Shown here: piece after piece, positions 1-40,417 of the stretch
Numbering within the stretch: the stretch's first letter is position 1
Layout of the letters: every line of letters starts with the position of its first letter
Assembly: GCA_015234045.1 (NCBI GenBank)
Contig: JADFWU010000027.1
Location: 1-40,417, forward strand
Origin: Magnetococcales bacterium
Lineage (GTDB): Bacteria > Pseudomonadota > Magnetococcia > Magnetococcales > JADFWU01
Direction of reading: 5' to 3'
Length of the DNA: 40,417 bases
Program-made: the position numbers and the translations under genes
The notes under the pieces: generated by a model
What the model saw: only the letters and a program-made list of their open reading frames with translations
What the model was told of the DNA's origin: nothing
Database searches by the model: none

Positions 1-112
1 GCTTTTGATATGCGAAGCAGATCATCAGAGCAAAAATATCACCAGGGCTGGAACGGCTGATTGTTCAAATTTTAGACGAAACCGCTCTATGAACAATTCA
101 AGCGCCTGCGTC
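1..112 (+). repeat. Dispersed repeat, copy A (right part only)
   Basis: This stretch matches the right half of the copy at 35783-35962 at most positions, for example in the shared words CAGATCATCAGAGCAAAAAT and TTCAAATTTTAGACGAAACC. The left half lies outside the window. The similarity weakens but continues past base 83 to about base 112, through the shared word AAGCGCCT. The repeat therefore overlaps the last codons and the TAG stop of the neighbouring HEAT-repeat gene. No transposase is present, so a MITE or REP-like non-coding element is the likeliest class. Confidence 0.75.
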
Positions 113-899
113 CATGTTTGACAATCCATGCTGTTTCTGGACAGGGTGATTCTACAAGCCACTGTTGGGTCAGTTGACAGGCCCAATCCGGTTGACTCTT
201 TCCCGCATCGTTCAACCAGTTGCCCACTGCTGTTTGCACATAACGGCTGGGATCGGCCCGCACGGGCTCTAATATCCCAAGCCCCAACGCTGGATCTGCT
301 TTTAACACCGGGATATGCGCGGTCCATACACCACAGGGACGCGTTCCTTCTACCGCACATCGGCGGATATTGGCATCGGGATCAACGACCCAACCCGCCA
401 ACAGTGCCAACCCGGTGTCCAAATCGGCAGCCACATAAGGCCGAAACGAATCCCAAGCACATTCGCGCACACACATATTGCCATCTGTTGCATAGCGCCG
501 TACAGAATCCAATCGTTCTGGTAGCGGCAATGTTTCATCTGCCCTTAGCATATAGGCACCCCAAGCCCGCACAGTATCGGACGGATGCACACTGAGCGCT
601 TCCAAAATCTCCTGCCGTTGGGCATGGTTTCGACAAACCGCATCCAGCGCCTTACCAATCCCCTTCATCTGTCCGGTCACCTTGAGTGTGACCAGCGGTT
701 GGATATGTTCTTGCAGCTGTTTTTCTGCCCACGCCAGCCCAACAGCAGGCAGAACATGCATCAACAATCCCAACCGATCCACGGCCAGCCATTCAGAGAG
801 CGTACGACTTTCCGCCTCACCACAATTCAGCCCTTGGCGCAAATCATCGGGAATATCCGCCTGTCGGTTATAGCCTTTTCTGTGCGGTACAGCACTCAT
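87..899 (-). CDS. HEAT-repeat protein of the AlkC/AlkD DNA alkylation repair type
   Basis: A 270-residue, largely helical protein without signal peptide or membrane segments. The central and C-terminal parts carry the pattern seen in bacterial AlkC-like proteins: a paired-arginine helix followed by E-G-x-R-P, then a helix rich in L-K-A-D-P-A, then D-P-S-x-Y-V-x-x-A-V-x-N-W-L-N-D. Known members are monofunctional glycosylases that remove alkylated bases such as 3-methyladenine and wrap DNA with HEAT repeats. Activity here is inferred. The ATG overlaps the stop of larE by 4 bp (ATGA), so the gene is the last of a coupled trio with larE and a JAMM peptidase. Its 3' end runs into a dispersed repeat, which may have supplied the stop codon and the last few residues. 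Confidence 0.65.
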   Translation of the reverse strand: MSAVPHRKGYNRQADIPDDLRQGLNCGEAESRTLSEWLAVDRLGLLMHVLPAVGLAWAEKQLQEHIQPLVTLKVTGQMKGIGKALDAVCRNHAQRQEILEALSVHPSDTVRAWGAYMLRADETLPLPERLDSVRRYATDGNMCVRECAWDSFRPYVAADLDTGLALLAGWVVDPDANIRRCAVEGTRPCGVWTAHIPVLKADPALGLGILEPVRADPSRYVQTAVGNWLNDAGKSQPDWACQLTQQWLVESPCPETAWIVKHGRRRLNCS

Positions 900-1729
900 G
901 GCTGAACCACAGTATCTGACCGCGTGGCATTGGCACCGCCCATTTGATAGCCATTGGGATCAATAATAACCTCTGCATAGCCACACCGGCGCACAGCATC
1001 ACAGAGCGTAGCCCTCAATACCGATTCAGCACCAACACGCGCCAACCCTTCCGTATCCAGCTCAATACGAGCCTTCACCCCATGGTCACGCACACGAAAC
1101 TGATGAAAGCCCGCTTGGCGCAGCACCATTTCAGCCTGTTCAACCCGTTTCAGATTTTCCAATGTGATAGGCGTATGATAAGGAATACGGCTGGAAAGAC
1201 ACGCAAAGGCGGCTTTATCCGCCGTAGGCAGGCCACGCAATCGGGATAGGCGACGAATCGCCACCTTGCCCAACTGAGCATCAAGAAGTGGTGCATGAAT
1301 ACCCTGTTGTCGAGCGGCAATCATGCCGGGACGATCATCACCCAGATCATCCTGATTGGCACCATAGGCGATTGCCCAACGCTGTGGCTGTTTCTGTTCA
1401 GAAACGACCTGCTTACAAAGTATAAACAGGCTGGTTTTACAGTGAAAGCACCGATCTGGACCATTTTGGGCAAAACGGCTATTGTTCATTTCACCGGTTT
1501 CACGGATCACCAAAGGCACATCAATTTTTTCTGCCAGGGCGATGGCATCATCATACTCGGCGCGCGGTAGCGTTGGTGATTGTCCCAACAGCGCGACAAC
1601 CCGATCCCGGCCAAGCACATGGCGCGCTTCCGCCACCAGACAGGTGGAATCCACACCACCGGAAAAGGCCACCAGAAGCGCGTCAAAACGCGACAACACT
1701 TGATGCAAACGCTGGCGGTCCTGGTCCAT
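896..1729 (-). CDS. larE: LarE-type ATP-dependent sacrificial sulfur transferase
   Basis: PP-loop enzyme of 277 residues. LarE adenylates a carboxylate of the pyridinium cofactor precursor and installs sulfur while building the nickel-pincer nucleotide. The PP-loop S-G-G-V-D-S lies at residues 23-28. Cys177, in A-C-L-S-S-R-I-P-Y, aligns with the sulfur-donating Cys176 of Lactiplantibacillus LarE. Two more cysteines, C94 and C97 (R-C-F-H-C-K), give a C-x-x-C plus C arrangement like LarE versions that use a [4Fe-4S] cluster instead of destroying a cysteine. A longer reading frame opens at 1804. The ATG at 1729 is preferred because it shares one base with the TGA of the upstream JAMM gene (TGATG) and begins at the conserved N-terminus. 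No larB or larC is in the window, so the substrate could differ from the lactate racemase cofactor. Confidence 0.85.
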   Translation of the reverse strand: MDQDRQRLHQVLSRFDALLVAFSGGVDSTCLVAEARHVLGRDRVVALLGQSPTLPRAEYDDAIALAEKIDVPLVIRETGEMNNSRFAQNGPDRCFHCKTSLFILCKQVVSEQKQPQRWAIAYGANQDDLGDDRPGMIAARQQGIHAPLLDAQLGKVAIRRLSRLRGLPTADKAAFACLSSRIPYHTPITLENLKRVEQAEMVLRQAGFHQFRVRDHGVKARIELDTEGLARVGAESVLRATLCDAVRRCGYAEVIIDPNGYQMGGANATRSDTVVQP

Positions 1730-2133
1730 CAGGCTTCTGTGATCGCCACTTTCTGGGCGATGGCTTTTCCATCTTGAATCAGATGGGCACTGAGATCCAA
1801 ACACCCTTCCGTACCCATGGCAACGATCAGATAGAGCGCTTCAGGATAGTACGCCTCTGCCAGATCCTTCTCAGACGGCTCCGCATCACCATCGGGATGG
1901 CTATGATAGAGTGCCACCACCTGTTGTCCCGCGTCACGCAGTTGTTTAAAAAGCGTGATCTGCTCCTGAGGATCAGCAAGAAAACGGCTGGGATCAGCAT
2001 CCGCATTGGTCAAAGGGTGCCAACCGGTGATGGTATGACCCGTTCCAGACAACACACCGACACACTCGTTGGGAAGCATGCGTTGAGCATGTCCGAACAT
2101 CCGGTTCACAATCACCCGAGGAATCTGCCACAT
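1729..2133 (-). CDS. JAMM/MPN+ metallopeptidase (M67 family)
   Basis: A compact 134-residue stand-alone JAMM domain. The zinc-site signature is complete: Glu23 (N-E-C-V-G), His77-Ser-His79-Pro, Ser87 and Asp90, with the exact H-x-H-x7-S-x2-D spacing. Bacterial stand-alone JAMM enzymes of this size cleave ubiquitin-like sulfur carriers (MoaD, ThiS or CysO type) or remove adducts at their C-terminus. An AAAGG sequence lies about 10 nt before the ATG. It is the first gene of a three-gene unit, with its stop fused to the larE start. That coupling of a JAMM enzyme to a PP-loop sulfur transferase suggests the two share a sulfur-carrier substrate. The substrate itself is not visible in the window. 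Confidence 0.85.
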   Translation of the reverse strand: MWQIPRVIVNRMFGHAQRMLPNECVGVLSGTGHTITGWHPLTNADADPSRFLADPQEQITLFKQLRDAGQQVVALYHSHPDGDAEPSEKDLAEAYYPEALYLIVAMGTEGCLDLSAHLIQDGKAIAQKVAITEA

Positions 2134-2178
2134 TGAGCAAGCGCCTTTCTATTTTTCCAGTCTATCGAAATGGTGTGA

Positions 2179-2190
2179 GGCCCCAGGGCC
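2179..2190. other. Short GC-rich hairpin between CheX-like and JAMM genes
   Basis: GGCC-CCAG-GGCC forms a 4-bp stem with a 4-nt loop in the 90-bp gap between two genes on the minus strand. On the minus strand the T-rich tract precedes the stem instead of following it, so this is not a classical terminator in that direction. Confidence 0.3.
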
Positions 2191-2223
2191 ACGGAAAAAA
2201 TTAATCATCCCAGTCGCGCGTTC

Positions 2224-2865
2224 CTATTCGGCACTCTCCGCACTGTCTGTCTCATCCTCTTCACCGTCCCGTGTATATTCCAGAATCAGTTTCTGAACCA
2301 CTTTGGAACGACCACGCTGCAACTTTCTCACCAGATCATCCAACAGATCCACGGTGGAACGCTCCAGAGAAAGACTGAGCGGTATTTTGGTCTCCTGAAG
2401 AAAATGCACCTCGATATAGAACGCCTCCTCCTCCACTCGGAAGAACTGCCGCACACTCTCAAGGTTACTCTTATAGTCAACCTCAAAGTCACCACCAACA
2501 ATCACCGTCGGTGGTGTCAGGTTGATTTCACCCACGTGTGACATCAAGCGGGTCTGAATACCACCCGCGATCATGTTGCCGATTTCTGCAAAACCATCTT
2601 TTGCATCAGCATCCATCTTGGGAATGGTTTCGCCCATCAGGGAAGAAGCCAATAACAGCGCGACATATTCTGAACAGGCGATACGCACACCACCATTCAA
2701 ACCACCGTTCAAGCCAACCATAGCTGAAGCATCCGCCCTGGCCGCCACATGAGCAACGCCAGAAGGTTTCACCAGACCATGGGCCGGCTCTACTTCAATG
2801 AACAGCATTGTGGTGACAATTTCCATCACCGCGTCTTTGACAGCATCCAACACTTGGTCTTGCAT
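2224..2865 (-). CDS. CheX-like phosphatase domain protein with ribbon-helix-helix-like C-terminus
   Basis: Residues 1-155 resemble the CheX/CheC-type chemophosphatase fold. The signature D-x-x-x-E-x-x-N is present as Asp90, Glu94 and Asn97 in the helix D-G-F-A-E-I-G-N-M-I-A-G-G. CheX dephosphorylates CheY-like receivers. Residues 161-198 read as a strand (I-P-L-S-L-S-L-E-R-S), helix, short R-G-R-S turn and second helix, which is the layout of Arc/MetJ/CopG DNA-binding dimers. An acidic tail (about residues 199-213) follows. GAGGAA lies 8 nt upstream of the ATG. The gene follows the AsmA-family gene by 27 bp. The CheX call is firm; the RHH reading is inferred from pattern only and could instead be a dimerising hairpin. 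Confidence 0.75.
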   Translation of the reverse strand: MQDQVLDAVKDAVMEIVTTMLFIEVEPAHGLVKPSGVAHVAARADASAMVGLNGGLNGGVRIACSEYVALLLASSLMGETIPKMDADAKDGFAEIGNMIAGGIQTRLMSHVGEINLTPPTVIVGGDFEVDYKSNLESVRQFFRVEEEAFYIEVHFLQETKIPLSLSLERSTVDLLDDLVRKLQRGRSKVVQKLILEYTRDGEEDETDSAESAE

Positions 2866-2892
2866 CTTATCTTTCCTCGCAAGAGAGCCTGA

Positions 2893-5046
2893 TCAAAAAA
2901 GCTTATCCAGAAGTTTCAAAGCATCTCCTGGAATTTTGTCTCCCAATCCCTTTTCCTTCAATTTTTCACCCAGCTTTTCCTGTAGACGGTTTTTCGCTTG
3001 GGTCTTTGCAAATGAAGCAATCAGTTTCTCAGCATCCACTGAAGCCGCCGGTGCATCAAATGAGCCTTTAACCCGAACCGGAACCGTCAACCCCTTTAAA
3101 GAGCGGATGGTTTTATCATCAATATCCTGAAGTGCAGACAGTAGATCAGCAGTAAGCAGGTAGTCTACATACGAATCAGGGAGGTTCACTTTACCTGATC
3201 CTTTCGCCTGTAGCACGGGCGATTCAATGACGAAATCCTTATTGGTCACGATACCATTAACAATTTTCGCACTGCCGGACATCGCTGCAAACGGCGTAAC
3301 CGGATCTCCTGTGGGGGTCTCAAACGGCTGACCTTTGATGGTAGCATAAGCTTTTCGTATCTCATGAACCAAGTCAAATCCCTTAACCACACCGTCTTTG
3401 AATAGAAATTTGGCGTGCCCATCCAACCCGCGTTTGAGTTGATTTACACTATTACCGCTGGTGGTGGTATTTATTGAGAATTCACCCACGCCATCCAGGG
3501 TATCCAACTGTTGCATATCCATGAGCAAGCCGCCCAGTTTCACACCTTTCAAACGGCTCTCCACCGCCATGCCAGGCGTTTTTCTTCGCACATCCAAACT
3601 GGCTTTTGTGGTGGTGGTACCATCATACAAGTCTGCTTGGAAAGGCACCAACTGCAATAGACCATCTTTGGCTTTCAAGCCAATTTTCAAGTTGGCAAAA
3701 TGACCATTCGCCGCTTTAAGCGCTTTAAGTGCGATATCACCAACGACATCCAATGTTCGCAACATTTCAACCGGTAGATTCAGGGGTTCATCACCTGTTG
3801 CATCTGACGTTTTGTTGCGCTGTTTTTCTTTTTTATTCTCTGCTGATTCAGCGGGTTGTTGGCTTGATGGTGGCAGATAGCGATCCAGATCAAGCGAATC
3901 ACCGGACACGGTAAAACGCACTGACTGTTTAGCAAAATCCAACACCTTGATCTCACCGCTGAAGCGGGTTTGATCCAGACTGAGGACCAGATCCGACAAC
4001 TCGGCAAAGGTTGTACCTGCCTTCAATCGCGTCTCAAATGCCACTTTGGTCAATGCGCTGGGATCCGTTGTTTCCGGTACAGCCTGCCCCAAACGTGTCA
4101 ACACCGCCTTGGGATCAAAGGGTTTCAGGCTGATTTTACCCTGCACGAGAGGATTAGCCGTGAGGGCGGAAACATTCACATCACCCACGACTTCCACCAA
4201 CTCCACAACGTTCAACACCAACCCCTTCACCGTCGCCATATCAGCCACCAGATCCGCGCTGATATCAGCATTCAGACCAAGCGTCATACCGTTGGGCGGC
4301 ATGGGTCCACCCTTGCCATCCAGAGTTAACTGGGTATTTTCCAAGCGATAGCGTTGCGCTGCCAGATCCGCATGCAGGCGGGTCGTTGCGGCCAGTTGGG
4401 CTGCCAATCCACTTTGACGATCAGTCAAATGGACTTTGAATTCCAGATCCGCCGGTTGACCTACGGCCAATGAGCCTGTAGTCAAATTCAGCGACTCCAG
4501 AAGAATACTCTGACCAGACTGTTTGTCCTGCCAATCTACCTGCGCTTCGGTAAACTCGACACCGCCCAAGGTAAGCCCTGCCAGTGCTGGAGCGGCACCA
4601 TCCTGCTTGCCGGTTGTGGCCGCTTCGGTGGTGGCTTGAGACGACTCATCGGATTTGGCGGTCATATCCGCCCAGTTGGTTTTACCCTGGGCATCTTTTC
4701 CCAATACCAGGGCCAGTCCTTTCAGTGTCAGGTGATTTACTTCAACCCGCTTATCCAACAGCGGCATCACCTTGACCTGAACATCCGCACTCTGGATCGC
4801 CGCCATGGGCGCGCCACCAAAACCCGGTGCATTGGAGAGCGAAACACGGCCAAGAGAAAAACCAATCCAGGGAAACAATGAAAGAGAGATATCGCCATCA
4901 ATCACCAAATCACGCCCAGTCTGTTCTTTAACCAACGCGCTGATCTCTGGCTTATAATCGTTGGGATCGACAAACAATGGCACCGCCACAATGACAATCA
5001 CCAATAACAGGACAACACCTAAAATGATCTTAATTAACGCCTTCAT
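2893..5046 (-). CDS. AsmA-family inner-membrane/periplasmic protein
   Basis: A 717-residue protein with one N-terminal membrane anchor (about residues 5-27), then the AsmA opening V-D-P-N-D-Y-K-P and G-R-D-L-V-I-D-G-D-I-S-L-S. A long periplasmic beta-rich body follows, with a charged low-complexity stretch around residues 400-415. The C-terminal AsmA_2-like region ends in a lysine-rich helix. AsmA-like proteins are bridge-type lipid transport or outer-membrane assembly factors. The ATG overlaps the stop of the upstream epimerase by 4 bp (ATGA), so the two are translationally coupled. The coupling suggests a shared role in envelope or surface glycan biogenesis, which is inference. Confidence 0.85.
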   Translation of the reverse strand: MKALIKIILGVVLLLVIVIVAVPLFVDPNDYKPEISALVKEQTGRDLVIDGDISLSLFPWIGFSLGRVSLSNAPGFGGAPMAAIQSADVQVKVMPLLDKRVEVNHLTLKGLALVLGKDAQGKTNWADMTAKSDESSQATTEAATTGKQDGAAPALAGLTLGGVEFTEAQVDWQDKQSGQSILLESLNLTTGSLAVGQPADLEFKVHLTDRQSGLAAQLAATTRLHADLAAQRYRLENTQLTLDGKGGPMPPNGMTLGLNADISADLVADMATVKGLVLNVVELVEVVGDVNVSALTANPLVQGKISLKPFDPKAVLTRLGQAVPETTDPSALTKVAFETRLKAGTTFAELSDLVLSLDQTRFSGEIKVLDFAKQSVRFTVSGDSLDLDRYLPPSSQQPAESAENKKEKQRNKTSDATGDEPLNLPVEMLRTLDVVGDIALKALKAANGHFANLKIGLKAKDGLLQLVPFQADLYDGTTTTKASLDVRRKTPGMAVESRLKGVKLGGLLMDMQQLDTLDGVGEFSINTTTSGNSVNQLKRGLDGHAKFLFKDGVVKGFDLVHEIRKAYATIKGQPFETPTGDPVTPFAAMSGSAKIVNGIVTNKDFVIESPVLQAKGSGKVNLPDSYVDYLLTADLLSALQDIDDKTIRSLKGLTVPVRVKGSFDAPAASVDAEKLIASFAKTQAKNRLQEKLGEKLKEKGLGDKIPGDALKLLDKLF

Positions 5047-6011
5047 GCTTTCTCCTCCTCAACAGACAGGTAGCGCACCACCTGTTGTAAACCGTCTTGC
5101 AGATCGGTTTCCGCTTTTATATCAAAAAATGCGTTTACCTGTGCCGCACTGCCCAGAGAGTGTTTAATATCGCCGGTGCGTTCAGGCCCAAGGTTTATAT
5201 TAGCTTCACGACCACACACATCAAACAGACTTGTGGCCAACATTTTGATTGAAATAGGCTTACCAGTACAGACATTGAACACCTCTGTAACCGGTGCCGC
5301 CTGCTCTGCCCGCTTTTGTACACAATGGTCCATACCTGCCAGGAGATAGCGCACCACATCACCGACAAAAACAAAATCCCGAACCTGCGCACCATCGCCA
5401 AAAATGGTCACGCCCTGCCCGGCCAAAATTCGGTCCACAAAGATAGAAATCACACCAGAATAAGGCGAACTGGGATCTTGCCTGGGACCGTAGACATTAA
5501 AAAACCGGAATCCAACCGTAGACAAACCAAACACCTGAGCACCGGCCCGCGCGTGCAACTCGGAAGCCATTTTATCAGCGCCATAAGGTGCCAACGGCTT
5601 CAGTGGTGTCTGTTCGGTTTGCACCGGCACTTCCACATCACCATACACGGCGGCTGAGGAGGCATAAACCACTGGCAAAGGCCGTCCACCGCCCTGTTTA
5701 ACCGCTTGATCCATCACCTGAATGGTGCCGGTCAGATTGGCACGATGACCGCCCAACCAATCTTCATTGCACCGCACCACCGATGCGACGGCAGCCAGAT
5801 GAAAAACACCAGCCACACCGCTAACCGCTTTGGTGACATCGTCCGTATCGGCAATATCACCAACGATCAACTCACAAGCCGGGTCGAGATTCTCTCTTTT
5901 TCCCACCGAGAGATCATCCAACACACGCACCTGATCACCACGCGCCAATAGCGCATCAGCCAAATGACTTCCTATGAAACCACATCCACCTGTTATGAGA
6001 TAAAGGGCCAT
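5043..6011 (-). CDS. NAD-dependent sugar-nucleotide epimerase/dehydratase
   Basis: An extended short-chain dehydrogenase of 322 residues. The Rossmann motif T-G-G-C-G-F-I-G-S is at residues 7-15. The catalytic Ser lies in A-S-S-A-A-V-Y-G, and the Tyr/Lys pair is Y-G-A-D-K. The family interconverts UDP-hexoses, for example UDP-glucose/galactose or the N-acetylated forms (GalE/WbpP-like). F-F-N-V-Y-G-P-R-Q-D-P is the usual substrate-loop motif. Exact sugar specificity cannot be read from sequence. It starts 17 bp after the ATPase gene and overlaps the AsmA-family gene. AAGGA is 14 nt before the ATG, a rather long spacing. Confidence 0.85.
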   Translation of the reverse strand: MALYLITGGCGFIGSHLADALLARGDQVRVLDDLSVGKRENLDPACELIVGDIADTDDVTKAVSGVAGVFHLAAVASVVRCNEDWLGGHRANLTGTIQVMDQAVKQGGGRPLPVVYASSAAVYGDVEVPVQTEQTPLKPLAPYGADKMASELHARAGAQVFGLSTVGFRFFNVYGPRQDPSSPYSGVISIFVDRILAGQGVTIFGDGAQVRDFVFVGDVVRYLLAGMDHCVQKRAEQAAPVTEVFNVCTGKPISIKMLATSLFDVCGREANINLGPERTGDIKHSLGSAAQVNAFFDIKAETDLQDGLQQVVRYLSVEEEKA

Positions 6012-6028
6012 TTTTTATACACTCATCC

Positions 6029-7309
6029 TTATTTGGATTTTTTTAGATCTGGCACACCACCATAGTGTCCATCCAAATACCGTTTCTGCAATGGTTCTGA
6101 AAGCGAAACGCGATATTCAGATACCGGATAGAGGTGTGAACAACGCTGTACAGTGCGTTCCACCATCCAGAATTGATCACGTCTGAAGGATTTATCGTCC
6201 AGCAGAGCGGTATCATGGGTTGTACACACCAGCTGAGAGTGTGTATCTCCACTTAGTTTATGAAGTGCCGCGAAAAGATGACGCACCAAAGCATGGTGCA
6301 GACTGGTATCCAACTCGTCAATGACCAATACCCGATCCTGCGCCATCAAGTCCAGCCAGGGACCAGCCAGAGCGAACAGTTTTCTGGTGCCTTGGGACTC
6401 GGTATTCCAGGGCAGGCGAACCATATGATTGGTATCCACACTTCGCCGTTCCAGGGTGATATCGGTTATTTGCCAGTTCCAACCATCCAATTTTTTCTTC
6501 AACAGAGACTGAAGCGTGTTCATTAAATGGGCGTTCTCTTCTCCATCGGCCTTATCTGTGGCAGTACGGGTCTCCACATGGATACCGTCCACCTGCAAAT
6601 CCGCCTGATTGAGAAACGACAGAATACGCTGACGACCTTCAGGATCTTGAACCAATTTAGCCGCATGATCCACCGACACTTCCGCATGGGGCGGAAGAAC
6701 AGTCAATGATTTTGAAAACCAATCAAAAACCGGTTTCAACACCTGAGCATTGAGCTGTACCGCTGTCGAAAGAAACAGGGCGTTGTCACGGGTAAAATCT
6801 TTCCAGATTCCACTACTGGCAGGCAACATCTTTTTATGAAGGTGCCATTGCTCTTCTCCTGTCGCGCTATCCAGATGACGTTCAAACCAGCGTTGGGGTC
6901 GTCCTTGAGGATAGGCCAACAACCATTCATGGCAAACCCGCTGCTTGTTCACTGCAAAGCCGTATTGGTAGCGAATCCCTTTTTGAACAATCACCACTTC
7001 AAACAGACTTGGCGCAGTGCGTGTGCGGCTATTCAGCTCAAACGCCTGTACCGGAATCGGTTCACCGCTCTGTCCTTGAGCGCAGTTGAGCACAAAATCG
7101 CGCATGAATTTCAAGGCCCGAACCAGATTGCTCTTGCCCGAAGCGTTGGGACCATAGACCACAGTGGCACGGTTCAGTTTTGGCAACCGTTTGATACCGG
7201 TGTCAAAGCTGTTACCGGACCGCTCTCGAATCTGGCTGGCCGCCGTCAGACTGAGGGTCTGCCGCTCACAAAATGTCAGATAATTGGTGACACTGAACTC
7301 AACAAGCAT
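6029..7309 (-). CDS. SMC/ABC-like AAA family ATPase (RloA/AAA_15 type), solitary
   Basis: A 426-residue ATPase starting with the typical F-S-V-T-N-Y-L-T-F strand. Walker A is G-P-N-A-S-G-K-S-N, Walker B with catalytic Glu is V-L-V-I-D-E-L-D-T-S-L-H, and the downstream His-containing switch is T-T-H-D-T-A-L-L-D. Such ATPases usually work with an RloB-like TOPRIM or other effector in anti-phage or toxin-like modules. No partner gene lies next to it: an epimerase follows after 17 bp and a non-coding hairpin element precedes it. A defence role is therefore only a possibility, and no effector domain is apparent in the protein itself. Confidence 0.8.
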   Translation of the reverse strand: MLVEFSVTNYLTFCERQTLSLTAASQIRERSGNSFDTGIKRLPKLNRATVVYGPNASGKSNLVRALKFMRDFVLNCAQGQSGEPIPVQAFELNSRTRTAPSLFEVVIVQKGIRYQYGFAVNKQRVCHEWLLAYPQGRPQRWFERHLDSATGEEQWHLHKKMLPASSGIWKDFTRDNALFLSTAVQLNAQVLKPVFDWFSKSLTVLPPHAEVSVDHAAKLVQDPEGRQRILSFLNQADLQVDGIHVETRTATDKADGEENAHLMNTLQSLLKKKLDGWNWQITDITLERRSVDTNHMVRLPWNTESQGTRKLFALAGPWLDLMAQDRVLVIDELDTSLHHALVRHLFAALHKLSGDTHSQLVCTTHDTALLDDKSFRRDQFWMVERTVQRCSHLYPVSEYRVSLSEPLQKRYLDGHYGGVPDLKKSK

Positions 7310-7316
7310 ACCTGTT

Positions 7317-7330
7317 TATCGTCTCCGATA
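7317..7330 (-). promoter_or_regulatory. Leader hairpin with GAGA tetraloop before the ATPase gene
   Basis: On the minus strand TATCG-GAGA-CGATA folds into a perfect 5-bp stem with a GNRA loop, 7 nt before the start codon at 7309. The only purine-rich Shine-Dalgarno-like bases lie in this hairpin or immediately beside the ATG, so translation could be structure-dependent. Confidence 0.35.
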
Positions 7331-7383
7331 GTGACCATTTGATCGTAAGAACAATTCATTAGACCAGAAAAAAATTATAAATC

Positions 7384-7527
7384 TAGGGCGTGTTGACATT
7401 CGCCAGATTTCGGTTCCTGGCAAGGCAAATCCAACGAAAAAGCGGAGCGTACTTGTAGTACGTGAGCATTTTGAGGCGGATTTAACGCCGCCAGGGGCCG
7501 AAAGATGGTGAATGTCAACAGGGCCTA
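7384..7527. mobile_element. MITE-like non-autonomous inverted-repeat element
   Basis: The ends are imperfect inverted repeats. TGTTGACATTCGCC (7391-7404) pairs with GGTGAATGTCAACA (7507-7520) with one mismatch. The outer bases TAGG and CCTA and the next block (CAGATTTCGG.. against ..CCGAAAGATG) also pair. The centre holds a perfect hairpin CGTACT-TGT-AGTACG. The whole element can thus fold into one long imperfect hairpin of about 144 nt. It encodes no convincing protein. The TA at both borders would fit a TA target duplication. It fills most of the gap between the ATPase and the c-di-GMP protein, whose promoters must lie around or within it. Confidence 0.7.
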
Positions 7528-7534
7528 CTCCATT

Positions 7535-7561
7535 TGGTACCATTTGTTCGGCATTGTACCA
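7535..7561. promoter_or_regulatory. Inverted repeat TGGTAC-N15-GTACCA
   Basis: A 6-bp perfect inverted repeat, with the related half-words TTTGGTACCAT and ATTGTACCAT, lies 76-102 bp before the chosen start of the GGDEF/EAL gene. It could be an operator. No known consensus was recognised. Confidence 0.3.
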
Positions 7562-7636
7562 TAAACCTTTGACAGGATGCGTCCAATACTGCTGAATACC
7601 ATAACCCCTTATAGTGATTATGATTTAGGAAAATTT

Positions 7637-10600
7637 ATGCACCGATTAACCATGCGCCTCAAGCTGTTTCTGGCCCTGTTTTTGGTTACAGGTGCCTGTA
7701 TAATGGCTGTACTTTGGCTGGACTGGACAGCCTTTTCCAGTCTGCTTGGACCAGATCAGCTGCCTGCGGGCAGTACGATGATCCGACACATGAGTGCAAT
7801 TGCACTGTATGGTCTTTTGCTTGCGGGCTGCATTGCCTGGCCGCTTTCGATCTGGCTTGCCCGTCCGGTTAACAATCTTCTCAAAGCCATTCAACATCCT
7901 GCACAGGCACAAGATCCGCGCACCCTGGCCACCAATAGTAAAGATCCATTCAACAGGCTGTCTCATGAGGTGGTACGCCTGATGGAGATGGTGCATTTAT
8001 TGACCGGATCACGTTCGTTTTTCAATCAGGTTCTCGCCGCCCTACCCGACCCGGTAATGACAGCTTCAGTCAAACCGGACTCACTGACCGCAGGCGGCAC
8101 ACCCCAATGGCGGCTTTCATTGGCAACACCAGCAGCAATGCAGATATTGGGCTGTGAGAAGTCGGATTTTCTTGGACGCGCCCCTGAACGCTTTCTCGGC
8201 CCGATGGAAAATCAAGCCTTTCCTACTGCAACGGACTGGCAGGCGCTGTTGGAGCTTGGTGTCATCACCGACCGCACCACCACGCTACGCACTCTGAGCG
8301 GTGCGCCTATGCCAGCACGACTGTCGTTGTCGCTGGTACGCGATCAACATGACGCACCCTTCATGTTGATCTGCGCCTTCCGGCCAATCAATGCAAACCA
8401 GAATAATTCCGAATCCCAAACAGGCCTCTCAGCAGATCGCTTTCAGCATCTGGCAGAACAGGCACCCATGGGACTGTTTCAGACTGATATCCAAGGCCAA
8501 CTACAGTTTGCCAATCACCGCTGGTGCGTGCTGACCGCAACACCAAATGACACAACAATCACCGATGCCTGGTATGATTTCATCCATCCTGACGACCGGA
8601 TTATCGTTAAAGAAGATTGGTTACAAGCATGCAATAATGCAGAACCTTTTCAGACTGAATTCCGTCTCAATCGGGATCACGATGATACGCTTTGGGTGAT
8701 CTGCCGAATCGTGCCAATGCACGACCCTTCCGGCGAAGTAGTCGGCCATGCCGGCACATTCAAAGATATTACCGACCGCCGAATAATCGAAGAGGATCTG
8801 CGTCAAAGCCAACGCCGTTTATCACGCGCCCAACGCATCGCTCATCTGGGTTGCTGGCAGTGGGATATTGAAACAGATCACTTCAAGTGTAGTGATGAAA
8901 CATTGGAGATTTTACACATTCCCACTGAACAATTTAACAATCAGTGGGCTGCATTATTGAACAAACTGCCCGAGGAACAGGCCGCACAACTGATCGAACG
9001 CCGGGACCAACTGCGTTTTAGTACAGAAAATGAGCCAGACACCGGCTTGGTGATGGAGTTAACCCTGACTTCTGACACAGATCGGGCAGACACCACATTA
9101 ATGATCCTGGGTGAAGCGATACGCGCTTCAGATACCGACCGTGTTATTCGATTGGGCGGAACCATTCAGGACATTTCTGAACAACGACGCATGGAAGAGC
9201 AGTTGAAAATCGCCACCCGCGTTTTTGACCACGCCCTCACCGAAGCGGCAGACCAGTTACGTGTGACGCGCAATGTATTGAAAAATGCCCAAGAAGGCGT
9301 TTGCATCAGCAATGCCCAAGGGATTACCACATCGGTAAATCCAGCGTTTGTCCGTATCACTGGCTATGAAGCCAACCTGGTGATTGATAAAACCAATCCG
9401 CTTTTTCCTGCGGTCCAAGATCATGAAAACCAGTTTCTGCCAGAGGTAGCCAGCGCCCTTGACAAAGATCTCCACTGGAATGGCGAGGTGTGGAGCCGCC
9501 GCCATAGCGGTGAAGCCTATCCGGTCTATCTCAGCATCAATGCAATCCACAACAACCAGGATACACTCACCCATTACATCACCATTTTTCAGGATCTGAC
9601 CAGCCAAAAACGCCATGAAGCCGCACTGCATCAAAAAACCTATCATGATGCCCTGACAGACCTTCCCAATCGGGATCTGTTCAAAGATCGCCTTCAACAG
9701 GCACTACAACGCGCTGCCAGACATAACAACAAAGTCGCGTTACTCTTTTTTGATCTGGATCAGTTTCGCAAAATTAACGAAAGCCTCGGCCATCCAACCG
9801 GTGACATTGTATTGAAAAAACTGGCTACCCGGATCAAATCCGTACTGCCTAGCAATGCTATTTTATGCCGACTGGGCGGTGATGAGTTTGCCATCATTGT
9901 TGACTCTGTCGCATCAGTTCGAGATGTTCTGCCACTCACCCGATTATTGCAGACAACCTTTGCCCAACCCTGTGAGATTGGTGAAAACGAACTGCATATC
10001 ACCATCAGCACCGGTATCACCCTGGCACCGGATGATGGTACGGATGTGGAAGAGTTGATCCGCAATGCCGGACTGGCTGTCAGTCGCGCCAAAGAGGCTG
10101 GACGCAACAATTATCAGTTCTATACCAACACCATGGGACAAAAGGCCAGCAAACGCCTTACCCTGGAAAATGATATGCGTAAGGCACTGGAAACAAAATC
10201 CTTTGTACTGCATTATCAACCGAAACTGGATTTGAAGAATGGTCGTATCATCGGTATGGAAAGCTTGGTTCGATGGATCAAACACGATGATACCATGGTG
10301 TCACCGGTGGATTTTATTCCCGTGGCAGAAGAGACCGGCCTGATTTTACCGTTGAGTCAATGGATTCTCAAAGAAGCCTGCCAACGCACTCAACAGTGGG
10401 TCTCATCCGGACATCCTGATCTGCGTGTGGCCGTGAACATTTCGGCACACCAGTTTCAACAGAATGATTTTATCGATCAAGTCCGCCAAACATTGGATGA
10501 AACCGGCCTGTCACCACTCAATCTTGAACTTGAAATCACCGAAAGCCTGATGATGGAAGATATGGATCAGGCCATCATCACCTTGAGTGCCATCAATCAA

Positions 10601-10942
10601 ATGGGCATTCACATCTCAATTGATGATTTTGGCACAGGCTATTCATCATTGAACTACCTCAAACGCCTACCCATTCACACTTTGAAAATTGACCAATCCT
10701 TTGTGCGTGAACTGACACAGGATTCCAATGACGCGGCCATTGTCTCCGCCATTATTTCCCTGGCACACAATCTGAAACTAACCGTCATCGCCGAAGGGGT
10801 TGAGACCGATAATCAGCTCTGTTTCCTCGAAGAAAATAGCTGTGATGAGATTCAAGGCTATTATCTGAGCAAACCACTGTCTGAAAAGGCGTTTTCATTC
10901 CTACTGGAATCCGCAGACGCGCATCAGGACATTACTTGTTGA
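7637..10942 (+). CDS. Membrane PAS-GGDEF-EAL c-di-GMP turnover protein
   Basis: About 1101 residues. Two membrane segments (about 6-28 and 52-75) enclose a short periplasmic loop. After them come a PAS-like region (about 120-250), PAS/PAC (about 268-390), a third PAS (about 394-520), a fourth PAS (about 544-670), GGDEF and EAL. The cyclase motif R-L-G-G-D-E-F near residue 744 is intact; the inhibitory I-site position reads L-P-S-N instead of R-x-x-D. The EAL motif is E-S-L-V-R-W near residue 874, and the other metal and general-base motifs (V-N-I-S, E-I-T-E-S, D-D-F-G, A-E-G-V-E-T) are present. Both activities therefore look possible, and PAS signals would decide the net output. The frame opens at 7577, but the ATG at 7637 has TTAGGA 8 nt upstream and directly precedes the membrane segment. 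Confidence 0.9.
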   Translation: MHRLTMRLKLFLALFLVTGACIMAVLWLDWTAFSSLLGPDQLPAGSTMIRHMSAIALYGLLLAGCIAWPLSIWLARPVNNLLKAIQHPAQAQDPRTLATNSKDPFNRLSHEVVRLMEMVHLLTGSRSFFNQVLAALPDPVMTASVKPDSLTAGGTPQWRLSLATPAAMQILGCEKSDFLGRAPERFLGPMENQAFPTATDWQALLELGVITDRTTTLRTLSGAPMPARLSLSLVRDQHDAPFMLICAFRPINANQNNSESQTGLSADRFQHLAEQAPMGLFQTDIQGQLQFANHRWCVLTATPNDTTITDAWYDFIHPDDRIIVKEDWLQACNNAEPFQTEFRLNRDHDDTLWVICRIVPMHDPSGEVVGHAGTFKDITDRRIIEEDLRQSQRRLSRAQRIAHLGCWQWDIETDHFKCSDETLEILHIPTEQFNNQWAALLNKLPEEQAAQLIERRDQLRFSTENEPDTGLVMELTLTSDTDRADTTLMILGEAIRASDTDRVIRLGGTIQDISEQRRMEEQLKIATRVFDHALTEAADQLRVTRNVLKNAQEGVCISNAQGITTSVNPAFVRITGYEANLVIDKTNPLFPAVQDHENQFLPEVASALDKDLHWNGEVWSRRHSGEAYPVYLSINAIHNNQDTLTHYITIFQDLTSQKRHEAALHQKTYHDALTDLPNRDLFKDRLQQALQRAARHNNKVALLFFDLDQFRKINESLGHPTGDIVLKKLATRIKSVLPSNAILCRLGGDEFAIIVDSVASVRDVLPLTRLLQTTFAQPCEIGENELHITISTGITLAPDDGTDVEELIRNAGLAVSRAKEAGRNNYQFYTNTMGQKASKRLTLENDMRKALETKSFVLHYQPKLDLKNGRIIGMESLVRWIKHDDTMVSPVDFIPVAEETGLILPLSQWILKEACQRTQQWVSSGHPDLRVAVNISAHQFQQNDFIDQVRQTLDETGLSPLNLELEITESLMMEDMDQAIITLSAINQMGIHISIDDFGTGYSSLNYLKRLPIHTLKIDQSFVRELTQDSNDAAIVSAIISLAHNLKLTVIAEGVETDNQLCFLEENSCDEIQGYYLSKPLSEKAFSFLLESADAHQDITC

Positions 10943-11019
10943 ACAGAGTGCATTTTTTTGGTCTGTCTCAAATATTTTATTATCTGATCATATTCCACTG
11001 ATGATATCCTATTGCCGCT

Positions 11020-11033
11020 GGTCAACCATGACC
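11020..11033. promoter_or_regulatory. Inverted repeat GGTCA-ACCA-TGACC before the phosphate transporter
   Basis: A perfect 5-bp inverted repeat with a 4-nt spacer, 34 bp upstream of the symporter start. It may be an operator. It does not clearly match a tandem Pho box. Confidence 0.3.
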
Positions 11034-11067
11034 TTAGCGCAAATCAATTCATCAAAAGGATGCACTC

Positions 11068-12879
11068 ATGCACCTAACACCCTTCCAATTGTCAAAAACC
11101 TCTCTCCTGCGACTGACCATCCCAGTGGTTTTGTTAATTCCGGCCATACTGCATGCGGCATCTGCAACAGATCCACAAGCCATAGCATGGTCAATTGTGA
11201 TAATGAATCTGCTGGGTGGACTGGCGCTGTTTCTGTTTGGACTGGAGATGCTGGCCGACTCACTGAAACTGGTTGCAGGAGACCGGATGCGTACCATTCT
11301 GGGCTCGTTGACTACCAACCGATTTTCAGGCGCTCTGACCGGCGCTGGTGTGACGGCAGTGGTACAGTCCTCATCGGTGACCACGGTGTTGGTAGTCGGC
11401 TTTGTCAGTGCTGGACTGATGACCGCCGAGCAGTCGCTTGGCGTGATCATGGGTGCCAATATTGGCAGTACAGTCACATCCCAACTCATCGCGTTCAATA
11501 TTACTAAATACGCCATGTGGATGGTCACCATCGGTTTTACTATCTCTTTCATTGCCACACAGGATTGGTTGAAACAATCTGGCAAGATTATCATGGGGTT
11601 GGGCCTGATTTTCTTCGGAATGGGATTCATGAGTGCTGCCATGCAACCGCTACGCAGCTATCACCCTTTTATTGAACTGATGGCCGGGATGTCCAATCCG
11701 GTTTTGGGAATTGCAGTTGGTGCTCTGTTTACCGCACTGGTCCAGTCCTCTGCCGCCACCATGGGCATTGTCATTGTCATGGCCAGTCAAGGCATGGTCA
11801 CTCTGGAAGGCGGTATTGCCTTGGCGTTGGGGGCCAATATTGGTACCTGCGCCACTGCATTACTGGCATCTATCGGCAAACCGAGAAATGCAGTACGCGC
11901 TGCCATGTTTCACATTCTATTTAATATAATCGGGGTTTTGCTGTGGCTGCCCATCATCAATCAACTAGCGGCCCTGGCGATATGGATCTCACCGCTTAGC
12001 ACGGAGCTGGAAGGCATGGCACGCCTGGCCGCCGAAGTGCCGCGTCAGATCGCCAATGCCAACACCCTGTTTAATATCATCAATACTGCTATATTTATCT
12101 GGCTGACCGGTCCCTTTGCCAAACTTCTGCGCCGTATGATCCCAGATCGGGCACCGGTAGTGGATGCCAAACCCGCTTTCAAACCTCGACATCTTGATGA
12201 ACTGCTCCTTTCCAATCCCTCCATCGCTCTACAGATGGTGCGCATGGAAACGTTGGAACTGGGCAAACAGGTAATGGAAATGGTTAAGCTGGCACCACAG
12301 GCCGTCACTTCAGACCAAACCCCCGAACAAATGGCAATTGAACAGATGGACCAAGAGGTCGATGTACGCCACCGGGCCATACTGGGTTATCTTGGCAAGT
12401 TGGCGCGTCATCCTATGACCGCTGAACAGACTGTGCTGCACCTCAAATATGCTGAAACAATTGATAATCTCGAACAGTTGGCAGATGTGGTAGAAACTAA
12501 TCTGGTCTCATTGGGACGCCATCGTGCCAGGGCCAAGCTGACTTTGAGCCCGGCTTTCCAACAACTGTTTACCCCTTTGCATCAAGCAGCACTGCATAAC
12601 CTGCAATCCGTGCTCAACACCCTGGACACATCCGATCCCAATTTGGCTATTGCGGCGATGGAGAGCAAGAAACAGGTGAGTTCCATCATAAAATCAAGCG
12701 ACTTAAAAGCCCTCAGAGCACATGCAGCAGACAATCCAGACGGACTGGAAATCTACGCCATTGAAAAGGACGTGTTGGAAAAAACCAAGCGCTTGCATTA
12801 CTTTATCCGCCGTATTGCTGTGAATCAGATTGGCAAAAAGAAAAAAATGGACGGTGCTACGAAACTTTCAACAGTCTGA
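11068..12879 (+). CDS. Na+/phosphate symporter family protein with PhoU-like C-terminus
   Basis: A 603-residue inner-membrane protein of the PNaS (NptA/YjbB) family. The inverted duplicated core carries the substrate motifs Q-S-S-S-V-T-T and Q-S-S-A-A-T-M. Each is followed by G-A-N-I-G (G-A-N-I-G-S-T-V and G-A-N-I-G-T-C-A). After about residue 380 the protein turns into soluble helices resembling PhoU, usual for the long forms and probably regulatory. An N-terminal hydrophobic segment ending in A-x-A precedes the core. AAAGGA lies about 8 nt before the ATG. Phosphate as substrate is a family inference; related proteins also export phosphate. It stands alone between the c-di-GMP gene and htpX. 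Confidence 0.85.
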   Translation: MHLTPFQLSKTSLLRLTIPVVLLIPAILHAASATDPQAIAWSIVIMNLLGGLALFLFGLEMLADSLKLVAGDRMRTILGSLTTNRFSGALTGAGVTAVVQSSSVTTVLVVGFVSAGLMTAEQSLGVIMGANIGSTVTSQLIAFNITKYAMWMVTIGFTISFIATQDWLKQSGKIIMGLGLIFFGMGFMSAAMQPLRSYHPFIELMAGMSNPVLGIAVGALFTALVQSSAATMGIVIVMASQGMVTLEGGIALALGANIGTCATALLASIGKPRNAVRAAMFHILFNIIGVLLWLPIINQLAALAIWISPLSTELEGMARLAAEVPRQIANANTLFNIINTAIFIWLTGPFAKLLRRMIPDRAPVVDAKPAFKPRHLDELLLSNPSIALQMVRMETLELGKQVMEMVKLAPQAVTSDQTPEQMAIEQMDQEVDVRHRAILGYLGKLARHPMTAEQTVLHLKYAETIDNLEQLADVVETNLVSLGRHRARAKLTLSPAFQQLFTPLHQAALHNLQSVLNTLDTSDPNLAIAAMESKKQVSSIIKSSDLKALRAHAADNPDGLEIYAIEKDVLEKTKRLHYFIRRIAVNQIGKKKKMDGATKLSTV

Positions 12880-12966
12880 CGACTCTCAGAATCATCATTC
12901 AACTGACCATACAGTTGTCAGGTTGAGCCCAAAATTTACGTACTTTTTTGTTGAAGGATCACGACA

Positions 12967-13848
12967 ATGAAGCGCATCACGCTGTTTATAATGACAAATC
13001 TTGCCATATTACTATTACTTGGCATAGTTTTGAACATGGTCTCATCCTATTTAGGCCTGAGCCATAATAGTATTGGTGGCATATTAATTCTTGCCGCTAT
13101 TTTTGGCATGGGTGGTTCTCTGATCTCCCTGGCACTCTCAAAAACCATGGCCAAATGGAGCACCGGAGCGCAGATCATCGAACAGCCCCGCAACTCTGTT
13201 GAACGCTGGTTGATGAAAATAGTGCAGCATCAAGCACAACAGGCCGGTATCGGCATGCCAGAAGTAGCAATTTACAATTCACCAGACATGAATGCCTTTG
13301 CCACTGGCATGAATCGCAACAATGCCCTGGTGGCAGTCAGTACCGGCCTATTGGAACAGATGAATGACGCGGAAATAGAAGCCGTTCTGGCCCATGAAGT
13401 GAGTCATATCGCCAACGGAGATATGGTTACTCTAGCCCTGATTCAAGGCGTTATCAACACCTTTGTCATGGTGATGGCACGTTTAATTGGTGGAGTGATC
13501 GACAATGCGCTATTCCGCAACAATGACGAGGAAGAATCGAACAATAGTGGTTTTTCCTACATGATTGTCGTTTTTGTGCTGGAGATGATTTTCGGGTTAC
13601 TGGCCAGCATCATCGTCATGTGGTTTTCGCGTCACCGCGAATTTCATGCTGACCGTGGTGGTGCCCAATTGGCTGGACGAAACAAAATGATTGCTGCTTT
13701 ACAACGACTGCAAAGAGAGCGCAACGAGACCCAATTACCACAGGAAATGTCGGCTTTTGGAGTGTCTGGTGGCAAGGCCTTGTCAAATCTGTTCATGACC
13801 CATCCACCCCTGGAAACACGCATCAAAGCCTTGCAGTCCCAGAAATAA
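12967..13848 (+). CDS. htpX: Membrane zinc metalloprotease HtpX
   Basis: The 293-residue length equals that of E. coli HtpX, and the N-terminus [12 protein letters not shown] aligns with it. The zinc motif H-E-V-S-H sits near residue 140, and the downstream metal ligand Glu lies in R-H-R-E-F-H-A-D. Two N-terminal and two central membrane segments are visible. HtpX is an inner-membrane quality-control protease that degrades misfolded membrane proteins together with FtsH. GAAGGA lies 8 nt before the ATG. The gap of 87 bp to the symporter contains a CAACTG/CAGTTG hairpin (12900-12917). Confidence 0.95.
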
Positions 13849-13874
13849 GCCTATCCCATATCCCAGTCGCGAAG

Positions 13875-13908
13875 GAGAGGGGTACAAGTGCATTGCACAC
13901 CCCCTCTC
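13875..13908. terminator. Strong hairpin between convergent genes
   Basis: GAGAGGGG (13875-13882) pairs with CCCCTCTC (13901-13908), with an inner GTGCA-T-TGCAC stem. It lies 26 bp after htpX and 46 bp after the end of the convergent hybrid kinase. There is no T-run on either side, so it is either a bidirectional pause/attenuation structure or an mRNA 3'-end stabiliser. Confidence 0.55.
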
Positions 13909-13954
13909 TCAAACACAGAAAACAAATCAAGAAACCGGCAAATGAGATGATTAC

Positions 13955-16849
13955 TCAACTTGGCAGTTCATCCGCCATCGAACCGAACCACCGTTCGATG
14001 GCATCCATAAGTTCTCGTTTCCTGATGGGTTTGCTCAGATAATCGTCACAACCCGCTGCCAAACACTCTTCCCGATGCCCTTCCAGCGCATGGGCAGTAA
14101 GCGAAACAATACGCATTGGCACACGGCCCGCAGCAGCTTCCCATTCTCGAATAGTGCTGGTGGCTTTGTAACCATCCATCACTGGCATCTGTATATCCAT
14201 CAAAACCAGGTCGTAGCTGTTCTGCTTCGCCATGGCCACAGCCTCTTCACCATTGGTGGCCGTATCCACATGATGAGGCGTTTTACGCAGATAGGTTAGG
14301 ATCAGAATACGATTATCTTCTGAGTCATCTACGAGTAAAATACGTAATGGATGCGCCCGTACTGACCCAGACACATCTAAATTGACGGTTGGCACATCAA
14401 CCATTGGCTTGGTTGCTTCCTGAAACCGGACAGTGAATTCAAAAACACTGCCTATCCCAGGCTCACTTTCGACTCGGATATCTCCGCCCATCATCTCCAC
14501 CAGACGTTTGCAAATCGACAATCCCAAGCCTGTACCACCATATTGGCGGGTGATACTGGAATCAGCCTGGGTGAACGCCTCAAAGATGGCATCAATCCGC
14601 TCAGGAACAATGCCCACTCCAGTGTCTGAGATTGTGAAACGCACCACATTTTGACCAAGATTTTCCAGTCCCAATGTGATTTTTCCAGCCTTGGTAAATT
14701 TGATAGAATTACCAATAAGATTCACCAAAACCTGCCGCAGCCGTGCCCGATCACCGGTGACCCAAACCGGCACGCCCTCAGCTATATTCAACGTAAGCAA
14801 AATCCCTTTTCCCTTGGCGCTTACGTACAACATGTCGGTAATGTCGATCGTCTGCTCATGGAGATCAAAAGCACCATTATGAAGCTCGAAATGTCCCGCT
14901 TCAATTTTGGAAACATCAAGAATATCGTTAATCAACTCAAGCAGGTTGGTGGCGGCTTTTTGGAGTAGATTCAGGTACTCTTTCTGGTCGTCTTGAAGTG
15001 CGGTATTCAGCAACACGTCACTCATTCCTATCACCACATTCATGGGGGTACGAATTTCATGACTCATGGTAGCCAAAAAATCGCTCTTGGCGCGGCTGGC
15101 CTGCTCTGCCACCCTTTTAGCTTCCTTCAGGGCTTGCTCGCTCTTCTTTCGTTCGGTGATATCTTCGTTAGCACCTCGTCGTCCCAGGTATTCCCCATTT
15201 ACCCCAATGACTGAATAACAGGTGTGACTGATCCAGCGCACTTCTCCTTCTCGAGTAATAATCCGCAACGCCATTGGCGTAAGATGTGGCGAATGATTCT
15301 CCTTTTCCAGGTGATCATCCCAGAGCAGCTTGTCCTCTGGATGGATGATCTTTTCCAAAAGATGAGCGTCCTGTTGGAACATCTCTGGAGCATAACCGCT
15401 GACCTCCTCGCAGTGAGGAGACATGTAATGGATGGTGTCATTATCCGAAGAACGCCAGTAAACCCACTCCGTCGAAGCTTCGGTAACCGTCTGGAATAAC
15501 TCCTTGGCACTGAGCAATTCATCGGCAAACCGTCCGGCCAGGATAACCTTGGACGCAGACAACCCCATACTGAGAAACATGGAGTCCTGATCTTCATCAA
15601 GGGGATGACGGGCAAATAGCGCCAGCACGCCGACACACCCACCATCCTGGTCTTGCAATCTGTAGCCTGCGAATGAGACAAGTCCCAGCTTACGTGCCCA
15701 ATCGTGGTTACTCACTTGAGGATCATGTGTCATATCATTGGTCAGGAAGTTACTATCAGTACCGCTGGCAATACGACCGATTTTCATAACACCCATGGGT
15801 ACACGCGCATGACTGCCATCAATGTTGGTGTAGCAACCCGCACTTGTTATCAGGTGCAAACAGTGGGAGTGATCTTTACAGGCAGAAGAACCAGCGCTGG
15901 CGTGAACACACCCCCGATCACACATATCCCCAGGTCGGAGCAACCAAATACGGCAGAGTCCCAGCTCGAACATCTCCACCGCAGAGCGGGTTATGAGCGT
16001 CAGTTTACTGATGGTATCACCGGGTGCAATCAGCAAATCCTGAAGCCGGTTGATGCCTTTAATCCAATGCGTAATGCGTAACTGTCGTTGCTCTTTCTCG
16101 CTGAGACGATCTAAAAGGGCATTGAATGCATCAACAACCGCACCCAACTCATCATTGGCGGTTTTCCGGGGACGGTAGGTGCGGTCCCCTTCCTTTATCA
16201 AATTGATGCCCTTTTCCAGTTTTGACAGGGGACGCTGCATACGGGTATAGAAGAACCACCACAACCCACCCCCATACAAAACCACGCATAAGAATAGTCC
16301 ACCAAAGCGAAAAAACAGCCCGTGCCGAGTCGTGCCCAACACCCGTCTCACATCCTGCTGAATGACGCTCTCCAACTCATCAAGCACTGACTGAACTTCA
16401 GCGACACGAATGGTAATTTGAGACATTTGCAGAAGATAAATCGGGTCATCATCCAGATGCTCACCCGCTTGTTCTATGCGGCGCATAGTCGCCATACTGG
16501 TATCGAAAAGCATGGCAATATCGACGAGACCATGTTCAATGGCGGCAACTTGCACCGTGTACTTGGCTAACTTTTTCCGATGCTCAATCAACTTCTGTTG
16601 CAGCGCCTCATTCAGCTGACGCCACTGTTGTTCAGAGCGGATTTCATGGTGTAAGGTCACCTCGTTGGTCAGCAGAGCCAAGCGAAAGCCACCGCTGGTA
16701 ATGGCGTGGGAAATGCGCTGAATTTCCAAGGTGGAAGCCACCAGAAAGTAGCTATCCATGAACGCTAGAATGCCTAAAGCGAACAGAACGATCCCACCGA
16801 TTCCGGCAGAAAGAAATGCCTCGCGTAGACGAATTCGCGTTCGACTCAT
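13955..16849 (-). CDS. Hybrid sensor histidine kinase (HAMP-GAF-PAS-HisKA-HATPase-REC)
   Basis: 964 residues. Two membrane segments flank a periplasmic helical domain of about 140 residues, followed by HAMP (about 200-265). A GAF domain (about 283-430) contains a cysteine-rich insert with C-D-R-G-C-V-H-A and H-C-L-H-L. Next come PAS (about 456-580), HisKA with S-H-E-I-R-T-P near residue 596, HATPase with D-T-G-V-G-I and G-G-T-G-L-G-L, and a C-terminal receiver with phospho-Asp in L-M-D-I-Q-M-P near residue 887. It should autophosphorylate and pass phosphate to its own receiver; no Hpt domain or output regulator lies nearby. AAGGAG is 10 nt before the ATG at 16849, which decides this start over an upstream TTG at 16885. 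It is the third gene of a sensory block with a binding protein and an adenylate cyclase. Confidence 0.9.
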   Translation of the reverse strand: MSRTRIRLREAFLSAGIGGIVLFALGILAFMDSYFLVASTLEIQRISHAITSGGFRLALLTNEVTLHHEIRSEQQWRQLNEALQQKLIEHRKKLAKYTVQVAAIEHGLVDIAMLFDTSMATMRRIEQAGEHLDDDPIYLLQMSQITIRVAEVQSVLDELESVIQQDVRRVLGTTRHGLFFRFGGLFLCVVLYGGGLWWFFYTRMQRPLSKLEKGINLIKEGDRTYRPRKTANDELGAVVDAFNALLDRLSEKEQRQLRITHWIKGINRLQDLLIAPGDTISKLTLITRSAVEMFELGLCRIWLLRPGDMCDRGCVHASAGSSACKDHSHCLHLITSAGCYTNIDGSHARVPMGVMKIGRIASGTDSNFLTNDMTHDPQVSNHDWARKLGLVSFAGYRLQDQDGGCVGVLALFARHPLDEDQDSMFLSMGLSASKVILAGRFADELLSAKELFQTVTEASTEWVYWRSSDNDTIHYMSPHCEEVSGYAPEMFQQDAHLLEKIIHPEDKLLWDDHLEKENHSPHLTPMALRIITREGEVRWISHTCYSVIGVNGEYLGRRGANEDITERKKSEQALKEAKRVAEQASRAKSDFLATMSHEIRTPMNVVIGMSDVLLNTALQDDQKEYLNLLQKAATNLLELINDILDVSKIEAGHFELHNGAFDLHEQTIDITDMLYVSAKGKGILLTLNIAEGVPVWVTGDRARLRQVLVNLIGNSIKFTKAGKITLGLENLGQNVVRFTISDTGVGIVPERIDAIFEAFTQADSSITRQYGGTGLGLSICKRLVEMMGGDIRVESEPGIGSVFEFTVRFQEATKPMVDVPTVNLDVSGSVRAHPLRILLVDDSEDNRILILTYLRKTPHHVDTATNGEEAVAMAKQNSYDLVLMDIQMPVMDGYKATSTIREWEAAAGRVPMRIVSLTAHALEGHREECLAAGCDDYLSKPIRKRELMDAIERWFGSMADELPS

Positions 16850-16997
16850 GACACCATCACTCCTTAGGGTCACGAAAAAAATCAATTATCCTGTTCGCTG
16901 TTCTATTGGCCCGTCCACTGCGTTCCAGAAAGGGTCACGCTCAACAAGCACGCACCTCTGTCTGTGCCTTGCGAACGAACCAACATCCTGCGCGACC

Positions 16998-17015
16998 GGA
17001 ACGATTCATTGTTCC
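16998..17015 (-). terminator. Hairpin just after the binding-protein gene
   Basis: GGAAC-N8-GTTCC follows the stop codon at 17023 by 7 nt on the minus strand. The stem is short and lacks a T-run, so it is at best a weak terminator or processing structure. The rest of the 173-bp gap shows only the AAGGAG site of the kinase gene. Confidence 0.3.
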
Positions 17016-17022
17016 ATGTCCC

Positions 17023-18024
17023 TTAACGCAGAACAGTTACATCCTGAGGCGCGACTTGTAATAAGGGTTTGAAGTCAATCAGATCCAGAAAGTTCTCTAC
17101 CCGCTTCCCCTGAACATGGCCCAACTCTTCCAGCCAGCGCGTTTCAGCCTCCATGGCTGTCAACAACATCTGAGGAAGAGAAACCTTGAACCGATATTCT
17201 GCAAGGGTTTTTTCCAATACTTCTGGACGAATATCAAATTTCTTTGCCATATATGCCTGTGCCGCTTCAGGATGATCTATGATCCATTTTTCTGCCTGTT
17301 TCATGGCCAACATAACCCGTTGAGCAATCACGGGGTGTGCCGACAACCACTCCTGACGGCATAGCAGCAGATAGTAGTAGTCCTGGCCAGGTTGACCATC
17401 AAAAGCGACCACCCGATCTCCCAGCCGTTGTTGAATATGCTGAACAAACGGCGGCCAGACAAGGATACCATCCACCACCCCCTCAGCCAGAGCATCAGCC
17501 ATTTTCTGAGGAGGAAGATTGACCCACGTAATGTCATCGCGGACCATACCGTTTAACGTCAATAAACGCGCCAGAAAAAACTCGCCGTTGGTGCCCAACC
17601 GCACACCGACCCGTTTACCCTTAAAATCGCCGACACTGGTAATGCCCTGCTCCCGCAATCCAAGCAGCTGGATTTGGTGTACAAAGGCAGTCGTACCAAG
17701 AATCCTCAACGTATCGTGGACAAAAGATTTTCGTACAGCGAGAAATTCAGCGGATGCAGAAAGGTCCACCTCGCCCGACAACATGCCTTCGGTGGTTGTT
17801 TTACCGCTAGAGTACTGTTTGACAGTGGCATCCAGACCCGCTTTCGTAAAAAAGCCCTGGTCCTGGGCAATCCAGACAAGAACCGGTGAGAGCGTCAGAG
17901 AAGCCCCGATACTGACTGAACCAACCTTATCAAGCGGTCTGTCCTGTCCCCAACGGGTCCATACATAACCGCCACCCATAATGATGAAAACCACGATCAA
18001 AAAAACAAACGAACGATTTCTCAT
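17023..18024 (-). CDS. NMT1/THI5-like (SsuA/TauA-type) periplasmic substrate-binding protein, orphan
   Basis: A 333-residue protein with an N-terminal hydrophobic anchor or uncleaved signal (about 5-22, no lipobox Cys). It then shows the family pattern: an early strand with S-L-T-L-S-P-V-L-V-W-I-A, G-F-F-T-K-A-G-L-D-A-T, the ligand-region S-G-K-T-T-T-E-G-M-L-S-G-E-V-D-L, and G-K-R-V-G-V-R-L-G-T. Members bind thiamine precursors, sulfonates, nitrate or similar small anions or amines. No ABC permease or ATPase gene adjoins it; the next gene downstream is the hybrid kinase, so it may present a ligand to that sensor. AGAGG lies 8 nt before the ATG. Confidence 0.8.
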   Translation of the reverse strand: MRNRSFVFLIVVFIIMGGGYVWTRWGQDRPLDKVGSVSIGASLTLSPVLVWIAQDQGFFTKAGLDATVKQYSSGKTTTEGMLSGEVDLSASAEFLAVRKSFVHDTLRILGTTAFVHQIQLLGLREQGITSVGDFKGKRVGVRLGTNGEFFLARLLTLNGMVRDDITWVNLPPQKMADALAEGVVDGILVWPPFVQHIQQRLGDRVVAFDGQPGQDYYYLLLCRQEWLSAHPVIAQRVMLAMKQAEKWIIDHPEAAQAYMAKKFDIRPEVLEKTLAEYRFKVSLPQMLLTAMEAETRWLEELGHVQGKRVENFLDLIDFKPLLQVAPQDVTVLR

Positions 18025-18333
18025 GATGGGACCTCTTCAATTTCTGTTTCCCCTGGAACAAACCCACTGAAGACAGAATCCAGAGAATGAGTGTCAAATC
18101 ACTATCTATCCCCTCCAACTCAGTTTGATATTTAGAAGAAGAAAACAATAAATCAAAGCATGCGTCACACTATTGAGACTCTTTTTCCATTAATCACATA
18201 CTCTTTTTGATGCTTTTTCGTACACAGTAATGCCCTATGCTATAGGGGTGATACATGTTTCGCAGCCCTCAATGAAGGATACACGATTTTACTTTTGAAC
18301 GGTGCAAAAATAGCCGAATAACGTATCACTATT
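18025..18333. other. 309-bp gap between the adenylate cyclase and binding-protein genes
   Basis: No coding frame is convincing here. A perfect hairpin CCCTAT-GCT-ATAGGG lies at 18233-18247, about 210 bp upstream of the binding-protein start. The stretch nearest that gene is AT-rich and probably carries its promoter. No clear terminator for the cyclase gene was found. Confidence 0.4.
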
Positions 18334-20460
18334 TTATTTACTCTCCAACCGCACCACGCCATCCCAATCAGTCCCTGGATCATTGGTTTGAAATGCCAAA
18401 CACCGTTGCCGATACAGTTCGGCGGGCCCATCTTCAGGGTACTCTCCCTGGAATTGATCAATCGCGTCCAGCGCCTCATCCCATCGTCTGTTTAGATAGT
18501 GGTCCCGGACAGATTCAAATGACGCAACCATTGTTTGATAGTATTCAGCCTGTTCACCATCACGCTCACACAGCAACTCAAAAATAGCCACACCCTCATT
18601 CTTGCCTTTGACTGCAATGGTATCCAACGGCCTGAACAGAAAATGGTCTTTAGCCCGATTCCGCGTCTCAGCACTAACCAGAATCTGGGTACTGTACACT
18701 TTGTTAACACCTTCCAAACGCGCTGCCAAATTAACGCTGTCGCCAATCACCGTGTAGTTCAACCGCTCGGTAGAGCCCATGTTACCGACAATTGTGGTGC
18801 CGGTGTGCAGACCAATTCGAGTGTAAAAGGCCGGTTTTCCCATCTCCACACGACTATTATTCAAGACCGTCACCGCCCGTTGGCAGTCCAAAGCCGCCTG
18901 ACAACCGGCACGCGCATGATGTTCATTCCCTTTGGGCGCACCCCAAAAAGCCATCACCGCATCGCCAATATATTTATCAATGGTGCCATCCTGATCCCGA
19001 ACACCACGACTCATCTCTTCCATGTATTCGGACAATTCTTCCATCAATTGTGCGGCTGGAACCTGTTCGGAAATCGTTGTAAATCCTGCGATATCAGAGA
19101 AAAACAGCGTGAGCGTCTTCTCTGAACCACCAGGCTGAACTTCAATGCCGGATTCGATCAGGTCTCTAACCAATTCAGCGGGCACATAACGGCGAAACGA
19201 TGAAAGGCTACGCTTCATGGTTTGGATGGTTTGACCCATGACATCAATTTCATGGATATTGGACTGGACATCAATCTCGCCTTCAAGATCAAACCCTTGG
19301 ATTTTCTCCACTTCAGCGGTTAACCGCTCAATAGGACGCGCAATACGCCGACCAAAGATCATACCAATCACCGAAGCCAACACCATGATCAAACCAGAAA
19401 TAATCAACATAACAGACTGAATCTGTTTTGCATTTCCGGTAAAGTCAGACTCAGGAATCAAAATGACAATCCGCCATTTTTTACCGAAACTATGCGGAAA
19501 CGAGACCACATAGCCCAATATTTTCTCATCACCACTGTCCAACTGGAAGCTATCTGCGCCGGTTTTACGAAAGATATCAACCGCAGGCGCAATCCATGGA
19601 TGATCAAACGCGCTCACTTTCATCGGACGCTGTTTGCCATTCTCTGTTGTCAATACTTTGGAAAAATCCGGGTAGGCAACAAATTGATCCTGTTCATCAA
19701 TAATAAAGGCCATGCTTTTATTGCTGATTTTATTCTGCTTCAGAAAAGCTGACATGCCGGACAGTGTGATATCTGCCGCCATTACACCTTTAAGCACACC
19801 ATCCTCACCATAAACAGGCTCAGAAACCGTCACACCCAACTGCTTGGTGGTGTAAAAGACATACGTATCCGTCCAATGTGCCGCTCCAGTCTGTTTGGCA
19901 CCTATGTACCACGGTCGCTTGCGCGGATCGTAGGCAGGATTCTGCGTCACCTCTTCGCGCAAATAGTTCAGATTCGCATCATAGTAGCGCATGGTTTTTA
20001 CAGCAGGCCCATCTACAGGCCGCTCAATCACCTGAAAACCATACTCTTTTTGCGGCGCAATCCACACGCCATTGATATAGGAACCATCTTCCTTGCCATA
20101 GTAGAGATAATCAACACCCTTTTGAGCATGGACACCTTGTAACAAATAGTTTTCCAGCTCTTTTTTATGCGCATCGGAAAGGCGTTCATTTTTAAATAGT
20201 GTGGCACTGATTTTAGTCAACGTCTGAGCGGGTTCGAAGTAGGCCACAGTCTTTTGGATCACCATTCTGCTCATGCGTATGGCAAGACGATGGGCGATAT
20301 CCAAAGAAGATTCCCGAGCCAGATAATAGGAGTAACTGGCAATAATCACCGCCGTAGGAATGGTTAATCCAACAATGATCAAAACAATGCTAAATTTGAA
20401 TTCACGCCGGACAAACAACCGATTGAATAATGGATGTTTTTTAATCATACTGGGAATCAT
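18334..20460 (-). CDS. Membrane dCache-HAMP class III adenylate cyclase
   Basis: 708 residues. A membrane segment near residue 25-45 precedes a large periplasmic dCache sensor (Y-D-P-R-x-R-P-W-Y and T-D-T-Y-V-F-Y are typical). A second membrane segment, HAMP (about 376-430), the class III cyclase domain (about 450-615) and a C-terminal helical tail follow. The metal-binding Asp residues lie in F-F-S-D-I-A-G-F-T and Y-I-G-D-A-V-M-A-F-W. Lys in I-D-K-Y and Thr in Y-T-V-I-G are the adenine-selecting residues, so cAMP is the expected product. Cache domains of this kind often bind amino acids or carboxylates. A GTG frame opens at 20517; the ATG at 20460 with GAGGG 6 nt upstream is preferred. Confidence 0.88.
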   Translation of the reverse strand: MIPSMIKKHPLFNRLFVRREFKFSIVLIIVGLTIPTAVIIASYSYYLARESSLDIAHRLAIRMSRMVIQKTVAYFEPAQTLTKISATLFKNERLSDAHKKELENYLLQGVHAQKGVDYLYYGKEDGSYINGVWIAPQKEYGFQVIERPVDGPAVKTMRYYDANLNYLREEVTQNPAYDPRKRPWYIGAKQTGAAHWTDTYVFYTTKQLGVTVSEPVYGEDGVLKGVMAADITLSGMSAFLKQNKISNKSMAFIIDEQDQFVAYPDFSKVLTTENGKQRPMKVSAFDHPWIAPAVDIFRKTGADSFQLDSGDEKILGYVVSFPHSFGKKWRIVILIPESDFTGNAKQIQSVMLIISGLIMVLASVIGMIFGRRIARPIERLTAEVEKIQGFDLEGEIDVQSNIHEIDVMGQTIQTMKRSLSSFRRYVPAELVRDLIESGIEVQPGGSEKTLTLFFSDIAGFTTISEQVPAAQLMEELSEYMEEMSRGVRDQDGTIDKYIGDAVMAFWGAPKGNEHHARAGCQAALDCQRAVTVLNNSRVEMGKPAFYTRIGLHTGTTIVGNMGSTERLNYTVIGDSVNLAARLEGVNKVYSTQILVSAETRNRAKDHFLFRPLDTIAVKGKNEGVAIFELLCERDGEQAEYYQTMVASFESVRDHYLNRRWDEALDAIDQFQGEYPEDGPAELYRQRCLAFQTNDPGTDWDGVVRLESK

Positions 20461-20735
20461 TCCCGCCCTCTTCTCTTGGAGATATTCTTTGTCGTTATCA
20501 ATGAAAACAGGTAACACTCATCACTGTAATGGTATCCTGATCTGTGAAGATCGAAAAGGGATAAGTTGTTATTTATCAATATAAAATTATCAAATAAATA
20601 CACTATTTTACTCCGGCTAGATATCTACTTGATTGATATCGAACCCATTGTATCACGCCATTTCATCGCTATACTTCATGAGGCACGCTCGAACATAGCG
20701 TTTTTCGCACCGCCGTTTTTTTTCAGGAGTCACCA
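20461..20735. promoter_or_regulatory. AT-rich divergent promoter region
   Basis: This 275-bp gap separates the leftward cyclase gene from the rightward membrane-protein gene and must hold both promoters. It contains a GATCT-GTGA-AGATC hairpin near 20540, two GATATC words and an AT-rich core. No specific regulator consensus was recognised. Confidence 0.45.
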
Positions 20736-21464
20736 TTGGACACACCCTGGCCCACGGCCTGGCTTATTGGACTGATCAGCTCTGTGCATTGTATCGGCAT
20801 GTGTGGCGGCATTTCAGGCATGTTGACTTATGCACTGCCTGCACCCATACGACAACAGCCTCGTGCATTTTTTCTGGCGCTCCTGACACAAAATATTGGT
20901 CGGATAACCAGCTATGCGCTGGCCGGACTGATTGCCGGCGGTATTGGTCAATCCCTCTGGTGGACATTGAGCCCCAGGATGGCACATGCATTGCCGCAAC
21001 TACTCAGCGCGATTGTACTTGTTCTGCTTGGGCTCTATCTGGCTGGACTGTTTCCGGGTATCGCCTTATTGGAAAATCTGGGTTCGCGCATCTGGCGTAT
21101 GTTTGAACCGATCACCCGTAAATTATTGCCCATTCGTTCCACGAGCGGCCTGTTTACCCTGGGTATGATCTGGGGCTGGTTTCCCTGTGGTTTGGTCTAT
21201 GCGGTACTTTTATGGACACTTTCCTTTGGCAATCCTGTCAAAGGAATGATCTTAATGACCGCATTTGGACTTGGCACTCTTCCTGGTGTATTATTGCAGG
21301 GTTTGTTTGCCGGTCGGCTGGGTGGTTGGATACGTCATCCACAGTTGATGCTGTTGACTGGGATGATTGTTTTAGCTGTGGGACTGTTTTCCCTGTACCG
21401 TCTCTGGCATGTCGAACCGATATGCCTGCCGTTGATTACTTATTCGGAGTGCATGGCTCCATGA
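20736..21464 (+). CDS. DsbD_2/TauE-SafE-like polytopic membrane protein
   Basis: 242 residues with about six membrane segments in two inverted halves. The first half opens with H-C-I-G-M-C-G-G (His18, Cys19) and the second with W-G-W-F-P-C-G. This paired cysteine signature marks the DsbD_2 type of the sulfite exporter TauE/SafE superfamily. Such proteins are commonly found near cbb3 oxidase and copper-handling genes, where they are thought to move reducing equivalents or metal. No oxidase genes are in the window. The start is TTG, chosen because AGGAG lies 7 nt upstream and no ATG precedes the conserved motif. Its TGA overlaps the next gene's ATG by 4 bp. Confidence 0.8.
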   Translation: MDTPWPTAWLIGLISSVHCIGMCGGISGMLTYALPAPIRQQPRAFFLALLTQNIGRITSYALAGLIAGGIGQSLWWTLSPRMAHALPQLLSAIVLVLLGLYLAGLFPGIALLENLGSRIWRMFEPITRKLLPIRSTSGLFTLGMIWGWFPCGLVYAVLLWTLSFGNPVKGMILMTAFGLGTLPGVLLQGLFAGRLGGWIRHPQLMLLTGMIVLAVGLFSLYRLWHVEPICLPLITYSECMAP

Positions 21465-22423
21465 CATGTAAATCCTCTAACAACACCATGATTGGCCAAG
21501 CACCGGCCTTCAAGTCAGTGATCAATGCTGTCTCAATGGTGGCACCCTCTGACGTGTCCGTATTGATCAATGGTGAAAGCGGCACTGGCAAAGAACTGCT
21601 CGCTCAACTGATCCATCAGAAAAGCACCCGACGCAATCGCCCAATGATTGCGCTCAACTGTGGTGCCTTGCCTGAGAATCTTGTTGAATCAGAGCTGTTT
21701 GGTCATCGGCGCGGCGCATTTACCGGTGCCGTTCAAGACAGCCCTGGGCTCATTCGCTCTGCCCAAGGTGGCACACTGTTTCTTGATGAAATCGGCGAAC
21801 TGCCACTCTCCATCCAACCCCGTTTATTACGCTTCCTGGAAACCGGCGAGATCCAACCGGTAGGCCATACACACACCCAAAAAGTGGACGCGCGTATTAT
21901 CGCCGCCACCAATCGTGATCTGCGTGTTGAGATGAAGGCTGGGCGTTTTCGGGAGGATCTGTTTTATCGGTTGAATGTAGTTCCTTTAACCTTACCGCCA
22001 CTGCGCGAACGTCATGGTGATATTGCACTCTTGATGGACACGCTTTCCAATCAATTTGCCCAACGACATAGCGTTAAAGCGCCGCGCTTTACCAAACCGG
22101 TACTTGAGGCTCTGAAACGTTATTCTTGGCCTGGCAATATCCGTGAACTGCGCAACTACTGCGAGAGAATGACTATTTTGGCACCGGGTAGCGAAGTCAG
22201 CTTGGCCCATCTGCCGGCTGAATTTCATCAACACACGCTCTCCTCTCACAATCAGGACAGTGCTGTCATCCTGCCCGATCATGGTATTGATTTGGCATCA
22301 TGGGAGCAAAACCTCATTTGCCAAGCACTCGAAAAAAGCCGTGGCAACAAGTCTAAAGCGGCGCGTTTACTTGGGTTAACGCGGGATACGTTGCTTTATC
22401 GCATCAAAAAATATGCGCTTTAG
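21461..22423 (+). CDS. Receiver-less sigma-54-dependent transcriptional activator (AAA+ and Fis-type HTH)
   Basis: 320 residues beginning almost directly with the AAA+ domain. Walker A is G-E-S-G-T-G-K-E, the sigma-54 contact loop is G-A-F-T-G-A, Walker B is L-F-L-D-E-I-G-E, the arginine-finger region is F-R-E-D-L-F-Y-R-L-N, and sensor II is W-P-G-N-I-R-E-L. A Fis-like helix-turn-helix ends the protein (N-K-S-K-A-A-R-L-L-G-L-T-R-D-T-L). No receiver, GAF or PAS domain is present, as in PspF-type activators that are controlled by a separate inhibitor. The ATG at 21461 forms an ATGA overlap with the upstream membrane-protein gene; an alternative ATG at 21422 would add 13 residues. The coupling hints that the membrane protein may influence this activator. 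Confidence 0.88.
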   Translation: MTCKSSNNTMIGQAPAFKSVINAVSMVAPSDVSVLINGESGTGKELLAQLIHQKSTRRNRPMIALNCGALPENLVESELFGHRRGAFTGAVQDSPGLIRSAQGGTLFLDEIGELPLSIQPRLLRFLETGEIQPVGHTHTQKVDARIIAATNRDLRVEMKAGRFREDLFYRLNVVPLTLPPLRERHGDIALLMDTLSNQFAQRHSVKAPRFTKPVLEALKRYSWPGNIRELRNYCERMTILAPGSEVSLAHLPAEFHQHTLSSHNQDSAVILPDHGIDLASWEQNLICQALEKSRGNKSKAARLLGLTRDTLLYRIKKYAL

Positions 22424-22505
22424 TTCGCACGCATAAATATTAAATGTGGGAACTATGAACATCATGCGCTCACTTTTTACATTCTCTGTGGCTGTAGTTT
22501 GGCCC

Positions 22506-24407
22506 TCAGTTGCTCTCTTCCTCTCTGAGCGCTTCCAACACTTCCCAGCGGGCGTATAGCTTTTCCAATTGAGCGTCTACCGTCTCCAACTCTGATTGTG
22601 TTTTGGAGACATCATCTCCCGCTTGTTTATAGAGATCAGGATCGGCCAAAGTCTCTGTCAATGCCGCTTGGCGTGTTTCCAGTGTTTCAATCTCTGCGGG
22701 CAATTTTTCAAGCGCCTGCTTTTGACGAAACCCAAAGCGCTTTGGTTTGCCTTTGGCAGGGCGTTTTGATTTTTTTTGGCTTTTCTTGGGTGTGCTCTGT
22801 GGTGTTTCTGGTTGTGGACGCTGTTGTAGCCAGTCATCATAGCCACCCGCATAATCACCAATCCGACCATCCTGTTCAAAAACCAGTGTACTGGTCACCA
22901 CGTTATTGATGAAGGCACGGTCATGACTTACCAAAAGCAATGTGCCGCCGAAGTCGAGTAGCAACTCTTCCAAAAGCTCCAGAGTTTCGGTATCCAGATC
23001 GTTGGTTGGCTCATCCATTACCAACATGTTGGCAGGTTTTAAGAACAGCCTGGCCAACAACAACCGGTTACGTTCACCACCTGAAAGAGATTTAACCGGA
23101 GAACGTGCGCGATCCGGTGAAAAAAGAAAATCTGACAGATAGCTGATAATATGGCGTTGCTGACCTTTAACCGTCACATGTTGTGAACCATTGGCCACAC
23201 TATCCGATACGGTCTGATTCTCATCCAATTGAGCACGATGTTGATCGAAATAGGCCACCTCGAGACGTGTACCCTGTTTGATCTCGCCCTGTTTTGGTGT
23301 CAACTCGCCCAAAAGAAGTTTCAGCAACGTTGATTTGCCACATCCATTGGGACCAATGATGCCCACCTTATCGCCGCGCAGAATGATGGTATTGAGATCG
23401 CGGATATAGGTTTCAGACCCATAGGCATAGCTGACGTTTTTCGCTTTAACCACCAGTTTCCCGGAGCGCTCCGCCTCACTCAGCTCCAATTTGGCTTTAC
23501 CGATCTGCTCCCGACGCTGGCTGCGCTGGCGGCGCATCTTCTCCAAGGCCCTCACCCGCCCTTCATTGCGGGTTCGACGCGCTTTGATCCCTTTGCGAAT
23601 CCAAACCTCTTCCTGGGCCAATTTCTTATCAAAACGGGCCTGTTCAGCCTGTTCGGCATCCAATGCCGCCTGTTTACCCTTCAGGTAGGCGTTGTAATCG
23701 CCTGGCCAGTCAGTGAGCTGACCACGGTCAAGCTCAATAATGCGCGTGGCAACATTTTGTAGGAAAAAACGATCATGGGTGACAAACAACAGCGCACATC
23801 GATCTGTTATCAGGAAATTTTCCAGCCATTGGATGGCCTCGATGTCCAAATGGTTGGTAGGCTCATCCAACAAAAGCAGATCGGGCTGACGCACCAACGC
23901 TTGCGCCAGTAGCACCCGGCGTTTCAAACCACCTGAAAGGGACTCAAACGCCATATCGGCATTGAGCTCCAAACGGGATAACGTAGTCTCAACCTGTTGC
24001 TGAATTTTCCAACCATCCACAGTATCCAGCTGATGTTGCACCTCTTCCAGCGCCGATAAAAGCACTTCGTTGCTGGTTTCACTCAACTGTTTGCCAATGG
24101 CGTGATATTCGGATAACAATGCACCGATCTCGCCCAAGCCATCCGAAACCACTGTCATTACCGAGCCGGTCAGATCCTCCGGCACTTCCTGGACCAAATA
24201 GCCCACACGCAACCCAGGGCTGCGATGTATGGAACCTTGATCGGGCAGCGTCTCACCGGTGATCAAACGCATAAAAGTGGTCTTGCCCGTACCATTGCGA
24301 CCAATCATCGCAACCCGCTCGCCCTGGCTGATGCGAAAATCAACCTTGTCCAACAGGTCGGCTGCACCAAAACCCAGCGAAACACCGCGAAGGGTTATCA
24401 AGTCCAT
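22506..24407 (-). CDS. uup: ABC-F ATPase Uup
   Basis: 633 residues with two ABC domains in one chain and no membrane segments. Walker A motifs are G-R-N-G-T-G-K-T-T and G-P-N-G-C-G-K-S-T, signature motifs L-S-G-G-L-K-R-R and L-S-G-G-E-R-N-R, and Walker B motifs L-L-L-D-E-P-T-N-H-L-D and V-M-D-E-P-T-N-D-L-D. A basic linker rich in K/P/Q precedes a C-terminal coiled coil (about 565-630), the feature that distinguishes Uup from other ABC-F proteins and that binds branched DNA. Uup acts at ribosomes and affects precise transposon excision. GGAGAG lies 5 nt before the ATG. The 82-bp convergent gap to the activator gene shows no clear terminator. Confidence 0.92.
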   Translation of the reverse strand: MDLITLRGVSLGFGAADLLDKVDFRISQGERVAMIGRNGTGKTTFMRLITGETLPDQGSIHRSPGLRVGYLVQEVPEDLTGSVMTVVSDGLGEIGALLSEYHAIGKQLSETSNEVLLSALEEVQHQLDTVDGWKIQQQVETTLSRLELNADMAFESLSGGLKRRVLLAQALVRQPDLLLLDEPTNHLDIEAIQWLENFLITDRCALLFVTHDRFFLQNVATRIIELDRGQLTDWPGDYNAYLKGKQAALDAEQAEQARFDKKLAQEEVWIRKGIKARRTRNEGRVRALEKMRRQRSQRREQIGKAKLELSEAERSGKLVVKAKNVSYAYGSETYIRDLNTIILRGDKVGIIGPNGCGKSTLLKLLLGELTPKQGEIKQGTRLEVAYFDQHRAQLDENQTVSDSVANGSQHVTVKGQQRHIISYLSDFLFSPDRARSPVKSLSGGERNRLLLARLFLKPANMLVMDEPTNDLDTETLELLEELLLDFGGTLLLVSHDRAFINNVVTSTLVFEQDGRIGDYAGGYDDWLQQRPQPETPQSTPKKSQKKSKRPAKGKPKRFGFRQKQALEKLPAEIETLETRQAALTETLADPDLYKQAGDDVSKTQSELETVDAQLEKLYARWEVLEALREEESN

Positions 24408-24446
24408 GTTCTCTCCCTGGATTGCGCTTGCTCTCAGTTATAGATC

Positions 24447-24459
24447 TGTCATTATGACA
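24447..24459. promoter_or_regulatory. Palindrome TGTCATTATGACA between divergent genes
   Basis: A perfect inverted repeat around a single central T, in the middle of the 98-bp region between uup (minus) and the flavin oxidoreductase (plus). Its position suits an operator for either gene. The regulator is unknown. Confidence 0.4.
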
Positions 24460-24505
24460 TGCAGTGCCGTGATGGCTCACCTCAAGCGCTGAGAGGATAT
24501 CCCAT

Positions 24506-25930
24506 ATGTCTGCAACAATCCATACCGACCTGTGTATCATCGGTGCCGGATCTGGTGGACTTTCCGTTGCCGCTGGTGCCATCCAAATGGGTGCTTCTGT
24601 TGTTCTTCTTGAGCGCCACCGCATGGGCGGTGACTGTCTGAACACCGGTTGTATCCCATCCAAAGCCCTAATCGCCGCAGCACACGCAGCGCAATGCATT
24701 CGCACCGCAAACCGTTTTGGCATCCAAACCCAGCAACCAGAGGTTACTATGGACCGGGTTCATGCCCATGTCCATGATATCATTGGTCAGATTGAACCTC
24801 ATGATTCAGTCGCACGGTTTGAAAAATTGGGTTGCCGTGTTATTCAACAAAGTGGCCGGTTTGATAGCCCCAATGAGGTTGTCACCGACACACACCGTAT
24901 CCGCGCCAAACGTTTTGTCATTGCGACCGGCTCTCAGCCAGCCATTCCGCCCATTCCTGGCTTACAAGACCTGCCGTACTTTACCAATGAGACCATTTTC
25001 GACCGAAAAGAACACATTCCCAGATTGTTGGTCATCGGTGGTGGTCCTATTGGTCTTGAACTCGCTCAGGCGTTCCAACGTCTTGGTACACAAGTCACCA
25101 TTCTGGTGCGCTCGACACTCATGCCGAAAGATGATGCCGAATTGACCCAAGTGGTGCAACGGTGCCTGGAATCTGAAGGCATCACCATTCACAGCGGTAT
25201 CCGCTTTATTCGAGCTGAACACGATCCAACCGGCGTAGCGGTTGAGATCGACAAAGGCAGCTCCCGCATTCGCGTAGAAGGTACACACCTGCTCATCGCC
25301 ACAGGCCGTAAACCCAATTGTGATGCGCTCAATCTGGATGCCGCCGGCATCAACCACACCAGCAAAGGCATTCCCGTAGATGCCCGACTGCGTACCAACC
25401 GCAAACATATCTTTGCTATCGGTGATGTGGCTGGGCCTTATCTTTTCACTCATATGGCTGGCTACCAAGCAGGCATTGTAATCCGCAACGCACTGTTTCG
25501 CCTTCCAGCCAAAGTCAATTATGGTGCTGTTCCATGGGTGACGTACACCGACCCGGAACTCGCCCATGTGGGAATGACGGAACAAGATGCCCGACAAGCA
25601 GGCAAGTTTGTCCAGACATTGACCAAACCATTCGAAGAGAACGACCGCGCTCGAGCAGAGCGGGAAACCGATGGATTGATCAAAGTGGTGCTGGGTCGAA
25701 GAGGACGAATTTTAGGCGCTTCAATCGTTGGTCCTCGGGCCGGTGAGTTGATTCAGCCCTGGATTCTGGCCATAAACAATAAAATGAAAATCGGTGCCAT
25801 GGCGACGATTATCACACCTTATCCAACCCTGGGTGAAATCAATAAAGGCGTGGCAGGATCGTTCTACACACCGTCACTATTCAGCAAACGAACCCGTAAG
25901 ATAGTGCGCTGGCTGATGCGTTTCAGTTGA
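24506..25930 (+). CDS. MerA-like FAD-dependent pyridine nucleotide-disulfide oxidoreductase
   Basis: 474 residues. The FAD Rossmann motif is I-I-G-A-G-S-G-G-L-S, followed by the redox-active disulfide G-G-D-C-L-N-T-G-C-I-P-S-K, the NAD(P) motif V-I-G-G-G-P-I-G-L-E, and the second FAD motif H-I-F-A-I-G-D-V-A-G. The C-terminal interface motif reads P-Y-P-T-L-G-E, where dihydrolipoamide dehydrogenases have H-P-T. The catalytic His is thus replaced by Tyr, as in mercuric-reductase-like relatives, and lipoamide is an unlikely substrate. There is no heavy-metal-binding N-terminal domain, so mercury reduction is not implied. GAGAGGAT precedes the ATG. It converges on the MBOAT gene with only 5 bp between stop codons. 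Confidence 0.85.
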   Translation: MSATIHTDLCIIGAGSGGLSVAAGAIQMGASVVLLERHRMGGDCLNTGCIPSKALIAAAHAAQCIRTANRFGIQTQQPEVTMDRVHAHVHDIIGQIEPHDSVARFEKLGCRVIQQSGRFDSPNEVVTDTHRIRAKRFVIATGSQPAIPPIPGLQDLPYFTNETIFDRKEHIPRLLVIGGGPIGLELAQAFQRLGTQVTILVRSTLMPKDDAELTQVVQRCLESEGITIHSGIRFIRAEHDPTGVAVEIDKGSSRIRVEGTHLLIATGRKPNCDALNLDAAGINHTSKGIPVDARLRTNRKHIFAIGDVAGPYLFTHMAGYQAGIVIRNALFRLPAKVNYGAVPWVTYTDPELAHVGMTEQDARQAGKFVQTLTKPFEENDRARAERETDGLIKVVLGRRGRILGASIVGPRAGELIQPWILAINNKMKIGAMATIITPYPTLGEINKGVAGSFYTPSLFSKRTRKIVRWLMRFS

Positions 25931-25935
25931 TTTTT

Positions 25936-27138
25936 CTACATCACTGAAGGCAGATAGATACCAGTCAACAGCTTGATCAACAGGTAAAATCCATCCAACA
26001 CGGTTCCGCTCTTATCCGTGGCTGCAAAGGCATAGCTTCCGGTAACAAACACCATGGTAAACGCAATACCCAACCCCTTGGCCAGCGGATGTTTACTGGG
26101 ACGGTATTTATACCGTTTTCGCATGAACCTCTGGAAATGACCATAAAAGATGATACCAACAGCATGATATAGCCCCCAAAAGAGCCAGTTCAGCGTTGCA
26201 CCGTGCCATAGACCAATAGTGGCCATGGTTGCCAATACCGCATGAGTGGGATTGCGGGTCAGTCCAATCATCGGCATATAGATATAGGCACGACACCAAC
26301 CGGACAGAGAGATATGCCAGCGCTGCCAAAATACCTGAATGTTGGATGCCAACACTGGAAAATTGAAGTTCTCCATAATTCGAAAACCAAACAGCCGTGA
26401 TGAACCGATGGCAATATCCGAATATGCTGAGAAATCAAGATAGGCGTAGATAAAAAACAGAACCACATACATCCAGGTACGCATCCATGACGCCAACTCT
26501 GGGTCGTTAACGGCTTGGGCAACCAACGGCGCACTCATCAAGGGAATGATTATCCCCTCGGCGATGACAAACTTTTTGATTAAACCATGGGCAATGCGTG
26601 TCAGACCATCGGCAATATCGGCAGAATTGATAGTCTTACTGCGGTTCTTAATGAATGCATCAAACCGCTCAATAGGACCTGCCGGATAGATCGGGAAAAA
26701 GAAGATATATAGAAAAAATATGGAAAAATCGTGCTGTTTTATGTTTCCACGCCGAGTTTCCAAGGCATAATGAATCAGCTTGAAGGTAAAATAGGAGATG
26801 CCGAATGGCAGAACCAGTGACATCACCGCCTCATTGTCACTGATAAACTGACCCAGCAATGCAGGACGCAGCTTGAAAAAAGCCAACTGAGCAATCAATC
26901 CCCAGATCAACCAGGAGAGAATGCGCCGTTTGGATTCATCTCCCCCGTTCAGATGCCGCGAACAATAATAAAAAGCACTGGTCCACACAATAAGCGAGAC
27001 AACCGCCATCCAATCGGCTGGTAACAACAACCCCACCGAAACGATACCAAGAAACGACACCCTGAAACGGTCAGGAATGAGCCAGAAAACAACGGCTGCA
27101 CCTAATAAAACCAACCAGTAGGAAAGATCGGTGATCAT
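25936..27138 (-). CDS. MBOAT-family O-acyltransferase (DltB/AlgI-like)
   Basis: 400 residues with about ten or more membrane segments. The MBOAT core is clear: F-P-I-Y-P-A-G-P-I-E-R-F, D-F-S-A-Y-S-D-I-A-I-G, F-W-Q-R-W-H-I-S-L-S, and the active-site His312 in L-W-H-G-A-T-L-N-W-L-F-W-G. DltB passes D-alanine from its carrier protein through a membrane funnel to the outer face; AlgI and PatA do the same with acetyl groups. As last gene of the operon it sits 47 bp after the DltX-like microprotein gene and downstream of carrier-protein and ligase genes, which points to an ACP-linked donor rather than acetyl-CoA. The ATG at 27138 has a weak GGGG 5 nt upstream; an in-frame GTG lies at 27144. Confidence 0.9.
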   Translation of the reverse strand: MITDLSYWLVLLGAAVVFWLIPDRFRVSFLGIVSVGLLLPADWMAVVSLIVWTSAFYYCSRHLNGGDESKRRILSWLIWGLIAQLAFFKLRPALLGQFISDNEAVMSLVLPFGISYFTFKLIHYALETRRGNIKQHDFSIFFLYIFFFPIYPAGPIERFDAFIKNRSKTINSADIADGLTRIAHGLIKKFVIAEGIIIPLMSAPLVAQAVNDPELASWMRTWMYVVLFFIYAYLDFSAYSDIAIGSSRLFGFRIMENFNFPVLASNIQVFWQRWHISLSGWCRAYIYMPMIGLTRNPTHAVLATMATIGLWHGATLNWLFWGLYHAVGIIFYGHFQRFMRKRYKYRPSKHPLAKGLGIAFTMVFVTGSYAFAATDKSGTVLDGFYLLIKLLTGIYLPSVM

Positions 27139-27147
27139 TGACACCCC

Positions 27148-27171
27148 ATGCCGGCATTATTGTATTGCCGG
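27148..27171 (-). other. Hairpin between the DltX-like and MBOAT genes
   Basis: CCGGCA (27151-27156) pairs with TGCCGG (27166-27171). An alternative perfect 10-bp palindrome, ATGCCGGCAT, covers 27148-27157. The structure ends 9 nt before the MBOAT ATG, so it could tune translation of the last gene or act as an mRNA processing point. Confidence 0.4.
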
Positions 27172-27185
27172 ACAATGCTCAGAAT

Positions 27186-27329
27186 CTAGAAGCCTGCATA
27201 ACGAAAGACCTGCGCCCCACTTTTTGCGGCATACAGTTCCATAAAAGCCCAAACCAACCCCATATACAAACCCAAAAACTGAAGCGTTCTGCCCACCCAA
27301 ACCAATCCATTTTCAACACGGTTTTTCAT
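27186..27329 (-). CDS. DltX-like 47-residue membrane microprotein
   Basis: A short open frame of 47 codons ending in TAG. It has a basic N-terminus (K2, R4, R14), one membrane helix (about 16-34) and the exact C-terminal motif F42-R-Y44-A-G-F47, that is F-x-Y-x-x-F at the very end. In Dlt systems DltX is a similarly small membrane protein next to DltB and DltD; its C-terminal F-x-Y-x-x-F tyrosine carries the acyl group between the MBOAT and DltD. Its ATG overlaps the DltD-like stop by 4 bp (ATGA), and AAAGG lies 6 nt upstream, both strong signs of a real gene. It is short enough to be missed by automatic calling. Homology to DltX is inferred from length, position, topology and motif, not from an alignment. 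Confidence 0.85.
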   Translation of the reverse strand: MKNRVENGLVWVGRTLQFLGLYMGLVWAFMELYAAKSGAQVFRYAGF

Positions 27330-28450
27330 GGCGTACCTTTGCTGTGCAGAATGGTGTTCAACGAAGGAACCAGGCGTGCGACCAAAGCCTGTTCATACTT
27401 GGCTCTACTCTCTGGCCCATAAAGATGGGTCGTATCCCTATAATCCGCTTCTACCAGCCCTGCTTCCTGATCCAAGTGCCACAACGGTAACGCCATCTCT
27501 TCAGCAAAGTTGGCTACAACCGTACGATAATAGCCATAACGCTCAGGAAAACGCGCCACCACATCAGGATGAATGGGCGGTTCCCAAAGAACAACCTGCA
27601 TACCACTGTGAGATCTCACGTTATCCACAAAGCGACGAAGCACTTCAATATTGGCCTGATGCGCTGTTTCAATACGCTTTAAACGATCTTCCACAATAGG
27701 CCAGTAAAAACGCTTCCAACGGTCTGCCGTGGCATAGCTTTGGTCAAGTTTTTGATTGTGCATCCGATAGCGCGGCGCTCCCTTGATGGGATTTAACAAT
27801 ACAGCGCGTGCCCGCGCACTGAAAAAATCCATATGATCGAACAAATAGTTGCCACTGGGCAGATCGCCATTTACCCCTGCCAGTTTCTGTTCCCTGTAAA
27901 AAGCCGCAGAATCAAGCGCCAGCCTGGGTTTTCTCAATAGGTCGCCATCCGTTTGCAAAGACTTGGTCAAAGAGCCAATTCCGGCAGAAACCAGCACAAC
28001 ACCCTGAATCCCCTTTGGCAGATAATCACTCACCGCCAACATATCCCACAGGCTGAGATCAGCCGCCGCCAGAAGATGAAAACGCGCCGGCGCAGTTAAC
28101 TTATCTGATAGCGTTTTCCCCAATCCTTCCGGCGACTGAATCGCCATCCGTGCCGAAGAGGCACCCAGCAAAAAAACACCCAGTTCAGGATGTGCATTGC
28201 GCTTTAACTGGTAGCTTTTAAACGTGAGCCATGCGTAATAATCCGCTGATTGACGCATCATCGTATTGGCTGGAGACGCTGCAATCCGCTCTGGTGTCCA
28301 GTACCACGACAACACGAGAAAATGTACAACAGCGGCAATAAAAGCCAACAATACAACCCACAGATAAGGCCTGACAAGCCCGTGGGCAAAGGCACTCCAG
28401 TAATGATATAAACCGATGGATCCACCCTGTTCAGCCTTGGAATCAGCCAT
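27326..28450 (-). CDS. DltD/AlgX-like membrane-anchored SGNH hydrolase-type protein
   Basis: 374 residues: a short cytoplasmic N-terminus, one membrane helix (about 29-50) and an extracytoplasmic SGNH-like domain. The nucleophile block is L-L-G-A-S-S-A-R (Ser98/Ser99), and the C-terminal catalytic pair is D339-T-T-H342 in the D-x-x-H arrangement, followed by L-Y-G-P as in DltD. DltD takes the D-alanyl group from DltX and places it on teichoic acid; AlgX and related proteins acetylate alginate. Here the acceptor is unknown, but a periplasmic or surface polymer is expected. The gene overlaps the ligase gene by 8 bp and the DltX-like gene by 4 bp. Confidence 0.82.
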   Translation of the reverse strand: MADSKAEQGGSIGLYHYWSAFAHGLVRPYLWVVLLAFIAAVVHFLVLSWYWTPERIAASPANTMMRQSADYYAWLTFKSYQLKRNAHPELGVFLLGASSARMAIQSPEGLGKTLSDKLTAPARFHLLAAADLSLWDMLAVSDYLPKGIQGVVLVSAGIGSLTKSLQTDGDLLRKPRLALDSAAFYREQKLAGVNGDLPSGNYLFDHMDFFSARARAVLLNPIKGAPRYRMHNQKLDQSYATADRWKRFYWPIVEDRLKRIETAHQANIEVLRRFVDNVRSHSGMQVVLWEPPIHPDVVARFPERYGYYRTVVANFAEEMALPLWHLDQEAGLVEADYRDTTHLYGPESRAKYEQALVARLVPSLNTILHSKGTP

Positions 28451-29963
28451 TGGTCAACTCCACTTTCAGGGCATCATAGTCTATTTTACCATGTCGGGTT
28501 ACAGGCAGAGCCGAACGGCGTTCCCAGCGCTGAGGCATCATATGTGGCGGCAGGTTTTTTCGAGCAAATTTTTTCAGATCTTTCAGCACCGCATCACCTC
28601 CATCGGACACCACGACAGCAACAACAGCTGTTCCAAGAAGCGCATGCGGTTGACCAAAAACCGCTGACTGACTGATCAGACCCGATGCATTGAGCATTTT
28701 TTCCACCTCAACAGGTGACACCCGAACACCCATCACTTTGAGCTGGCTATCACGCCTACCATGAAAATGGAAAAAACCCGCTGAATCCCGCCAACCATAA
28801 TCACCCGTGCGACACCCCATTACCGGCTGATCGCTGTGCTTGGCATGGATTGGTTGCAGCAACGGCTCCAACGGATGTTCACCGCCCCTCCAGTAACCCG
28901 CAGCAACGCCTGCACCAATATGTACTAACTCACCAATCGTATCATCCGGCACTTGCCGACCCGCATCATCCACCACTATCAAATCCACACCAACAATAGC
29001 GCGACCAATACTCTCCGGTCGATCTCGCACCATTTCCGGACATAAACAAGCGGATCGGTAGGTCTCGGTCAAACCGTAATTGAGATAGAACGCCCCACGC
29101 GGCATCTGCTCAATCAATTGCGCTAAAACAACTGACGGCAATGAACCACCAGAACTTGTAATGACGCTCAAAGAAGATTTATCAATACCCGAAAACGGAG
29201 ACATACCGGTCATCAAATGGGTAATCAAGGCAGGCACCGCTGCCAAAACCGTTGGACGCTGTTGCTCAATGGTATTACATACTGAATGCAGATCATTGCG
29301 CTCAGGAATAATGAGCGTGGCACCACTGGCAACAGACACCTGCCACTGAACAAAACCAAAATCAAATGACCATGGCACCGGACAAAGCAGACGATCTGCC
29401 TCGGCAATACCATGATACTCAGCCACACGATGCGCACCATCCAAAAGCGTTGAATGACGCTGCACTACGCCTTTTGGCTGTCCCGTGGAACCTGAGGTAA
29501 ATACAATGGAGGCAAAGGATTCAGAATCAATAGAAAAACGTTCAGAAACCGGCGAAGCATCATCACTCGGTAAAATCTCCGCCGCAGACAAACCCATCAC
29601 TTTCGCAGGCAGTTCAACAGGCAGTTTAATGGAATGGATTACAGCGGTTGCCGCCGTAGTCTCCAGCACATGGCTTAACTGTGGCGCTTTACTTTGGGTA
29701 TTGATCAGGACAATGACACCACCCGCAGCCCATACCGATGTTATGGCAATGGCCATTTCCAACGAGGGCTCCATCCAGAGCACAACCCGATCTCCTTGAC
29801 CGACACCCGCCTCCGCCAGCTGTTGTCTGCCATGATTAGTGGCAACAACCCACGCACCAACAGTGAGCGTCCGCGCAGCGTGAATCACCGCCAAAGCATC
29901 AGCATTGGTGGTCATGCGGTGTTGTAACACCTCCAGAAGATTCCTCGCCCCTGAAGCGGTCAT
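28443..29963 (-). CDS. AMP-forming amino acid/acyl ligase (ANL superfamily, DltA-like role)
   Basis: 506 residues with the full set of adenylation motifs. The P-loop is F-T-S-G-S-T-G-Q-P-K-G (155-165), with Y-G-L-T-E-T, R-T-G-D-Y-G, the hinge region G-R-R-D-S-Q-L-K and the catalytic Lys493 in H-G-K-I-D-Y. It would activate a carboxylate with ATP and load it on the phosphopantetheine of the carrier protein encoded at the head of the operon. In overall context it resembles both DltA and the AMP ligases found in exosortase-A loci together with a PLP decarboxylase. The specificity pocket cannot be read reliably, so D-alanine is not assumed. It starts 5 bp after the sulfotransferase gene and overlaps the DltD-like gene by 8 bp. 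Confidence 0.87.
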   Translation of the reverse strand: MTASGARNLLEVLQHRMTTNADALAVIHAARTLTVGAWVVATNHGRQQLAEAGVGQGDRVVLWMEPSLEMAIAITSVWAAGGVIVLINTQSKAPQLSHVLETTAATAVIHSIKLPVELPAKVMGLSAAEILPSDDASPVSERFSIDSESFASIVFTSGSTGQPKGVVQRHSTLLDGAHRVAEYHGIAEADRLLCPVPWSFDFGFVQWQVSVASGATLIIPERNDLHSVCNTIEQQRPTVLAAVPALITHLMTGMSPFSGIDKSSLSVITSSGGSLPSVVLAQLIEQMPRGAFYLNYGLTETYRSACLCPEMVRDRPESIGRAIVGVDLIVVDDAGRQVPDDTIGELVHIGAGVAAGYWRGGEHPLEPLLQPIHAKHSDQPVMGCRTGDYGWRDSAGFFHFHGRRDSQLKVMGVRVSPVEVEKMLNASGLISQSAVFGQPHALLGTAVVAVVVSDGGDAVLKDLKKFARKNLPPHMMPQRWERRSALPVTRHGKIDYDALKVELTNG

Positions 29964-29968
29964 TGGAT

Positions 29969-30898
29969 TTATTGCCTCGCCTTCATTCCAGCGACCAACA
30001 ACTCAAGCTCAAGCCGTCTTTTGGCCATGGCATCGTCTTCTTCTTGCAATACGACCTTCTCGTATCCCAACGACTCAAGAAGTGTATTCGTTTTTTTTGC
30101 CAACCGTCGAATCACTGTTGGCGGCATGGCACGATAGCGTCCAACACTCGAACGACTGACATGATTAAGCTGATAGGTTTTCCAATCACCTAGTCCGGCA
30201 CCTGTCTTTGGCTTGAAAGCCTCTTCCAACAATGCGGTGATATCGGTTTCAATGCCTAGAAAATCAAAGACACCACTCAGTGCCGCAGCAGGATCATTGG
30301 TCAGATCTTCATACCGTACCAAAGTAACGCGATCAGGATGACGTTCTTTTAGATCAAGAATCTGTTTATTGCAGTCCATCCAAGCATCCAGACACGCATC
30401 CAAGGGCCGACTGTCACGAATAAAATAAGGGTGCAATTCCGCTGGGATCCGCGCCATCTTAGCGATCAATTCTTCAATGGAGTGGACCGCATCCAGACCA
30501 TGACGCACAATAGCCACATAGCGCACATGATCACCACACATCGACTCAAAACCAGGTAGTAAAAAGGTATCAAAAGCGGTTTTCTCAGCCCAAAGCGGCT
30601 TGTCCTGTTGGTCCGCCAACTCCCGAAGGAAACCAAACACCAACTCTCGAAGACGTTGATGAATTATCTGCTCTTTTATACCGGAATAACTTAATCCCGG
30701 CACCACACCGGTAGCCAATCCGTTGCCAAAGGATTCTGACTTCAAGAAACGCGCACACGCGCCAAACAGATATGTCTCCGCAGGACAGGCAATTTTTGGA
30801 TGGGCATCCAACAGACGTCTCAGCAGCGTCGATCCACTGCGTGGCGCACCTAAAACAACAATACCTTCATAAGGGAGGGTATCCGGCAGGGCATTCAT
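29969..30898 (-). CDS. PAPS-dependent sulfotransferase family protein
   Basis: 309 residues, apparently cytosolic. The 5'-phosphosulfate loop is G-A-P-R-S-G-S-T-L-L near residues 17-26, and the 3'-phosphate motif is I-V-R-H-G-L-D-A-V-H-S. A later R-Y-E-D-L-T motif is standard for the family. Such enzymes move sulfate from PAPS to hydroxyls or amines of sugars, lipids or small molecules. The gene is 7 bp after the decarboxylase and 5 bp before the ligase, so it is co-transcribed with the Dlt-like genes. Either the transferred group or the acceptor glycan may be sulfated. A few members of this fold have lost activity; nothing here suggests that. Confidence 0.82.
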   Translation of the reverse strand: MNALPDTLPYEGIVVLGAPRSGSTLLRRLLDAHPKIACPAETYLFGACARFLKSESFGNGLATGVVPGLSYSGIKEQIIHQRLRELVFGFLRELADQQDKPLWAEKTAFDTFLLPGFESMCGDHVRYVAIVRHGLDAVHSIEELIAKMARIPAELHPYFIRDSRPLDACLDAWMDCNKQILDLKERHPDRVTLVRYEDLTNDPAAALSGVFDFLGIETDITALLEEAFKPKTGAGLGDWKTYQLNHVSRSSVGRYRAMPPTVIRRLAKKTNTLLESLGYEKVVLQEEDDAMAKRRLELELLVAGMKARQ

Positions 30899-30905
30899 TG
30901 AGCAT

Positions 30906-32162
30906 TCATCCGCAAGAAGAAGAGTGGGATATATCCGTCACAACCGGTTTACCTTCCGCCATACCGGTTACCAGGATTTCCCGCGCTGCGGGATGACCGA
31001 TGAAGGCTTCAGGACTGGCAGTCAGACCATAAGCACCAGAGGACGAAATACCCAGCACATCACCGGTAGAGAGCGCTGGCAAAGTAATCCGCTGGGAAAG
31101 AATATCAATGGTGGTACACAATGGACCGGTCAGCATCATGTCGGTATCCTCTGCTGGCTTGATCGACCCACGCACCTTGAAAATCGGATAGTTACGTCGA
31201 ATCACCATGCCCAACATGCCAAATGCCGCGATATGATTATTAAATCCGCCATCACAAAGCGCGATATCCGTGCCACGGCTCTGTTTTTTACGTATCACTG
31301 AGGTGAGAAAATAACCACTCGGACCGATCAGATAACGCCCCATCTCCAACGCCCGTACAGCATTTTTAAGACGTGGATGCGTTGCAACGGGCTGGATGGC
31401 TTGTCGTATCCGTCCTGCCAGATCATCCAAATCCAATGGCACATCATTATCGTGGTATGGAATACCAAAACCTGAACCAAAGATAAGCTTTTCAGGATGA
31501 AGGTCATGACGTTCCGAAAATCGGATGAACAACTCACCCATAATCGCAATATTTTCTGCAATCCCTTCCGCATTCAATGAGTTGGTACCAGAATAGATAT
31601 GAAACCCTTTTAACCGCAGATTGGAAAACACATCAAAACGGTCAAGCACCGCATCAACCTGCTCTTCATCTATGCCAAACTGACTGGGTTTTCCAGCCAT
31701 ACGCACGCCAAACTGTTTGGGCACAGTCAGTGGATTAATGCGCAACAAAACCGTCATCACCTGCCCGGCTTCGCCTGCGAGTTGATCCAATTCAGCCAAC
31801 TCATCCGCACTTTCACACACCACTTCGCCACAACGATTTGTGATGGCAGAAACCAACTCAAAGCGCCGTTTAGCAGGACCAGAAAAAGTCAACCGATCTC
31901 CAGACCACCCCTGCTCAACCGCCCGTTCCAACTCACCGGAAGAGGAAACGTCCAGCGTATCCACCCTATCCAACAGATGACGAATGAGGGTCCGATTGGG
32001 ATTACTTTTGACTGCATAGCTGACTTCAAACAGATCACCTAAAGCGGTTTTAAGTGCTTTAATTCTATCGTTCAGGGTATCTTGAAAATAGACATAGCAG
32101 GGCGTGCCAAACTGCTTGGCAACCGTATTCAGAACGCCATGAAGGTCTTTATCATCCATCAC
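30906..32162 (-). CDS. Fold-type III PLP-dependent decarboxylase (LysA/BtrK-like)
   Basis: 418 residues with the alanine-racemase-type barrel and a C-terminal beta domain. The PLP Lys is K52 in Y-A-V-K-S-N-P. Further cofactor motifs are G-F-H-I-Y-S-G-T, the glycine-rich G-S-G-F-G-I-P-Y, and E-M-G-R. The substrate motif reads G-P-L-C349-T-T-I-D, where diaminopimelate decarboxylases have C-E-S-x-D, so meso-diaminopimelate is not the expected substrate. BtrK of butirosin biosynthesis and the exosortase-A-associated decarboxylases are relatives; BtrK works on an amino acid held by a carrier protein. A carrier-protein gene lies 6 bp upstream. A decarboxylase acting on the ACP-bound amino acid is my preferred reading; a racemase role would be the alternative. 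Confidence 0.8.
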   Translation of the reverse strand: MMDDKDLHGVLNTVAKQFGTPCYVYFQDTLNDRIKALKTALGDLFEVSYAVKSNPNRTLIRHLLDRVDTLDVSSSGELERAVEQGWSGDRLTFSGPAKRRFELVSAITNRCGEVVCESADELAELDQLAGEAGQVMTVLLRINPLTVPKQFGVRMAGKPSQFGIDEEQVDAVLDRFDVFSNLRLKGFHIYSGTNSLNAEGIAENIAIMGELFIRFSERHDLHPEKLIFGSGFGIPYHDNDVPLDLDDLAGRIRQAIQPVATHPRLKNAVRALEMGRYLIGPSGYFLTSVIRKKQSRGTDIALCDGGFNNHIAAFGMLGMVIRRNYPIFKVRGSIKPAEDTDMMLTGPLCTTIDILSQRITLPALSTGDVLGISSSGAYGLTASPEAFIGHPAAREILVTGMAEGKPVVTDISHSSSCG

Positions 32163-32168
32163 AATCCC

Positions 32169-32411
32169 TCACTCTGTGGATTTACCAATAAATCCTTCGA
32201 TACGCTCTACGGAATCCAGATTATCAAGGGTGACATCATCCGGCGAGATACGGAACCCAAAGTTTTCCTCCAGAAATGTCATCAAGGTAACCAGAGAAAA
32301 TGAATCAATCATGCCGCTGCTGAACAGCAAGGTGTCAGGCTGCACCTCGTCCAAATCCATACCCAGTTCGTCATCCAAAAATGTCAGAATACGGTTGCGA
32401 ATATCGGACAT
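32169..32411 (-). CDS. Acyl/aminoacyl carrier protein (DltC-like)
   Basis: 80 residues, acidic, four-helix carrier-protein fold. The phosphopantetheine serine is Ser37 in G-M-I-D-S-F-S-L-V, in the canonical position at the start of helix 2. It is the first gene of the seven-gene operon, 6 bp before the decarboxylase. It should be the tether to which the AMP ligase loads its substrate, as DltC does for D-alanine and BtrI for glutamate. An AGAGGAA sequence lies about 10 nt before the ATG. A role in fatty acid synthesis is unlikely, given the neighbours and the absence of fab genes. Confidence 0.9.
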   Translation of the reverse strand: MSDIRNRILTFLDDELGMDLDEVQPDTLLFSSGMIDSFSLVTLMTFLEENFGFRISPDDVTLDNLDSVERIEGFIGKSTE

Positions 32412-32790
32412 GATACAGAAATTCCTCTACTTGAACAGTTGATTAATAAGGAAGCATCTTTCAGCTTTTCCTGATTACACATAACCAATGGCTTGGGGAG
32501 GATACCATCCTCCTGATAAAGAGGCTATTCTTTAGCCTTATTATTTCAGAAAAACATTATTAACCACATGAAAAGAAAAGGAAATAAACGCGAGTTACAC
32601 ACAAGAAAATGCTCTTGATATTTACAGACAAAGCCCGAAGACAGCGGAGATCAACAAAGGATGGATGAAATCTCGACACTCAAAGCCGTCGCACGACTTC
32701 ATGAAGAAGAAAAGCAAAACACTGGAAACGTGCCTTTTGAAAAACTGTGCAACACGGCGGTTACACAGTGAGGACTACAAAAAAAATCAA
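32412..32790. promoter_or_regulatory. 379-bp leader and promoter region of the Dlt-like operon
   Basis: No convincing gene lies here. Two compact hairpins stand 85-130 bp upstream of the carrier-protein start: GGAGGAT-ACC-ATCCTCC (32497-32513) and AGGCTA-TTCTT-TAGCCT (32522-32538, followed on the plus strand by TATTATTT). The remainder is AT-rich and likely carries the leftward promoter. Toward 32790 the stretch also covers the 3' side of the transglycosylase gene, where no obvious terminator was found. Confidence 0.45.
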
Positions 32791-33507
32791 CTACATGGCG
32801 TTGCGATATTCTCGATAATAGCGCAACACTTTCTGTACGTAGCGACGTGTTTCTCGATAGGGAGGCACGCGGTTACCGTAACGACGTACGGCATTTTCAC
32901 CGGCATTGTAAGCCGCCAGGCTCAGGGTGAGATTATTTTTGAACATATGCAACAAGCGCCGCAAATGACGGGCACCTGCGTGAATGTTATTTTCAGGATC
33001 CCAACGATCACGCACACCATACTTGGCCGCAGTCTCCGGCATCAGCTGCATCAAACCAACCGCCCCTTTTGGTGACAAAGCGTTGGGATTAAAGCTGGAC
33101 TCAGCTTGGATCACAGCATGAACCAAAGCGGGCTCAACCTTATAGCGATTAGCCAACCGTTTGATAGTGGTGCTGTAGTTCTTGGGAACCGGTTTGAGAA
33201 CAGGTGGCACTTTCGCCAGCCCACCCTCTAACACCCGGTTGAAATGAACACGGCGCGGCTTCAGCACTGGCGGACGCTTGGTATTGCCTGTACTTAAAAC
33301 CTGTTGCTCTTCTGTTTCAAGCAAATAGAAAAAACCCGCCTTGATTGATGAGACGCTTGAAAGCACGATCTCATCCTTAACCGGGATATCCGCAATGGCG
33401 GTAACGGACGCACTAAGAGACACAACCACCGTCAAAATCGACCAGAAGGCGTATCGCTTAACTCCGTAAAACTGTTTTGAGGATCTCATTAGGTGATGTA
33501 TCATCAT
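32791..33507 (-). CDS. Periplasmic lytic transglycosylase (SLT domain)
   Basis: 238 residues: a signal peptide ending near T-A-I-A before D-I-P, a low-complexity linker with the motif P-P-V-L-K-P twice 22 residues apart, then a family 1 lytic transglycosylase domain (about 105-238). The catalytic Glu lies in Q-A-E-S-S-F-N-P; G-A-V-G-L-M-Q-L-M-P-E-T-A and A-Y-N-A-G-E-N-A-V are the other hallmarks. It cleaves peptidoglycan strands with 1,6-anhydro ends. Several start codons (33507, 33504, 33489) are possible and none has a good ribosome site. The gene is divergent from a small secreted-protein gene, 146 bp away. Confidence 0.9.
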   Translation of the reverse strand: MMIHHLMRSSKQFYGVKRYAFWSILTVVVSLSASVTAIADIPVKDEIVLSSVSSIKAGFFYLLETEEQQVLSTGNTKRPPVLKPRRVHFNRVLEGGLAKVPPVLKPVPKNYSTTIKRLANRYKVEPALVHAVIQAESSFNPNALSPKGAVGLMQLMPETAAKYGVRDRWDPENNIHAGARHLRRLLHMFKNNLTLSLAAYNAGENAVRRYGNRVPPYRETRRYVQKVLRYYREYRNAM

Positions 33508-33653
33508 CCATATATTTCAAATTATGAACCGATGGCAGCCGGTATAATTCCGTACTCAGCACTCATCAGTAGTCTAAACCAGTACAGTATTCCGTCACTG
33601 CAAATAAACGGTGTTAGCACCAACAGGATAAGCAATAACATCAGGAGGAGCAA

Positions 33654-34022
33654 ATGGGTTTTTCAATATATCCCTTGAACAAACGGTTGACTCGCTACTT
33701 CGTTATGTTAAATATATTTGCTTTTTCAATATGTTGCCATAGTCCAGCTTTTTCTGAACCAAAGGCCGGTATTGACCACATAAAACCACCCTCTTTTGGG
33801 GTTTGGACCATCGGATACTCAGCACCTGGCCAACAACGCTGGGCCGCAGTCAGATCCGCGACTGTGACAGCCCAATGGCGATTATGGCAGGCATTGAACA
33901 TGAACACACCCCATCGAAAAGGCACGTTACCACCCTATCAATCCTGTGGCACTGCCTATGATTCTATGCGTGGTATTGCAGCTGTCTGTTTGATGATTTC
34001 ACCCACTCAGCAAAGGGATTAA
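33654..34022 (+). CDS. Small secreted protein of unknown function
   Basis: 122 residues. The gene is supported by an unusually strong ribosome site, AGGAGGAG, 3 nt before the ATG. The protein has a signal peptide of about 35 residues with two cysteines (I-C-C-H-S), cleaved probably after A-F-S. The mature part contains G-V-W-T-I-G-Y-S and an Ala/Arg-rich helix W-A-A-V-R-S-A-T-V-T-A-Q-W-R, reminiscent of LPP20/FlgT-type exported proteins, though the match is too short to assign. Two further cysteines could form a disulfide. It is divergent from the transglycosylase and convergent with the phosphoethanolamine transferase; no function is proposed. Confidence 0.65.
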   Translation: MGFSIYPLNKRLTRYFVMLNIFAFSICCHSPAFSEPKAGIDHIKPPSFGVWTIGYSAPGQQRWAAVRSATVTAQWRLWQALNMNTPHRKGTLPPYQSCGTAYDSMRGIAAVCLMISPTQQRD

Positions 34023-34099
34023 CGCCCGTTAAGAACTCGGCTTCCTTCCTTGCAGGGGAGAGGCGCGGAAAAAATAAATTATCCCACTCAACTTGTCTC

Positions 34100-35743
34100 T
34101 CAGATCGGTTCGTCACCACTCTTCCGATAAAACAATGGCGGATGAAAACTCAATTTTTCATGATATTCAATTTCCAACTCAAATGTTTCCAGTAGCGTGT
34201 GGACAACTGTATCATGAGAGTTAGGCGCATGGGTTAGCGACAACGAACGCTGATAATCAATGTCCGAAGAGTCACCTGCCCAAACGATGATCGGTACATG
34301 GGTTTGAGCTTCAGGCGCAAACATATAGGGCATCCCATGCAGATATAACCCGTTCTCACCGAGCGATTCTCCATGATCTCCGATATAGAACATGGATGTT
34401 TCAAAGTTCTTCTCATTGGCCTTTAACAGGCCAATCACTTCTGATAAAAAATAGTCCGTGTAGAGTATGGCGTTATCGTAGGCATTCACGATTTCGCTTT
34501 TGCTGCACTCGGATAACTCATTTGTTTGACAGGCCGGTTTGAACTGTTCGAACGCTTTTGGATACCGTTTATAGTAAGCTGGCCCATGGTTACCCATCTG
34601 ATGCAAAACAATCAGTATGTCTTCCTGATGCGCATCAATAAATTCCTGAAGACCTGAAAGCATTCCAATATCCCGGCACTCAACATCACAAACAGGATTC
34701 ACATCAGGCGACTTGTAGTCTACATACTCTATTCGGTTCGCCACCCCCTTGGAACTGGAGTTATTATCTCTCCAAAGGACAGTAACACCTGATTTTTTCA
34801 ATATATCCAGTACGTTTTCAGTGTACTTGGCAGAAGAGCGATCAAAATCTTTTCGGCCGGAAAAAGAGAACATGCACGGTACTGAGATTGCTGTAGCCGT
34901 ACCACATGAAGAGACCTGACTGTAATTGAGCACCTGTTTGATCTTTGATAATCGTGGATTGGTTTCTCGTGAATATCCATTAAGTGAAAAATGATCGGCT
35001 CGAACCGCTTCTCCAACCACGACAATGACCAGTTCATGAGCGACATCATCCTCTTGACGTGTGACATCACCTGCAATCATTTTAAACTTGGGTTGATCAC
35101 CCTTGATCGCTTTATGAACATATCTTCCAATGGAATAGATCGGATAGACTGGATTAATCTCATATCGTAGATTTTTATGTTCGCGAACCGCACTGGTGTA
35201 TTGAGCACTATTGGAACCAAAACAGAGCACCATAAACAACAATGAAATCAAAGCAGTCTGGAGAACAAAACGCTTATCATGAAGCCATTTTTCCCGTTTG
35301 ATTGGCGCATACCAGACAAGAACCGCTGGCAGAACCCCCATCAAGCCCACATGAAACACGATCCCGAAGTTAATCAGATCCAGAGCTTCTGATGCATTGG
35401 TTTCCAATAAGTTGTGGATCATATCTCTGTCTATCACCACACCAAACTGATTGGAAAAATAGCCGGTGATCGACGCAAAAATCAGCAACACCCCGCCAAC
35501 AACGCGGAAAGGCAGGATGAGGTTAAACATACTGATAAGCAGCACTAAAAAAGCACAAAAAAACAGGAACATGGAGATCAGAAAAACAGCGTTCCCAGAC
35601 CAGGGATAGATTTCCATGACATGCTCAAAGAATTTTATATTGCCACTACACGCCAAAAACAGCGCAATCAAAACCATAAGTTTTGACTTTCCCCACTTTT
35701 CCGGAAGGAAAGAACTATAATTATTAACTTTTATCATTCTCAT
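34100..35743 (-). CDS. Phosphoethanolamine transferase (EptA-like sulfatase-fold enzyme)
   Basis: About 547 residues. Five N-terminal membrane helices (to about residue 180) precede a periplasmic alkaline-phosphatase/sulfatase-fold domain. The nucleophilic Thr lies in S-C-G-T-A-T-A-I-S-V-P-C-M-F, and the zinc-site D-H-G-E-S-L-G-E is intact, as is H-Q-M-G-N-H-G-P. EptA transfers phosphoethanolamine from phosphatidylethanolamine to lipid A; relatives modify heptose or flagellar and other surface proteins. Paired cysteines suit the usual periplasmic disulfides. Start codons at 35755 (TTG), 35743 and 35737 (ATG) are possible; none has a clear ribosome site and 35743 is a compromise. No PmrAB-like regulators adjoin it. 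Confidence 0.88.
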   Translation of the reverse strand: MRMIKVNNYSSFLPEKWGKSKLMVLIALFLACSGNIKFFEHVMEIYPWSGNAVFLISMFLFFCAFLVLLISMFNLILPFRVVGGVLLIFASITGYFSNQFGVVIDRDMIHNLLETNASEALDLINFGIVFHVGLMGVLPAVLVWYAPIKREKWLHDKRFVLQTALISLLFMVLCFGSNSAQYTSAVREHKNLRYEINPVYPIYSIGRYVHKAIKGDQPKFKMIAGDVTRQEDDVAHELVIVVVGEAVRADHFSLNGYSRETNPRLSKIKQVLNYSQVSSCGTATAISVPCMFSFSGRKDFDRSSAKYTENVLDILKKSGVTVLWRDNNSSSKGVANRIEYVDYKSPDVNPVCDVECRDIGMLSGLQEFIDAHQEDILIVLHQMGNHGPAYYKRYPKAFEQFKPACQTNELSECSKSEIVNAYDNAILYTDYFLSEVIGLLKANEKNFETSMFYIGDHGESLGENGLYLHGMPYMFAPEAQTHVPIIVWAGDSSDIDYQRSLSLTHAPNSHDTVVHTLLETFELEIEYHEKLSFHPPLFYRKSGDEPI

Positions 35744-35782
35744 CGCGGTAATCAATCACATGTAAAGACGCATTGTATAGTC

Positions 35783-35962
35783 ATTTCGATCCACAATTTG
35801 ACAATGAATCACAACCTGAGTGGAGTCCTTTGTGAGGTTTTTGCGCCGCTTCTTGATATGCAAAGCAGATCATCAGAGCAAAAATTTCACCAGGACTGGA
35901 ACGGCTGACTGTTCAAATTTTAGACGAAACCCCGATACTGTACAATAGAAGCGCCTTGGAGC
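35783..35962 (+). repeat. Dispersed repeat, copy B (complete)
   Basis: The only complete copy. Its left half (GACAATGAATCACAACCT and TTTTTGCGCCGCTT) matches the end of the window; its right half matches the start of the window. The ends form an imperfect inverted repeat: TTCGATCCACAATTTGACA against the complement of TGTTCAAATTTTAGACGAA. It fills most of the 282-bp gap between the phosphoethanolamine transferase start and the M50-HlyD stop, and no gene is visible inside it. Confidence 0.8.
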
Positions 35963-36025
35963 CTGTAAAAACACAGCAGCATAGTCTATGTCACAATGTG
36001 CCAGAAACTATATACACCACAGCCT

Positions 36026-38176
36026 CTAAAATCCACTTTCTCTGATCAATAGCGTCATCACCCGCTCCCACAGCCAAACAATACCACTTCGGCTTTCCGC
36101 CTCAACCCGCACCACACCACTGCGCTGCTGACCTGGTGCTGTCGCATCACCAATCTCAAAACCAACCCGATAGATCCCGCGCACCGGAACCAGGACACCG
36201 CCGGATTCCCGTGGTGGATGCACCGGCACAGGGCCATTATAAAGGGATGCCAACACAGGAAACTCCAAGCTCCGTGCATTGTGATCGGCAATGGATACAA
36301 CCCGACACGGGCGCACGCTCAGCGCAGGATCATCAGCATAAAATAATCCGTTCGCATCCAAATTCAACCGATGCAAATCCGCCTCTTCCACATAGGCTTC
36401 AACCACCCCTTTCCGCCGGTTGACGATCTCTACCAAAGCGACTGTCTCATCAATCCAGCGCCCTGCGTGCAATCCGTGGCTAAACTCACTGACCGTACCG
36501 CTGATGGGTGCCATCAACACCAATCGATTCTTCTGACGCTGTAATGCCAGCAACTGGGCCTGTTCGGAAGCCAACGCCCGTTGCAACACCGGCAATAACG
36601 AGCGCTCTTCAATACTGGCAGTGGTACGAGACAGGCGCAATTTGGCCAGATCCACTCGTGTTTGAGCCTGGGCCAGCATATTTTCCAAGCCGGGATTTTC
36701 CAATGTGATCAGGGGATCACCCACCTGAACCACAGCGCCCGCCTCTACATGGATGGTATTGATTCGTGCAGGACTTTCTGCATAGACCATGGCGGTCTCT
36801 CTAGCCAACATGACCGCTGGCAACTCCATGGCATAATGCCAAGGCACCACCATCAATGCGATCACAATCAACCACACACCACCGTGAACAACCAGTCGCC
36901 TGTTCCAACTAATCATTGATCGAACCTGCCACCACTGCGCCATTTCACGCACCACAGGACGAAAGATAAACCACCAGATCTCAACGATAAAAAGGAAGAT
37001 ACCCAACACTTTGAAGAAAAATTCATAAACCAACCAAGCAATTGAAATAAATATTAATAACCGATACATCCAAGTACCAAGCGCAAACAGAATCAATCCT
37101 CGCTGTAATTTCGGCGGAAATCGCTCCGGTGGCGGCACGGCTAAACCCAATAACCATGAACGAATGAACCAACGCGCTAATTCAAAACCACGACTGTGTA
37201 GATTTTCCACGCCCAATGCATCGGAAACCAGATAGTAGCCATCAAACCGCATGAATGGATTGAGATTAATACCCAGCGTCATAATCCATGTCACGGAAGA
37301 GAGCAGAAACGCCGCACTGTGTATCGGCCCTTCCGGTGTCAGATGCCACACCAAAAGCGCAATGACGGCCAGCCCCAATTCTGCAACAACACCCGCGCTG
37401 GCAATGGCCATGCGTTGATGTTTGGATGCCAATTTCCAGCTATCACTGGTCTCGGTATACATCACTGGCCAAAGCACCAGCAAAGCCACACCCATGGTGG
37501 ACACTTTGCAGCCGAATCGATAGGCGGTGAACGCATGACCAAACTCATGCACCATTTTAGAGACCGTTAACGCGATCACCCACCACACCAAGCCATCCCA
37601 GGAAAAGAAGTGCATAAAGGTGTTGCTATACGCTTCCCACTGACGTGATGTTAAGAAAGCGCCTAACATCCCCAACATCACAAACACCCACAAGGCTTCA
37701 CGGGTATATAACACCCGAACAGTGGGCATCATGGCACGCAGAACAGATTCGGGACGGAATAGTGGAATACGCAAAAACAGATAGTTCTGTAGCAACCAGG
37801 TCCAAAATGGCGGCTTCATCTTATCCGCAATAAACTTCATATACGCTGGACCATCAGCATCCATACGCAACAGCAACGCATTGACCTGAAGAAACTGTAT
37901 CAGCCCTTTCAGATCCTGTTCGCTCACCATCAAACCGGTTTCAGCACGGGTTTGCGCCAACACAATCGCGCCATCCGTAGGCATCCAACGCGCCAGCAAC
38001 TCAAACGCAACGCGTGAAATCCTAAAAAAACGATTTCTTATGGGATCGTGAATGGTCCAGGTGGGTGCGCCATCCGGCTGCACCGGCCCCGGAAACAGGC
38101 CTAGATCCTCACGCAATGGTGGTAAAATCACCGGTTGTTCCGGCGCACCGCCTGCCATCGCCGCAATTGCCGTCAC
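36026..38176 (-). CDS. M50-type membrane peptidase domain fused to HlyD/biotinyl-lipoyl adaptor
   Basis: 716 residues. Residues 30-120 form a PqqD-like or winged-helix module. A polytopic membrane core carries the site-2-protease motif H-E-F-G-H near residue 208 and the matching N-P-F-M-R-F-D-G-Y-Y near residue 312. After the last membrane helix (about 440-460) comes a periplasmic HlyD-type arm with lipoyl half-motifs around a helical hairpin (about 475-620). Such chimeras occur beside other HlyD genes in secretion or efflux-like clusters whose protease substrate is unknown. The GTG start at 38176 lies 1 bp after the upstream stop; an ATG at 38158 is the alternative. It is the last gene of a three-gene operon. 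Confidence 0.85.
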   Translation of the reverse strand: MTAIAAMAGGAPEQPVILPPLREDLGLFPGPVQPDGAPTWTIHDPIRNRFFRISRVAFELLARWMPTDGAIVLAQTRAETGLMVSEQDLKGLIQFLQVNALLLRMDADGPAYMKFIADKMKPPFWTWLLQNYLFLRIPLFRPESVLRAMMPTVRVLYTREALWVFVMLGMLGAFLTSRQWEAYSNTFMHFFSWDGLVWWVIALTVSKMVHEFGHAFTAYRFGCKVSTMGVALLVLWPVMYTETSDSWKLASKHQRMAIASAGVVAELGLAVIALLVWHLTPEGPIHSAAFLLSSVTWIMTLGINLNPFMRFDGYYLVSDALGVENLHSRGFELARWFIRSWLLGLAVPPPERFPPKLQRGLILFALGTWMYRLLIFISIAWLVYEFFFKVLGIFLFIVEIWWFIFRPVVREMAQWWQVRSMISWNRRLVVHGGVWLIVIALMVVPWHYAMELPAVMLARETAMVYAESPARINTIHVEAGAVVQVGDPLITLENPGLENMLAQAQTRVDLAKLRLSRTTASIEERSLLPVLQRALASEQAQLLALQRQKNRLVLMAPISGTVSEFSHGLHAGRWIDETVALVEIVNRRKGVVEAYVEEADLHRLNLDANGLFYADDPALSVRPCRVVSIADHNARSLEFPVLASLYNGPVPVHPPRESGGVLVPVRGIYRVGFEIGDATAPGQQRSGVVRVEAESRSGIVWLWERVMTLLIRESGF

Positions 38177-38177
38177 T

Positions 38178-39539
38178 CTACCACCCCAACCAACGCCGTA
38201 CCGCTGTTAACGGGCGACGGAACAGATAAAACGCCAACGGAACATCTCCGCCGTGAACCCGTGCCACACCGCGTAATCCGATCCGTGGTTGTTTCTCCAA
38301 ATCCGCAGTCACCAGATCCGCCACCGCCCGATAGGCCAACCCCCCTTCCGGTGTCATAGCGGCCTGATAACTGGCATGCCGTAACGTGGCATCCAACGGA
38401 TGCAGTGGTGAAACATCCAGAAACAGCCGCACCGGCGCATCTTCTTCCAGAGCGACAGCATCCTCAACCGGTATATCCATACTTATTTCAACCCGTCCAG
38501 CATCGGCAAGCAACATAATACGCTCACCCGTTTTGACTGGCCGCCCTTCCCAATCATTCACATCCCGAAAGACCGCGATACCCGCCTGCTCTGCTTTAAC
38601 GGTCACTCGGTCCAGCTGAATACCCACATGATCCCGTTCCAACGCTTTCAAACGCGCCTGCGACTCCAGCAACGCCAATTCAGCTTTACTCTCCATCTGC
38701 CTAAACGCACCTTGTTGGGCCCGTCTCAACTGTGCTTCTGCCACAGCTAACGCCTGTTCGGCCATATGGAATCGGCTCTCAAAGTCCTCTGCCACATAGG
38801 TGAACAATGGCGTTCCTGTTTCAACCAAGGCATTTGGTTGAACCAAAAAACGATCAATCACACCGTCCATGGGTGCCGCCACAACCTGAGGCTCACGTGC
38901 CACGACCTCTGCTGGTGCCAATACCGATTGTGGCACCGGCACCACCATGGCCAACAAGGCTATGATCAAAAATGTCCAACGCAGCCAACTGTTACGCACT
39001 ATGGACAACGAAAACCGACCACCAGCTACTGGACCCAAAGCCCGCCACGCATGACCGTAGGCGGCCATTATCCGTTCCATCAATGCCATTTCAGCATCGA
39101 TAAACGGCTCACGCCGCAAACAAAACAGCGCCGCCACCGGTCCAGCACGATCGGTCAGTGAAAGCGGCATCCAAAGTCCTTGTTCCGGCAACCACTCCGC
39201 CCACTCCTTGGACCATGGCGCGTCCAAATCCGCTGCACACACCGTATGCAGACTGTTTAGCTTCTCTTCATCGAAACCCCGCCGCACCAAACCATGTACC
39301 CATTGAGTCATCGGTGCAGTGGAATCAGGAACCGGAATATCCGAAGCCGCTGTTATCTTCACATGTGCCCAATCCGGCCCTTCCAAAAACAGTGCCTGAG
39401 AATAGGGCCGTAACAAGCGGGTACGATTCACCGACATATAGCGAAATGCCGCTGTACCATCGGCCTCGCGCGCTTCCTGCTCTAATTGAAGCAGCGTCAT
39501 CAATGGATCAGCGTTTTGTGGTGTCTCTACCTGGCTCAT
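38178..39539 (-). CDS. GAF-HlyD membrane fusion protein
   Basis: 453 residues. A cytoplasmic GAF-like domain (about 20-180) is followed by one membrane helix (about 190-212) and a periplasmic HlyD-type adaptor. The adaptor has two lipoyl halves flanking a coiled-coil hairpin (about 265-320) and a beta-barrel domain. The layout suggests cytoplasmic sensing coupled to a periplasmic adaptor. Its ATG overlaps the stop of the upstream adaptor by 4 bp (ATGA), and its TAG is 1 bp before the M50-HlyD start. Membrane fusion proteins normally partner with an ABC or RND pump, but no pump lies in the window. Confidence 0.82.
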   Translation of the reverse strand: MSQVETPQNADPLMTLLQLEQEAREADGTAAFRYMSVNRTRLLRPYSQALFLEGPDWAHVKITAASDIPVPDSTAPMTQWVHGLVRRGFDEEKLNSLHTVCAADLDAPWSKEWAEWLPEQGLWMPLSLTDRAGPVAALFCLRREPFIDAEMALMERIMAAYGHAWRALGPVAGGRFSLSIVRNSWLRWTFLIIALLAMVVPVPQSVLAPAEVVAREPQVVAAPMDGVIDRFLVQPNALVETGTPLFTYVAEDFESRFHMAEQALAVAEAQLRRAQQGAFRQMESKAELALLESQARLKALERDHVGIQLDRVTVKAEQAGIAVFRDVNDWEGRPVKTGERIMLLADAGRVEISMDIPVEDAVALEEDAPVRLFLDVSPLHPLDATLRHASYQAAMTPEGGLAYRAVADLVTADLEKQPRIGLRGVARVHGGDVPLAFYLFRRPLTAVRRWLGW

Positions 39540-40306
39540 GGTGCGACCTGACCCGACTGCGTATTGAAATGATCAAAATGAACCGATCCACTCATGCCCG
39601 GCACCAATGTTTTATCAATTTCAGTTAATTTTCCGGTGATCTGCATCGACTGGCTGACCGGATCGACCTGAGCACCCAGACGAATGATTTTGCCCTTCAG
39701 AATGAGACCAGTCTCATCCACACGCATGGAAAATCCAGCACCTACCCTCAACCACGCCAACCAATGGGACGGCACCACCACCGATACCTCTGGATTATCC
39801 CGATCCAACACTTCCAACACAGGCTGTCCCAACTGGATATACTCATAGCGCTGCGCCATCCGAGCCACAACCCGACCGTCAAACGGTGCTTTAATCACAC
39901 AACGATTCACTGGAATTTCAGCTTGAGCCACCTCCGCCAACCGTTGAGCCACCTCCGCCTCGGACAGCGACACCTCCAATCGACCCACCGAATTCAGGCG
40001 TGCCAGATCCTGATTGTTGGTCAACGTCTTTTCCGCACCCATCAACGCCGCCCGCGCCGACTGCAACCGCGCTTCATACAGACCACAATCAAAAGTGACC
40101 AAATGCCGTCCCTTACGAAACCATTCACCCTCTTTCAACGGTAATCGACTGATCACCGCCGCCACCTGACTGGACAGAACAGCCCTACGCGATGGCTCCA
40201 ACAAACCACGTACCTCATCCTTCGCCATCTGCTCTGCCGCATTTGACAAAGATGGAGAGATAAATAGTGATAAAAACAGAATATTAACGATATATCTCAA
40301 TTTCAT
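39536..40306 (-). CDS. Secreted HlyD/RND-type periplasmic adaptor
   Basis: 256 residues with a cleavable signal peptide (K-L-R-Y-I-V-N-I-L-F-L-S-L-F, cut near S-N-A-A). The mature part is a short membrane-fusion protein with the lipoyl halves around a brief hairpin (S-A-R-A-A-L-M-G-A-E-K-T-L) and a beta-barrel. It is shorter than classical AcrA-type adaptors. The ATG at 40306 is chosen because it begins the signal peptide; the longer frame to 40336 would need a TTG start. It is the first gene of the operon with the GAF-HlyD and M50-HlyD proteins. Three different adaptors in one unit without a pump is unusual. Confidence 0.85.
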   Translation of the reverse strand: MKLRYIVNILFLSLFISPSLSNAAEQMAKDEVRGLLEPSRRAVLSSQVAAVISRLPLKEGEWFRKGRHLVTFDCGLYEARLQSARAALMGAEKTLTNNQDLARLNSVGRLEVSLSEAEVAQRLAEVAQAEIPVNRCVIKAPFDGRVVARMAQRYEYIQLGQPVLEVLDRDNPEVSVVVPSHWLAWLRVGAGFSMRVDETGLILKGKIIRLGAQVDPVSQSMQITGKLTEIDKTLVPGMSGSVHFDHFNTQSGQVAP

Positions 40307-40344
40307 TTTTGTACATTTTCCCTTTGTTCCAGGCAAATACAGTC

Positions 40345-40417
40345 AGTTAGATCCAAAATTTAACAATGAATCACAACCTAAGTGGAAGCCCTGGTTATGT
40401 TTTTGCGCCGCTTTTGA
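40345..40417 (+). repeat. Dispersed repeat, copy C (left part, cut by window end)
   Basis: This stretch matches the left half of copy B closely, sharing ACAATGAATCACAACCT and TTTTTGCGCCGCTT, and continues beyond the window. It lies 38 bp upstream of the adaptor operon's first start codon, in the same orientation as copy B at the operon's other end. Confidence 0.75.

Follow-up and report, generated by a model that had tools for sequence, protein, structure and literature searches.

What does an operon with a counterpart for each role of the Dlt pathway do in a bacterium with a Gram-negative-type envelope? In Gram-positive bacteria, this pathway (DltA, DltB, DltC, DltD and DltX) D-alanylates the teichoic acids of the cell wall. 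The question was raised by a sequence-only reading of a 40,417-nt contig of a Magnetococcales bacterium (GenBank assembly GCA_015234045.1, contig JADFWU010000027.1; here called the window), which described seven tightly spaced genes with a 47-bp gap before the last. We confirmed the seven open reading frames, all on the minus strand and at the coordinates of that reading (Table 1). According to these coordinates, the carrier protein, decarboxylase, sulfotransferase and ligase genes are separated by 6, 7 and 5 nt, respectively, and the ligase/SGNH and SGNH/microprotein genes overlap by 8 and 4 nt. The gap between the microprotein and MBOAT genes amounts to 41 nt with a GTG start (27144) and to 47 nt with an ATG start (27138). 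Because the starts of the relatives align to the ATG, we took the latter as the MBOAT start, and the spacing proposed earlier is borne out. The Gram-negative-type envelope was also right, since the genome carries lpxC; together with EptA, this gene points to an LPS envelope in the host. The neighbours of the operon in the window are envelope genes as well (lipid A phosphoethanolamine transferase, lytic transglycosylase).

Table 1. Genes of the operon and their positions in the window.
Feature	Coordinates	Strand	Remarks
Acyl carrier protein	32169..32411	(-)	80 aa; phosphopantetheine site in GMIDSFSL
Fold-III PLP decarboxylase, BtrK/TIGR03099-like	30906..32162	(-)	418 aa
Sulfotransferase	29969..30898	(-)	309 aa; PF13469
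AMP-forming ligase, VinN-type beta-carboxyl (aspartate) pocket	28443..29963	(-)	506 aa; PF00501
Membrane-anchored SGNH transferase (predicted), DltD fold	27326..28450	(-)	374 aa
DltX-like membrane microprotein	27186..27329	(-)	47 aa; C-terminus FRYAGF, acyl-shuttle hexapeptide
DltB-like MBOAT	25936..27144	(-)	about 400 aa; likely start ATG 27138; PF03062

For the MBOAT, DltB proteins were the best and only solved relatives, and the DltB equivalog model TIGR04091 was the sole NCBIfam match (180 bits vs. a cut-off of 375). His314 is invariant in the homologues. PatA-type MBOATs have the shuttle motif built in (PMC12148441); the window MBOAT lacks their C-terminal helices and motif, and no FxYxxF was found on the MBOAT's own C-terminus, either in 13 homologues or, by inspection, in this protein. 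The microprotein encoded beside it gave no DltX match by sequence models, and its C-terminus fits FxYxxF, the "acyl shuttle" motif (FXYXXF) of DltX (PMC12148441). A small ORF ending in FxYxx[F/Y] lies between the SGNH and MBOAT genes in 14 of 14 loci; such DltX-like ORFs accompany every one of the 14 MBOAT loci and none of the loci without MBOAT. An F.Y..[FY] end was found in 14 of the 8886 ORFs of 40-120 aa in these loci, and all 14 are the DltX-like ORFs. The SGNH protein had no match among Pfam or NCBIfam models. When its AlphaFold2 model (pLDDT 86.8) was used in Foldseek, the 12 best matches were all DltD chains (E 4.6e-06 to 3.2e-04), and the catalytic Ser98, Asp339 and His342, expected of a DltD-fold SGNH, are invariant in the 14 loci. 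As the VIA-align comparison with DltD (Z 14.0, 274 residues, 4.8 Å) tied with other SGNH hydrolases, the DltD assignment is based on the Foldseek ranking, the coverage of the full length and the gene context. Families, folds and the motif thus agree with the Dlt-like architecture claimed before.

The carrier protein matched PF00550 (1.4e-08), scored under the cut-offs of DltC-type and other ACP models and was 42-56% identical to its counterparts in 13 related loci. Its gene adjoins that of the decarboxylase in most loci. The decarboxylase (domains PF02784/PF00278; Lys52, His188, Cys349 and Tyr378 conserved across aligned relatives) scored under the cut-off of TIGR03099 (364 vs. 478 bits). Its top solved relative was BtrK, an enzyme that decarboxylates an aminoacyl-carrier protein, with 218 bits vs. 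143 for the runner-up. Among PDB entries, BtrK was at least 75 bits ahead of all annotated diaminopimelate decarboxylases, which rules out a plain lysA identity and upholds the BtrK-like assignment of the sequence-only reading; racemisation, its alternative, found no support. The enzyme is thus nearer to BtrK than to free-amino-acid decarboxylases and is encoded with an ACP, as expected for the BtrK/VinO type. It is very unlikely that the protein is a free diaminopimelate/ornithine decarboxylase or racemase, with the ligase loading either the product it releases or an ordinary amino acid. Such enzymes do belong to the fold-III family and the lysA model gives 218 bits, but, apart from the lead of BtrK, the genome has another lysA-like gene (26% identical) and a dicarboxylic amino acid would match the ligase code. 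Moreover, VinN does not accept the amine left by decarboxylation (PMC11284099), and bolN is not rescued when beta-alanine is fed (PMC7756342).

The ligase scored under the cut-offs of both TIGR03098 (349 vs. 592 bits) and the D-alanine ligase (DltA) model TIGR01734 (159 vs. 560 bits); the TIGR03098 and TIGR03099 families are themselves uncharacterised (hypoth_equivalog). Its best stand-alone solved relative was VinN, whose pocket residues grip (methyl)aspartate for beta-carboxyl activation (PMC11253843). In the alignment, Asp201, Phe202, Ser271 and Arg303 correspond to VinN D230, F231, S299 and R331, so that the window ligase has the Asp, Ser and Arg and the bulky residue at position 231 of a VinN-type pocket. 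Equivalents of D230 and R331 are kept in 71 of 71 ligase relatives, among which the S299 position is Ser/Thr and the F231 position is mostly aromatic. As the latter is Tyr in most relatives and the K330 position is Tyr/Phe, the pocket should be regarded as VinN-like, not identical. The VinN-type combination was absent from six other AMP ligases of the same genome.

It had been proposed that an amino acid is loaded on the ACP and decarboxylated there. The on-carrier route works only if the side chain supplies the carboxyl for loading, since a thioester at the alpha-carboxyl would leave no alpha-carboxylate to be removed. As the VinN-type pocket fits side-chain loading, it points to aspartate as the substrate and a beta-alanyl product. 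Our best reading is that aspartate would be loaded via its side-chain carboxyl to give beta-alanyl-ACP, which carries an isomer of the D-alanyl group of Dlt. Conversion of Asp or methyl-Asp to beta-aminoacyl-ACP has precedents in VinN/VinO (PMC11284099) and BolO/BolC/BolN (PMC7756342). The same machinery could instead load glutamate via the gamma-carboxyl, as in butirosin, and export GABA (4-aminobutyryl); BtrK itself acts on gamma-glutamyl-ACP, but the pocket resembles that of VinN (aspartate/3-methylaspartate) and the operon has no enzyme for second-glutamyl protection of the amine, which makes this unlikely. GABA thioesters are prone to cyclisation, and in the butirosin pathway the amine is shielded by a second glutamyl.

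For the aspartate reading, the pocket residues suggest that the ligase would adenylate the beta-carboxyl and load the holo-carrier protein. Homology to BtrK and the VinO/BolN pathways suggest that the PLP decarboxylase would then strip the alpha-carboxyl of the tethered residue, and the resulting beta-alanyl-ACP would have the same mass and charge as the D-alanyl-DltC of Dlt. Strict co-occurrence and the motifs are consistent with a transfer in which the MBOAT would hand the beta-alanyl group to the Tyr of the microprotein FxYxxF. The DltD-fold SGNH protein may take the group on Ser98 and esterify with it a hydroxyl on a glycan or glycolipid of the envelope, so that the acceptor would gain a positive charge. 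Taken as a whole, the operon is probably a carrier-protein-driven aminoacylation system with a target beyond the cytoplasmic membrane, a prediction from sequence that jointly covers the route from aspartate through beta-alanyl-ACP and MBOAT/microprotein/SGNH to an extracytoplasmic acceptor.

The sulfotransferase matched PF13469 with 1.3e-21, and its PRSG loop, Glu41, Arg132 and Ser140 are invariant in nine homologues. Its nearest solved relatives in sequence are PKS sulfotransferases, which act on ACP-bound chains; in fold, tyrosylprotein sulfotransferases are no more distant. Two enzymes had been described as additions to the Dlt set, and this holds for the decarboxylase, found in all 14 loci, but not for the sulfotransferase, which is optional (7 of 14) and not part of the core. 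Its gene adjoins that of the decarboxylase, inside the ACP/decarboxylase/ligase part of the cluster, and because it is also present in two loci without MBOAT (L119 and L123), it goes with the carrier-level chemistry. In loci that have it, the enzyme is probably cytoplasmic, with either the group on the carrier or the acceptor as its target. A real, if lesser, possibility that is compatible with the export steps proposed above is that the beta-aminoacyl-ACP is modified before export (by N-sulfation, hydroxyl sulfation after a hydroxyaspartate start, N-acylation or desaturation), leaving a sulfated or capped surface group with no free amine. The place of the sulfotransferase beside the decarboxylase and in the MBOAT-free loci argues for such modification, and so do its kinship with PKS enzymes, an acyl-CoA-dehydrogenase-like gene in six related loci and GNAT genes in some others; its fold and its absence from half of the 14 loci argue against. 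In the bolagladins, the acyl-CoA-dehydrogenase-like partner is BolQ, associated with dehydro-beta-alanine, a parallel that also counts in favour of the aspartate reading.

Co-occurrence of the genes in other genomes, set earlier as a check, was found: at least 13 further genomes, from Planctomycetota, Verrucomicrobiota, alpha- and gammaproteobacteria, have the carrier protein, decarboxylase, ligase, SGNH, DltX-like and MBOAT genes, and the related loci show at least four gene orders. Cultivable carriers include Pseudohalioglobus lutimaris, Octadecabacter algicola and Alsobacter metallidurans. Mantel tests indicated divergence shared by most gene pairs. Ligase and MBOAT distances correlated poorly (rho 0.11, p 0.13), which, together with another ligase subtype in loci L072 and L080, suggests that the two halves of the system are swappable. 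A search with the SGNH protein alone gave no match among 60 close relatives, 398 genomes from the phylum and 72,556 plasmids. A 14-row profile yielded just three weak partial matches in the 398 genomes, so that the distribution of the system is sparse and uneven. With the MBOAT as query, plasmids and the phylum yielded generic MBOATs only (about 28-43% identity), and none of the three plasmid loci that were examined carried carrier/ligase/decarboxylase genes. The flanks vary from locus to locus, with no polymer gene consistently linked in the related loci. This, and the natural-product pathways in which the ligase/ACP/decarboxylase trio has been studied best, would suit a lipid or small-molecule acceptor, or a cluster making an exported natural product, with no polymer modified. 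We consider this rather unlikely, as MBOAT/DltX/SGNH assemblies of known function acylate envelope polymers (PMC12148441), the conserved core has no PKS, NRPS or condensing enzyme, and the operon has envelope genes as neighbours in the window.

More broadly, a Dlt-type system of outer-membrane phyla may put aspartate-derived beta-alanine on an envelope polymer, the cationic group being sulfated by the sulfotransferase in half of the known loci; we put this wider picture a little short of an even call. If true, D-alanylation would no longer be the only MBOAT pathway driven by a carrier protein and DltX, and genes would for the first time be known for a beta-alanylated surface polymer, so that two isomeric routes, from D-alanine and beta-alanine, would lead through one membrane machine to a surface amine ester. 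It may also shed light on the role of the uncharacterised ligase/decarboxylase families in exosortase loci, and which group the microprotein Tyr carries becomes a directly testable question. According to a 2025 study of MBOAT/SGNH acylation, non-Dlt pathways are without carrier protein and DltX-like microprotein (PMC12148441); unlike this statement, the 14 outer-membrane loci have both.

The sequence-only reading knew of no system with these genes that had been described, and in the open-licence literature we found no description of the set, of DltX in Gram-negatives or of a beta-alanyl exopolysaccharide. The ligase/carrier/decarboxylase trio, however, has been seen before in exosortase A loci (TIGR03098/TIGR03099) and in the vicenistatin and bolagladin pathways; it is its coupling to Dlt-type export that appears new. 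PatA/PatB-type acetylation of peptidoglycan and alginate shares the MBOAT, the SGNH protein and the acyl-Tyr shuttle logic, but PatA uses acetyl-CoA, has the motif on its own C-terminus and works with no carrier protein or microprotein. The exosortase A-associated families of exopolysaccharide loci are the nearest NCBIfam models; the window proteins fall under both cut-offs, and the trio-bearing L033 and L034 have no MBOAT, DltX or SGNH genes. We rejected a mere exosortase A module on these scores and on the genome's sole exosortase match, which lies on another contig and is under cut-off. VinN/VinL/VinO of vicenistatin and BolO/BolC/BolN(/BolQ) of the bolagladins have in common with the operon a stand-alone ACP, a beta-carboxyl (methyl)aspartate ligase with D230/S299/R331, a PLP decarboxylase for the residue bound to the ACP and, in some loci, the acyl-CoA-dehydrogenase-like partner; in those pathways, the beta-aminoacyl group serves as the starter of a polyketide or peptide, whereas here it would meet a predicted export/transfer machine and no such synthase. 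From Dlt itself, the window set differs in its lipid A envelope, the extra carrier-level decarboxylase and often sulfotransferase, the aspartate-type ligase pocket, an MBOAT under the DltB cut-off, and an SGNH protein and microprotein without DltD/DltX match by sequence models; both have a separate carrier protein, an AMP ligase, a short MBOAT, an FxYxxF microprotein and a DltD-fold SGNH protein.

The seven genes form one compact operon on the minus strand. Their spacing had been read correctly from the sequence, including the 47-nt gap before the MBOAT gene, which results from placing its start where the starts of relatives favour it. Since the genome carries lpxC and the window an EptA-type phosphoethanolamine-lipid A transferase gene, the host is an LPS-bearing organism with an outer membrane. 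The EptA-type gene represents a second envelope-charge modifier and shares the operon's strand, lying upstream of it.

Features of the operon and its surroundings in the window
Feature	Position	Strand	Length	Remark
Whole operon	32411 to 25936	minus		seven ORFs
Carrier protein		minus	80 aa	operon gene
PLP decarboxylase		minus	418 aa	operon gene
Sulfotransferase		minus	309 aa	operon gene
AMP ligase		minus	506 aa	operon gene
SGNH protein		minus	374 aa	operon gene
Microprotein		minus	47 aa	operon gene
MBOAT	start ATG at 27138	minus	about 400 aa	operon gene
FAD oxidoreductase	24506-25930	plus		MerA/lipoamide-dehydrogenase-like; convergent with operon, end 5 nt from MBOAT gene end
Lytic transglycosylase	32791-33507	minus		SLT domain; between EptA-type gene and operon
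EptA-type transferase	34100-35755	minus		NF028537, 627 bits (cut-off 500)
HlyD-type proteins	36026-40336	minus		three side by side, unusual export-like cluster; one (716 aa) fused to peptidase M50 domain

A decarboxylase profile of three sequences, scanned against 84,980 species genomes, gave 79 loci, 13 of which also encode a carrier protein, ligase, MBOAT and SGNH relative. These full sets come from Phycisphaerales (L071), Thioploca (L072), a Pseudomonadota MAG (L075), Verrucomicrobiales (L080), Alsobacter (L085), a gammaproteobacterium (L091), Rhodobacterales (L097), Pseudohalioglobus (L098), Granulosicoccaceae (L108), Roseivivax (L114), Octadecabacter (L118), Chromatiales (L122) and Pseudorhodobacter (L140). 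Because the scan was not exhaustive, the system occurs in at least 14 loci. Gene orders included ACP-DEC-SULT-LIG-SGNH-X-MBOAT, SGNH-X-MBOAT-ACP-DEC-(SULT)-LIG, SGNH-X-MBOAT-LIG-ACP-DEC and divergent halves (X, microprotein), and flanking genes varied as well, which rules out a recently inherited neighbourhood as the cause of co-occurrence. In 397 other genomes of the window's phylum, an SGNH profile gave no convincing hit; this patchy distribution suggests horizontal transfer.

In all 13 loci and the window, a small ORF ending in FxYxx[F/Y] lies between the SGNH and MBOAT genes. Among 8886 ORFs of 40-120 aa from all loci searched and the window, exactly 14 have this ending, all of them microprotein ORFs, and the motif was not found on the MBOAT itself in any of 13 homologous MBOATs. 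The window's microprotein ends in FRYAGF and has, by eye, one hydrophobic segment; in DltX the acyl group is borne by the tyrosine in the FXYXXF 'acyl shuttle' at the C-terminus (PMC12148441). The MBOAT has DltB as its only solved relatives, and its sole NCBIfam match is TIGR04091 (DltB), under cut-off. The SGNH protein matched no Pfam or NCBIfam model. Fourteen homologues went into its AlphaFold2 model (mean pLDDT 86.8), whose 12 best Foldseek matches were all DltD chains; VIA-align superposed the model on DltD with Z 14.0 over 274 residues at 4.8 A, a score that smaller SGNH hydrolases tie. Only five columns are invariant across the 14 sequences, three being the catalytic Ser98, Asp339 and His342. 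Directly observed are the gene set and its conservation, together with the DltX motif and this triad. The last two steps are carried over from Dlt: the MBOAT would load the microprotein tyrosine, from which the SGNH protein would pass the group to an envelope acceptor.

The closest NCBIfam model of the ligase is TIGR03098, under cut-off, and its nearest stand-alone solved enzyme is VinN, whose substrate, 3-methylaspartate, is activated at the beta-carboxyl and destined for a stand-alone ACP (PMC11284099). In VinN, D230 contacts the amino group and S299 and R331 the alpha-carboxylate, F231 being bulky (PMC11253843, PMC7756342); the aligned residues here are Asp201, Ser271, Arg303 and Phe202. 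The 71 ligases from the compared loci all retain the Asp and Arg; at position 299 they have Ser or Thr, and at position 231 mostly an aromatic residue. The combination was not found in six other AMP ligases of the same genome. From this pocket, the ligase likely activates an amino acid at its side-chain carboxyl, leaving the alpha-carboxylate free, with aspartate the first candidate; the assignment is drawn from pocket residues and homology.

The decarboxylase has BtrK, an L-glutamyl-[ACP] decarboxylase, as its top solved relative (218 bits), ahead of 6knh (143 bits), which its PDB entry calls a probable diaminopimelate decarboxylase, and the remainder (122 or less). Its closest NCBIfam model is TIGR03099 (exosortase A-associated decarboxylase; 364 bits, under the cut-off of 478), and Lys52, His188, Cys349 and Tyr378 are common to its relatives. 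The sequence-only reading had an amino acid loaded on the ACP and decarboxylated there. A residue loaded through its alpha-carboxyl cannot undergo alpha-decarboxylation while tethered, a problem that side-chain loading would remove. Acting on side-chain-loaded aspartate, a BtrK/VinO-type decarboxylase would yield beta-alanyl-ACP. In bolagladin biosynthesis the same trio, with acyl-CoA-dehydrogenase-like BolQ, gives dehydro-beta-alanine (PMC7756342). Six compared loci (L075, L077, L085, L086, L118, L140) hold an acyl-CoA-dehydrogenase-like gene (C7), which fits such chemistry; by analogy with BolQ, their product may be a dehydro-beta-alanyl group. These genes lie near the ligase or MBOAT gene.

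Between-genome distances showed strong correlation inside the cytoplasmic half (rho 0.73 for decarboxylase/ligase) and inside the membrane half (0.68 for SGNH/MBOAT). Correlation across halves was weaker: decarboxylase, ligase and carrier vs. SGNH and MBOAT gave 0.11 to 0.35. Many exopolysaccharide-type loci have the cytoplasmic half and no MBOAT, and the L072 and L080 ligases belong to the subtype of exopolysaccharide loci. In three loci (L117, L123, L138), ligase and decarboxylase genes adjoin a GSCFA-family gene, with neither MBOAT nor SGNH. Our reading is that a module supplying beta-aminoacyl-ACP has been coupled to transfer machines of different kinds, including the Dlt-type. The GSCFA-family gene is a possible alternative transferase. 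Two alphaproteobacterial polysaccharide-type loci (L033, L034) have the trio with a GMC oxidoreductase gene nearby and lack MBOAT, and an exosortase-like protein is encoded in the window's own genome (L037, C22:52322-53083; 112 bits, under the XrtA cut-off of 208).

Seven of the 14 MBOAT loci, and two loci that lack MBOAT, have the sulfotransferase gene, which adjoins the decarboxylase gene. Glu41 and the cofactor-binding positions are invariant among homologues. By sequence the enzyme is closest to tyrosylprotein sulfotransferases and to PKS sulfotransferases whose substrates are ACP-bound chains, and both groups are also its fold neighbours; its association with the supply half weakly favours a carrier-bound substrate.

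Dlt-like loci have reportedly been found in Gram-negatives such as Bordetella, and to our knowledge none with a decarboxylase has been described. The proposed product of the operon, beta-alanyl-ACP, would be an isomer of the D-alanyl-DltC of the Dlt system.

Follow-up and report, generated by a model that had tools for sequence, protein, structure and literature searches.

A free-standing microprotein with a terminal FxYxxF motif as a probable acyl shuttle in a Gram-negative MBOAT–SGNH operon

An operon of a Magnetococcales bacterium encodes a 47-residue protein that very probably serves as a separate (trans) acyl shuttle within an MBOAT–SGNH envelope-acylation machine operating by Dlt logic. 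The gene (27186..27329, minus strand) lies in a stretch of 40,417 nucleotides, hereafter referred to as the window, between genes encoding a DltD-like protein and a DltB-like MBOAT. In the Dlt system, D-Ala travels from DltB to DltD bound to the Tyr of an FxYxxF motif in DltX, and in PatA/PatB the motif sits on the MBOAT itself and becomes acetylated (PMC12148441). According to the same account, MBOAT/SGNH pathways other than Dlt are without a DltX-like microprotein and without a carrier protein (PMC12148441); the window operon encodes both a DltX-like microprotein and an acyl carrier protein (ACP). A preliminary description of this DNA had proposed that a DltX-like relay links the MBOAT to the DltD-like protein, and the sequence comparisons and structural models reported here support such a role. 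It had further argued that the relay chemistry operates outside Gram-positive bacteria, which our comparison likewise favors but which is not in itself new, as the relay is already known there for MBOATs carrying the motif in cis, PatA/PatB being the precedent (PMC12148441). What is new is a separate shuttle microprotein in Gram-negative bacteria, accompanied by a BtrK-like decarboxylase that suggests an omega-aminoacyl cargo, not D-alanine.

The operon runs on the minus strand in the order ACP (32169..32411), PLP decarboxylase (30906..32162), sulfotransferase-family gene (29969..30898), AMP-forming ligase (28443..29963), DltD-like gene (27326..28450), microprotein and MBOAT (25936..27144). 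The genes overlap or are spaced by 5-7 nt, save for 41 nt ahead of the MBOAT. The ACP, with a D-S phosphopantetheine site, and the ligase, of the amino-acid adenylation type, were assigned from profile matches and would take the roles of DltC and DltA, respectively; the sulfotransferase-family assignment has the same basis. The closest solved structure of the decarboxylase, by sequence match, is BtrK, a glutamyl-ACP decarboxylase.

The 402-residue MBOAT matches the Pfam MBOAT family at 92 bits and has DltB as its best NCBIfam match (TIGR04091, 179.7 bits, under the equivalog cut-off of 375). DltB was the only protein matched by sequence in the PDB. It is also the best fold match of the AlphaFold2 model of this MBOAT (mean pLDDT 87.9; E 6.6e-15), with Hedgehog acyltransferase next (1e-8). 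His277 and His314 are invariant in the alignment and correspond by motif to the active-site histidines His289 and His336 of DltB (PMC11035591). The residue previously singled out as His312 is indeed a conserved, active-site-type histidine; it is numbered His314 when counting starts from the GTG at 27144. A C-terminal FxYxxF of the PatA/AlgI type is absent from the window MBOAT, which ends in GIYLPSVM.

The DltD-like protein is a predicted membrane-anchored SGNH transferase. Its model, which has an overall pLDDT of only 65.5 and is reliable in the core alone, has SGNH hydrolases as fold matches, N. gonorrhoeae PatB among them (Z about 13); DltD itself is absent among the fold matches listed for this model. 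The SGNH fold is accompanied by the Ser...Asp-x-x-His signature, with Ser98, Asp339 and His342 invariant in four diverged relatives that are about 20% identical. Of the earlier proposal of Ser98/Ser99 as acceptor residues, Ser98 thus holds as the conserved serine while Ser99 does not. Pfam DltD (PF04914) matched neither this protein nor any other encoded in the genome, and a profile built from such SGNH partners finds proteins adjoining other MBOATs. When the DltD-like protein was used to look for an orthologous operon, it remained unmatched in the genomes of the class (48) and of the phylum (398), in plasmids and in the genome collection.

Judged from gene content, the pathway would start with the ligase charging the ACP with an amino acid, which the BtrK-like decarboxylase would trim on the carrier to an omega-aminoacyl group such as 4-aminobutyryl. 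By analogy with DltB/DltX/DltD and PatA/PatB, the DltB-like MBOAT would then pass the acyl group through the membrane, via His314, to Tyr44 of the microprotein, and the DltD-like SGNH protein would accept it on Ser98 and transfer it to an extracytoplasmic acceptor. Among solved structures, two BtrK entries match the decarboxylase best (218.6 bits, the next enzyme scoring 142.8), and the ACP is encoded adjacent to it, 6 nt away. BtrK converts glutamyl-S-BtrI to 4-aminobutyryl-S-BtrI, so that butirosin biosynthesis likewise pairs an ACP with a PLP decarboxylase from this subfamily, one that works on an ACP-bound amino acid (PMC7857480). A trio of ligase, ACP and BtrK-like decarboxylase genes (the decarboxylase at 46% identity) also occurs in a polysaccharide cluster with no MBOAT nearby (L220:8458-11575). 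Given the BtrK-like decarboxylase, its adjacency to the ACP and the recurrence of the trio, an omega-aminoacyl cargo in place of D-alanine is plausible from gene content, although we put it at somewhat short of an even chance. The butirosin loading enzyme BtrJ is an ATP-grasp ligase, whereas the window ligase is AMP-forming, and here the group would in addition be exported to the envelope. If confirmed, the decarboxylase points to a cargo that is neither D-alanine nor acetate.

A competing explanation retains the shuttle but takes the pathway for plain D-alanylation, that is, a true Dlt system with the decarboxylase and the sulfotransferase as unrelated passengers. The NCBIfam assignment of the MBOAT to DltB agrees with this, as do matches of the DltC and DltA profiles to the ACP and the ligase, but the three proteins all fall far below the equivalog cut-offs, and the ligase scores 349 bits with TIGR03098 against 164 bits with DltA. 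The position of the decarboxylase gene directly past the ACP gene, and its closeness to an ACP-dependent enzyme, also speak against a passenger. Moreover, the decarboxylase is not the sole member of its superfamily in the genome, as a second, lower-scoring TIGR03099 match is found on contig C28, presumably a lysine-pathway enzyme. We therefore regard plain D-alanylation as unlikely, and return to the microprotein as a shuttle whose cargo may be an omega-aminoacyl group.

The translated product of the microprotein gene is MKNRVENGLVWVGRTLQFLGLYMGLVWAFMELYAAKSGAQVFRYAGF (47 residues). Its gene features were correctly described beforehand: the ORF has 47 codons, its ATG (27329-27327) overlaps the TGA of the DltD-like gene as ATGA, and an AAAGG ribosome-binding site (27336..27340) precedes the ATG with a 6-nt spacer. 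The MBOAT start lies 41 nt downstream of the ORF. The single membrane helix noted earlier is predicted for residues 16-34 (27228..27284), with a maximal Kyte-Doolittle value of 1.31, a moderate hydrophobicity that is the lowest among 13 such proteins. Translation places the hexapeptide FRYAGF (27189..27206) at the very end of the protein as residues 42 to 47 and its tyrosine at Tyr44, both as originally read, 10 residues past the helix. We infer a single-pass protein with N-in/C-out topology; the charge flanking the helix, net +2 on both the N side and the C side, favors neither orientation.

The microprotein thus resembles DltX (PF12459) in its size of about 50 residues, its single transmembrane helix, its terminal FxYxxF with the invariant Tyr, and its gene context, in which a DltB-type MBOAT, an SGNH protein, a ligase and an ACP are encoded alongside. 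It differs in that the gene lies between the dltD-like and dltB-like genes whereas dltX heads its operon, in the Gram-negative host, in the added decarboxylase and sulfotransferase genes, and in the lack of a profile match. The profile check suggested in the preliminary description came out negative: in a Pfam search at E values up to 10 the window microprotein matched no family, DltX included. Because of this, it is DltX-like but not a demonstrated DltX homolog. Neither did the Pfam DltX model match any of the ten trans microproteins scanned, the window ORF among them, or any protein in 299 genomes of the phylum (controls from B. subtilis and L. lactis were positive) or in the 26 genomes of the fetched loci. 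Such trans microproteins may be homologous to DltX but too diverged for a profile of 43 positions, or they may be convergent. As far as sequence comparison goes, a relay that would work like that of DltX is well supported; it is this mechanism, and not membership in the DltX family, that the comparative evidence supports.

The case for the shuttle is strengthened by a census of 184 distinct bacterial MBOATs with a complete C-terminus, drawn from all fetched loci. A FxYxxF-type motif is present in cis at the C-terminus of 168 of these and absent in 16, including the window MBOAT. Twelve of the 16 motif-less MBOATs, counting that of the window, have nearby a microprotein ending strictly in FxYxx[FN]; the search covered 3.5 kb, with a wider context for hard cases, and was partly guided by the motif, so that this count is not blind. 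Another two adjoin a small ORF with a variant ending of the type LVYKxF/M (LVYKNM at L209 and LVYKIF at L210), bringing the range to 12-14 of 16. In control loci only one of 11,604 small ORFs (25-70 aa) carries a terminal FxYxx[FN], a rate at which chance does not explain the 12 cases. Motif-less MBOATs are thus nearly always accompanied by such a microprotein. The endings are FRYAAF at L023, on the divergent strand; FIYVSF at L045; FIYWDN at L046; FIYVDF at L059, a Candidatus Chisholmbacteria contig where the gene overlaps that of the MBOAT as ATGA; FLYGRF at L208; FEYRVF at L204, at the opposite end of the gene cluster from the MBOAT; and FEYQ(Q/K)F at five enterobacterial-type loci. No shuttle motif was found at L205 in cis or in trans. 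This locus (L205:7039-10765), with genes for a ligase, an SGNH-like protein and a diverged MBOAT, is the clearest exception to the cis-or-trans rule. L145 likewise yielded no microprotein; it looks like a broken or truncated cis-type gene and was set aside. If confirmed, the rule that the motif is present in cis or in trans and almost never absent offers a simple test for missing subunits of envelope-acylation systems.

Trans microproteins range from 36 to 55 residues in length, with one hydrophobic segment and a spacer of 8-16 residues to the Tyr. In an alignment of 12 of them, Met1 and the Tyr are the only invariant positions, and the helix and terminal motif are the only features common to them. 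That these two features alone are shared argues against regarding the microprotein as a structural subunit that tethers the MBOAT and the SGNH protein, the acyl group travelling by another route, e.g., over Tyr397 in the GIYLPSVM tail of the MBOAT. MAFFT does place Tyr397 against the Tyr of the cis motif, and DltX itself forms a heterotrimer with DltB and DltD, binding both (PMC12148441), but neither phenylalanine of the motif occurs in the tail, and no comparable Tyr is found at the ends of the other trans MBOATs. A purely structural subunit is accordingly improbable in our view, compared with a microprotein that carries the acyl group on its own tyrosine.

The microprotein ORF is a real gene. 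Three same-strand frames are open across the region, and openness alone is hence no proof of coding. Codon usage, trained on eight large window genes, some of them from this operon but excluding the microprotein ORF itself, gave the ORF a score of +0.237 per codon, within the 0.16-0.26 spanned by the large window genes. Because this score ranks first among the 142 window ORFs of 40-60 aa and the five alternative frames over the ORF are all negative, we assign the gene with high confidence. A chance open frame with a coincidental resemblance, to which the open neighboring frames and the failure to find an ortholog in the 398 phylum genomes would lend themselves, can scarcely be credited in view of the codon scores, the low background of the motif and the occurrence of a like arrangement at at least 11 further loci.

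In a quick maximum-likelihood tree of the MBOATs, a single branch with a support of 98 parts the cis set from the trans set, a split that is provisional given the long branches and the quick method. Provisionally, a single fusion or a single fission would explain it. The cis-motif systems, among them PatA/PatB, AlgI/AlgJ and WssH, share with the window system the combination of an MBOAT with an SGNH partner, a tyrosine hexapeptide relay and a Gram-negative envelope; in contrast, their MBOAT itself bears the motif, fused to it on two additional helices, with acyl-CoA as the donor, whereas the window encodes an ACP and has the motif on a protein apart from the MBOAT. A fuller picture, which we advance tentatively and hold to be rather more doubtful than probable, is that of a Gram-negative pathway in which an omega-amino acid (e.g., 4-aminobutyrate) would be made on an ACP by decarboxylation, be ferried through the membrane esterified to the Tyr of an independent microprotein and be joined to a surface glycan or lipid, with an unannotated set of trans shuttles serving the bacterial MBOATs on one side of a deep two-way split.

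In the loci analysed here, separate shuttle microproteins span several lineages of the Pseudomonadota and one candidate phylum, contrary to the published account (PMC12148441). Dlt genes have been reported in Dickeya and Pectobacterium (PMC5541007). Three of the enterobacterial-type loci were examined in larger context and hold Gram-negative dlt operons (L206:5673-9503, L207:5952-9840 and L211:5411-9225), whose microproteins were unrecognised by Pfam where scanned. Like the window, they combine dltA, dltB and dltD in a Gram-negative host with a microprotein, here of 39-40 aa and ending in FEYQ(Q/K)F, encoded between dltB and dltD. DltA (377 bits), DltB (202) and DltD (59) of L206 score higher against the Dlt profiles than their window counterparts, and no BtrK-like decarboxylase was seen there.

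Several further gene arrangements were observed. The L204 cluster (L204:2591-8495) comprises the FEYRVF microprotein, two tandem similar proteins of ~400 aa, an FkbH-type gene and the MBOAT at the far end. At L210 (L210:7203-10380), a cis-motif MBOAT adjoins the motif-less MBOAT, with the small ORF ending in LVYKIF between them. In the window itself, a gene for an EptA/MCR-type phosphoethanolamine--lipid A transferase (34100-35755, minus strand; NF028537, 627 bits, cut-off 500) is located upstream of the operon on the same strand, past a transglycosylase gene. The operon ligase and decarboxylase resemble exosortase-associated families, and an exosortase (PF09721, 141.6 bits) is encoded elsewhere in the genome, on another contig (C22:52358-53086).
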